From positions 682,001 through 746,000 of the forward strand of contig JAJQJQ010000034.1 of NCBI GenBank assembly GCA_028622995.1: a DNA stretch of 64,000 nt, written 5' to 3'. Origin of the DNA: Panagrolaimus kolymaensis (lineage: Eukaryota; Nematoda; Chromadorea; Rhabditida; Panagrolaimidae). A program made the position numbers and the translations under genes. This document shows positions 1-64,000 of the stretch, piece by piece. Position 1 is the first letter of the stretch. Every line of letters begins with the position of its first letter. The notes beneath the pieces were generated by a model. That model had not been told where the DNA came from. It worked only from the letters and a program-made list of their open reading frames with translations, and made no database searches.

Positions 1-692
1 GGTTATAGCATATCTCTTCTATATTTTTTTATGTTGCTACTTGTTTTAATTTGTCCTTTAATTTTAATATCAGCTCATTCTTTCTTTTTTAACTATCTAA
101 AAATTCATCCCCGCCAAACAAAACAAAAAAATTGAAAAAATAAAAGAAATTTGTTTTACAAGCTATGATTTTAAACATACAAAGATATAAATAATAAATA
201 ATACATAGACAAAACAAAATTTAATGAAAGAAAGTAAAAATCATAAAATTTATTGGAAGTGAAGCATGCTTAAAGCGTTCATAAAGATTGTTGCAAGTAT
301 ATTTTTAAAAGTCATCATCGGCAAAATTAGAGAGAGAATAAGATGGTCCGTTTTTTCTTTTCTCCTACTTATTTTTTTGGATATGCCTTGCTTCGGCATT
401 GGTCTTTTTTTCTCACCACGCAAAAAGAAATGAAAGCGCGGTGGAAAAAAATTGAACTTGTTCGTGGAAGGCAATACTAACAATAACCAACCTGCTCTTC
501 TTTAATTAATTCACAAAAGACCTTCATTCGATTCTTATTGTATTTGGCTTCTGATGGCACAAAAATAAATTATTATTTTGGTGATAAAATTATTATACTT
601 CAAATAAAAAAGTGGGAAATTGATTGAATTTTTTATTTTATTTTTGTTAACTAAATTATTAATAAAAGAGATATTCGAATATATAAAAAATT
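1..692. other. Intergenic, upstream of ada-2
   Basis: AT-rich sequence without a convincing gene. A 77-codon open frame on the minus strand (250-483) has no homology I recognise and no splice context, so it is not called. Confidence 0.5.
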
Positions 693-3667
693 ATGAGTGA
701 TTCATTTGAAGAACCACCTGAAGGTTCTGGTGGAAGTGATGAAGAGTATGAGTTAGAAAATGAAGAAGCGGAAGTATCAGAATCCCCTGACCAGCCTGAT
801 TCCAAACCACTTCCAACAACTGCAAAGCCAAAAGCAGTTCGAACTATTACTCCGCCAAGGATGGAAACTCCAAATTTATTAAATGATTTTTTATATACTG
901 ATGAAGAAATTAGTGAAGAAGCAAAAACTGAAACCTCTAAAGGTGAAGTTGATGAGAAGGATGTTTCAAAAGCAATTAAAACAACTTCAAAGGTTTTTTA
1001 TATTTATGAATTAAATATTATAATTTAAAAATGAGTATTTTAGTACAAAGGCCATGTTGAACTCGATCCAATCATTGGTAAATTCCAAAGTGAACCACCA
1101 CAAAATTATTTGCTTGGTGCTAAGTGTATTTTTTGCCGAATAATTATAAATCCAGCTCCCATTGTCAAATGTTTAGAATGTTCTTATGTTAATCCATTTA
1201 TTTGTATTCCAGTAAGACAGCTTATTTTCAGTTTTGTGATATAAGTATAATATTAATTTTGTAGTGTTTTCGAAGCGGCACTGAAGGTGGAAACCATCGT
1301 CGATCTCATTCATATTCTTTATTAGATCCCAAAGGTCCTCCAATATTTAATATAAAATCAGGCAAACGTCAATTTGGAATTATGGAAGACGTTGCATTAT
1401 TGGAACTTTTATGCATAACGAATCAAGAAAATTGGTAATTTTTTGTTAATAAAAAAATATTTGATCCTTCATTTTCTCGTTTTTTTAGGGATGAAAAGAA
1501 TTTAGTATTCCCTGATTTAACTTATGAAGATGCTTTAGAACGTTTTGAAGCTCTTTTAATGTCTGATATTGGTTGTTATATTCGTGAAAATGACCCTCTG
1601 TAAGTTGTTGATTTTTTGTTAGCAGCAATAACAACAAATTAATATTTTTAGTTGCGCACTTCGTCGTCCATTATCATGGGAAACAGCAGAAAAATTAAGA
1701 ATTAATTTCACTCCAGATAAAATTGTGGAACTTAAAAAATCTATTCCAAAAGCAAAAACAAGATTTAGCGGTTACTAAATAAATTTATTTTGTCACAACA
1801 ACAGAAAATAATTTTAAAATTTTAGATATTCTTGATACAGCAACAACGCTTAGCTTTAAAGAAGGATCATCCAGTCGAAAATCATCAAATGCAAAGATGG
1901 AACCTGGTTCACCTAAACCTGGACCTTCCCATCGTCAAACTCATTCTGCTAAAAATAATCAAGCTTATAATAATATTCAACAAGATGATGCTGATATATT
2001 TTTCCAAGAAGTTCTTGATAATGTTTATGAAAAAGCATTAAAAGGAAAAACAGAAAATATTAAATTACAAAAACCTTGTGAATCCAAAGAAAGCCCTTTC
2101 AATCCTTACAAATTTTGTGCGTTTGTGAGAGATAAAAGTAAAAATGAAAATGCGGTAAAATAACTTTTCCAAAAATTAAGATTTAATATATTTTATTATT
2201 TTACAGTCAACAACACCCAAAGTCATTGAAAAGGAAGCAACAAGCAGCAGCGTTAAAAGAAGAAGTGGTAAAAAAGCTTCGAAAAGGAGAGGAAAAATAG
2301 CTTCAAGAAGAGCAAAAGTGGATGATTCGGATGATGAATTAATGGAAGCATCAACCAATTATGCCGCTGAAAATGAAACTCCTCGAAGATCTCTAAAGCA
2401 TACAAACGATGGATATAAAAATCCGTTGATTGAAGTTGAAAAGAAACGAATTAAACATGCTCGATATCGAAAGCAAATTCGTGAAAAGGATACCAAAGTT
2501 AAAAAAGTTGTTAGATCGAGATTAAATTCCGATCCTGAAGAAGAAGAGGATAGTGATTCCACGGAAACTCCTGAACCTGAATTAACTGCAAAAGCTCGAG
2601 CTCATCAACGATTAGAAAAATTGCTTGAAACATTTCACATTAAAATGGGTTTTTCTGAAAATGATGATTGGGGAATCGAAGTGGATAATCAATTTTCAAA
2701 CGCATTGGATGCAAAAGATCGAGATTATGATGAAGCTTCACGATTACATATTCGGCAAGTTGGTGCTCAAATCAATGATAAACCAATTTTACCATACAAA
2801 AATCAATTAATTAAAAAGCAGTTGAAAAATTTAAATGGCAATTTGGGTAAAAAATGGAAAACAAATTTTCAAATTTCTTCAAGTTTGTCTCCTTCAAAAA
2901 AGTTTGAAGATCGTTCTTCGTCATCGGAGGAAGCGAGTTGTGATTTCACTGATGGCTTTTATGAAGTTTATGAACCTCCATATCAACAATTGGGAGATTG
3001 TGAAAAAGCTAAAGATAAAACAAAAGACAGTAGTAGCAATAAGGATAATGCCAAAGATAATTCTAAAGATAATAATAATACAAAAGAAATGTTAACTGAA
3101 GCTGAATTTGAAAAAATTACATACAATCAACGCAGACATGATTATGATTGGGTTAATAAAAATGATGCCGAACTTATTCTTAATTCAGTTACTAAAAGAC
3201 ATGAACCTATTGACTTTTCAAATAGTAAGCTTTTTATTTATTTACAATAATACTAATACTTCTTTTTAAATATTTTTTAATTTTTTAGTGGTAAATATGA
3301 CAAAAATTAACTCATATCAACGAGTTTTAAAAGAGCGAAGCGCTCAAGCTTCTTTTGCTCGAGAATATGGATTATTACCCATTTTTATGAAATATACCGA
3401 AAATGTTTCATATCCCATTGGACACTCCCCTGATTTAGATGCGCAATTTGATGAAGCAGGGTTTGGTGATTTGAAAGAAAAATATCGACCTTTACTTTTG
3501 CCTCTTCGTCAAGTGGTTACGAAACCAATGTTTAATGAATATGTGCATAATATTTTGCGTAAGCTTACTTTTAATCACAGAACCAAAATTAAATTTAGTT
3601 ACTTTTAGGCATCGAAGAATTGAAAAAACAACTTTCAGATCTTCAAGAACGTCAAAAATCTGGTTGA
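693..3667 (+). CDS. ada-2: ADA2/TADA2-type transcriptional adaptor
   Basis: Nuclear adaptor of SAGA-type histone acetyltransferase complexes, linking GCN5 to the rest of the module. Nine exons keep one frame: 693-992, 1044-1211, 1265-1434, 1489-1599, 1652-1770, 1826-2154, 2207-3224, 3289-3558, 3609-3667 (847 aa). After an acidic N-terminus comes a ZZ zinc finger (CIFC, CLEC, CFRSG, then a His pair; about residues 118-175). A SANT-like stretch follows (DVALLELL, NWDEKN). The C-terminal third carries the ADA2 signature: NDAELIL, then KERSAQASFAREYGLLPIF, then a helix ending LQERQKSG. It is longer than typical ADA2 because of Lys/Ser/Asp-rich linkers in exon 7. It stops just before where a SWIRM domain normally sits. 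Symbol by family resemblance. Confidence 0.85.
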
Positions 3668-3778
3668 AGGCATTTTATCATTTGAACCATAACAATATAA
3701 ATTTTTGTTACAAGGAGATTTTTTTGTTATAAACTAAAAATACACAGAATTTTTACACTATTGTTACAAAACAAGGCT

Positions 3779-4080
3779 TTCTTTGCATCAATTTGATAGT
3801 GTTAGTCGCGGTTGTTTTAATGTTATAATATGGTGGAGCAAATCAAGCTTACATTTTTGAGTATATTTGCCATACGTGAAAAGTTGTTATAAAATTTATA
3901 ACAAAAGTAGTTGGAGAGGCTTACTAAAGTTAATAAAAACAAACGGTAAAACTTTATTTTTAAACGAAAAATGATGAAATTTAACCAATAAGGTTTACAA
4001 CAACAAAAACGAATATGATATATTCACAAAAAGATATGGAAAAAACAGAAATAATAACAAAATTTAAAGCTCAAAAAAAC
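3779..4080. repeat. Orphan copy of the TPR-gene 3' flanking module
   Basis: This stretch resembles the DNA downstream of the two other minus-strand TPR units (8192-8260 with 8600-8800, and about 11905-12120). Shared landmarks are a phrase like TCAATTTGATAGT, then TTACATTTTT, then AATAAAAACAAACGGTAAAA. No TPR coding exon remains beside it; a foldback element begins a few bases later. Best read as the 3' flank of a lost fourth copy. Confidence 0.55.
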
Positions 4081-4085
4081 AAAGA

Positions 4086-4704
4086 ATTAGTGCACAAGAT
4101 TACTATGTAAAAAAACAAAAGGCTGTTCAGGAAAAAACTTTTAGACGGCTAATGAGATTAAATTTTTTTTATTGATTTCAATAAATTATTTTATATGTTA
4201 CACTGAAACAAACAGCCGCAGCACCGTCTTCGATTTTTAACAGTAAAAAAATTTTTGGTCCGACAATTAGTTATATTTAAATTTTTTGCTTAAAATACCT
4301 TTTTTCAAACATGCTTTGTTTCAGAAAACAATAGAAAATTGGAAAAAAAAACTAAAAATTTTATTTTGTAATTGACCTTATAATTATTATTTTTTTCAAT
4401 TTACACCAAAACATTTTTTACATCAAAAATCTTGCGAATATACGAGTTGCTTTTACATCTTATCTAATCAAGAATAAAACAAAATTTTTAATTTTTAACA
4501 TTTTTAAAAAAATTTTTCAATATTAAATAGTTGGTAAAGAAGTTGGGTAATAACAATCGAAGACGGTGCTGCGGCTGTTTGTTTCAGTGTAACATATAAA
4601 ATAATTTATTGAAATCAATAAAAAAAATTTAATCTCATTAGCCGTCTAAAAGTTTTTTCCTGAACAGCCTTTTGTTTTTTTACATAGTAATCTTGTGCAC
4701 TAAT
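4086..4704. mobile_element. Foldback/MITE-like element with identical 150-bp inverted arms
   Basis: Positions 4086-4235 and 4555-4704 are reverse complements over all 150 bases by eye, around a 319-bp unique centre. Weaker similarity continues outward to GCTCAA/TTGAGC on both sides with a small length difference. There is no reading frame for a transposase, so it is non-autonomous. Identity of the arms suggests recent insertion or gene conversion. I could not define a target-site duplication. Confidence 0.75.
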
Positions 4705-6210
4705 CTCTTGAGCCGTCTGCAACAATAATTACTAGAAACTCCGCTGCCTCCGGTCGGCGATCTTACTTGTTTTATTGAAAAATACAAAATTGCCACTCGT
4801 ATTAATGCCTATGTTTTAATAATTACTTTTCCAAAAAGTTATTGTATTGACTTTTATAAAAATTAAAACTTTTCCCGAACAATCTTATCACTCGTGTCTA
4901 TTTTAATCACTTAATTTTCAATAATGAGATCCTAAAAATTGAAACATGTGTAAGCCTTTAAAACTTTTTTTTTGCACGAATCAAAATAAACAATGAACTG
5001 AACCATTAAAAAAAAATTTATACCAGCTTGTGAAAAATTCGCAAAAAGTTAAGGTTATAGTCATCGAGCAAGCTTACAATAGTTAAATCACTTAATTTGC
5101 GCAGCAAGCAAACCCATGTTTTGCTGATTTTTTATGTATATGAAAATTACCCAAATCATTTCATCGCGCTTGGAAAACAAAATATAGTTTCATTCTAATT
5201 TATGCAAATTTTTTAGGTGAATTTCCTATTTTAATATAAAAGATTTCAAGATAAGATACAAAAAAACAGAGAGAAAAAGAATAATAATATGTATGGGAAA
5301 AAGCGAAGCCTAGTAGCCCTGGGACTGCGACCAAAAGTAATCGAAAACGAACGAACAATAAAAATTAATAAGAAGGAAATATTCAAGTTACTTTTCGATT
5401 AAACTCACCGAAAATAATAAAAAAAGTTCCCTATGTTTATTCTTTTCATAAACTAAACGTCAGCGTACTTTTAATTAAATTTTGCGTTTAGAATACCTAA
5501 AAGTTTTGTATGCTAATCCAATTAAATTTAGAAAAAAAAATATACGATCCAAAAGCTTAGTTAAAAAAAATTTCATTGAAAATCGTTAAAAATAATTTCG
5601 CTTTAATTTCATAATAAAGAAACTTAATATTCATAAAAAAAGTAAAATTTGTGAATATTTTATTAAAAATTTGCATATTTTCTAATGAAAACATTATTAA
5701 AAATCATAAAAAATTATTTGGATATAATTGTCTCAATTCAATTAAAACAATTAATAAAAAAAAATTGTGGGGATTCGAACCTATGACAGAAATATCCAAA
5801 CATCACCGCCTTCAACGCCTACGCCACACAGCAAATGTATAACAAGGAACTTTAGCCAATGATATTTTTACTCTAAATCAAAATATTTAAATTTCCATAG
5901 CGGCATACATCTATTTTTATGTGATGTTTTTTAAAGTTAGCTTACTCATAGAGGTAATTGAGGGTGGAGAAAACGATTTTTATAGCCAGAATATGCGTTA
6001 ACTTTGCTGCAACGCTCAGCGGGACATTGTGAACTTTTAAAATGTTGTGATTAAGCACTTTTTTTCTATACTTCCTTCTATTTTTTTTAAAAATTCGTCA
6101 ATGCGACGAAAAATTGACCCTAAAGAGCCCTCTAATATCAACATAATTACACGAAATAAAAAAAATCATAAATTTCGGTTAGCAGATCGGGCGTTCTCAT
6201 TGCTAAAACA
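4705..6210. other. Intergenic, AT-rich
   Basis: No gene is visible. The stretch holds the tRNA-like sequence annotated separately near 5765-5842 and ends at a GC-rich hairpin. Short open frames here (for example 6047-6274) have no coding character. Confidence 0.4.
5765..5842 (-). pseudogene. tRNA-like sequence with Pol III A and B boxes
   Basis: Read on the minus strand there is an A-box-like TGGCGTAGGCGTTGAAGG followed, with tRNA spacing, by a perfect B-box GGTTCGAATCC. The acceptor, anticodon and T stems do not pair acceptably (T stem ATAGG against CCCCA), and I cannot assign an anticodon with confidence. It is probably a decayed tRNA or the head of a tRNA-derived SINE. Confidence 0.4.
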
Positions 6211-6241
6211 GCCGCACCCCTCGCTTCGCTCGGGGTGCGGC
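6211..6241. repeat. GC-rich hairpin
   Basis: A perfect 10-bp inverted repeat (GCCGCACCCC, then GGGGTGCGGC) encloses an 11-nt loop in otherwise very AT-rich DNA, 38 bp downstream of the stop codon of the minus-strand TPR gene. It may be a structured 3' end element or part of a repeat; function unknown. Confidence 0.6.
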
Positions 6242-6278
6242 GGGAATAACAAAAGAAGAGCAAAACAGAAATGAGAAT

Positions 6279-7322
6279 TTATGATCGTTGATTAGCTTCA
6301 CGAATTTTAGCTTTAGCAAGAGCAAAGTTTTTTTTGTAGCTTTCATTGTTCGGATCTAATTCAAGAGCATTTTGATAATATTCAACAGCAACAAAGTAAT
6401 GGCCAAGACATGAAGCGATGAATCCCATACGACCATTAGGTTTAGCATATTTGTCATCAAGAAAAATTGCATCCTTACAATCCTAAAACTTTAATATTAC
6501 GTACCTTAAAGCAAGAAGAATACTCACAATAATGGCATTATCATATTTCTGAAGACGACAATAAGCAGCAGCACGATTACACAAATAAACAGGATCACGG
6601 TTTAAATCAATAGCTTCCGTGTATTTTTCGATTGCTTCATTGAATTTTGACGATTTCATGTATTCGTTACCTTGTTCCTTGAGAGCATTTGCTTTTATAA
6701 CATCTTCTGGTGTTGGAGTTGAAAGTTCTTTCTAAAAAACGAAAAAACTTAAGTACAAATGGATGAAAAATATATAAACATACAGCTTTAAGATTTTTTT
6801 TCAACAAAAGCAAGATTGTTTCCACTGAGTTCATCTTCAGGATCAAGATGAAGAGCTTTCTTGTAAGCGTCAATTGCATCCTTATAACGCTTTTGACTGG
6901 AAAAAGCTTTACCCAAAACAGAATGAGCAAATGCATATTCCGGATCAAGTTCAAGAGCGCTATGACAATCCTAAAATAATTTTCACAATAATTAAAAGAT
7001 GGAAAAAATATTTACTCACATTAATGGCATTATTATATTGCTTAGTCGCACCATAGCAAACTGCACGATTACAAAAGAGAGCAGGAGTCTGATATAATTC
7101 CAATGCTTGTGTATACTTTTCGATTGCTTCTTTGTAATTTCCGTTTTTAATGCATTCATTTGCTTCTAAACGTAGAGCAGTAACTTTATTCATATCATCG
7201 AATGTTGGAGTTGAAGAACCTCGTTTATCCTGAAGATTGATATATAAAAATGTTTTACCAAAATTAACCAAAAAATATATACTAACATTTATATTACCAG
7301 CAGATGGCTGATTTGACGACAT
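6279..7322 (-). CDS. Double SGT-type TPR protein, copy 1
   Basis: A predicted soluble co-chaperone-like protein made only of tetratricopeptide repeats; SGT proteins use such repeats to bind Hsp70/Hsp90 tails. Exons: 7287-7322, 7020-7229, about 6806-6970, 6528-6731, 6279-6482 (about 272 aa). It starts MSSNQPS like copy 2. Residues about 25-135 form one three-TPR module and about 140-272 a second; the second ends with an SGT-like GRMGF helix and ALELDPNN repeat. Introns fall at the same place in both modules (AIN|DC and AII|DC). SGT's N-terminal dimerisation and Gln-rich C-terminal regions are absent. Exon 3 read to the donor used by copy 2 contains a +1 shift and stop; an upstream GT restores frame. 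Copy 2 lies 1.5 kb upstream. Confidence 0.75.
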
Positions 7323-8835
7323 GATGAACGAATAATAAACTAAAAAAAGAAAGCTATGAATCTTCAAAAATAATAAAATGACGAGATAAAAATGTTAAAA
7401 ACAGCTCGTAAGAAAAGTAATGCAAAAAAAATAAACGAATAAAACTTTCTAATTGGTAAATATAAAAATTATTTAGACTTCCACTATGTCTAGGTTTTCT
7501 TATTTTTATTATTTAGCTTATTTCGTAATAGTTTGTAATCATTTTCTCTCCAAATTTTAGTCACCATTTTCCCTGCTATTTGTCCATATCCTATTTTGAA
7601 TTTTCTTTGTGTCTTTTGTGCGCCGCCGTTAATGGCTGTGAAAGCAACCTTTTGATTCATCGACTGGCACGTTTATCGCCTGTAATAACTCTGGTGAGAG
7701 CTATTAGAGAGAGCGACTGTTTTATTTAGTTTATTCCAAACTGAACTAAAGAAAAATACAAAAATTCACAAAAAGAGACAAATCTTCAAGATCCGCCTTT
7801 AGGGAGATACATGAGTTTAAATGTCAAATGGCACAATCAGATTAGAGAGTTTGGAGTGGGAAGGAATTTGAGCTGGCGGCCAGATGGGCTATATCAAGTG
7901 TTTTTGAGCTTGCCCAGCTTTGCCGATCTCAAATTCCATCGACTATAATATTTTACGATAAGACAGATTCAAATAAAAAAATTGATTAATTAAAAAAATA
8001 CAGTAACTTCAAGTTACAACATCACCCATCCATCCCCTTTTTTTGCCATATAAAAGCATTGTTGCTTCTGTTTTATGGAATGTGAAGTTTTGGAATAATA
8101 TTTGGATTGAAAATAAAGTTAATTTTTAAAGACAAACCCGCCGACGACAAAAAATGAACAATATTTTTACATTATTTTTATGTTACAAAACATAACTTTG
8201 CCTCAATTTGATAGTATCCATCGCAGCTACTTTAATTACATGACATGGTTGTCGCTATTATTCATCTTTTCCTTTATCTTCCCGCTTTCCTAGACTTGTT
8301 TACTATTTGTGGTTTCACAGCTATTACTCACATTTGTTTACAACGTCCACTAAATATCATATCCTTTTCTATCTATCTCTCTTTTTCTATTTCCCGCTTT
8401 TTATCCTTTTCACTATGATTCACTAACCATTGCAAACCATATAAAAATCACCGCGACTTAAACTTTAAACACACTTCGTTAGGCCTCACACTTCAATGAA
8501 ATCGCATTTTGTATTGGCTTTTGGTTTAATGCATTTCTATTTGTAAAGTTTAAGAAAAGACCGTTTTTCTCTTTTCTCGACAATGGTGAAACTAATTACA
8601 ACATTACATTTTTGAGGTATTTATCACTCTACTGTTTGATTGGATAAAAACTTGTTATGAAGCTAAGGATAAAATAGTGATAAAGACTTATTTAACTTAA
8701 TAAAAACTAGCAGTACACCTTTATTTTCAAACAAAAAATTAAACCACAAAAGGTTAAATTATCAAGAACAGCAAGAAAGTTCAAGTTCAAAAAACAATGG
8801 AAACACAAAAGAAAAATATGCAACACAAAACAGAT
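7323..8835. other. Intergenic between TPR copies 1 and 2
   Basis: The first about 120 bp resemble the sequence just upstream of copy 2 (9902-10010), showing that promoter-proximal DNA was duplicated too. The right end (about 8192-8260 and 8600-8800) is the 3' flanking module shared with the other copies. In between I see only AT-rich sequence. Confidence 0.5.
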
Positions 8836-9901
8836 TTAAGGTTGTTGATTAGCTTCTTGAAGCTTTGCTTCTGCAAGAGCAAGGTTTTCTTTGTAACTTT
8901 CATTGTTCGGATCCAATTCAAGAGCTGCTTTGTACGATGTAACAGCATGAACATAAAGACCAACACAGGAAAGGATAAATCCCATTCGACCATGAGCTTT
9001 AGCATAATTGTTATCAATAAAAAGAGCATCATCACAATCCTAAAAGATAAATGTTGCGAACTTTAAGGTAAAAATAATGCGAAAAATATACTCACATTTA
9101 AAGCATTGTCATATTGGAGAAGTTGGCAATGAGCAGCAGCCCGATTACACAAATAAACAGGATCACGGTTCAATGCAAAAGCTTGAGTATATTTTACGAT
9201 CGCTTCATTGAAATTGGATGCCTTCATACATTCATTTCCTTCTTCTTTGAGAGCATTTGCTTTTGAAATATCTTCTGCTGTTGGAGTTGGAGATCCTTCC
9301 TATAAATGATAAAAAACAAATGACTGAAGAAGAAAAAAAACAGAAACATACAGCTTTAAAATTTTCTTCAACGTGAGCAAGATCTCTTTTATAATCTTCA
9401 TTTTCAGGATCAAGTTCGAGAGCTTTCTTGTAAGCTTTAATTGCATCGGTAAATCGATTAGCAGAAGAAAATGTGAACCCAATTTGAGAATAAGCAGTTG
9501 CACATTCAGGATCAAGTTCAATGGCCGTACGACAATCCTAAAAAAATACAAAGGTTTGTTATGAAACAAAAGAAAAATATTGTTACATTGATGGCATCTT
9601 CGAATTGATCATTCATGCAGTATACACCAGCACGAAAACAAAAGATGATAGGATCAGGGTTCAATGAAATTGCATGAGTATACTTTTCTATCGCTTCTTC
9701 GTATTTTGCAGCTTTCATACATTCATGTGCAGCAGATGTGAGAGATACAGTCGCAAAATTTGCAAGATCATTAAGAGTAATTCCCGACGATTCTGGGTTA
9801 GCCTAAAAGAGTTTTTTAAATGTCTTACCAAAAAATGATATGAACAAAAATGAGCAATAACTTACAGCGATATTATCATCAGGTGGTTGATTTGACGACA
9901 T
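8836..9901 (-). CDS. Double SGT-type TPR protein, copy 2
   Basis: Intact paralogue of the neighbouring TPR gene. Exons 9866-9901, 9587-9802, 9352-9537, 9096-9299 and 8836-9039 all join in phase 0 and give 281 aa, starting MSSNQPPDD. Module 1 (about residues 35-145) and module 2 (about 150-281) each hold three TPR units, for example CRTAIELDPECATAYSQIG and AKAHGRMGFILSCVG. The C-terminal unit is very close to the last SGT/SGTA TPR plus its capping helix (ENLALAEAKLQEANQ). The intron pattern repeats in both modules, so the gene looks like an internal exon-pair duplication of an SGT TPR domain. No SGT dimerisation domain is present. Predicted cytosolic chaperone-binding role is inference from the family. 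Confidence 0.85.
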
Positions 9902-10148
9902 AATGAACACTAGATGAGCTAAAAGATGAAAGTTATAAAAGTCTTTAAAAATGATAGCGCGATAAAAAATGTCGAAAAACGGCTAAAAAAGAGGAAACAA
10001 AGTTGAACAACAAAAAAAAAGAATGAAAACTTTTTTTGGGCTGAAAAATTTGTGTTTGTTTTCGGTGTAAGAAACACAATTTACAAATGAAAGAGCAAAT
10101 TTTAAATTTTTGTTGCTTTTTTTTGTTAGGTTTTCATGAAATATGTAT

Positions 10149-10999
10149 AGAGACCGGCAAGTCGCATGCATGCCTGAGTGTTCCCCGTTATTTTTTTCGT
10201 CATTTAAAGCGGTAAAATAATAAATTTTTTTGCCAAGTTCAAAATTTTTCAAAACACCCTGTTTTTTTGTAAATTTTACAAAAAATGCACTGCTCTTTTT
10301 GTAAATGCCCCGCAAGTTTACAAAAAGAGCAGTGCATTTTTTGTAAAATTTACAAAAAAACAGGGTGTCTGGAAAAATTTTGAACTTGGCAAAAAAATTT
10401 ATTATTTTACCGCTTTATTTCATACGCGAAAAAGAGATTATTTTTTATTTATTTAATAAAGAACCTTTAAATTAAACATATTTATCTTAATATGTAATTT
10501 TATGTCCTGATTCCGAATATCCAACTTTTGAACCAAGTTTTCCTTCATTAATAGCTCCAAAACACACTTTTTTTGTGTTTTTTAGGGAATATATATTTAG
10601 CTACGACCCCTCTTCAACACTTTTTTTGTATGGGTCGATAGGAAATAAAATTCTACATTTTATAGTAAAGATGAAAAATCTCCCGGAATCGTCCTAAAAA
10701 TATGGCATCAAAAAAACTAATTATCTAGTTGATTTTGCCATGGAAAAGCACAAAAAAGAAAAGAAAATGGTTGCTAGCCGCATGCTTGCTGCATTTTTAC
10801 CCTTTCATTGAATAAACGAAAAGTGTTCTCTCGAACGAAAAATTTTTGATTTTACAAAATTTTAATTCGACTTTTTGAGGTTTTAATTAAGTCTTCTTCC
10901 ATTTATTTTTTTATATTCGGAATATTCATAGCATAAAATACTAGGTCCATACAAAATTTTGCAATTTTCAAATAAAAAAATTTCGAGCTGCCGGTCTCT
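10149..10999. mobile_element. Non-autonomous DNA transposon with TIRs and 10-bp TSD
   Basis: The left end AGAGACCGGCA (10149-10159) and right end TGCCGGTCTCT (10989-10999) are exact 11-bp terminal inverted repeats, extending to 14 of 16 bases. Both ends are flanked by the same 10 bp, AAATATGTAT (10139-10148 and 11000-11009), a target-site duplication. No transposase frame exists inside; a 213-bp palindrome occupies part of the left half. A 9-11 bp duplication is typical of Mutator-like elements, but the family cannot be assigned from the termini alone. Confidence 0.8.
10205..10417. repeat. 213-bp near-perfect palindrome inside the transposon
   Basis: The arms 10205-10305 and 10317-10417 (101 bp each) are reverse complements with only a few mismatches near 10260/10365, around an 11-nt spacer TGCCCCGCAAG. 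Transcription would give a long hairpin RNA. Confidence 0.8.
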
Positions 11000-11009
11000 A
11001 AATATGTAT

Positions 11010-12155
11010 TCATTAATTTTTGGATATTATTTTGTTAAAAAAGAAGTCGGTGTTTTTAATTTTGGTTTTATTGAGTTTATTACACAATATGAAGGTTATA
11101 AAAATAAATAAACAGTAAGCATTGAAATTAACAATCGTACAAAAAAAATTATAATTGACTGATTTGGTATATGCATTAATGATATTATTTGATTCGTTAG
11201 TAAAATCAGCAAGTGAGTGACTGTTACTTTGTAATTAGATCTGTTGGAATCCTTTTAAAGGAAAAAATACCTTTTTTAAACGAGTTCTGCATAAATTTGT
11301 ACTTTTTTTTGCTTTTTAGAAAATTTTTTTGTTACGTCCTCGATCTTAATGAATGACTTACACGTATTTTGTGATTAATACTCCGATATGACTAAGGTTT
11401 TCTAGTTTATTGTCCAGTATCGTAAATAAATAAATAATACAATCAAAAGTTATTAGTAAAATGGAACATTCAGTTAATATCAAAAGCTTAGTTTCTGGCT
11501 CGTCACAAGGGCCAGAATTTAATCGAAAATTAGGCAATGTTTATTTACTAGTTTTAGTGGCTTTTGTATGGTCGCCGTGGTTTCCTGATGAATAGTGGTC
11601 AATGATAAAAGTGATATTACTGTAATGACGTGCTGCGTGGGCGCGCCGTGAAATGGTGTGATACCTTGTCATTCCAAAGTCAGTGAATCACCAAGTTTTG
11701 TATGCCTGGCGTCTCTCCATATTTAGTGATCATTTAATGGTCGCGGAATGATGCTTTATGACATCATCTATAGTAATTTAGTGGCCCAGCGAGATTGATA
11801 AGCTCCATGTGGCAATCTTGTGGTAGGACCGAATGCCCTTTAATGACCAATACATGTATCTTTACTTAGTTGTTCTGAATTTATGCTTCAAGTTCAACAG
11901 ATTCGTTACATTTTTATATAAAATTATGAAAATAGACATGCGAATATGTAGCGATCGAGGCTTATTAAACTTAATAAAAACAAACAGTAAAACTTTACTT
12001 TCAAACAAAAAAATTTACGATAAAATGTTCAAGCAACAACAACAAAAAAGATGATAAATTCACAAAAAAGTATACTCAAATCAACAACAGAAAAATAAAA
12101 TTAAAGTTAAAAAAACAATGGAAAACAAAAGAAAAGCAAAATCAGCGATAAAGTT
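11010..12155. other. Intergenic, upstream flank of the orphan TPR exon
   Basis: No gene is visible. About 11905-12120 is the third copy of the TPR-gene 3' flanking module (TTACATTTTT, then a phrase like CTTATTAAACTTAATAAAAA). The open frame at 11833-12054 runs through this module and is not a gene. Confidence 0.5.
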
Positions 12156-12359
12156 TTATGGTTGTTGATTTGCTTCACGAAGTTTTGCTTCAGCAAGAAC
12201 AAGGTTTTCTTTATAACTTTGATTATTAGGATCCAATTCCAGAGCTTTTTTATACGATTCAGTAGATAACAAATAAAAACCTAAACAAGCAGTGATGAAT
12301 CCCATTCGACCATGAGCTTTAGTATAATTTGCATCAAGTAAAAGAGCATCCATACAATC
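12156..12359 (-). pseudogene. Orphan last exon of a third double-SGT TPR gene
   Basis: This 204-nt segment corresponds base for base in length to the last exon of both intact TPR genes, with an intact frame (DCMDALLL to EANQQP and stop) and a preserved AG acceptor. The next 1.8 kb upstream holds no other TPR exon and no promoter-proximal match. It is most likely a 5'-truncated duplicate, although the open frame leaves room for use as a distant exon. Confidence 0.75.
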
Positions 12360-14200
12360 CTAAAATTATGATATAAGATTGTAGAAAGGAATAGCAATAG
12401 TTTTAACAAAAAATGCTGCAAATTGATTCACGCTTATTTTTCGCGCTCATTTTAAGCAATTAAACTCAAGATTCGAAAAGTAGTTATGAAATAACATTAA
12501 AAATTACGACAAAGCTTGATGATTTATTTCATTGCTTGTAATTAATTTCCAATGGATTTTAGTTTAGATTTTAGCCAGAAAATGGAAATTTATGCTAATC
12601 TTAGGAAAACTCAATGATTTTCTAATTTATTGAACAAAATTTGAATTTTGCTATGAAGTATTTTTTTTTGTCATTTTGCATTAATTCCATTAATTTTTCA
12701 TAATGTTTGCGAGAGGGGGTCTTTTGAAATCCTTCTTTTAAAGAAAACAAAATTTATATGTTTTTGAAAACGGAATTTTGTATTAATTAGCTTTTTTTGC
12801 TTTCACGAATGTTTTTTTTATGTATTTATATAAAAAATAAACCTACGAACTTTTGGTTTAATTAACCAATTAAATGATAAAAGTGTAACTAGTTTGATTT
12901 CTATGATTTCGCGAAAAAAGGATATTCGTTAATTATTCCGGGAATTAAAATATCCGTATCCTTGTTTTTTATACATGTAATTTTTTTTCTTTTTCCACGA
13001 ATTCAGTAATTTGATGGATCTTTGGAGATAAAAGAAAAAGTGAAAACGATAAAAAAAAAAAGAGTTTTTTTTTGACCTAGAATAATCTAAAAAACAAATT
13101 TTGGTTGATTAAATTTTTTATCATTATCAGTTGATGTTAAAGAGTTATCTCTTTCTACGTGGGTGATCTCCATAAAAAGTGAAAATATTAAAGAAATTAA
13201 TCTTAAATTTTTCGTTTGTATATACCACTTCTTTTTTTTCGTTGTTCCAAATGTACAAAAGCTCCGATTTTTTTATATTCGTGAAGAATCTAAAATTCAA
13301 AATCAAAGTAATTTTAGCATAAAAGAATTTTTTTTCTCTTCCATTTCTTACAACAAAAAACTTTTGTAGCCTCAAGCAACAGAAGCAAAACCAAAGAAAA
13401 ACCCTTGCAATTGACCGTATTTAAATTGAAAGAGTGGATTTTATTTTATTTTTTTCTTACGCAGCTCTTGTTCTAAATTATTTTCTCTCTCTTTTTTTTT
13501 TATTCTCTTTCTTGGTAATAACCTTTTTGAAAGTAACTAACTAAAGTTGCTCAATTTTCTTTCTTTCATTATTTTTCTTTTCATGATTTTTTTTATTACT
13601 TCGAATGAGATTGGTGAAAGAAAGTGAGGGGAAAAAAGTCATTCGGTCATTATTGTCAAACAAAAAAATAAATAAAAAAGCAGCACAATAATTAAGTTTC
13701 TTTGACTTTTTTTTGAATCAAAAATAGGGCACTGCCTGCTACCTCCTCAAAATCCTTTATAAAACCCTTAAAGATGAAAAAATGAAATGAAATAAAAATA
13801 AAAAAGTTTTAAACTAACTAACTAACATACTACTCTAAAACTACGGAAGCAAATTAGATTTAAAAAAATTTTTATTTTAATTTACGAAATAAATTTTTCC
13901 TGTTTCATTTTTTTTTCTTTCAAACATCCGCTCTTTGAATGGTTTTTAAGAGGAGGAACTTTGACTTCGATAATCTTTCAGTTTAAGTTTTTTTATGTTT
14001 TTTCGGCTACTACATAAATAAAATATATACTCGATTCGAAGTCATTCCCTTTTTTCAAAAGATAGATTTAGATTTAGTTAGGTTAAGTAGAACTTATGAT
14101 CCCGCGTGTAAATTGCTACTGCCTTCCTTCTTTCTCGTTATTTGTTGTTGTTCCGGAAAATGTCAAAAAAGTAATGAAAATAGTTTACTTTATTATTTTT
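12360..14200. other. Intergenic, low complexity
   Basis: AT-rich DNA with homopolymer runs and no supported gene. Overlapping open frames on both strands near 13145-13375 are Phe/Lys-rich and look like chance frames. Confidence 0.5.
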
Positions 14201-14205
14201 TTCAG
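14194..14205 (+). promoter_or_regulatory. Probable trans-splice acceptor of the warthog gene
   Basis: A T-run ending TTTTTTTCAG lies 5 nt before the ATG, and no donor or upstream exon is visible. This fits a spliced-leader acceptor; a 5'-UTR intron is the alternative. Confidence 0.5.
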
Positions 14206-14210
14206 GAAAT

Positions 14211-16410
14211 ATGTGGTTGAAACTTATTGGGTATAATATTTTAATATTATTTTTTATCCATGTTGGAAATTGCCAAGCAGCTTCAAATGCTAAAAGTTGT
14301 GGATATAATTCGGTTCCATATTTCTTTAATGTTGATTTAAATGGTTCACCTGAAATTCAATGTGAAATGCCTCCATGTTTTGGAGGATCCCCACCTTCAT
14401 CATCTGAAGAAGAACCCTATGAATTTGGAAATCGAAATAGTATGGGTTTGGGTCGACGAAGAAGACATAAAAAAAGTTTGGGTGAACGAATTGCTGAATG
14501 CACTGGACGCTTCACTGAGCAGGTGTGTTCTCAACCTGATGAATGGACTGCTGGGGTCATGGATTACAATAATGGCACCCATCTTTTATTGAAAGCTGAA
14601 TGTTGTAGTTATGATGGATTAAATAATGCGTCATATATTACAACAAAAACTTTAAGACCCGGTGAAAATTATGTGGGTGGTAATGTATTAGAGCAAAACA
14701 AATTAGTCGCGTTTGATTTGATTAAAGAAGTCCGAAAAAATGTTGATTCCAGTAATCAGTCAGTCATCCAAACATTTTTTTTGAAATTAAATTAAATAAA
14801 TATTTTTAGAGCGGTTTATGTTGTAACTATTTATCGGATGATTTGCATTCCGGATCCCTTGGAGCGTCGAAATAAAATTTCTCCATATTTTGACAATGAT
14901 GGAATTTATGATTCTGAAGATTTTGGACTTCCAGCTGGTTATCGAATGAGATCCCGAGCTGGTGAATATGCTCTTCCTTCTTACAATGGCCATCATAATC
15001 GTCGATATCGTCCAATGTATCGTTCACAATCACAAATTCGTCGACGTCCTTCTCCTCGAAGAAGATATTATCGGCCACTTTTTGATGAATATGATGATTA
15101 TTATGATTTTGAACCTTTACCCGTTGTTCGACGACCTTTGCGTAGGCCTTATAGACCCAGGTTGGTTTGATATTATAAGTTATAAATTTTAGATAATTTT
15201 TTTTATAGATATGAAGCAGAAGCATATTATGGACCAAAACAAAGAGCTCGTGCTTATGCTGAAACTGGAGGATACAGTAACCCACAAACTGAGCCTTTGG
15301 AAGCATATCCCGAACATGAAGAAGGACATAAAAATCCTTTGCCCGCTGCATATGGTGAACAATCATATTCGCAACAACCCCAAAATCAATTACCCTTGCC
15401 TGAAATTCAACCTCAACAACAAAGTTCTTTCATTGCGCCACCACCTCCAACTCTTCAAGTAACAATTTTTTTTGTGATTTTCCTTTAAAATAATGTTGCG
15501 CATTTTAGGGTTATGTTACACCTCAACAAAGCTATTTACCTCCACCACCTCCTCCACCACCACAAATTCAATCCTCATACAACGCATATCCAAGTTATCA
15601 ACCATCACCACAAGCCACTTCTTGCGTAGCAGATCCTTGTGCAGCTAGTCAAAGTGCTTACCCACAACAAAGTTATGGCCAAAGTAGTGGTGGTCAAGGA
15701 GGTGGAGGTGATCTTAACAGCGTTTTCTCTTCTTTGCAATGCTTCAGCGGGGATATGACCGTTCAAACTCCATCTGGACTTAAACGAATGGATGAATTGG
15801 AAATTGGTGATATGGTTTTATCCATCGAATACTCAATGGTAAAAAAAATTAATTAGGTCAAATAATAAAAATAAGTAATTCCTCTTTTTAGATTTCTTAT
15901 ACCCCTGTAGTGATGTTTTTACATAACGAACCAAAGGAAGTTGCTATGTTCAAAGAAATTGAAACCGCAGATAATAAAAAATTGAAGCTTACTGAATTCC
16001 ATCTCATTTATGTAACAAGTTGCAAACAAGAACCTCTTAAACTTATTCATGCAAAAGATGTAAAAGTTGGACAATGCGTTCACATAGTCGAAGATTCTCA
16101 ACAATCACTTAAATCAAGTGAAGTTATTGCAATTAAAGATGTTGAAGAAATTGGAATTTATGCTCCTTTAACTTATTCTGGAGATGTTATGGTTAATCAA
16201 GTTCTTGCAAGTTGTCATAGTAATATGGGAATTCAAACTCTTCAACAAACTTTCTTTTCATGGTATCGAAAAGTTAGTGGAACTATAGCTTTAATGCGAA
16301 GCATGTTTGGAATGGAACCAAATGAAGAAATCAGTGGCTGTTTGCCTTATGGAGTTAAATATTTAACTTCAGCTTTGGATGTCATTGTTCCAAAATCACT
16401 CTTTTCTTAA
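14211..16410 (+). CDS. Warthog-type hedgehog-related protein with Hint domain
   Basis: Secreted nematode hedgehog-related protein of the warthog group, tied in worms to cuticle and molting biology. Exons 14211-14758, 14810-15160, 15209-15458, 15509-15838, 15892-16410 give 665 aa. There is a signal peptide (about 1-24). The Wart-like domain includes CGYNSVPYFF, MPPCFGG, ECCSYDGL, NYVGGN and AVYVVTIYR. A basic RRRRHKK near residue 84 looks like a furin site. An Arg/Tyr-rich and then Pro/Gln-rich linker leads to an autoprocessing Hint domain starting at Cys461 (CFSGDMTVQTPSG) with the TEFHLIYV motif. In hedgehog this Cys and His drive cleavage at the domain border. Donor GTCAGT of exon 1 was chosen because it alone gives AVYVVT in frame. 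Group member not assigned. Confidence 0.88.
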
Positions 16411-16622
16411 ATTTAATTTATGGGTTTTTCAATATTTATTTTTAATGTAATAAAAAAATGTTTGTATTTTTATGGTTGAGGTTTTTTTTGAAATAAATTA
16501 TTACTCTTTTTGGTAAAATTGTTTAATTGATTTTTTCTTGAAATTTAAGTTTAAAGAAAAAGGCAAAACTACAGCTTTAAAAAATTAAACCATTTTTGCC
16601 ACAGCCAATTTTGCTATGCATG

Positions 16623-16636
16623 TTTACCTTAGCAAC
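16623..16636 (+). promoter_or_regulatory. X-box-like RFX/DAF-19 site upstream of bbs-4
   Basis: TTTACCTTAGCAAC matches the 14-bp nematode X-box (RYYNYY WT RRNRAC) at every position but the first, 113 bp before the bbs-4 ATG. Cilia genes in C. elegans carry such sites at this distance. Confidence 0.6.
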
Positions 16637-16638
16637 TA

Positions 16639-16652
16639 TGCACCCTAGCAAC
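16639..16652 (+). promoter_or_regulatory. Second, weaker X-box-like site
   Basis: TGCACCCTAGCAAC repeats the right half-site AGCAAC 16 bp downstream of the first site but has mismatches in the left half. It may be a degenerate tandem copy. Confidence 0.35.
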
Positions 16653-16748
16653 AACGATAAACACTTGTTTTGAAAAGAAAAGCCAAATAGGAAATGACGC
16701 GAAAGGAAATTAAATCCACTATTAAATTGAAATAAGAAAAGAATAAGA

Positions 16749-18542
16749 ATGGCTGAAGCAGAAGAAATTCTTCATGAAGAATCCATCTCCGGCGCCGTTG
16801 TCGCTGAAAAGAATGAAGCTAAAGATGAAAGAAAAGACATCGACGACAACGTCGACGACGGTGAAGTAGAAGAAGAAGGAAAACCTCGTAGTCGTCCAAT
16901 AACTCCCGAACCTGCTTATAAACGATTTATAAAACCAACGATGGTAAATAAATGCGCTTCTCGATTTAATCGAAAACTTCATCGTTTATTTCTTTCAAAA
17001 GATCTTGAAGAATGTTCATTGATAATTGAGGTTAGTTAAATATAACAGAAATGAGAATTGTTTTTATTTTAATTTTATAGCAAATGCTTGAAAATGAACC
17101 CGAAGTTTTATGTGAATATGCTTTAATTTGTAAAGCTCAAATTGCTAAAGAACGGGGTGATGCTAAAACTGCAGTCAATTCTTTAGTAACCGCATTAAAA
17201 CATAATCCAAATTCATCAAGGTAAGAGACAAAAAGAAAGACTAAAAGTTTAGTAAGTATTTTTTAGGTTATTATATTTATTGGGAAAAGCGAGATATTTA
17301 CAAGGCGAACATTTAAAAGCCATTGAATGTTTTAAACAAGCAATGGAATATGAACCAAATAATTGGGTAACCATAATTTTTAATTTTTAAAGAAGTTTTG
17401 TTTTTTTAAACTTTACTTTTTATAGAGATGTTATTATTGGTGTGCTCGATCTTATTATCATTCAGAACCTGAAGAAAATAACGCTAATTTAACCAAAGTA
17501 AAAAATATAAATATTTGCTTTATTTATTTTTTTCTTGCAAAAAAAGCAATTTTCTTTTTTTTTGCAGGCTCAAGAAGTCCTTATGAATTGTCCGAGTTTG
17601 GATAAGTGCGTCGATATTTTAGTATTTTTGGCAAAACTGTGTGTGCAGAAGAATGAACTCGTTCCTGCAATGGAAGCATTTAAACGAGCCCTTAACCTTG
17701 AACCCGAAAATCTTGACATAATCGCTGAATTGGGACTTCTTTACCTTAAAAATGGAAGTGATCAAAAAGCCTTTTCATGGTTGGGCAAGGCGTTAACTTA
17801 TGATGCCACTCACGTTCCAAGTATTCTTGCCGCAGCCACAGTGCTTCAAAAAAATAATGATTTTGATGTGGCTTTAACAAAATATCGGTAAATCTCATAT
17901 TTTTTAAACGACAATGAAAAATGTTGAATTTTAGTGTCGCTGCAGAAAAATGTGATTACAATGGTCCTCTTTGGAATAACATTGGCATGTGTTTTTATGG
18001 AAAAGGAAAGCTTGTAGCTTCAATAATTTGCCTCAAAAAAGCCAACTATCAATGCCCTTTGGATCCAAAAGTTTTATTTAATTTGGCTCTTGTTCATCGA
18101 AGTATGCTCCAACATGCTTCAGCATATCATTTTATTGCTTCAGCAATTAATTTACAAAATAAAAATGTTATATTTATTATGACCATTGCAGGTAAGCAAT
18201 TTAGTTCACTTTTATAGAAATCCAGTTTATATTAAATTTATTTAGTAATTTTATCTGATTTGGGTGATTTTGCAAGTGCACGAAAAGCATATAAAAAAGC
18301 TTTAACCCTTGATTCAGGAAATGCAATGATTCGAATAAATTTTGCATTATTTGAATATCGAAGAGGAAATTTATCTGATGCTGCAGATTTAATTCAAAAT
18401 ATTAATGTTAAAGCTTTGGGTGATTCGTCGGAAGCTGCGGTAATTATGTTTTTATCAACGAAAATTTTGTTTATAAAGCTTTGGAAAATTATAGGAAGTT
18501 GCAAATCGAATAAATTATTTGCGATCTTGCCTTGCACGATGA
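16749..18542 (+). CDS. bbs-4: BBS4, BBSome TPR subunit
   Basis: Subunit of the BBSome, which carries membrane proteins in cilia. Exons 16749-17030, 17081-17220, 17267-17366, 17426-17497, 17568-17887, 17935-18191, 18246-18439, 18495-18542 give 470 aa. After an acidic N-terminus (about 1-65) the protein is TPR repeats. Diagnostic BBS4 stretches are LWNNIGMCFYGKGK, CLKKANYQCPLDPK and LALVHRSMLQHASAYHFI (about residues 315-380). The last exon is short and ends NYLRSCLAR; it lies past the frame that reads through intron 7. An X-box-like site lies 113 bp upstream. The gene is 338 bp from the warthog gene and 406 bp before fndc-1, all on one strand, so an operon is possible but unproven. Confidence 0.92.
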
Positions 18543-18605
18543 AGGCCAAACTTAATCTTCCGTGATATCTTCTTTTTTTTTTGTGCTTATAAATTATCAT
18601 ATCCG

Positions 18606-18666
18606 AGTGTGTAAGTAAATATAAAGGAAAAATAAATTTATTATCAAGCATTTGACAACAACAAAA
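18606..18666. repeat. Duplicated 3' flank, copy A (after bbs-4)
   Basis: About 60 bp here (GTGTAAGT, then GGAAAAATAAATTTATT, then TTTGACAACAACA) recur at 19796-19857 downstream of fndc-1 with a few differences. Both copies contain an AATAAA signal, so each may serve as a 3'-end region. Confidence 0.6.
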
Positions 18667-18937
18667 AGAAAAAAGTATGAATGTCTCCTCCTTTCACAAT
18701 CCAGGAATGCACGGAAATGTTTTTTTTTGTTTCCGAGGAAACGGAAAAATCAAAATTTGCTTCGGTAAACGAAAACCCTAAAAAAATTTCAAAGATTGAA
18801 AATTTTTGCCGCTTTCACATAATTTTGTTCGGTCCTGCGTGGAGTATAATCAAACGAGTTTGAAAAAAGCCAAACTTGGAATCATCCTTTAGAAAATATG
18901 GCATTTTTTGTGAATTTTTTTCCTAAACTAACGTCAG

Positions 18938-18945
18938 CTTTTTAG
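18938..18945 (+). promoter_or_regulatory. Probable trans-splice acceptor of fndc-1
   Basis: CTTTTTAG ends 3 nt before the fndc-1 ATG, with no donor evident upstream within the short spacer. Confidence 0.45.
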
Positions 18946-18948
18946 AAG

Positions 18949-19466
18949 ATGGCTGATCTTACTCGTCGATATGTTACTCGTCGATATGTTATTCGTCGAT
19001 ATCCTCCTCTTCCACGAAATGTTCATTTTAATAATCGTGTTGATATGAAGTACTGTGATCAATTTTTCGATTGTTATCGTGATCTAAGCGATAAACCAAT
19101 TCCTCTTCAAATTGCTGTTGGTGCTTCATTTGGATTTGTTCTAAGCTATTTCTTTACCAAAAGAAACAAAATTTGTGCATTACTCATTGGAAGCAGTTTC
19201 ATACTTCTTCAAGTTTGTTTTTTTAATTTTGTTACATTAAATAATAATGATTATTTTTATAGTTTTACAATTATCGTGATTATATTCGTTTCCATCAATC
19301 TCTAATTAGTCGATGTGTTGATATGCTTTCTGATGAAATTAAGAAGACTTTCGGATATCGTCAAGGAATGCCATCATCTCATGAAGTCGTTGATTTTCTA
19401 ACTCGATATGCATATCTTTTCTCTGGATTTATTGCTGGCAATTTAATTGGATATGGAATGGCTTGA
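18949..19466 (+). CDS. fndc-1: FUN14-domain mitochondrial protein (FUNDC1-like)
   Basis: Mitochondrial outer-membrane mitophagy receptor family. Exons 18949-19212 and 19263-19466 give 155 aa. The FUN14 domain holds a first membrane segment (PLQIAVGASFGFVLSYFF, about residues 55-75) and a second (ICALLIGSSFILLQ). The loop IRFHQSLISRCVDMLSDEIKK follows, then the C-terminal hydrophobic segment ending FSGFIAGNLIGYGMA. The N-terminus carries a 15-bp direct repeat that gives RRYVTRRYVIRRY, followed by YPPL, which fits the aromatic-x-x-aliphatic LC3-interacting pattern used by FUNDC1. It converges on srgp-1. The downstream 60-bp repeat matches the 3' flank of bbs-4. Confidence 0.85.
18964..19002 (+). 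repeat. 15-bp coding tandem repeat in fndc-1
   Basis: Two full units and one partial unit of CGTCGATATGTTACT encode RRYVT, RRYVI, RRY at the N-terminus. The repeat keeps the reading frame. Confidence 0.85.
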
Positions 19467-20245
19467 ACAAATTACTTTTCTTTTTACTTTTGCATACGTA
19501 CATATATTCCTACTGTTTTTATTATTGTTTTTGTTAAACGTTACGTTTATTTATAGTTTGCTTATTTTCTGTTTTTCTTCTTGTCGTATTCATTGTATGT
19601 AATGTTTTTTTTCTTTCGTACTCAGTCTTGTTTGAATAAATCGAACGTGGCCAATTGAGGTTGCAATATGACTTGTGTTGTTAAAACTCATAATTGATTT
19701 ACTTTTATTGAATTTTCTTTCATTCGCTTTAGATGGAATGGCTACAAAATTATATGACCCGGAAGCGGATCAAGCCTCCGTTTCTTATTTCCAAGCGTGT
19801 AAGTATTATATAGGAAAAATAAATTTATTGTCAGGCGTTTGACAACAACAGCAACAAGAAAAAAAGAAATAAATAAAGTAGACACTTGATAAAGAAGGCA
19901 CAGTTTTAACAAAATTGAAAAAGAGCAACTTTGCCATCAGCAGCAAAAAAAGCTTCGTTGGGTTAAAAATATGTATTCGCACTGCACCTCGCAAAGTTAA
20001 TAATTATGCTAATCACTAATGAAGGAAAGCGAATAACGATAGCAGAGTTCGTGAAAAAAAAGTTAGTTTAGTATAAAAAAGCAAAAGTTTAAAAAAGGAT
20101 ACTCGTGTAATTTTTTTGTTTTGGTTAATAAATCATTGGTACAGGAAAGAATATTATAGGTAATAGGAAAAGAAATTTGCTGATACTGAAACTTATTTAA
20201 AAAAATTCTTTTTTGGCTATTTGAATTGTTTTTGTTTATTTAATT
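19467..20245. other. Convergent intergenic region fndc-1/srgp-1
   Basis: Contains a polyadenylation-type AATAAA near 19636 and the second copy of the bbs-4 3' flank (19796-19857). A 34-codon open frame (19738-19842) follows an acceptor-like TTTAG, but I cannot tie it to any gene. Confidence 0.45.
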
Positions 20246-23200
20246 TTATACGTGTTGTTCTTTTGGTCCAACAACAGCAACAGATGATTTTGATGTTGTC
20301 GATGGTTCCCGAAAACGTATGTTATTGTTTTTTGGTGATACTTCTTCGGCTATTCTATAATTCGATAGAATTTTAGGGCTTTGAATATTTTTTGGGCTGG
20401 ATGAATTTGATACATTTGAACTTGGCGTGGTTTTCCCACTGCTTCCTGATCGAGCTCGTTCAGTTTCTTGATAACTTATTTGAGCTGAGAGTGGAACAGT
20501 TTGCATTGGTCGAACAATTTTAGGACCAACAGTGACGCGGATTTTTTCAGCTCTAAATTTTTTTTTATGTTTTTTTCTTCTTTTTTTAGAATCAAAAAAC
20601 AAACTTTAAATTTCCAATAAATTTTTTTGATTGTTCACTTGAATTTGATGAAGCGGGAGATTTTTGTTGTGAAGAATCTTTCACAACAATAGCTCCTATT
20701 CCGCTGTCAATGCTCGATCTTTCTTTCAATATTTTTCCTCCACCATCAACACCGCCGCTTCCATCATTATTCGACGACAATGACTTTGATGGATGATGAG
20801 TTTTATTTGGTGGTGATTGATTTCTTTTATGTTTAGTTTTTTTATTTTCTTCTTCACCATTATCGCCACCATTTTCTTTATGGTTCATTGTCGTTGTTAA
20901 ATTATTGCTGCTGCTAACAATTGAATCACCACTAATGGATGTTCGACCAGTAGTGGATGAAGAATTTGTAGTTGAAATAGGAGTAATTAAGGAATGATTA
21001 TTAAAATTACCATTTGATGTTGGCGATGTTGGAGTATTATTATTTTTAACCGTAAACATCATTATTGTTCGCATTGGAAGCATCATTCGTTCATCTCCTT
21101 CTTCATATGAAGTTACATTCATATGGGTTGGAGATATAACACCATTGGATGGACCTTCATAATATGATCGACGATGTTGGGCAACCGCCGCTGCAGCATT
21201 AGCCAGTCTTCGATCCATACCAGGAATTCCGTTATTATGGACAACATTGGAATGAAGTGAAACTGTCATCATTCGAGTTGTTATATTATTTTCATTGTGA
21301 TGGGATGATTCATTTTTTATTATTGTTCCATTATCACTGCTTCCACTTGGTAGTCCAGGTGTAAAGCAACTTTCATCCCCTTCATCCGCATAAATTAATC
21401 CATCATCATATATTCGATAAATAGGACCAGAAATATTTGAATAATTAAATATTGAATCATGATATTCAATTAAATTTTTAACTACATCATTCACCGATGC
21501 TTGATAATATACTTGATCTTTATCTTCGGGAATTGGTAATAAAGTTGGACCAAAACATATTGCAAGATTAAATGGATCCATCATATTTTCATCACTAAAT
21601 TGTGATAAATGATTTAAAAATGCAAATAAATATCTTAAAAGTAAATATGTTGCACGAGGTAATTTGTTTAACAAAGGTGTTATCTAAAAAAATAGCAAAG
21701 TTTACAAAAAAGTTTATTTTAAAGCAGAAAAATGTTTGTTTACTTGAGTAATAAATTCTTGAGTTGCTGAACATTTGGCGCATTCAGTAAGCTGCTCAAA
21801 TAGGTAAACAGGAAAGAGAGGTTCTCTTAATTCACGTAAATAAAGTTTAAGAACGCCAGCAATGGAATTTACGTCATTCGAATTAGCAATATTTACAAGA
21901 GGATCTTCACCATTTTCAAATGATTCTTTCATGTTATTTATTTCCACTTGCGATCCAGATATTCGAAATACACCTTGATGATGTAAAGCATAATGAGAAA
22001 GAACTCGAATGCAACTTATAACAACTAAAGGAATTTCTTCACCCGTTGCTTCAACATAATCTGCTAAAGATCCACCAAAAAGTTTAGGCCTTTTCGATGC
22101 ATACATATTTTGTGATGCTCCATCAGCCGTGCCTGATCCAATTCGCTTTTTTCGTCGCAGTTGTTGTTGCTGTTGAAACCAATCAATATTATTGCTAGGT
22201 TGAGGCGATTGTAAACCACTGAATGATTGAGCTGATTGAGGCGATTCAGCAGTCGTCGTTGCAACAAATTCATGTGGATAAATTTTTAGCGAATTTCCAA
22301 TTGAAAATGAACGAGCTTCAAGGCGAATAATTAAATTTCCATTTAACAAATGATGGCGGAATCGATCAGTGTAAACGGTGGATGCCTCTTCAATGGATTC
22401 ATCCGTTATTTCTCTTGGAGGTCGATTATCCATAATTCCTTCATTTGTTATTTCAACTATGGTAGCTGCAGAAAGGAAATTACAAATATGTTCTTCTTGT
22501 TTATCAAGTTCATGAGCTAAATCATCCGATTCTTTTTTTAAAGTATCTAATCGCTTATTTATTTGTCGTTGCCTTTGTCGGAGATCATCTGATAAACATC
22601 CATTTATAATAACATGGGTAATATTTTCTGTTGGATCTCGACTGAAAAAAATAATTATGTTAATAAATTTTTTATAAAGCTTAAACTAAGAAACCAACCG
22701 AAATTCAAAAGCTTTTGGCAACATAAACACAGAACTATTGGATTCAAAAAATTTATGCTTATCACTTGGAAGTTCAAATGATTCTCGTAAAGTTGATAAA
22801 GAAGCCAGCGCGGTCATTTCTTGTTGACAAACTGATTTCCTAGCAGCAATAATATTTGTTAATACAGCTTTCACCCATGCATCCAAACTTAAATCCGCGC
22901 AATCAATAAGATCAGATAAATCTTGAGCATAAAATTTATGCATAGCGGCATTGGCTGCTTCTATGCACAATAAATATTCATTTCTTGCTCGATTACATTT
23001 TAATTGAGATGCTTCAAATTTAGTTAAACGTTTATCAAAAGCTTTTTGAAGGGATTTTTGTTTTCGAAGTGAATTAGTATCCAATGATTTTTGTTTACTT
23101 AATTCGGCATTATGCAATTTATCTTTGACATTGATAAAATCTACATAACACATCTGAAGAAAAAATAAAATAATTAGAACAGTTTTAAAAGGAAAATAAA

Positions 23201-23976
23201 TTTGTATTGGATTTTTATTATTTTCGAAAAAAATAAAAACAAGATAAATTAAAAAGATAAAAGGGCAGTAGAAAAAAAGACAGACACCGACGAACCTGAT
23301 AAGCTCTCATTGCTGCTTGTAATTCATTTAAAACTCGAATAAGTTCACCTTGAGCTTGAATGCCAATTTCTCGACACTAAAATTATTTATTCCAATAAAA
23401 TAAAAAAAGGCACTCAATAAGACGAACCTTTTTAGAAAGTTTTTGCAATAAACCACACCGAGAAGTAATACTTTGGCTAATATTTGTACCATAAATTTGA
23501 GCGGTTATCCCTCTTTGATATGCTTCTATTTTAGTATCATCCACCATTTGTTGCAAAATGGTACATGTAGAAAATTGAGACCAATTTGCTCTCCTGTAAA
23601 TTTCCTTTTCAACTAAAATCTTTAGTTTTTAAAATTTTGTTTCAAACCTGGGTTTTTCATTTTTATGTTTAATCATAAAAGATTTAGTTAATTTTTCAAG
23701 CTGTTTACTATACTCAAGTTCAATTTCTGATCGTTTTTTAACAAAATCATGAATTTCACTTAAAATATTTACTTGAGTATCTGTACGCTGTTCGAGGCAT
23801 TTGATTTGTTCAGTAAGTTGAGATTTGATTTCTAAAAAAAAAATAAAAGAAAAAATAATAAATTTAAAATTCAAAAAGTAAATAATATTTCTCTTTTTTT
23901 GGAGGGTCGTTGAAATTTAAGCCTAACCTTTTGTTTGTTGATGAAGTTCTTGACCGCTTGCTTTAATAAAAGCCAT
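20246..23976 (-). CDS. srgp-1: srGAP: F-BAR plus RhoGAP protein
   Basis: Slit-Robo-type GTPase-activating protein; it bends membranes through its F-BAR domain and inactivates Rho-family GTPases. Exons 23928-23976, 23648-23831, 23428-23593, 23296-23376, 22699-23153, 21744-22641, 20605-21683, 20246-20552 give 1072 aa. The F-BAR domain covers about 20-310 (EIHDFVKKRSEIELEYSKQL, then coiled-coil). A bridging coiled-coil follows (LRQRQRQINKRLDTLKKE). The RhoGAP domain spans about 470-650, with the catalytic Arg in HHQGVFRISGS and LYLRELREPLFP. The C-terminus is long, Ser/Asn-rich and basic, with no SH3, as in the C. elegans protein. A 52-nt intron (20553-20604) joins the last two exons. Divergent to the Sec24 gene. 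Confidence 0.92.
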
Positions 23977-26900
23977 ATTGGCTGTCGTCGTCGTTGTACC
24001 TTTTGTTTTATTAAACAACAAAAGAATATCAAAAAAAATATTATATAACAACTACTTTTTTTTATTAAACAATTATCCTCGGCATCCCGTAGACTCTGAA
24101 AACTAAAATTTAATTAGTTTTTAAAAACATCGATATATAGGAAGCAAAAGAATAAGAAAAAAAATATATAAAAAAACCTCGGAGAAAAAAAGTGGGCAAC
24201 AAAGGCAAAAAGGAAAAAAAGGAAATGAAACAAATGGTCATTTATTCATTTTGTGGCGCGTTCCTTTCCCTCCAAAAAATAAAAAATATGAAGAAGGGCT
24301 AAAAACGACAGCTTTGATTTTTTGGCGGTGGCTGGCAGGCTAAACCTATGACTGTTCTTTCGTTCGTGCCTGACCAATAAAAAACGCTAAGAAATTTTTT
24401 TCCCACCAGTCAGTCAGCCAGAAATTAATGAGAAATGATTAATGCAAAGAAAAAAATGGATGAAAGTTACTTTAAAATAATTAAAACAAAAACAAAAAGA
24501 AAGTCATGATAAAAGGCTGCTGACGACAATTATTTTATTTTCAAAGTAAAAAAACAACTTTTTATTTTTTTTCCAGAGCTCACATTACCGCAAAAAGAGG
24601 GATCACAAAACCTTTCCATCCTCTTTTTTTCTTTTCATTTAATAAATAAAAAAGAGAGGGGGATAAATGAATGAACGAAAGAAAAAAAAGTGAGTAAGGT
24701 TGAGAGATATGGAGACGGACAAACCTCCACCACCGACTACGACAAAGAAGTCACAATATTCTCTATGTCTCCTATTTTTGAAAGGCTTATTCCTTTCATA
24801 TTTTTTCATTTCCTTCACTGTGTTCATTTTGCCCATGGACATAACAAAACAAAACAAAAAAAACGTATATTATTATATTTGAGAGTGGAGAATGCTGCTT
24901 ACAAATACATTCAAGAAAAAAATAAAATAATGTTGCTGAACGAAAATGAGAGGAACGAGTGAGTGGAATGAGTGACTCGTCAAGAGCGTGAAAAGTAAAG
25001 AAAAGAAGAAATATAAAAGCAAGTATGCAAACGTTGTCACAGACAAAAAAAAATACATATGCGCTTTTCATATTTTATTTTTCTTATTTTCCTTTTGGCA
25101 AAAAAAAAAAAAAGAAGAAAGAAAAAAAGAGATATGTTTGCAAACGAAGAAACGTGTTACAAACTAACTAAATGGCAAATAATAAAATAAGAAAAAAGAA
25201 GAAAAGCAAAATGGTAGCTCATGCATTTTTTTTATCGCGACGGAAGAGAAGATATTTCACATTTTTTTTGTTTCATCAAAATAAAAAGAAGAGATAAATA
25301 TTTTTGTTTAAAAAAAATTTAAAATCACACTTTGCTACTTCTGTGGGAAAGTAGCAGCAGCAGCAGCGGATAAATAGACAAAAAAAAATGAAAACAAAAA
25401 AAGGTCAAAAACGGAAGACAATATTTTTTTCGTTTCAATTTTTTTTTTGTAAATAAAAAAAGCGGCGGCGAAGATAAAAAAAAGAAGATGAAACATAAAA
25501 AAAAAGTAACAAAACGAAAAAAAATTTCAATTTTCTTTCTTCCAATTTTTTTTGTTCGAGCTCGAGAAAAAAAATACACAAATCTCTGGTTTTATTAGAC
25601 ACATAAAAAAATACAATGTAAAAAATAAGTGTAAGTATAAACCTTAAAAAAGTATTATAAATATTTTTTTGGTTTTATTCTTTCCTTTTTCGTAAAAAAT
25701 AAAACCCAAGCGTTTTGGTTGTTGTAAACTCTTCGTTTTTTTTTTGCGATTAAATGTCATAAAAGAAGGAACCGCACTTTTTTTTACTTTGTACAAATCC
25801 TCACTCATTCATTCAGTTTGGGTTTGAACAAAACACACAGCAAAAAAAATCGATGCATTAAATAATGGCATCGGTCATCAAAGAAAAAAATATAGGAAAA
25901 AACCCATGGAAAAATGAAGAAGGAAAAGGGATTATTGCTTTACAAATACATACAACAACAACCAACCTAAAGCCTGCTGCTTGCTGCATTCATTTTTTTT
26001 ATAATTTACAAGTGGTAGGAAGAATGAAAAATAAAATAAAAGAAGATGAGACAGTCAATTTATTTTTGTGTATGTTTTAAAAAAATAAAGAAGATGTTTC
26101 CTAGCAAAAAGAAAAAGGTTAAGAATTCAGACATTAAAAATGATTCATGTTTATTAAAGAAAAAAAAGAAGAAGAAAGGCATCATTGTTTCTTCTTCTTC
26201 TTCGTTATAAATTACATAAAAAAAACAACAAAAAGGAAAATAAGCATAAAATTGATTCGTTTTGACAGAAGGAAAAAAAAAGAGAAAAATGTTTATGAAA
26301 TGAAAAGAGAGATCGGGCTTTTTCACAACTCGAGAAGGAGAAGAAAAAAAAGGTGTTAAAAGAAAAACAACATAACATGCACGATTTTTTTTGTTTCTCC
26401 CTTTCACTGTTTTTGCTGACATACAGATGAGAAAAAAAATCGAAGTCCGAAAAAATATATACGCAATATACATACAACAACGTTTGCTCGCTCAACAACT
26501 TATATTCGAGGTCAAAATATTTTTTTTTTCAATTGGTCGTGTGCAAATTGCGAGCGAACCCATCCATCCCATCATCCATTCATTCATTTTGCTATTGCGC
26601 AGCTCCTTTTTTTTTTACTACCAAAGCTATAGCATGCAGGAATAGTAAGTGAGAGAGAGTGCAACCATCTTTTCGCCTCTCTTTTTTTCTCTTCTTTTTT
26701 TGCATCCTTTAAAAACAAATGCCGCCGCGCAAATAAAGATCGCAGATATATTGAATTTTGACAATATTTAATAAAAAAGTAAATGTCTCAAAACGACATA
26801 TTTTTATGATGATGTATGTACACTATCTATGGACAAAAATGAAATAAGCAAAGTAAACGTGTTATTAAAAAAATAGAAGAATAAAAAAAGAAAACCAAAA

Positions 26901-27140
26901 TCAACCAAATATCTATCTAGCATTTGCCATTAATTTAAATTATTTGTCTCTACCATCTTGATTCATTTTCCCTTTTTCTTATTTGCGCATTTCTGTTATT
27001 TTATGTTTGAACGCCAGTGAACGAACCAGTTGTCATCTGTCGTGTTGGAATAAGACAAGTTTATTCCTTTTTCTAATAAACTAAACCGTGTTTTTATGCT
27101 ATTTTTTTTTTTAATAATTCTTACATATTATTTAAATTAA
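23977..27140. other. Shared upstream region of srgp-1 and the Sec24 gene
   Basis: About 3.2 kb of A/T- and purine-rich DNA with many homopolymers and no supported gene. Frames on both strands (for example 24796-25071 and 26060-26473) are Phe- or Lys-rich chance frames. It probably holds regulatory DNA and 5' UTRs for the divergent pair. Confidence 0.5.
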
Positions 27141-27143
27141 TTT

Positions 27144-27151
27144 AATTTTAG
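27144..27151 (+). promoter_or_regulatory. Probable trans-splice acceptor of the Sec24 gene
   Basis: AATTTTAG ends one base before the ATG at 27153. A 5'-UTR exon in the 3-kb upstream region is the alternative. Confidence 0.45.
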
Positions 27152-27152
27152 T

Positions 27153-30100
27153 ATGCAAGGACCAGGTTACCAACATGTTCAACAACCTGGCATGCCGCCA
27201 CAACCTCCATTTCCCCAGCAATTTCCATCATCTCAAGCTGGTGCTCTTCCTCCACAATATTCGCAACCTGGAAATCCATTAGGTGCTTCTCCTCAACCAT
27301 TTAATCCTCAAGCAGCACAACAAGGAAATATGCCACATCAACTTTTTAATTCAGCTAATAATCTTCCCCAGCAACAACAACCTCCAGTATCACAATATCA
27401 GCAACAACCTTTAGGGCCACCTCAACATCATAACTCGCAACAGCAACCATCCAATCAACAGCCACAAGGTTTTCAACCTATTCAAAATGGACAATTTTCT
27501 CCACCAAATAAAAATCGTTAGTTTTTATTTATTCATTGTTCATCTTTCAAATAAAAAAACAACATATTTTTAGCGATGACTAATGGTGGTATTCCAAGTG
27601 CAGGTTTATATGGAGCTCCTCAACCACCAGTGGCAACTCAACCGCAAGTATCTTCGCATTCACAACCACAGCCCCAACCACCAGGAATGCCTCCTCAACC
27701 TCCACAATCTACTGCATCATCACAACCACAATTTCCTTTAATGGCGCCTCAAAAAGCAGCTTCTCCATCTCATCAACAGCCTCAACCCAATAATTTATCT
27801 TCCCAAAATGGTTTGTTTCTTTGCTTTTCCCCTTTTTAAACCATATTTTTTCTTTTTAAACTTTATATCATCATGTTTCTTGCATATGAAATAGTTACAC
27901 GTCAGCTTATATATTAGCTGTTTATAACTATTTGTCATAACCCCAGATTTTTTCTTGAATCAGATGCATTTATCTATTCATTAATATCGATCATACACTT
28001 CTATTTTTATTTTCTTTCAGATATGTATCAGTATCAATCACCATCGATGCCACAAAATTCGGTCGCACCAAGTTTCGCTCCATCTGGCATGCCTAATGCT
28101 TTTCCTCCGCCATCCATGCAACAAGGATATTCTCCTCAATCATATGGACAACAACAACAACCTGGTCAAAATCATCAACAATTACCAGGCCAACCTCCAC
28201 AATTACCAGGCCAGCCTTCACAGTTACCAGGCCAACCTCCACAAATGCCTGGCCAATATCCTCAGCAACAACTTGGGCAACCGCCACAACAGCCTGATCA
28301 ATATTCCCAGCAACTTGGCCAACAACAGCCTCAATTTCCCGGCCAATATGCTCAACAACCTGGCCAATATCCACCACAGATGGGTCAAAATCCACAATAT
28401 CAAGGTGGTGCACCTGGTGGTTATCCACCTGCAGGTAGTCCTCCTGGAATGCCTGGCGCTTATCCAGGAGGATATGCTCCACAACCTGGCATGCCTGGTG
28501 CTGCTCCACCTTGGGATGCTCCACGTCAACAACGCCTTGATCCAAATTCTTTACCAAGCGCGGTTCAAGTGATTGAAGATGATCGTCAAACAAGATCAGG
28601 AGCATTTCCAACTGGTTATCCCACAGCTGAATATCCTCCACTTGTAACAACTGAATTCTATGCAAATGATCATGGCAATAGTAATCCCACGTTTATGCGT
28701 TCTTCATTTTATTCTGTTCCTGCAACCCAAGATTTTATCAAACAATCGCAAATACCTTTTGCTCTTTCGATTACACCTTTTGCAAAACTTTCATCAAGCG
28801 AATATAATCCACCTGTGATTGATTTAGGTGAACTTGGTCCTGTTAGATGTCATCGATGCAAAGCTTATATTTCTCCATTTATGGAATTTATTGATGGTGG
28901 AAGAAAATTTAAATGTCCTTTCTGCCATACTGCCACTCAAGGTAAGTATTATCATATTACAGATATAAAATTTGCATAATTTACAAAATGTGTTATTTTC
29001 ATTTTAGTCGAAGAAACGTATTTTGCTCATTTGGATCATACTGGTCGTCGAACAGATATTCAACATCGACAAGAACTTTATTTAGGTTCATATGAATTTG
29101 TTGCAACTAAATTTTATTGTAAAAATAGCATTCCTCCTAAACAACCTGCGTTTATTTTCTTCCTCGATGTATCATACAATGCCATGCGAAGTGGTTTAAT
29201 TGATTTATTCTGTCAACAACTTCCCACTCTTTTGAAAAAGCTTCCAAGGTTAGTTAAAAGTCAACCGTATCTATCTGCTTATGCATGTTATATTTTTTAG
29301 GGATTACAATCAGGATAAATCTTCAATGCGTATTGGATTTGCAACATATGATCAAACCCTTCACTTTTATAACTTGAGTAATTCACAATGTCCAGAAATG
29401 TTGATTGCAAATGATGTTTCTGATGTGTTTGTTCCATTTGTTGAAGGGTTTCTTGTTGACTTTAATCAAGCAGAAGAAGCACTCAAATGTTGTCTTGAAC
29501 AAGTTCGAACCTGCTTCGCTGATACTAGAATCACCGAAACCATGCTTGGCCCTGTTATTCAAGCTGGGATGGATGCACTTCGAGGTGCTGATTGCTCTGG
29601 CAAGATTTTTGTCTTCCATACTTCTATTCCAACTTTTGAAGCTCCTGGCAGATTAAAGAACCGTGAAGATCGTAAAATTCTTGGAACCGATAAAGAAAAA
29701 ACTCAATTATTACCCGCTACAGAATTTTATACCAAACTTGGAGAAGAATGCATTAAAATTGGTTGTGCAGTTGATATTTTCTTATTTCCAAATTCGTATT
29801 TGGATGTTGCTTCATTTGCTCCTGTTTGCAACATATCTGGTGGTTCCATTTACAAATATCAATATTTTGATGGTGAACGAGATGGACCAAGATTTTTAGC
29901 TGATTTACAACATGATATCAGTCGAGAAGTTGCATTTGATGTTATGATGCGTGTACGAACTTCCACTGGTCTTCGCCCTACTGGATTCTTTGGTGATTTC
30001 TTTATGCAAAACACAACAGATATTGAAATTGGTGCTCTTGATGCTGATAAAGGAATGATAGTTGAATGCAAATATGATGGTAAGCTTGATGAAAAAGTTC

Positions 30101-31092
30101 CTGCTGTCTTTCAAGCAGCTATACTTTTCACAAGTTGTGGAGGACAACGACGTTTACGAATTCATAATATTTCTCTTCTCGTCACCACTGATTACAATGC
30201 TATTTATCGTTTTGCTGATCAAGATACGATTGTCACATATTTATTCAAAAATGCAGCTAAACTTATTCGGGATAAAAGTCCCAAAGAAATGCGGGATGAA
30301 TTATTTCATCGTTGTGCACAAATTCTTGCAACTTATCGTGAAAAATGTAGTCAACAATCTCCAAATACCCAATTGGTTTTACCTGAATGCCTTAAATTGC
30401 TTCCATTGTATTTAGGTTGCATCCTTCGAACTGATGCTTTAAGTGGAGGTTCGTTTACTTCATTTTTTATTAATTTTATTATTAACAGAAATTTTTTTAA
30501 GGTAGTGAACTTACGGTTGATGACCGAGTATGGCTCCTTCAACTTGTCTCATCCCTACGAATTGATATAAGCATGCGATTACTTTATCCTCAAGTTTTAC
30601 CAATTACTCACTTGGAAATGTCTGAAAATAGTTCCCAATTGGCTATGCCTACTCCCATTCGGGCTTCATATGAATATATGGATTCCAATGAAGTTTATCT
30701 TATTGAAAATGGTATTATTGGTTTTATTTGGGTTGGATTGGGTGCTCCAGTTGATTTTATTAATGACGTTTTTAATGCTCAAAGTTTACAACATTTGGAT
30801 ACTGAATCTGTTAGTTTAATTCTTAAATTGCATTTTGCATCGTTTAATTTACTTGTTTTAGCACATTCTTCCCGAACGTGATAATGCTCGGTCTCGTGCA
30901 GTTCGAAAACTTTTAGCTGATATTAATACTGATCGTCCAATGAATCTTAAACTTTTTATCATCAAACAAAATGATAGTTTAGAATCATGGATGAAGAAAT
31001 TCCTTGTTGAAGATAAATATGCAGCTAGTTCCGTATCATATGTTGATTTTCTTTGTCAACTTCATCGCGAAATAAGAACCCTTCTTTCTTAG
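27153..31092 (+). CDS. sec-24.1: SEC24C/D-type COPII cargo adaptor
   Basis: Inner-coat COPII subunit that picks ER cargo together with SEC23. Exons 27153-27516, 27574-27810, 28021-28941, 29008-29248, 29301-30448, 30502-30809, 30862-31092 give 1149 aa. A Pro/Gln-rich N-terminus (about 1-380) holds tandem QLPGQPP heptads. Then come RLDPNSLPSAVQVIEDD and PPLVTTEF, typical of the C/D subgroup. The zinc ribbon is CHRCKAY...CPFC. The trunk follows (FLDVSYNAMRSGL), then the beta-sandwich (FDVMMRVRTSTGLRP), the helical domain (RLRIHNISL) and a gelsolin fold ending SYVDFLCQLHREIRTLLS. Exon 6 uses an AAG acceptor. In C. elegans sec-24.1 and srgp-1 are, as I recall, neighbours on one cosmid; the symbol rests on that and on subgroup. 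Confidence 0.92.
28179..28262 (+). repeat. 21-bp coding tandem repeat in the Sec24 gene
   Basis: Four imperfect units encode QLPGQPP, QLPGQPS, QLPGQPP, QMPGQYP in the disordered N-terminal region; related Gln/Pro units continue to about 28390. Confidence 0.8.
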
Positions 31093-31564
31093 ATTTTTTA
31101 ATAACCAAAATTTTATGGAACTAATTTTTTCGTTTTATTTTACATATTTTAACATTATAATTATTGGGCTTTTTCTTTACTGTGTTTTTATTTTATTTAT
31201 TATAAATTTTTGGTATAAAATGAAAATAAATTATTGATTTTTGTAATTTCTTTTGTGTATGTAGTTCTGAAAAAAAAACTTGCGAAAAAATATGTATTCA
31301 TTCTACAGTCAAACGAATTGTTTAAAAAAGTTAAAATTTAAATTATTTATTATCATGGCAATTGTTATAATATTAAATATGCCTCAATTTTTAATACAAA
31401 CAACAAAAATAAAAAGAAGAAGAAAAAAACAAGAAAGACACGCTTGTTTACACTTTTACAACAACAAAAAAACAATAATTATTACTTTTACAAAACATAT
31501 ATTTTTTATTTATTTCAATAATAAAAAAATTTAAATTTTTACTTAATCATAAAAAATCAATTAT
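31093..31564. other. Convergent spacer sec-24/MAPKAPK
   Basis: AT-rich 3'-flanking DNA between two convergent stop codons; an AATAAA lies near 31227. No gene seen; the frame at 31280-31534 is Lys/Ile-rich and not credible. Confidence 0.5.
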
Positions 31565-33015
<1,451 letters not shown>

Positions 33016-34058
33016 ATTGATTCTTTTTTTTTGTTAATCTAAAAAACTCAAAAATAGGTTAGCTTAAATTTAAGATATCAAAAGTTACACAACAATGACG
33101 CGTTGTTGGTTGGCTTGACAAGTTTTATTGAGAGAAAAAAAATATAAAAGAAACTCAAAAACATAAACAAAAAGGAAGGTTGTGTCCTTTGATCAAAAAA
33201 ATAACAACAGCTTTTATAAAAATAAAAATAAAAGAATTATACGAAAAAAATAAGGGTTATGAAGAAACATTATTTTTTTTAAGCTTAAATAAATCAACTA
33301 TTCGAAATTTGAAGGTAAAACATGGGAGGAAAAGTTTTTGAAATGTTTCTTTCCTTTTTTTTTTCTTTGTGGTTTTTGTACAAAATAAAGGAAAGCAACA
33401 ACAACGACGACGACGACAAGTCTTGGCAGGACGATGATGACCTTTTTAAGGTTTATCAATCAAATTAAGGGAAGAAAAAAAGGCAAAGCAAATAAAAATA
33501 TGCGAGGAAAAAATCAATGGAAAAATAAATAATAAAAACAATAACATGCGGTAGCAAAATATTTTAAAATATATTATGATTTTTTTTAAACTGTAAAGGA
33601 AAAAAACATAAAGGAAAAAAATTGTGATGAAATATTCTTTTTTTTCTCCTCAAAACAAAAAAATAAAAAAAGCACAGCCGCAGTGGAAAAAAAATCATGC
33701 ATTGTTCTTGTTGTTATCTCGAGACGAAAATTGATGGAATAAATGAATTCTGGATGTGTAGTACGTGCACATGCATCGTCGTTGACATCGTCGTCATTTT
33801 CTCCACCACCGGGCGGCTTTTGAATTAATTGCATTATATTATTTTTTATTATTATCTTCATAAATAAATTTTGATAAATTTTAAATCGTTTTCTTATTGT
33901 TATTTTGTTCTTAATTAAACTTTGGCGGATTTCATTATAAAATTGTAATGTAAAAAATTATTTTATTTCAGCATCCATCTTCAGCCTTTGATCTTTTTCT
34001 TTACATATTACTTTTATTTTTTGCCGGTATTTATATGATTTTTCCTTAATCTTTTTAT
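33016..34058. other. Divergent spacer MAPKAPK/lin-45
   Basis: About 1 kb of AT-rich DNA with a short CGA run near 33402-33417. An acceptor-like TTTATTTCAG ends at 33970, 88 bp before the lin-45 ATG, and could be its trans-splice site. No gene is supported. Confidence 0.45.
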
Positions 34059-36574
34059 ATGTTTCAAAAAATGGGCAGCAAAGATTTTTTAATTGAAATT
34101 CATCTTCCATTTAATCAACATTCAAAATTACCTGTTCGCAAGGGTGTAACAGCGAGAGATGCAATTGGTAAAATTTTGGAGAAGCGTAACATCGATCCAA
34201 AAATGTGTCGAGTTTGTTTATCAGCAGATCCAAAAAGTCCTAGTATTAGTTTAAAAACGGATTTGGAAACTTTGGCTTCAACTTTGGAGAAAAAAGAATT
34301 ATGGGTTCATAGCGAAGGCTTGCAACTTATGTCATCAATCACTCATATTTTTAAGAAAACTAATTTTAATAAGTGTAATGTTTGCCATGGAATGATTATA
34401 ATGGGTGGTTATCGATGCGAAAGATGTTTTTTTCATTTCCATTCAAAATGTTGGTCTAAAATACCTCCGTATTGCGATTTAACCGAACAAATTCCGCATA
34501 ATCCATTAATGGCGGAACAAGTTAGACAAATGTGTGAAAATTATGGTGAAAAAAGTGCAGCTTTTGCTAATATGGCTACAGAAATATTGGATAGTTTACG
34601 AACAGGACCAGAAAAATCTCCTGATGAACGTACGTATATATTTATTTTAAATATCGATGAAAATTTTGTATTTTTTAGCGCCAACTGGAGGTGAAATAAC
34701 TCGGCAATCTGCTCTTCGAAGACATGATAGTCAAACCCCATATTCCAGAGATAGAGCTTCATCCGCTCCAAATATAAATGTAATTAAAGATGAATTTGCA
34801 TTAGTAAGTTAAAAAAATAAATAAAACATAAAAATTTATATATATTTAATTTTTTTTAGGCTGGCAATTTACAAACCACGTCGATGCATTCTGGTTTTCA
34901 ACCTTATTTAAGTATGTTTTTGCTTTATATTATTTTCAAAACATTAAAATTTTTTATAATTTTAGCTACGATAAATAATATTTCAACGATAACAAATAAT
35001 GACGGGTCTTCTTCATCTTCAACAAGTCGTCCAGAAAAACCTTCATTATCATCATCATCTCTTTATCCCCCATCAACGAATCGCCTTATTCCATCTAAAA
35101 TAATTTTAAATGGTTCAACTTCAACTAGTCCTACATCGACATGCTCTAGTCCATCGCCATATTTAGTCACCGATATTATGCCAGGCCCATCATCGACAAA
35201 TTTAACTCCTCCACAATCAGCTCCACCACAAAAAATTCCTGATGAATTTTTCCCTCGAAATCGAAGTCGAAGCCCAGGCGAAATGTCTGGATTCCATTCA
35301 CCTGGAGGCTTTAATTCCAAAGCATATAAACGTCAAAGTGTTGGAGATTGGGAAATAGCTTCAAAAGAAATTCAATTTGGTCCTAAAATAGGTTCAGGCT
35401 CATTTGGAACTGTATTCAAAGGAATTTATTTTGGTAAACTATATCTTTCTTTTTTTTTTTTGACAAGTTCAAACAAATTAAAAGTATATTTAAATTTTTA
35501 GGCGATGTGGCAATCAAAGTTTTAAATGTTGGAAATCCAAGTCCAACATTATTGAAAGCATTTAAGAATGAAATGGCACTTTTAAGAAGTACAAGACATG
35601 CAAATATTTTAAATTTCATGGGTTGGGTTCGTGATCCCCAACTTGCTATTGTTACTCAATGGTGTCAAGGATCATCATTGTATCATCATATTCATGTTGT
35701 TGAGCCACGGGTTGAATTTTCTTTAGCTAAAATTATTAAAATTTGTCGACAAATTGTTCATGGTATGAGTTATCTTCATGCTAAACACATAATTCACAGG
35801 TATGTTTTTATACTAAAAAACAAATTTTAATCTTTAAAAATTTTCAGAGATTTAAAAACAAATAATATATTTTTGACGGAAGACAATACAGTAAAAATTG
35901 GTGATTTCGGCCTTGCAACAGTTAAAACTCGATGGAGTTCCACAACTCCTGGTCAACAAGCTCAACAACCCACGGGATCAATACTTTGGATGGTAATAAA
36001 TTAATTTATTTTTTTCATTTTTAAAGCTAAAAATGTTAATTTTTAAGGCTCCCGAAGTTATTCGCATGCATGAACACACAAATCGCTCGGATGTTTATTC
36101 ATTTGGAATTTGTTTATATGAGTTATTGACAGCTCGACTTCCATATGATCACATCAACAATCGAGATCAAATTATTTTTATGGTTGGTATGGGTTTAATC
36201 CGACCTGATGTCTCTCACTTAAGACATGATTGTCCTACAAAATTACGAAGCCTTTTCACTACATGCATCGATTATAATCCTGATAATAGACCAGAATTTG
36301 ATGAGGTAGATTTAATTATTTTTCTTTGGGTGTCATTAAATTCCTAATTTTGTAGGTTAAACAAAGTTTAAGCAGAGTGGCTTTGAATCTTCCAAAATTA
36401 ACAAAAACTCAAAGTGATCCATATATTTATAAAGCTGCTGGTAGAAGACATGATCACCATCCTACTTCTCATACAGTTGACGAGTTGGATTCGTCGCTAC
36501 ATACATCGGTGACACCAAAAACTCCAAAGTATATGTCACCTGGTCCCTTTTCTGGCTACAATGCTGAAGATTAA
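34059..36574 (+). CDS. lin-45: RAF Ser/Thr kinase (LIN-45)
   Basis: RAF links Ras to MEK in the ERK cascade. Exons 34059-34629, 34679-34803, 34860-34911, 34966-35433, 35502-35799, 35848-35992, 36048-36305, 36356-36574 give 711 aa. A Ras-binding domain starts right at the N-terminus ([20 protein letters not shown]), then the C1 zinc finger ([21 protein letters not shown], about 93-138). Next are a RASSAP 14-3-3-type site and a Ser-rich linker. The kinase domain (about 385-640) has [41 protein letters not shown]. The C-terminal 14-3-3 site reads KTQSDP, with Lys where RSASEP has Arg. A second ATG 12 nt downstream (MGSKDF) is equally possible as start. Exon 7 has an AAG acceptor. Confidence 0.93.
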
Positions 36575-37764
36575 AATTAAAATCAGCTCTGTTATCAATT
36601 TTACTCTTTTCAAATGTTTAATTTTTTTTAACAACCCTTGAATCTTAACTATAATTACTTTTTATAAATAATAAAAAAATTAAATGGTATTTAAATTTTT
36701 TCGAACTTTAAAAACAAGAAAATTAGTTGATTATTTAATTCTCAAATTACAAAAAAAGGCAAAATAACAGTGATTTATAATTTTCTTTCTTTCGATAGTT
36801 TTCTTTTTTTTCTTTTATTGCTGCGGCTTTTTTAGTCAAGGCTAATGTCATAATATTTTGCTTGAAAGTTTCATTATGGCCTTGAGTTTAAAAATAACAC
36901 TAATTTCATACTTTAAATAATATTTTTATTCTTTATTAATGAAATTATTATTATAAATAAAAACATATTTGGGTTTTCTGCTTTGATTTCTTCATTTTTC
37001 CCGAAAACCTGAAAAGTTTGAATTTTTAACGGTTTTATTACACAGCCAGCAAAGTTGTTGCGTGATTTTCATAATTAAAGAAATTGAAAGTTGTTAGTTT
37101 AACAATTAATGGTTTTCTCTCTCTCCATTTTTTTTATCATTAAAAAAGTGTAATCCAATCAATTTGATATTTTAGCTTTTTAAAATAAATCTATTAAAAG
37201 TGATGCAAGGTTTAACAAACCCCTCAGGCGCGGGTTAAAAGGATAAATTTAAAAATGATAAAAACAAATGAATCAATGAAAATAGCAAAAATAAAATATA
37301 ATTGATCTTTGCTTGAAGAAGAAGAGAAAAAAAATTTTGGTCAAGTTTTTTAAAAACCGCTGTCGTAAAATTTATTTTTTTGACGTTGAAATAAAGTGAC
37401 GTTAGAAGGTTGATACTGCTGCGCATTACAGAAGAAAACGAAGCAAAGAAGTGATGATAAATTGATACCGGAAAATTATTGGCAAAGAACGGTCAGAGAA
37501 TAGAGAATAATATAAAAAAAGGAAAGAAAGAAGTGTCTTCCCTTCTTTTTTTTTCTTTCGTTTCTTACGTTTCTTCTTTCCTTCCGTCTGGCGCCAATCA
37601 GTTAGTTCTTTCAACTGCGACGGAAATCAGAAGAAAAAAAAAGCTTTTGAAAGGAAAAAAAACCGACCCTAGAGGTAAAAGGTTTAAATCATTTATTAAC
37701 GCCGCAAGTTATCTTTCTTTATTGCTGCTGCTTTTTATTTTTATCTTTAAAGGAAAAAATAAAT
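36575..37764. other. Intergenic lin-45/SLC17
   Basis: AT-rich DNA without a supported gene; short frames near 37235-37778 on both strands overlap one another and lack coding character. Confidence 0.5.
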
Positions 37765-39618
37765 ATGAGCGAAGATAATAATAATAAACTTCCAAAAAAT
37801 GATGGAAGCAGCGGCGATGATGGAGGAATATGGATTAAAAGGAAATCCAATTTGCCGCCTCATATCAATACTTTGTGTCAAGCTGATTGCCATCCAAAAC
37901 ATAGTCCAATATTTCGAATAGATTCAGCTCATTTTGGACTTTCACCCAAAAATTCTTGTGCTTCTTTACATTCAACAAATAATATTAATAAAATTGTCGA
38001 TGATGACGAATATGATTTATTTAATTCTCCAACAGTTTTATTTCCATCTATGAGATTGCTATTAGCTGTTTTACTTTGTTGTTGTTATATAACATTATCT
38101 ATAAGTTCATCAAATATTGCTGTAGCTTTAATTTGTATGATTAAATGCCCTTTACATAAGTATGGTGGCGACCTTGAATGGGAATCAGATCAGGTAATTT
38201 CTTTTTTTCTTTCTCATTCATCTTTTTTTTGTGCATTTTTTGCAACAAAAAAAGAGAATTATTACAATTAAAAGATGTATTTATTTTTTTTAGGAAGGCC
38301 TCGTTCTAGCAGCCCAAAATGCTGGGTCATTATTAATGATTATAACGGGTCTTTATGCAGATAAAGTAAATGGAAAAGTTATGGTTTCTATAAGTCTTAT
38401 TTTATGCACCATTGGTAATTTTACTTTGCCATGGTTAGCTGAAAAAAGTTTTTGGTATGCAATAGGTGCTAGAATATCCATCGGCATAGCTGATGCTTGT
38501 ATGACTCCATCGGTTAACTCATTAATTACAAGATGGTTTCCACAATCAGAAAGAGCAGCAGCCATTGGAATTATAACTGGTGGAAGACAAATTGGAACAT
38601 TGTTTATTCTTCCAACCGCCGGATATTTGTGTACCAGAAAAGATATAAATGGTGGATGGCCAACCATTTTTATTTTAAGTGGAATTATTTCTGCTTTGGT
38701 TGTGCTTTTCTGGATTCCCATGGGCGCAGATAAACCTTCAAAACAATATTGCATTTCAAATCGAGAAAGATTATATATTGAAAGTAAAATTGCATGTGAA
38801 AGTATTGGAAAGCGAACAGAAAAAAGAAATGTTCCATGGAGAAATTTACTTACTTCGCTTCCACTTTGGGTTGGAATCTTCTCTCTAATTTGCCATGAAT
38901 ATCCTTTGGTTATTTTACTTCAATTCCTTCCAAATTATATGAGAGACGTCCTTGAATTTACTCCAACTAAAAATGGAGCTTTCTCTGCTTTACCAATAAC
39001 TTTTTTATTTTTATCTAAAATGTTATCAGCAAGTTTATCAAGTTGGTTAACCAAACATTCAACTTATGACAGTACCACAATTTGCAAAGCTTTCAATGCA
39101 GTTGCTTCATTGGGTTTATCAGTGAGTATTTTTGCTGTGCCTTTCTTCGATAAAGATCATGCTGGATGTGCCATTGTTTGTTTATGCTTTGCAATGGGAT
39201 TTGCTGGACTTCATACTCCCGGAGTTCAAACAGCTTTATTACAATTAGCTCCACCATTTTCTGGAATCATTACAGGTACTTTTTTTACTTTAATTATTTT
39301 TTATTTAGTGTTTCAAAATATAATATTTTTTTAGGCATATCATTTTTTATTGTTGCATGGTTTTCAATTTGTAATAAAATTTTAACGAAATGGATCGTTC
39401 AAAATGGTACACGTGAAGAATGGGGTGTAGTATTTTTTGTTTCAAGTGGTGTAGCCTTTTTACCTGTAATCATTTTCTCTCTTTGGGGAAGTAATGAAAG
39501 GCAATGGTGGGCAGCGCCAAGTTCTCGCACAAGTTTACGTACTCTGAGTCGACAACAAAGTCGATCAAGTTTTGGCAGTACATTTACTTCAAAATCAACT
39601 AAATCTTTAACAAAATAA
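37765..39618 (+). CDS. SLC17-type major facilitator transporter
   Basis: Membrane transporter of the SLC17 anion:cation symporter family (sialin, phosphate and vesicular glutamate transporters). Exons 37765-38193, 38294-39275, 39335-39618 give 564 aa with about 12 membrane segments. The cytoplasmic N-terminus is long (about 1-95). TM1 is RLLLAVLLCCCYITLSISSSN. Family motifs follow: GDLEWESDQEGLVLAAQNAGSL, GLYADKVNGK (MFS loop motif), GARISIGIADACMTPSVNSLITRWFPQSERA, and SGIISALVVLFWIPMGADKPSK. The second half has PLVILLQFLPNYMRDVL and a Ser-rich cytoplasmic tail. The substrate cannot be told from the sequence. Converges on the BRPF-like gene. Confidence 0.88.
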
Positions 39619-40335
39619 AAAATATTTTTTATTTTAACAAAAATATTAGGTCTTTATTTTTAATTGTTACGTTTAAGTTTTTGTATGTATATGTATTTAT
39701 GTAGCTGTAAATAGAGAGAAAGTGAGTTATGTACATTTTTTTTAAAAAATATTGTATTGTTAAAGTGATAGATTCCTGACTTAAAGTTAGATTATGATAA
39801 AAATTAATATTATTAAAGACAAAATTTTAAAAAATTGAAATGAATGTTTGAGATCTACATGTAAAATTTTTTTAAAGTAAACTTGCGAGAACAAAAAAGT
39901 TAAAAGTAAAGAAAAAAATTAAAACCCATAAATGAAAGACACCCATTAAAAATATATATTTCATTGGAGATAATAGAAAAGTAAGAAGACGACGAGCACA
40001 GGAAGAGATAAATAATATGATTGATTGATTATAAAACTAAATTAATTATACTAAAAAACCATATTATAAACGCTACAGTAATGACTTTTGTAGAGAAAAA
40101 AATATTTGAGAAACACATGCGTTTTTACATACACAAATTTTCAGTGTAATATTTGTAAGCTGAATTAAAGCTTTGTATTGAAGAAGATTGATTAAAGCTC
40201 AAATTATGGCTATTCTTTTTAACATAATTTTCCACTTCAATAATATTTAAAACTTTTATTTTTGTTTTTGAAATCCATTCACTGAAATTAAATTTTTAAT
40301 TGTTTAATTCTAACACTTTTTTAGACATTCAAAAC
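39619..40335. other. Convergent spacer SLC17/BRPF-like
   Basis: AT-rich 3'-flanking DNA of two convergent genes; no coding signal seen. Confidence 0.5.
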
Positions 40336-43300
40336 TCACGTAATATTTTCATTTAAAAATAATTTAACGCAAATGTATTTTGATTTCTTTGTTGCATTTG
40401 GTAAAGACATAATTTTTTGAAATAAAGTTGAATTGTTTTGTTCATAAATGCGAGGATCGATGATTTTGGCTGCGATTTTTTTACCTTTACTGGAATTCGT
40501 GACAATTACCAAAGCATCGTGATGAAAAGTTGATGAAATTTGTGGAAGATTTAAAACATTTGAATTTTCATCCTCCGTTGTTGTTAACTTATTTTTTATT
40601 TGTTTATGGTTAATTGGGTCAAATTTACCCTTAGGGTTTTTAGGACGACGTGGCGGCGGCGGCCTAATTTGATCATCTGTTATAGCGGAAATAAATTTCT
40701 TTTTTTCACCTTCTTTCTTGATTTTTACTATAAAATTAATTAAATTAATTAGCATTAACTTTTTTTTCGGTTAAACTTTAACCAACCTGGTCTCGAAGGT
40801 TTTTCAACAGGTATTCTTCTTTTCCGTTTTTGGGGACTTTTTTCAAACTGAACCAATTTAGAGATACCATTAAATTTTTTGATTTTGACCTCCAAGTTTT
40901 TGTTTCTTTTTTGAATTTGTTTGTGACTTTCTGACCAAGAAATTACTGGAAAAGGGCATCGGCCATAATAAACTTTTTCAAAAATTTCTGAAATTCTGAA
41001 TCCTAGCATAATTGAAAATCCCGAAGGAGATAGGTCCATTGAAGGTTCATCTTCGCCTCTCTGCGCCCTTCGTTGATAAAGTCTTTTAAGCAAATCCATA
41101 TTTGGAAGTGGTCCAGCTTTCTCCGCTCTAATCAAACTTCGAGCATAATGTGCAGCAATTCGAAGCTTTTCAAGGCAGTCATCTTCCATTGAAATTGCAA
41201 TTTCATTATTATTTTCATTTTGAGTCAAATCATGCATTAAATATTTTAAAAACATCTCCATTTTATTTCCATCAACTTTTATTTCATTAATTAATGTTTG
41301 AAGGGCATAAGAATATTGTCTTGGAAGCATTGAATATGAAACAGCTTCTTCATATCTTTCAACGTATGCTTTTCTGAATCCTTGAAAATGCAACAACAAT
41401 GAATCGAATTTTTGCATCATTTTATGAAAATCTCGATACACTTGTTTTAAAGTTGAATATTCTTTATGAAGGGCTTTTTTAGTAATTATTTTAAGATTTA
41501 ATGGATTCTTTGAGTTTTTATCGAAATTTTCAAACATCTGAAAAATACAATTAATAAATATATATTTTTTTTGGTTCAAAAATATTCAACTAACCTTCAG
41601 AGGATCCAAGATCCATAAGCTACAAATAAAAGCTGTAATTTGAACATGTTCTGGTATAGCGACATAAAATATTAGTCCAATAATATCCCATGGCTAAAAA
41701 ATTTGTGATAATTTTAATAATATTTTTTGAATTCAAACATTGACTTACGCTTATTTCATCGATAGGAGAATAAGGAGAACTTAAATCAAATTCAAACGTT
41801 GGATCCACATATTCCCGAACCAAATCAACCACAACTCTTAGAACGTCTTCCTTTTTACGACAAAATAAAAGTTCCACATTTTTATCAATCACAGGAATGG
41901 AATCCAAAGTAATTTGTTGTTTATGCAAAATCAGTTTCTTATTTGTGTAATCAAGAGATGATGCATCATTATTTGGGTTGTTTAGAGAATTTTCGAAGTA
42001 TGAAATAATATTGTCACTCAAAATAGGAAAATCCGTTGTAAACTTTCCAATAAGATTTAATTCTCCATGCACACTGGGCTTGAGTAAAACTCGATTTTTA
42101 TATGCTAAAAACTCTTTCATTTTGGATTTCTTTAAAAAAATCTTGTTTTACCTTGTTGTTGAGACTTTTGGTGCTCATTTTGAAGATGGCGTATTGGTCT
42201 TGCCAAACGATCCACAAGTGCCTTTAAAATTTTAATTTAAACTAATTTCTAAGAACTTTAGGAGTTTGCATACCTGCACCCGTGGAACCATCGAGCTTCC
42301 ATAATTTCTTAATCTTTTAATTAACCAGTAATTATAAATTAAAAAAATTTCTTCTTGCGTCAGTTTGGTATTGATAAAATTTGGAGATATACTAAAAAAT
42401 TAACTTTGCTTTTTGTTTTGATTTTATTCTTCTTCAAAACTTACAATGCTTTATCGATGGGTCTAACTCGAATATCAATTGGCAATCTTTTGTTCTAAAA
42501 AAACAAATTTTTGCTTTAGAAATATTTCTTTTAATTTATTTTTAGTAACTAACTAATGCTTTTGTAACTCTATCAATGCCCCGTTTAATTTGAGCTTTAT
42601 CCATTTTTGAATGCTTTGAACAGTACACTCTTCGAATGAACTTTCTTCCACCTCTCATAATAATTGCTGTTTCCATTATAACTCCAGCTATTGCAGCGCA
42701 AGTGACATGCATTTTTTGTTCGCAATCATCCTATATAATTTAAATTTACAATTTTATAATTAAATATGTACTTTTTTGTTTATGGAAAAAACTTACTGTT
42801 GCACAACCAACTACAGCACCATAATTTTTTTTACATAAATTACATGTTGATACATTTCGAACCACTTCTTTTATGTCGATGGGTTCTAAGAATGAATTTT
42901 GTGATATTATAACACCATTAATCCAAATAGCACAAAGTTGATGAATTGGTTGATTGGTGGATGAAAACTTCATTGCTCCACCTTCAATGGGGCATAATTT
43001 ACATTTTAATGGCGAGGATGGATTTATTCCACATCGGCGACATTTCCATTTGGATAATGGATAATATGGCAAACCATAACATTCCTTTAAAAATTTATAT
43101 ATAAAAAATGAATTAAGCTTAATTTTATCTTTAATTACCTGATGTACAGCCATATGACATATATAACAAATTACAAGTCGATTATTCCTTGCTTCATCAT
43201 TACCTCCACAAACATCACAAAAGCCATTGACAATAGACGGCTTTGGAGAATTTATTACTGAGGCGCCTGTTTTCCAAAACTAAAAGAATAAAAGGATTAA

Positions 43301-43907
43301 TATTTTTTCAAATTTTTAATAATTTACATTAAAAGCTGCAATTTTTTCAAATCTATCCATTGCCATTTCCAATGCATTTTGAGTTAAAGATTGTCCGCAA
43401 AATTCCAGAATAGTAAGAAAATCCAAATCCTGAAAGAATAACTTTTTTAATATCTAAGCTTTTTAACAATAAAATTTTACATTTTGATCTGCACAATATT
43501 CACCAAGATTAAATTTAAAATCAACATCAAACATCGAAGAATCTCGGACAATTATCTCTTCTTCATATTCTGAATCTTTATGATTCAGAATTTCATCCAA
43601 AATTAAAGATTTTGCTTTCTCCAACTTAAGAATATTTGGAGTTGGTTTTATTGAGCGTGATGTTGACTGAAAATTATTATATAAAAGAAAGGAATAATAA
43701 AATGTCTATAATGCTTCAAAGTGTTAAAAACCTTCTTAAAAGCAGCCTTTAACACCTTTTTCAAAAACTTACTGGACTAAAAGCATTTTGAGTTGTAAAA
43801 GACAAAATTCCGCGGGTTAATATTTTAACGGAAAAGTCTCTCTCAAAATGACTTCCAGCATCGGTTAATCGCTTCCTTGATTTCAAATTACCAGACGATT
43901 TTTCCAT
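40336..43907 (-). CDS. BRPF/LIN-49-type PHD-zinc knuckle-PHD protein, diverged
   Basis: Chromatin reader related to BRPF1/LIN-49, scaffolds of MYST acetyltransferases. Thirteen exons: 43773-43907, 43481-43666, 43328-43429, 43139-43279, 42797-43084, 42554-42730, 42445-42494, 42274-42391, 42152-42221, 41749-42104, 41595-41693, 40787-41537, 40336-40727 (954 aa). An EPL1-like N-terminus (LGEYCADQNDLDFLTIL) precedes the PZP module (about 161-330): PHD1 CDVC...VHQECYGLPYYP, knuckle CKLC...GGAMKF...LCAIW, PHD2 CNLC...CEQKMHVTCAA. NYWLIKRLRNYGSSMVPRVQ matches the BRPF helix after PZP. A bromodomain-like remnant (PLNLKIITKKALHKEYSTLK, about 580-640) lacks the acetyl-lysine Asn. The C-terminus (about 890-954) looks like a shortened PWWP domain. 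A 47-nt intron (42105-42151) is needed for frame. JADE is the main alternative. Confidence 0.82.
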
Positions 43908-44622
43908 TTCACGTTTGTAAAGACATAAGTAAAAAATAAATTAATATTAGTAATAAATTAAGCAGATATAATAAAAAAAGTTAAGCAAAAAACTTTCTTG
44001 GTTGTTGTGTGTATGTTTATAGAAAGTAAAACGATTAAAGCAAGCGCATTTTTTTTGTTATTGGCTTTGCGTGTTAGACACTTGGCGGGAAATGGCATCT
44101 TCACAAAAAATGACTGACTGATGAGTAAATTAGTAAATCTTTCTCTAATAATATTTGCTTTTTTCATTATTATAAAAAATCTTCTTTAATACCCAAATGA
44201 ATTGATAATGACATTTGAAAGCATAGAAGAAGAAGGAAAAAATTGATGACAAGCAGCAAAAAAGAAAAATGCTAACAAAAAACACTAAACGACATGAAAA
44301 TTTTTTTTAACCTTGTCTTATTTTTATTATTCATTTGAATGCTACTGATTTTGCTTGAAATGGTTATCCTTGACTTCAGTAATTCTAATTAAAATCAAAG
44401 TTTTGTGTTAAATAAAAAAAACTTTGGACCAAACATTTTTATGTTTGCAAATTCACTATTTTTTTGCTGAAACTTAATTGAAAGATTTTATTTATTTTTT
44501 GCTTTGAATAGAGAAACATACATTTATTTCGACGTCTTCAATGTTTTCACTAATTAATTAAAATTGAAATTGACAGATTTATTTATCAATAAGCTTTGAA
44601 CAACAACGAACAGCAGCAATGA
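43908..44622. other. Divergent spacer BRPF-like/four-TM gene
   Basis: AT-rich promoter-type region between two divergent starts; no gene supported. The minus-strand frame 43958-44167 has no recognisable features. Confidence 0.5.
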
Positions 44623-45986
44623 ATGCTATTTGCATTTTTTCGAAAAATCCCCAAATTTTTAAATATGCGATTATTTTGGATTATTGGCATCGATGAATTT
44701 GACACTAGCTTCTGCGGGGCCCGATTATCTAATCGTTTTTTATGTGCTTTGTTGGGGGGCTTTCAGCTTCTTGTTGTTATTTGCAGTTTTCTTCAGGTTT
44801 TTAATTTTCAAATTTCAAAGAGTTTTTAAAATTTTGAAGTAAAAAGATATTTGTTTTTTTAGCATATGTGGTCCTTCAAAGAATATCGGCACATCTTCAA
44901 CTGTCATTCCGATATCAATATTACCAGTTCCACAACATGGAGCCAACAATTCTTAGCATATGATATAATTATATTTGATTTTGGTCTAATGAATCGAATT
45001 CTTGGCACTACCGAATGTATTGCAAATTATCTTGATGGTGGATATATGCGTTGTGCGTGGTGCATTCAACAAGCGTCTGCTCTCATTTTATTAATCGTGG
45101 TATTACTTTGTATTCCACGTCCTGTATGGCTTTTATGGCCGGGTAGGTGTATTATTTAAATTTAAAAATAACATTCAAAAACAAACAGAAAAATAAGCAG
45201 GCGTTGTTATTTTTAATTTATATCATTCAAAAAAATTATAGCCCCTTAGGAATTTATTTATGCCGTGTGACATATTAGTAGTAGGTAGTTGTAGACAGAA
45301 GTACGGCAACCATTCTGATGCTTGTTTAAGCAATAAAAATATGTTTAAAATGCGTTGTCGTCGTCGTCGATATAATAATAATAATAAATTATATTAAATA
45401 TAATTTATTATTATGCTTACAAAAATCAAGACGCCCAACTAATTCCGTCACAAAATAGAACACGAACACAAACGATGACACAATTTTCTTTGGCTTTCCT
45501 CCCTCATTCAACTTTATAATTCAATTTTGCTTTCAGAAGTTTTTGAAATCTTTGAGGTTTTTATTATAGTTTCGAGTTAGTACTCCAAAATGAAAATGAC
45601 CTAAGCAACAATAATTATATTTGAGAAAATTTTAAACTCATTATGTTTACTTATAAATTTATGTTTAATTTTAACTTCTTTTGCAGCCTTATTTATGCAA
45701 AGTTCTTACGTTCTTGGAATGGCAATTTTAACAATGGCAACCGCACCAAAGTTAATGGGTAAAATAATAAAATTATATTTGTTTTTTGTTTTATTCTTCA
45801 AATTACCTCATTTTTATTTTAGATGCTTTAAGTGGTCGCGTTGATCAACAACTTGGAATAGCCGTCTTTTCTTACGTCACGGGTGTGAGCTTAAATTGGC
45901 TTTTTACTTTCATCCTTTGGCATTATTATTGGGGAATGGAATTAAAATATTCTCCTCCGCGAATTTCATTACCAGTAGATTTGTAA
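44623..45986 (+). CDS. Four-pass membrane protein of unknown function
   Basis: Exons 44623-44796, 44863-45142, 45687-45758, 45823-45986 splice to 229 aa with matching phases. Hydrophobic segments: FLCALLGGFQLLVVICSFLQ (about 38-58), ALILLIVVLLCIPRPVWLLW (about 125-148), an amphipathic-hydrophobic stretch around YVLGMAILTMATAP (about 160-175), and YVTGVSLNWLFTFILWHYYW (about 190-210). The loop after TM1 carries a cysteine set (CHSDIN, CIANY, CAWC) and an N-glycosylation site NIT, so it is probably luminal or extracellular. I do not recognise the family. The start used gives the longest in-frame exon 1; an earlier overlapping ATG at 44619 runs into a stop. Confidence 0.65.
45378..45414. repeat. 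17-bp AT palindrome in intron 2 of the four-TM gene
   Basis: Positions 45378-45394 and 45398-45414 are exact reverse complements around a 3-nt spacer, within a 544-nt intron that is about ten times the local norm. It may be a simple AT repeat by origin. Confidence 0.7.
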
Positions 45987-46211
45987 AAAAAATTTTTTTG
46001 CAGTACAAAAAAAAATCCGAAGAGTTATTTAATATTCACAAATAATTTATTACCACAAAATGAAAAACAATTTTTTATTTTCATACAGACAGATAAGGTA
46101 TTTTTGTCATTTCTCCTTCTTACATTTACATAATTATTAAATATATATATTTTGCAAGAAAGAAATAAAGACATTATTTTATAAGTTTGGGTATTTTCTT
46201 CCTCCATTTTT

Positions 46212-48056
46212 TTATCCAAGTGATCCACCTGCAGACATTACTTTACAATTCATATATGCTGCAAGCATTTGTTGATATGAATTCCACATTTTTGGCGCTC
46301 TTAGTCGCATGAGGGCTAGAAGACGTATAACGGCTTGTTGATTCATATCAGGTTCTGAAAGAAAGAAAAAAATTAGCTTATTTTCAAACTTTAATTATTT
46401 GAAAAACATTGTTGTGTCATCATTTCTTCTTCTTCGTTTTTTTTGGATGACGGATTAGGCTTAACCATGCTCAACTATTACCAAACCACCACCCTCATGA
46501 GTTGTGCTGTTTTTTATAGCTATTTTTGGGGCTTATTGGTGGTAGTTGCCGATGCGAAACGATGTCATAGGGAATGAGTGAGAAAGAGGGTCTTTGCAAT
46601 ATATATGTATAATCTTTAAATTAGTTAATAACAAAAAACACGTCAAAAATAATTTTGCTTGCTTGTTTTTTTAAAGTTCGTATTTTGTTGCTTCTGCCGC
46701 CGCTTTTTTATTTCCTTTTGCTCCGAAAGAAAAAAAGATTACGATTTTGTCGTTGTAATACATGATAGCAGAAAAAAAAGAAAGAGGAATGGAAATATAT
46801 CACTATGTTTCTCGTCGTCGCACTTTAAAAAAATATTTGACATTTTACTCATTCAAGTGTGCATCAAGCATTGCACGTTGTCGCCCTCATCTTTCTTTAT
46901 TTATTTTTTTGCAATTTATCTAAAGAGAGGCAGACGTAGCAAAAAAAAAAAAAATACGGCATTTATTAAACATTCTGATCCCCCACCATTACACTACAAT
47001 TTTTTTATAGCTCATTGATGATGAAAAGAAAAAAGCATCTGACTCCATTTATACGTAATAAAAAAATGTCCCCGCCGTTCCTTTTTTTTATCTTTTTACT
47101 TATCAAAACAGTTTTATTTTTAAACTAAACATTTTATCCAAAAAAAAGGAAAGGAATCTAAAAAAAGGCTATCAAAAGGTTTACTGTTATGTTTTCAACA
47201 AAAATAAAATCGACGATGTTCCAAATCGGCGTCACTCCAATCTTGCGGAAATATAAAAAAAATTCGTCAGTATGCATAGTAAAAATCCTTATAAGCTTGT
47301 TGCTTGCCTCATATTTTTTTATATTACGCGTCATAAAATAAAATACGGATGAAAAAAGGCTCCACAATTTTTTTATCTTCCAATCTCTCAAAAAAAGAAA
47401 CTACGGAGAAAATTTTTTTTTATTGCTTTTATGGTTCCAATTTTAGATGGCTTTCCCAATAATAAAATAAAAATATTGCCGCGTGTCCTTTAACTAACTG
47501 TAAATACAGCCAGCACAAACATAATTTGCTATTGTCATCATTCTCATCCCAATTCCGGTTATTTCGAAAACCATAAATTTTAAAGTAAAAAAATAAAAAT
47601 AAGAAAGATTTTTTTACAATCTTAAAGCTATCGTATTTTTTATATTTTGTTTAAAATAAAAAAAACTTAATAATTATGATTTACGAATACGTAAAAGAAA
47701 GAAAAAATGCTATCCAACTTAATAATTTTCAAATTTTTTTCCCCGATAAATATGGGTGTATGTTGTAAAACTCTTTTTTTATGAATAAAAACTAAAAACT
47801 TAAATAACAACTTACGTGTATTTTCAATTTTTTTGACTATAGTTTTTAATGGATGTGTACCACATATTTGATCAGTTAAACTTTCGTCATCTGATGTAAC
47901 AACGGGAGGCAATTCATAATCTGTTCCTTCAACATCAGAATTTCTTAAAACATTATTTTCGGGTGATGTAATATCATTTTCTTGTTGCGCTCTAATAATG
48001 ATAAAAAGTTGAAATATTGCAATTAAAATAAAAATAAATCCATATGATGTTGACAT
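46212..48056 (-). CDS. Small secreted protein of unknown function
   Basis: Two exons, 47816-48056 and 46212-46354, give 127 aa if a 1461-nt intron is removed (phase 1 at both ends). The N-terminus is a signal peptide (GFIFILIAIFQLFIIIRA, then QQEN at about residue 24). The mature part is acidic up to ICGTHPLKTIVKKIENT and then basic/helical (QQAVIRLLALMRLRAPKMWN) to MNCKVMSAGGSLG. It has two cysteines only and no dibasic-flanked repeats typical of neuropeptide precursors. I do not recognise the family. The long intron is the weak point, but the donor CAC|GTAAGT and acceptor TTTCTTTCAG are both strong. It ends 225 bp from the convergent four-TM gene. Confidence 0.6.
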
Positions 48057-49109
48057 TATTATTATTTATTGTGGTGGAAGAAGAGGAAGGATAACTGTTA
48101 AAAAAATGATCGGTTAATTAAATTCAAAAAGCAAAGAAAAATCAAAAAGCGATAAAGAAAATCATTAAAAAATGTTATGGGGTAGTTAATTGGTAGTGGA
48201 TGAGGGGATCTGATCAGTTCTCGACAACTGAGTTTTAAAAAAAACATTTAAATGTTAAGCATTATAAAAGCACGCGAAAACACCTCCAAAAAATCTTGCA
48301 CGAGGTTACAAGGATCAAAGAAGAAAAGAAAAAACCACAAAAAAATATAAGGGAATAAAAATAACTTTTTTTGATGGATATTTTATACGTCAAAAAAAAG
48401 AGAGAAAGGTTTATGTCTTTTTTATTTATTTATAAACATTTTTTGATGATGGTCAAATAATTATTTTGGGCCAATAAGGAATGGGTGAAAAAGAAGGGTG
48501 TGACATTTCTTCGTGTTCAAGCTTGGTTTTTTTTTCTTTCTACAATTGAGTTGAGCCTTTTTTTGCATTATATAAAGAAAAATGGCACGCCTCTTTTTTT
48601 CTATATTTTAAAGCATAATTATTATAGGGTTATAAGAAGAAAAGAAAAAAAATAATAAATGGGCAAAAGAAAAGGTAAGAAATAAATATAGGATTTAAAT
48701 ATAAAAATTTAAGGTCAGCTAATTCTTGTAGAAAGAAAGAGAGAAGTAAGTACAGCAACCAAAAAAAAAGACTAAAACTAAAACTTTGACAAAATTACAC
48801 CTCTCGATAAAATTACTTATATCTTTTTTTCTTTTTACAAAAAATAAAAATAAGTAAGACCGGAAAGGACCGATTAAAGTATTAATATTTTTTTCATACC
48901 CCTCAAAATAAATGGATGAGACCATCTAGCTAACTAACTGAACTATCTATTGTTTTTCTCCAGCCAATACAAAAAAATAATAAAAATAAAATAAAATTTG
49001 TAAAATAATAAAAAAACAAAAGATTAAAAAAATATTATTTGTTTATTTTTTTATCTAACGTGCAAAAAAAGAAGATCGTCATTTGGATACTCTATGTTTT
49101 TTTAAAAAC
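48057..49109. other. Intergenic, AT-rich
   Basis: Upstream region of the small secreted protein gene and 3' flank of the receptor gene; no gene seen. The 48719-48925 frame lacks coding character. Confidence 0.5.
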
Positions 49110-52100
49110 CTATATGGCAGCAGATAAAAATAAAGCGATAGTAGAAATACAAACAAATGAAGCACAAGCATAAAGTGCAATTCGATCAAATACTATTCCC
49201 ATATATTGCCATTCACGAGCTTCTATTTCATCTTCAAATTCATTTTTAGATATACAGTTGATTAACTAAAAAATAATACGAAAAATAAATACTAAAATAT
49301 CTTTATCCTTTTGACTTTATAAAAAAGAAGAAATGCCTCTCCCACCTTAACGTCATCAAGAATTCTTTCTAAAATGAGAAGTTGTACGAGCTTTTTAACC
49401 GGAAGGTTTTCTCGGTTTATGACAAGTTGTTTCAGCGTTTCTTGTGGCTTTTTAAGCTTATCCGGCACATCAAAAATATGCTCTTTCAATTTATGCCTTT
49501 TTTGTGGAGATCTCATAAATAACAGCCATGGCATCTTTTGAAGGAATACTTTGATCATCTGCAATTTTTGCAAAATTATTATCAAATTATTTTACCGTAA
49601 CCTAGCTAGCCGCCGACTCTTTACCTTGGAACCCATTTTATGAGTCTTTGCAGTTCGATTATGTAAATTCACAATAACCACCGTACCAATAACCGATAAC
49701 ATAACAGTCAAAATGGTGCATAAAAAATACGTACCTTAAAAATTACGTTTTGAAAAAAATACATATAATTATTTTGTTTTCCTCCTTTTGTGCATCACTA
49801 TGTATATATTTTTTGTAATAATTATTTACTTACCTAAGAAAGGAACTGATTCGGATGTTGGTGGAGACATTTCCGAAACGTAATTTTGAAAAATACAAAT
49901 AGAAAGGAGAACATTGATTTCTAAAAAGATAGTAATAATATTTTTCAACAAAGACCTAACCTCTAAAAAAACAACCATAATCTTTACAAAGAATTCGAAA
50001 AAAGAGGAGAGAAATAATTCCGTTTTTTTGTATTAAAAATCAGAGTATTTAAAATATTTGAAAGGTTCAAAAATTAAAGTAGTAAAAAAAGATTTTGAGT
50101 AAAGAAAGAAAAAGCAAGAATGGAAAAGAAAAAAAAACAAAGAAGAGCTAAACTAATTTTTCCGGGGGTTGTTTTTACAACAATTAAATAACGCACGTAT
50201 GGACATTTTTTCTCCTGCTTCTGCAGGATATGTAAACCCAATAATTGTTAAAAGTGTAATCGCAATGCATGGTATAATTAAATTAAAACCATAAAACATA
50301 GTTTTACGTTGAATTTCAAAACTAAATATTACGTCAAAATATGGTTCAACGCAGCATTTATAAAATTGGATATGTCTTTCCGCGTGGACACCTGAAAAAT
50401 GAAAAAAAAAGTTGAAAGGAAAGAAAAAAAAGTAGGAAATGATTCAATTTAAGAATCAAAATAACTAAAAGTATAATTTTAATTTAATTTAATTCAAATT
50501 CGAGAAAAGAAAGGTGGAAAGTGAAAGAAAAAAAAATTATATTTATACGTTTAATATCCCATTCTCCATTTGGTATATAAGTTGAAAGGTCGAAACCATT
50601 TTCATCCAATCTTAATTCAACTTTTGAACCATCATAAGACCAACAGCCAAACTAAAAAAAACTACAATTAAATTAATCCTTTTTGCAAATTTTTTTCTTG
50701 TGTTTCCGTTGAAACAGCTTTTTTTTTTTTATTTGACTTACTTTTAATTGACATATTTGACTATCAAATGGAAACCATGCAATGTGAATTTTAGCACTCA
50801 ATTTGAAAATTGCTTAAAAATTCTATCATCATTTCCCGTTTTTAAAAAAAGAAAAAAAACAAGGCAAGCAAAAGGAGTGATGTGTTTGGAAATTTCAAAT
50901 TATTTCTATTATTATTTTTATTATTATTTTATAATTTTGCATAAATGGTTTTAGTAGCAGCGTCAGTCAACAAAAGGAAATCCACAGCCCAAAAAAAAAC
51001 TACGTAGAACCACAAATCACACACCGACGACGACTACAACAATTAATTTTAAAATAAAAAACATCTTGCAAGAAATTTTATTTTTTAAAATAATTAATTT
51101 AGCTCAAAATATAGCTCATCATCAATTAATTACTTATATCCTCCTCCGCCTTATTTGATAAAAAATTTAAGTCATAGTCATCTTTTTTTAACCTTCCTTC
51201 ATAAATTTACTTTTTGTTGTATTTTACATACCAAATAAATGAACTATGACGTCAAAACAAAAACAAAAAAATTTCATTCAGTACCCAATAATCATTTATA
51301 CTATTGGCCTTAACATTGTCAATGAATGACGACGTAAGTTCATGTTCAAAAAGCCTGGTCTAACTAAAATTGTAAGACATAAAAGTCATGATGACTTTTA
51401 TAAAAGGATAAAAAACAGAAAATTATAAGTCATGTGGAATTTAGCAAGGGCACCACCGTCTAGCACTAACATACAATATTATAATTTGGGCTCAAGAAGA
51501 AATCAGAATATAAACCGCAATATAATAGTAATAATTTAGTTAATGGATATTTTTCATGAAAGTTCTTTAGTAAGAAAAGGAATGAAATGAAATCGCACCG
51601 GAAACAAAAAACGATGTAACAAAAAACATGAGAATTAACTCAAAGCATCATCAATGAAAAAAAAATATGAGGTTGCAAAGCTATTAATTTAAAACTATGA
51701 CAAAATGACAGTAACTCTTTCTTTCTCTTATTTTTTTCTATTTTTTATAAATTTTTAAAAGCGTAAAAAAAACTATGTATGAGTCAGCAGCAACAAAAAA
51801 ATGAAGGCGGATTCCAAAAGGGATTATTTGGGAAAAAACACAAAAAAAAATAGTTAAATTATTAAAATATAGAGACAAAAATGATGTTTATTGGAAGCAA
51901 AAAATATGATAAAAACCCCACAAAATCTGCTTTTCAGCTTTTTGTGTTTTTTGAAAACCACTAAAACTGGAAAACATTGAAGTTAGAAGAATCGGAAGAA
52001 AAAAAAACTTCCCCGCTAACTGGAAAACTATTGAGGCATTATTAAATCCCAAGCATTGTGGTCTAACAACAATTGTGAAAGTGGTCGGTGGCTTTACGTA

Positions 52101-52809
52101 GTTTATAAAATTTATAAAAATTTCAATTTCGAAAAAAAATGGGCTTACAAATAAACAAAAAAACAAAATAAAGAAACCCAACATACCTGGTGGTATCCAC
52201 GTTGCAAGGCCATTAGAATATACCAGTACATTGGCCGAATATAAACTATCAAATTCTTCTGCAACCGAATTATACAGCAAAACATCTGTTAAAATTGCGT
52301 ACATTAAATTTATGCTGTAAGAATAAAATAAAATAAAAACACCACCTGGAGTCCATACTTGATTACGTCGAAACCTAACTTCTGTAATCCCACCATATTT
52401 TGAAGGGTCCCAATGAAGTTTATAATCGAACCAAGTCTAAAAAATATTTTTATTATTAAAAACAAACTTATACGTCATTTTTTTATTACCATTTTGAGCC
52501 AAGCATTAACTTCAACTTCTTGATTCTTTTCATCCTATTAAAAAAATAAAAATATTGGTTTGAATAAAAAAAATTTAAAATTCAAAATCTCCTTTGACTT
52601 ACGACATCCACAATTTGTTGAAGGATAAGCCCAACATAAACTGTGACATTATCTCTCGAATGTTCGACAGGTCGTTCATATGGATAATATTCTTTCAATA
52701 AATCATTATAAAGATCGCTTTCTTCTCGAGAAGCTTCGGTAAAAGAATTTGCAAAATTTAATATTAAAATTAATATAAAAATTAAATTATTTGTTAAGCC
52801 AAAACGCAT
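49110..52809 (-). CDS. Nicotinic acetylcholine receptor-type alpha subunit with altered Cys-loop
   Basis: Pentameric ligand-gated channel subunit at the plasma membrane. Eleven exons: 52603-52809, 52490-52534, 52346-52436, 52187-52285, 50742-50812, 50549-50651, 50197-50391, 49834-49920, 49625-49734, 49346-49558, 49110-49265 (458 aa), all in phase. Signal peptide (1-24); ligand-binding domain with WTPDVLLYNS and YSNGLATWIPP. The loop IAWFPFDSQIC has Ala154 where the first Cys belongs and Cys168 at the normal 13-residue spacing; FGCW carries an extra Cys174. Loop C has YKCC (218-219), the alpha-subunit hallmark. M2 reads GEKMSIQINVLLSICIF, with Asn at 6'. M3, an intracellular loop and M4 (ALYACASFVCISTIALFL) follow. 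It resembles worm DEG-3/ACR-type subunits, but the exact member is not assigned. Intron 4 is 1374 nt. Confidence 0.88.
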
Positions 52810-53530
52810 AACAATAAGAAGCTTTTATATAAGAGTAAAAAAATGACACAAGAAGTAAAAAATATAATACAAAAGCTTTTGTGAGATGAATGAAAATGTA
52901 AAAGTCTCAGTTAAAGCAACAACAACAAAAAAATACACAATGATCAAGGAAGTTAGTTATACATAAGTGGGCGCTCACTCCCGACAACGACAACAAAACA
53001 TTTCATTGTAACAACAAAAGAGCTTGGAAAGAAGCTTGACTTTTTTAAGTCATTTTATCCGTAAGCAATGATCATCCATCCATCCATCCATCGATCCTTT
53101 GAAATTCTTTTTGTTGTAATTTTTCTGGAAATCAATAACTATGGAAAATGTGATTTTTAGGCTTCTCTTTGGATGTGGTATTACTTTCTAATAATTAATG
53201 AACTCTTATGATAGTAAAAAATTTTTAATCTTTCATTGGAATTATCGGGCTTAAAATAATTATTATAAAAATTGCAAAGTCTTTTAATTGCTGAAAAAAA
53301 AAGTTTAATAAAAATCAAAACTACCCGAGGCGTTTTTTATATTTATAAAACAATTGAAAAAAATGACTCACCAAGCCGCATTCCTGGCGTTTCGCTCTCA
53401 TCGTTAAGTAACAATTGAATCATTTTTTTTAATAGAAAATGTTTGCATTTTTATGAAATTTACAATTTTTTATTGCCGCCGTGCATTATTATCTTTTTTC
53501 CTCGAAGTTTTTATTAATATTTAGCTTGAT
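52810..53530. other. Divergent spacer nAChR/lem-4
   Basis: AT-rich promoter-type DNA with a (CATC) microsatellite at about 53073-53091. No gene seen. Confidence 0.5.
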
Positions 53531-53537
53531 TTTTTAG
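53531..53537 (+). promoter_or_regulatory. Probable trans-splice acceptor of lem-4
   Basis: TTTTTAG ends 2 nt before the ATG at 53540 with no upstream exon visible. Confidence 0.45.
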
Positions 53538-53539
53538 CC

Positions 53540-54934
53540 ATGGATCATTTAAAAACTCCCACAAAACCTTCAACTCCAATTTATGCTGTTTATTCAAATG
53601 CTTCTCCGAACGTTATTTATACCCATAGTTTGCAAGAAGCTCGAAAACATCTTGGAACTCCAGAACTTCGTGAAAGTGGTGGCAGATTTCAAGCATTTCA
53701 AAGTTTAGAAGAAGGTGAAAAGTTTTTCACTGAAAACCCTGTATCTAAATTAGCAACTTCCGGACCTATAACAAAAAATGAAGATGGATATCGTTCACCA
53801 TATTCCAAAGTTCGTCCACAAGAACATAGCAAATTCATGAAACTTATTGAAAATAAAAAGAATCAAGAAGCTGTGGAACTTATGAATATAAACCCTCATT
53901 ATTTTATTGATATGTCCATTGATCAACCTTCGATTCTTCATAATGGTTGCCGTTATAATGCTCTTCATATTTGTGCAAGATATGATAATCTTTTTATTGC
54001 AATGGAAATTATGAAACGCGTAAAAGATTTGCAATATATTTCAAATATTTATCAAACCCATGCAAATGTTGAAGAAACTAGTGCCACTTTAGTTGATAAA
54101 TTTTTGAATACCCCAGATAAAATGAGTGGTCGATCACCGATGATGTGGGCAGCTCGAAATGGTTTTCTTAAATTAGTTATGTTTTTATCTTCATTTCCTG
54201 AAGCTCAATTACCTGATGAAAAGCAAGTTTCATATATTCAATGCCATGATGCAGGAAAGCATATAGCTAAATGTGGAAGAATATTTGATAGTTTACGTCA
54301 TCCATCTCAACTTTATTGTGTTACTCTTTATAAAGAGGAGAATGATGCAGATATGCCTTTCATATCCATCACATCAAGATTTCCATATGCTTCAATTCCT
54401 GCAAATCAAAAGCAACTTTATTTTAAAAATATGCCTTATTCCTTTTTTTCTGGCCGCGCTTCAGATGGAAATGCAAGTATTCGAGTATCTAAAGATGTTG
54501 GAGGAGCTAATGTGCCTTATATTCATTCTTCCATGGATGGAGTTAATTCTTTATTTGTGCCTTATGCTTCTGTAGGTGTATTTGGACAAAAAGAAACTGC
54601 AGTATCATTTTATAAAATTTGGTCAGCTGAATTTAAAAAATCTCAAGATACCATCACTCTTCGTGATCATTTATCCAATTTTGCTATTCGCCTTGCAGAT
54701 TCTCAAAATTTCTTTGTATTCTTTTCTAATTTAAGTGGCATGCTTATTCCAAATAATAAGCGTTCACTTTACAAAGATAAACTTCAATTTAATTCTGATA
54801 ATCCATTGAGTAAATCCATGGAAAAATTAAGCATCTGTGTAACTTTCCATGGAATTGAAGATTCTGATAGCGATGATGATGAAGACAATAATCTTTATTT
54901 TACACCTCCAACTAGTCCAGCAAAAAATATTTAA
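53540..54934 (+). CDS. lem-4: ANKLE2/LEM-4-like ankyrin protein, intronless
   Basis: Resembles ANKLE2/LEM-4, which controls BAF phosphorylation when the nuclear envelope reforms after mitosis. A single uninterrupted 464-codon frame. Residues about 14-66 form a small RNase H1-N/viroplasmin-type fold (YAVYSNASPNVIYTHSLQEA, GRFQAFQSLEEGEKFF), present in ANKLE2. The ankyrin part is CRYNALHICARYDN (about 137-150) and FLNTPDKMSGRSPMMWAARN (about 190-209). The rest (about 225-464) is unlike other proteins I know and ends in an acidic tail with TPPTSP. Neither a LEM domain nor a membrane segment is obvious. It is the only multi-kilobase-class gene here without introns. Converges on Drosha, 178 bp apart. 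Confidence 0.7.
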   Translation: MDHLKTPTKPSTPIYAVYSNASPNVIYTHSLQEARKHLGTPELRESGGRFQAFQSLEEGEKFFTENPVSKLATSGPITKNEDGYRSPYSKVRPQEHSKFMKLIENKKNQEAVELMNINPHYFIDMSIDQPSILHNGCRYNALHICARYDNLFIAMEIMKRVKDLQYISNIYQTHANVEETSATLVDKFLNTPDKMSGRSPMMWAARNGFLKLVMFLSSFPEAQLPDEKQVSYIQCHDAGKHIAKCGRIFDSLRHPSQLYCVTLYKEENDADMPFISITSRFPYASIPANQKQLYFKNMPYSFFSGRASDGNASIRVSKDVGGANVPYIHSSMDGVNSLFVPYASVGVFGQKETAVSFYKIWSAEFKKSQDTITLRDHLSNFAIRLADSQNFFVFFSNLSGMLIPNNKRSLYKDKLQFNSDNPLSKSMEKLSICVTFHGIEDSDSDDDEDNNLYFTPPTSPAKNI

Positions 54935-55112
54935 TCATTTTCATAATATTACTTATATCTGATATTTTTGTTTTTTTGTTATATGTTTTTTGAAATATGT
55001 TTTTTACGGGTGGAAAAAAAATAAATGTTTCTATTTTATATTTTTTTAAAGCGAGTTTATTAAACTTTAAAATCAAAAAATGCAATGTTTTACAATCTTA
55101 TTTAAAGGTATT

Positions 55113-58100
55113 TCAAATATCTTCCTCCATATCTTCTTCAACTTCTGATATTGGCTCTTCTTTCGATGGTTGTGTTACAACACCCTCTACAGATTCTTCA
55201 ACAGCTTTTTTCTCATTGCAAAGTGCAAATAATGACATAGCCATAAATAAAGCTGGGAAGAGATCAGAATGAGTCAAAAGGGCTTGAGCTGCCGCATCCA
55301 TCTCTGCTTCTCGAACACTATTACCATAACCCTATGCCAATCTTTTGTCACTAAAAATAAATAATTTAGTTATTAGAAAATAAAGTTTAAATTAAAGATT
55401 TTACTTGATAAAAACTGCAGTAACATATTCCCTTGCATTAGTTGGACCCAATTTTTGTACAATTCTATATCGAGGAACATGGGGAGTTTCTTTAGCTTCG
55501 TTACGCAAAAGCAAACAACATTGTTGAAGCAAAGATTTAGGATCGTTCCAACTTTGAGAGATAATAAAGTTTTTCAATCGAGGAAAATAGCATACATCAC
55601 AAAAAGCTTGGCACGTATCAAAACCAGAATCAATAAAAATGGCGCCAATAAGTGCTTCCAATAAATCGGCTTTATCCTTTCGAATATCACCAACAGATTC
55701 GGGAGTTTCATTTTGAATATCTAATAAATATTTTTCAAGTCCCAAATCATCGCAAATTAAAGATTGAGTGTTGTTACTAACAAGGCAACTTCTCAAAATG
55801 GACAAATTTCCTTCATTATGATATGGAAACATTCGATAAAGTTGATTGGTGGCCATTAATTGTAGCACACTATCACCAAGGAATTCAAGGGTTTGATTAT
55901 CTCCTCTAAAAAAATTAAAAAATTAAAGATGATGAAAAAAAAGTTTGACAAACTAACTCAGTTAAAAAATTATCTCCACTTCCTCTTTTAGTGAAAGCCC
56001 GAGCAAGGATTCGAATGTGATGAAAATAAATTCCAAGTGAATCTTCAAGGGTTGTTAATTCTTGCAAATATGGATAATGTTCAATAATATGTCGATCACC
56101 AAGTGGAAAATCTTCTTTTAAAATATAATTTGGTGGATTTGTCCATAATTCGAGGAAACTTGAATCATCCATATCCGCTTTTGAAATGATATCAGAAAAC
56201 ACTTGATCCACTAAACTAATTCCAGCATCCAAAAATATTGCACCCATTAAAGCTTCAAATGAATTTGCTAATGCATGATTTATATCCATTTGATTATTGG
56301 GATCAGAAACATGTGAAATCAAAAGATAATCATTGAGACCCAACCAATGAGCAAAATACGCAAATGTTTCATTTCGAACTAAACAAGAACGACATGAAGC
56401 AAAAAAGCCTTCATTCGAATGTGGAAAAAGATAAAATAATCTAACTGTGACAATAAAACCAATCACAGCATCTCCCAAAAATTCTAATCGTTCATTATCA
56501 AAAATAAAATTGGCTTTAGTTTCTTTAGAAAAATCAGTTAAAAGTAAATTCATTGCATCCATTAAAGTTTCAAACCCTCGGCGACGAGCAGTTTTTTTAG
56601 GTTTTGCAGAAAAATCAAAATAACCACAATTTGACATCGTTGTTCGACAATGGCTTGCATTGGTTCCAAAACTTGCTTTATAACTTGGATGCATAAAAGC
56701 TAATTCTAAGAGAATTGGGTTCTAAAAATCATAAATATTGTTAGTTATTTGAGAAAAAAAAGTAGTTACTTTGAAAGCAAAACCAAGAATAATTTCTTCA
56801 AAATGGCAAATAGAAAAGCGATATCGAATTTGAGATATTGAAGTTAAAAGCATTAAAGCATGCACAGTTACATCAGGAAAGAGACCAGTATTATAAAATC
56901 CTTCAGCTGAGAATGGAATTTTAACTGAACGAGCTGATTTTCTAAAAAGGCAATTTTTAAAAATTAAGAAAAAATGTTTATAGATTTTTACCCTCGACCG
57001 TTTTTATCCATCAACGATTTTATCATTGGATCATTGAAATTTAATACACCTGAAGGTAGCACAGTTCGATGATAAAGGGTTGCATATTTTTGTTTGTTTT
57101 TAGAATTTATGCATTCATCAACTCGGAGAGCTTTTGGACGCTAAAATAAGATAATTATTTTAATTTCTTTAAAAAAATTTATTGAATTTACTTTTTCTGG
57201 ATGAACAATAAGCCTTTTTTCAACACTTTTTTCAACTATATTTCCTAATGGCAAAGGAGTTAAACTATGTCGAAGGGCATTTAACACCACCGACATTGAA
57301 AGCATTCGCTTTTCTTCACCAGAATATTTAATAAATCTTGGATAAATATGATAAAATGGGCAGCTATTATTTGGATTGGTATTAGCAGGAAATCGTTGAA
57401 GATCAAAACATTCCAGTAAAATTCCGTATAAATAATCATGGAACGCTTCCAATTCATTCACAGTAAAATGCTAAAAAATATAAATAGATGAGATGATTAA
57501 AAAAAGTTATAAAAAAGCATACAGTTGGAGACTCTTCTTCAACAATTTCATATTTCCAATCTTCATAAACATCATTCAAAGCACAATTTGGAAATCTTTT
57601 GGGATATGGTTGATGAAGGAATAATGAAAAGCCTTCAAATTCAAATTCTTCATCAAAAACATTTAAATTTGAAATTGGATGTCGCGATCTCGAAGTTTTA
57701 GTTACTTTCAAAACATAATGGTGTAATTTATTCAAATTGCTGCAAGAAAAAAAATTTAAACTTAGAAAAACTGAAGAAAATGCATACTTTGAATTGGGAT
57801 CACATTTAGGAATAGCTTCTTCACCGGAATAATAAAAATGATGGACACCTTTTTTTATTTCGTCTTCTTTACACATACAAACTACTCCTTCCCGGGATCG
57901 ATGAGGTTCATTATATGGTAAATATTTTTGAAGACATCCAGGTTGCTTGCTTCGCCGCTCAATCTACAAAAAACCTATTTGTAAGATTCTAAGAGAGAAT
58001 GGTTAATAAAATGAAAAGCAAGCAATGAATAATTATTGCTTGGAAGAAAATCATTATGTAGCACAAACAAATTTATTTTGTGGAACAGGTTCACCAATGG

Positions 58101-58712
58101 CAAATCGTTTCGATATATATATTTTGTTTTTAAACAAAACAATTTTACCCCTGGCAAGTACGTTCGCAACAAAATAGTTTTTTTTAAATAAATTGAAAAC
58201 TCCAAACATCCCAAACAAATTAAAAAAAGTTTTAAACCTCTGTTCTCAAAGTTGTTTCACGTCGATGATCGAGTTTAGGAAATTTTGCTGTAAAAAAATT
58301 AAAAAAGTTAAAATAAAAATTATTTTATCTTATTTAAAACTCCTACAATTTTTTCTTTTTTCTTCAACGCTTGAATCAAAACAGCTAGAATAATATGTTC
58401 CAAAAGAGCTTTGAAATAATCGAAGTTTTTTCTTAAACTTTTCTAACTCAATCAATCCTTCTTCTGTTGAATATCGGTTTCCATCTTTTCCCTATAAATT
58501 TAAATATTCCAAAGGCACAAAAAGGGATTAAGACTAACTCTGGTATATGCATTTCCAGCTTTTAAAGTTTTTGGATAATTATCATTTTTTTCCACTGAAT
58601 CCTTTAAAAAATATGGCTGTTCTGGAGGATCGACATTTGAATCAAGAATGGACCAATCAAAATGTTCAAAATCTATTCCATCTGGAGAATCGGAAGAAGT
58701 TCGGCCAGACAT
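55113..58712 (-). CDS. drsh-1: Drosha RNase III, with in-frame TAG in the C-terminal dsRBD
   Basis: Nuclear endonuclease that crops primary microRNA transcripts with Pasha/DGCR8. Eleven exons: 58539-58712, 58347-58491, 58238-58287, 57788-57963, 57523-57739, 57192-57470, 56992-57140, 56770-56941, 55958-56721, 55405-55905, 55113-55350 (955 codons). The central domain has SKQPGCLQKY and HRSREGVVCMCK. RNase III domain a: NERLEFLGDAVIGF (acidic pair about 534/538) and FEALMGAIFLDAG. Domain b: NQTLEFLGDSVLQL (716/720) and LLEALIGAIFIDSG. The dsRBD begins RNEAKETPHVPRYRIVQKLG. In the last exon the frame is open except TAG at complement(55332-55334), codon 882, in the middle of the dsRBD. The sequence beyond (GYGNSVREAEMDAAAQALL) still aligns with Drosha. 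Confidence 0.9.
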
Positions 58713-60075
58713 TGCTAGATTCAATCAAATCAAATAAATGAGGAAAGCAAAAAAGAGAGCAAAAGTGGTCAAAATAAATATTCTGGAAAAAAACATTTTG
58801 CCAAAAAAAAGGTTTTAGTTAAATACCAATGACCGACCTTCTTATCTTAAAATAGCCTTAAAGATGGACCACTTCTTGCAGAATTTGAGAAATTAATAAA
58901 TTAAAATAAAAGTGTTTTAAAAATTGCTTCACGTTTATAAAAAAAATTGAAAGAAAATAATTCATGTTTGATCCATATTTATGCAACACAACTATCTATG
59001 GCTTACGACAACAAAGGCCATAAAAAATTATAATAATGAAAACATTTTTTAGTTACTGAACTTAATTTAATCTTCTCCAATTTTTATTTACTAATAATTC
59101 AAATATATGTTCAAAATCAACTTCAAGCAAGAACGTGTAAAAAAAGGCAAACATTCAATAATAATTTTGAATTTATTTTTTGTAAATGGTTTCTTTGATT
59201 CTGGCTTTTCAAACTTTTTTATTGTTGTTTTATGTACTGATAATTATTTAAAAATTAATCCAATTTTTTAACATTTTTAACTCTGATGCCAATAAAATTT
59301 AAAAATGACTTTCTTTTACTTAAAAAAGAGAAGTTTTATTTATTTATATTCAATGCGAGTATTTATTGGATGCGTTGATGTCAGTCTTCATTAAAATAAG
59401 TTAATTTATTTTTAAATAAAATTCAAGCTTGCAACAACCAAAAAAAGGCGCAATGACCAATGCTTTAAATTTTAAACTTTATCGCAACAAAAAATAGAAA
59501 GAAAGAGAATAACTTTAATATAAAAAAAATATATTTTCCTTTTAAAAAGGGTATGAAAAAGCTATATGTGCTGCTTGTTAACAACAACAACTACCGCGAC
59601 GACCATTGATGGGTACTTGTAACCTACTACTATTATTATTTTTTTTGTACAACGCTTATTATTTTAGTTGTTATAACTGTGTGAATTAACAAGAAAAGGA
59701 GGAGCTACTGCGCAACAAACAAAACAAAAAAAAAAATGTTTCATCCTTTTGTTAGAAGTACTGCTAACAACTACCTGAACCGTCCTTGATTTTTTTTTTT
59801 GCGCAACAAGCTTACTTATTTTCTTTCTTCTGGTGTACATTGTTGTTGTTGTAACTACTAACAAGCTAGCTAGCCCGGTAGTAGTACTTTATCGTCGTCG
59901 TTGTGGTTGTCGTCTACAACACTCACTCGAAAATATTTTTGAACGATTTAAAAAAAGGTCAAAATTTCTTCCAAAAAAAATAGCTTTGCTTTTTCAATTC
60001 TGCTTCTGCTTTTGCTTCTATTTTTGTGGTGAAGGATAAACACAACCACCATCATTACTACCAAATCCACCAAAT
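58713..60075. other. Divergent spacer Drosha/innexin
   Basis: About 1.36 kb of AT-rich DNA; frames near 59664-60039 are short, overlap on both strands and are not supported. Confidence 0.5.
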
Positions 60076-62473
60076 ATGAGTGCACACTTGGGTACAATAC
60101 AAACGGTCAATTCATTGATAGGTCGAGTATTTAAACAACCAAGAGGTGATTTTGTAAGTCGTTTTTATTCTTTAAAATTTTTTTAATCACAATTATTTTT
60201 ATAGGCTGATCGATTAAATTCACTTTATACCGTAGTTGTCCTTTCCATAAGTTCGGGATTACTTTTATCTTCACATTATTGGGGCTCACCAATAACATGT
60301 TGGACCCCAGCTGAATTTAATGGAATATGGTCATCATTTGTAAATCAGTATTGTTATGTGCATGGCACATATTTTCATAATATGTCGGATCAAATTGATT
60401 TTGATCCACATAGGCGTCAAACTAATGTCATACGATATTATCAATGGGTATATATTTATTTAATAAAAAAAAAATAGTCTATTCAATTTTTTACTTTTTC
60501 AGGTTCCTTATGTCCTTGCTTTACAAGCTTTTCTTTTTTATGTTCCAAGATTTTTTATGCGTTTGATATGTGCATGGTCTGGTAAGCTAATCTAACTAAC
60601 AACAGCTACATTATTTTATATTGTTTGCATTTTTACTTCCTAAATAATAAAAATGGAAAAAATGGAAGAAGCAAAAAAAATTCTAACAACTTTATATTTT
60701 ATTGTACTTTTTTTCCTTTTCTTATTCTTCTTCATCATATTTTTTTGCGATCCAAAACTGGACGATGAAAAGCTTCGATGTTTTATAAAAATGTGAAGAA
60801 AAAAAGAAGAAGCTTGTAATGCGAGAAGATCGTCGTCACCTTTCGATTTTTTTGAAGCTTACAAAAGGCAAAAAGCTTTCTTTTCACAAATAAAGAAACG
60901 AACAAATAAAATAATAAAATAAAGAGGATAAACATTTTTTAGGATACGACCTTCCATCGACGATTCAATATATTGATGATGTATGGCATCAAATTAAAAG
61001 TGCAAATTTTACAAGTTAGTCTTTTCACGCAAAAAATCCAAAAAAAAATTGTTTTTTTAGACAGAATTCAAAGTTTCGAACAAATTGGAGCCGTTTATAT
61101 TTGGGATGGGCTTCGATTGTATCGAAGAAAGAATCGTGGCACCATTGGTGCATATTATTTGCTTTACACTCTCCTTCAAACAGTAAATGCATGGTTTCAA
61201 TTTTATGTTTTAAATGCCTTAATTGCTTCAAGCATGGAAGGTCAATCGGGCGTTACCATTGTTTATGATTTAATTAATGGAAATGATTGGCAAGTATGTT
61301 TGAGCGTCCAACGATTTTTAACGTTTTATAAATTTTATTTTTATTTGCCTTATTTTTTCCTTCCAAAAAATCAAAACACGCGCTTAATCGCCTTAACTTT
61401 TTTTCTTTTAATTTTCTTCTTTCTTTACATTCTTAAATTAAACAGATTATAATTAGTCTCTGTGCCTCAGTGGCTGCCAACTTTAGACGACCCAAAGTAA
61501 GATTACATTTGTTTCGTCTTCCGATTACCTCGGTATTTTTATTTTATTATTGTTTGTGCTTACCGGAAGTTTTACAAAAAAGCAACAAAAAAAGTTAAGC
61601 CAATCGAAGGAGTAAGTAAAAAAAAATAAGTTGAGACAAATTGGTGGTGGCACAAAAGTTGCAAATATACACGCAAAAAAAAGATGAGATTTGCTTTCAT
61701 AGACGACGACAATAGTTTGCGCATTATTTGTTTACAAAAGCAAGCCTCTGAATGAAACTTACAACCAACTTGTAAATAACTTGTTGTTGTTCAAGCATCC
61801 AAATATTTTTTCAAGCATATTTTTTCTAACAAAAGAATGGATACTTGATGTTTCAATAACTTTTAACCCCAATACTCTATTGCTACAAACAAAAAAAAAT
61901 ATAGCAGTTCTGTCTCTCTTGAAAAATGCTTCTTAACCTTTACATATTCATATTTATTTTCATGAGATAAGAGCCAATACAACTAAAGAAGAAAGAAAAA
62001 AAGAAAAAACGTTTCCAATTTTACAGGATACAGGACACTTCCCCCGCATTACACATTGCGATTTTCAACGACGTAAACCCGGTTCAGTTCAATGGGATAC
62101 TGTATTATGCGTATTAACATTAAATATATATTATGAAAAAATCCTTTTATTTTTATGGTTTTGGATGTTAGCTGTTTCCATTATTAGTACCGCCCATTTC
62201 TTTTATTGGATGATTCAATGTTGCTTCTCTAATGCTTATGTAATCAAATTACTTCGATCCTTCCTCCTGATTCATAGCAAAACAACATATGTGGATAAAT
62301 TTTTCAAAATTATTGGCCGCGATGGAATGTTTATCCTTCATCAAATTGCTTTAAACATTGGAGATTTACCTGCCAGTTATCTCGCTTTAGCAATGCTTAA
62401 TATTGTTGAAGATTTAGAAAGACATGGCGAAGATGCTTCATTGATAATTGATAAAGGACCTAAATCGGTTTAA
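60076..62473 (+). CDS. Innexin gap-junction protein
   Basis: Invertebrate gap-junction channel subunit with four membrane segments. Exons 60076-60153, 60205-60447, 60503-60581, 60943-61014, 61061-61293, 62027-62473 give 383 aa. TM1 follows DRLNSLYTVVVLSISSGLLL. Extracellular loop 1 has the paired cysteines in CWTPAEFNGIWSSFVNQYC. The innexin signature YYQWVPY (104-110) starts TM2. Loop 2 holds THCDFQRRKPGSVQWDTVLC, and TM4 is LLFLWFWMLAVSIIS. The tail ends ASLIIDKGPKSV. The last intron (733 nt) is unusually long. The member of the inx/unc-7/unc-9 family was not determined. Confidence 0.93.
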
Positions 62474-63064
62474 TTTTGTATCTTTTGTTTTTTTAACCTT
62501 TTGCAAACTTTTTTTTTATTTCACTGCCACACAATTTTCTTTAGTGCTTCAAAGTTTTAAAAATAATAAAATGTTTATTAAAAAAAATTACATGTTGAAG
62601 TCACAAAAATTTAAATAAATTCTTAAAAGTGGAAACCTGTAAGAAGATTACATTTAAAGAGTATGGAAAAAGCTGAAAAAAAAAAACAAAAATGGAAAAA
62701 TTAAATTTTGTCACAATAGTCAAAGTTAAGATATCTTGTTTTTGTAAACTTTTGTATTTTAAATTGATGTCTTGTTACATAATAAAGTTTTACAGAGTTT
62801 ATGAAGACTTTTAACATCTTCTTGTCATAAGCTATGTACCTAACAAGTTTATATTCATGTACATATTAGTGGAAGCGATAAGTAATCATAAAGTGGAACG
62901 AATATCAGCATGTCATAACCTTGAATTAGATGCGATGAATAAAGAATTTTCTCCTTTTGTTCCAATCATTGTTCATGTTTTCGTGAACTAAATCATACAG
63001 CTAAAAGCTTTACAAACAAATTTATCCATCATTTTTGATTGCTTTTGGCAAAAAGCGATAGAAC
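62474..63064. other. Intergenic innexin/IMMP2
   Basis: AT-rich; no gene or clear element seen. Confidence 0.5.
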
Positions 63065-63754
63065 ATGGACACTCAAAGTTTTCATTCAAAAAATTGTGTT
63101 AAACTCTTCAATGAACTTCTTACATCTTTTGTTTCTTCTTTTAAAATGTCAAAATTATGGATAGTAATAAAGCAATTTGGTAAAGCTATTGGTATTATTT
63201 GTACGCCTATTGCATTATGTGAAATTATTGGACATCCAGCAACTGTTGTGGGAGCTTCAATGGAGGTAAAACTTTGTTTTGTTTTGTTTTGTTTTCGTTC
63301 AACGTTAAAATTTTCTTACATTTTTTAGCCAACGCTGATAGGAAACAATGCTCGATGGTGGGAGAATGATATTGTATGGCTGAGTAAAATTAATACGTAT
63401 CCAAAAAATGGAGAAATTTACACTTATATGTAAGTCTTTACTTTTCTTATTGTTACTGTATCACCCACATCAACTTTTAGATCTCCACGAGATCCAAAAG
63501 TTCAACATATCAAAAGAGTCAATGGATCTCCAGGTGATTTGATACAATTCAAAGCTCGTCCATCATTTGTGTTAAATGCTTTTGAATATTGGATGCAATC
63601 AGATAATTCTAAAGTTGGTCAAGATTCTCGAAGTTATGGTCCTGTGAATTTTGGTTTATTTCAAGCTAAAGCAACATTTATTCTATGGCCTCCAAAAAGA
63701 TTTGGTTCAATTGATAAAAGAAAAGTTCAAATTCAAATTCGAAAGCATTACTAG
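63065..63754 (+). CDS. immp-2: Mitochondrial inner membrane peptidase subunit 2-like (IMMP2)
   Basis: Signal-peptidase-family Ser/Lys protease that removes sorting signals from proteins entering the intermembrane space. Exons 63065-63265, 63329-63429, 63481-63754 give 191 aa. The catalytic Ser is Ser65 in GASMEPTL, a motif split by intron 1 between E67 and P68. The general-base Lys is Lys112 in HIKRVNGSPGD. The C-terminal SYGPVNFGLFQAKATFILWPP is the IMMP2L signature. A short hydrophobic segment (GIICTPIALCEIIG, about 42-56) anchors it. The N-terminal about 27 residues precede a second ATG (MSKLWIV), which may be the true start. Intron 1 holds a short (GTTTT) repeat. Confidence 0.88.
63276..63296. 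repeat. (GTTTT) microsatellite
   Basis: About four GTTTT units in intron 1 of the IMMP2-like gene. Confidence 0.7.
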
Positions 63755-64000
63755 TACTAGATGATTATTTTAGATACCCGAGTTTTAAAAGAATAAATTT
63801 TAAATGAAAGACTAATAAACATAATTTCTGAAAGACTTTTTACAACAAATGTGTGCGTGTTTTGAAAGACATGAGTGAATGCTAAATTGAAAGATTCTTT
63901 GGTTTTACACCGGGTTTACCCCGACTATGTTCTACGTTATTAATACTATGTGAATATAAGCAATTTGATCCAAATGGACACCATTTTGGTTCATTGAGAA

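Follow-up and report, generated by a model that had tools for sequence, protein, structure and literature searches.

Two tandem TPR genes in a 64,000-nucleotide stretch of Panagrolaimus kolymaensis DNA (the window) are samples of a large family of SGT-derived double-module TPR genes. Across the family, the second module retains a predicted Hsp70/Hsp90 tail clamp that the first has lost, and the first has a groove that is hypervariable, with omega above 1, over a conserved fold core. We favour, at a probability of roughly 60%, a reading of these SGT-derived sequences in which a constant chaperone-docking module has been fused to a diversifying recognition module.

Two tandem genes and their family

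Copies 1 and 2 are tandem genes on the minus strand (6279–7322 and 8836–9901; Table 1), each built from five exons with GT..AG, phase-0 introns, copy 1 exon 3 being the exception. Each encodes two SGT-type three-TPR modules, and each module is cut by a phase-0 intron before Asp-Cys (AIN/DC and AII/DC in copy 1, AIN/DC and ALN/DC in copy 2, with the slash at the intron). A preliminary description of this DNA had proposed both the double-module genes and the matching intron positions, and the two proposals are confirmed at these coordinates. Copy 2 is open throughout (281 aa) and possesses two modules only; there is no third module, and its Pfam matches include neither an STI1 nor a DP model. 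The length of copy 1 exon 3 is not divisible by three, a stop lies just before the exon end, and an automatic gene model continues past it only via an upstream GT; the exon would be either disturbed in frame or spliced from the upstream donor. Positional counterparts of copy 1 on contigs C37 and C25 (81% and 80% protein identity) are both open in the exon 3 region, and those of copy 2 on the same contigs are 90% and 91% identical. One further family gene (L042) has the same type of exon 3 frame problem as copy 1, at the same place.

Exon by exon, the two copies share 67–81% of their bases, and DNA homology extends about 84 nt 5' of the start and 36 nt 3' of the stop. The earlier suggestion that the whole gene was duplicated in tandem with its flanks stands in that homology passes both gene ends, but the flanks involved are no longer than this. 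Beside the solitary family exon listed last in Table 1, no further family exons were found within 10001–14500.

Table 1. Exons of the two tandem genes and a solitary family exon; positions are those of the window.
Feature	Position	Strand	Basis
Copy 2 exon 1, MSSNQPPDDNIA, start codon	9866..9901	-	Exon model and similar family start peptides
Copy 2 exon 2, module 1 first half (A1)	9587..9802	-	
Copy 2 exon 3, module 1 second half (B1); module 1 without clamp	9352..9537	-	
Copy 2 exon 4, module 2 first half (A2); clamp K and two N retained	9096..9299	-	
Copy 2 exon 5, module 2 second half (B2); clamp K and R retained; stop	8836..9039	-	
Copy 1 exon 1, MSSNQPSAGNIN	7287..7322	-	Exon model and similar family start peptides
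Copy 1 exon 2, module 1 first half (A1)	7020..7229	-	
Copy 1 exon 3, module 1 second half (B1); 187 nt, stop near end	6784..6970	-	Counterparts open
Copy 1 exon 4, module 2 first half (A2)	6528..6731	-	
Copy 1 exon 5, module 2 second half (B2) and stop	6279..6482	-	
Solitary B2-type family exon, 73% to copy 2, remnant	12159..12359	-	

P. kolymaensis is a free-living nematode whose published assembly is described, in excerpts of PMC10374039, as triploid, of 266 Mb and 856 contigs, with 49 mitochondrial contigs reported. The genome that we searched comprises 265.8 Mb in 807 contigs. A module 2 query returned at least 196 exon matches, and three family queries combined gave 351 distinct matches, grouping into 118 clusters on 29 contigs among the matches listed. 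Within that same set of listed matches, 9 of the 118 clusters sit at SGT loci—on contig C45, which was read (L061 and L062), and on C21 and C4, assigned by position—and 109 lie elsewhere. A fourth query, using another part of the gene, added no new cluster, with 150 of 150 listed matches falling on known ones. Because the assembly holds three pseudohaplotypes, we estimate roughly 36 family loci per set.

From these clusters, 70 were read and modelled (40 fetched loci and the window). The pattern A-B-A-B accounts for 52, which makes two modules the usual layout among the fetched loci; the other 18 are distributed as A-B-A-B-B (4), A-B (4), B (4), B-A-B (2), A-B-B (2), A-B-A-A-B (1) and A-B-A (1). 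Locus L016 has three modules, equivalent to one more A-B repeat. The exon model sought phase-0 sites near the expected place only, and introns of other phases therefore could not have been found by it. Forty-five of the 52 A-B-A-B models are open, copy 1 being counted among these. Since the remaining 7 are not open and copy 1 is disturbed, some of the family is either in decay or wrongly modelled. A start peptide of 11–18 aa, similar to MSSNQPPDDNIA and MSSNQPSAGNIN, lies upstream of all 45 open models and begins MSS in 34; the search for it was biased towards MS and NQ and run without a shuffled control. B exons of the open models start with DC in 74 of 90 cases.

Clamp, groove and selection in the two modules

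The modules differ in how closely they resemble SGTA. In PDB profile searches, SGTA (2vyi) heads the list for module 2 (1.5e-34), followed among natural proteins by STIP1 (1.3e-27); module 1 also matches SGTA (1.5e-22), with OGT, STIP1 and engineered TPRs scoring equally or higher. Taken as an SGT-type three-TPR domain with five clamp residues, module 2 qualifies and module 1 does not, for want of the clamp. We set columns on SGT for the five residues that we take, from the SGT/HOP literature, to clamp the Hsp70/Hsp90 tail, and scored them in the 45 open genes. Module 2 has all five in 35 genes, four in 7, three in 2 and two in 1, whereas module 1 has two in 15, one in 16 and none in 14 (no more than two of the five in 45/45).

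Positions 2, 5, 6, 9, 12 and 13 of the repeat bind ligand in co-crystals of HOP TPR1 and TPR2A and are also the most variable across TPRs at large (excerpts of PMC1261162). Because groove positions vary in TPRs generally, the unusual part here is the contrast between sister modules of the same genes. With the groove defined as these six positions per repeat (18 per module), mean entropy over 30 representatives in module 1 is 2.67 bits for the groove, 0.71 for the fold core and 1.42 for other positions (groove against other, Mann–Whitney, 6e-7); the corresponding values in module 2 are 0.64, 0.91 and 1.27 bits. An alternative groove set (2, 5, 9, 12, 13 and 33) gives 2.52 against 1.47 in module 1 (p 2e-5), and removing the five clamp columns from the original set gives 2.56 against 1.42 (p 6e-5). 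No two of the 30 module 1 grooves are identical, and their mean difference is 14.4 of 18 positions, compared with 24 of 30 distinct and a mean difference of 3.9 of 18 for the grooves of module 2. Their composition differs too, being 52% apolar and 9% Lys/Arg in module 1 and 40% and 22% in module 2.

Pairwise dN/dS among 44 genes, in four dS bins, ranges from 1.54 to 2.24 in the module 1 groove and from 0.14 to 0.28 in that of module 2, with 0.32–0.54 in the core. Codon maximum-likelihood omega, estimated from the 30 representatives with a model that takes no account of site variation or of gene conversion between paralogs, is 1.75 over the 18 groove codons of module 1 (core 0.31, other 0.77) and 0.19 over those of module 2 (core 0.32, other 0.58). 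Tested against omega 1, the module 1 groove gives 2dlnL of 9.8 (kappa at the best null value); with six rows omitted, omega is 1.86 and 2dlnL 10.4. Forty random sets of 18 codons, drawn from the 101 TPR codons of module 1, have a mean omega of 0.79 and a maximum of 1.13.

Such a groove could be driven by an arms race, with module 1 acting as a decoy for, or a target of, parasite or selfish proteins and having a role other than recruiting chaperones to clients. Conflict of this kind would fit both the groove omega above 1 and the differences between contigs in their tandem arrays. Nematode F-box A1 (FBXA) genes provide a parallel: their docking domain is under purifying selection and their substrate domain under positive selection (Thomas 2006, as cited in excerpts of PMC12062965). 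These ubiquitin-ligase adaptors resemble the present family in being multigene and in pairing a conserved docking domain with a positively selected one, but they are other proteins serving other machinery, where here we have a chaperone clamp and a TPR groove. A pure decoy would need no clamp residues, and the retention of all five by module 2 in 35 of 45 genes makes this origin of the variation unlikely.

We also doubt that module 1 is a functionless duplicate evolving under relaxed selection, its groove unconstrained, in a fast-amplifying and largely non-functional family. Relaxation alone should bring omega to about 1 everywhere, yet the variation of module 1 is concentrated in the groove, where omega exceeds 1, and its core is conserved at least as well as that of module 2 (entropy 0.71 against 0.91 bits; omega 0.31 against 0.32). 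What speaks for relaxation is the presence of broken or rearranged genes (7/52 A-B-A-B models not open, 18/70 clusters of another pattern) and the behaviour of near pairs: over 18 pairs in groups more than 85% identical, pooled dN/dS is higher in module 1 (0.53) than in module 2 (0.35). Among these pairs, dN/dS is above 1 in 3 for module 1 and in 1 for module 2.

HOP/STI1 proteins carry more than one clamp-type three-TPR module per chain, along with a third TPR module and DP regions. Two TPR modules per chain, as in HOP, would suit a bridge on which module 2 holds one chaperone and module 1 a single fixed second partner, such as another chaperone tail, and the domains linked to cryptobiotic Panagrolaimus include Hsp70 domains (PMC6889759, section 13). 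One shared partner is nevertheless hard to fit to module 1, which keeps at most two of the five clamp residues in 45/45 genes and has 30/30 differing grooves, and we regard bridging as improbable. The family further departs from HOP/STI1 in that no third module or DP regions are seen, the modules are SGT-like, one of them is clampless, and the genes are multigene and fast evolving.

Probable origin from an SGT exon pair

In the SGT gene of this same genome (L061, nematode sgt-1), the TPR domain is formed by two exons with phase 0 on both sides, beginning after GLKA and split as AIQ/DCRT; the exon boundaries of the family match these. The family shares with SGT/SGTA the three-TPR module, the two phase-0 exons with matching boundaries and, in module 2, the five clamp residues. 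It differs in having two modules, one without the clamp, in lacking the N-terminal dimerisation region and the Gln/Met-rich C terminus, and in its many genes, as opposed to one place with the dimerisation region per pseudohaplotype for SGT. About 3 kb beyond SGT lie two single-module SGT paralogs (L062) with no dimerisation region and the Met/Gln-rich end retained. Together with P0009 from P. davidi, P0267 from Panagrolaimus sp. PS1159 and P0008, these make up a set of SGT-like paralogs that lack the dimerisation region, as the family does, but have one module and keep the Gln/Met-rich end.

A module tree of 88 rows, resting on 137 columns, places the first modules of 30/30 representatives and 2 single-module genes in one clade (support 98, starred) and the second modules of 30/30 representatives and 2 other single-module genes in another (99, starred). 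This separation shows that one doubling of the module preceded the gene expansion. Dropping three long outgroup rows leaves both clades at 98 (starred) and makes them sisters at 90 (not starred). In the 88-row tree both modules group with nematode SGT, split from the STI1 outgroup at 92 (not starred). For the grouping of the modules with SGT in preference to STI1/HOP, expected from the preliminary description, the tree offers an unstarred split and an unclean outgroup: its five rows comprise three from P0123 (unnamed, judged STI1 by layout) and two from the SGT-like plant protein P0007, and 2 non-nematode SGT rows landed on its side.

Doubling of one SGT exon pair within an ancestral gene, as first proposed, is supported as the probable origin by the L061 exon boundaries and the separate clades of first and second modules. 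It is very improbable that a generic TPR was instead fused before an SGT module, the two coming from different genes with no doubling of an exon pair: module 1 does score higher in PDB profiles with engineered TPR arrays, OGT, SPAG1, STIP1 and RPAP3 than with SGTA, and an AU test does not reject holding module 2 with nematode SGT apart from module 1 (p 0.57, with a slightly better score), but multi-repeat targets gain score through repeated matches, both modules have SGT exon boundaries, and they are sisters in the best tree (support 90).

The proposed loss of both SGT ends is likewise supported. When the genome was searched at protein level for the SGT dimerisation region, the matches were confined to the three SGT loci, plus one weak match on contig C2 (7.4e-6), and the Gln/Met-rich C terminus, present in L061 and L062, is absent from the family, whose last exon is 64–74 residues including the stop in 45/45 open models.

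Doublings of a similar kind exist elsewhere as sequences. The plant protein P0007 (Rutidosis, 483 aa) has two SGT-like three-TPR modules per chain, like the family, but its modules are alike and join in the tree at 100 (starred), and on these grounds it is a separate plant doubling; SGT-like modules have therefore doubled more than once. Although named hsp70-Hsp90 organizing protein 1-like in its source, P0007 is SGT-like: taken singly, its modules match SGTA and Sgt2 (104 and 92 bits) more strongly than they match single modules of HOP. Two metagenome proteins (P0121 and P0175) have consecutive SGT-type modules and, at the same AI/DC place, a stretch resembling an intron; they differ from the family in being short fragments with no linker exon boundary between modules. 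AU tests reject holding their modules neither with module 1 nor with module 2 (p 0.54 and 0.56).

The best database matches of the family come from Panagrolaimus. The named Panagrolaimus proteins, taken for P. davidi and P. superbus among the best 120 of 1108 and of 975 matches and for sp. PS1159 among the best 120 of 605, look single-module by length, coverage and the sequences read (23 proteins), which is weak evidence that the two-module layout is absent there. The statement that no double-SGT family had been described agrees with the literature searched, in excerpts of which (PMC3296651, PMC5738622 and PMC6889759 among them) we found no account of such a TPR family, the plant and metagenome sequences notwithstanding. 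The words 'tetratricopeptide' and 'TPR' are absent from the main text of the 2019 panagrolaimid genome paper.

Possible chaperone docking and its meaning

On contigs C3, C5 and C11, a family gene stands head to head with an apparently intronless, one-open-frame Hsp70 gene ending EEVD, at a distance of 1.0–1.2 kb judged by open frames. The neighbour matches heat shock 70 kDa protein 1A (7.9e-174), from 1.3 kb read on C3 and by match on C5 and C11. This adjacency represents one locus group and may have arisen by chance. Genome-wide, the EEVD-stop pattern occurs at 46 sites, below the control value of 132, and so provides no evidence in itself; one such site near a family gene on C37 was rejected as an Hsp70 because it sits in an unrelated gene.

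In the scheme that we propose, an ancestral gene would have undergone tandem duplication of its two SGT TPR-domain exons and loss of both the dimerisation region and the Gln/Met-rich end before multiplying. Like SGT, module 2 would dock on Hsp70/Hsp90 EEVD tails, while the diversified and mostly apolar groove of module 1 would bind other peptides or tails, so that each paralog would bring chaperones to a different client. The presence of two modules in one chain may substitute for the SGT dimer. More tentatively, and as a possibility that we would put well short of even odds, the dozens of genes may form a germline adaptor repertoire, each pairing a TPR groove fixed for Hsp70/Hsp90 with one diversified by positive selection, and sending chaperones to many protein tails, perhaps foreign or damaged by desiccation.

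TPR co-chaperones are usually slow-evolving, conserved proteostasis genes. A family in which one domain copy is frozen and its twin evolves fastest at ligand-contacting positions amounts to a natural experiment on TPR specificity. P. kolymaensis survives freezing and drying; together with the link between Hsp70 domains and cryptobiotic members of the genus (PMC6889759, section 13), this makes a connection to cryptobiosis testable. A TPR target, si96, was included in a P. superbus RNAi panel (excerpts of PMC5738622). If the reading of a constant docking module fused to a diversifying one is right, the family would carry the docking and variable logic of nematode ubiquitin-ligase adaptors over to the recruitment of chaperones.

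Flanks and neighbourhood of the two copies

Upstream of copy 2 lies a near-perfect palindrome that looks like a MITE, its 101-nt arms 98% complementary and 11 nt apart. An imperfect hairpin with a G+C-rich core (21-nt arms, 76% complementary) lies ~27 nt past the stop codon of copy 1. By-eye inspection picked out two further features: a probable hedgehog-related gene, whose open frames include a Hint-like stretch, and a stretch resembling the 3' half of a tRNA. ARAGORN found no tRNA genes in the window.

Features in the window and at related loci of the same assembly
Feature	Location	Strand
tRNA 3'-half-like stretch	window 5770-5840	minus
Imperfect hairpin	window 6200-6252	
Interval between copies 1 and 2	window 7323-8835	
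Near-perfect palindrome	window 10205-10417	
Open frames with Hint-like stretch	window 14184-16410	
Three-module family member (L016)	C20, about 2177801-2179233	
Family gene and Hsp70 gene, head to head (G000)	C3:2672458-2676566	

Family members and relatives elsewhere

Copy 1 has a frame problem at the end of its third exon in common with L042, a different family gene of the same contig (C33). The cause could be slippage or conversion, or both genes may use a donor further upstream. On contig C3, a family gene and an Hsp70 gene are arranged head to head, and counterparts of this pair are present on C5 and C11. The Hsp70 gene seems to lack introns, and its product ends in EEVD. The plant protein P0007 is made up of two SGT-like modules, despite being named hsp70-Hsp90 organizing protein 1-like.

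Additional exons and modules

Four loci (L034, L047, L021 and L023) carry an additional B-type exon, giving an A-B-A-B-B pattern. Two of these, L021 and L023, are on the other two contigs, where the A-B-A-B-B gene is an extra family member flanked by the counterparts of the two copies; the corresponding interval in the window is without that gene. In the three-module family member L016, the first and second B exons are almost the same in sequence, and for this reason the doubling of modules seems to be still ongoing.
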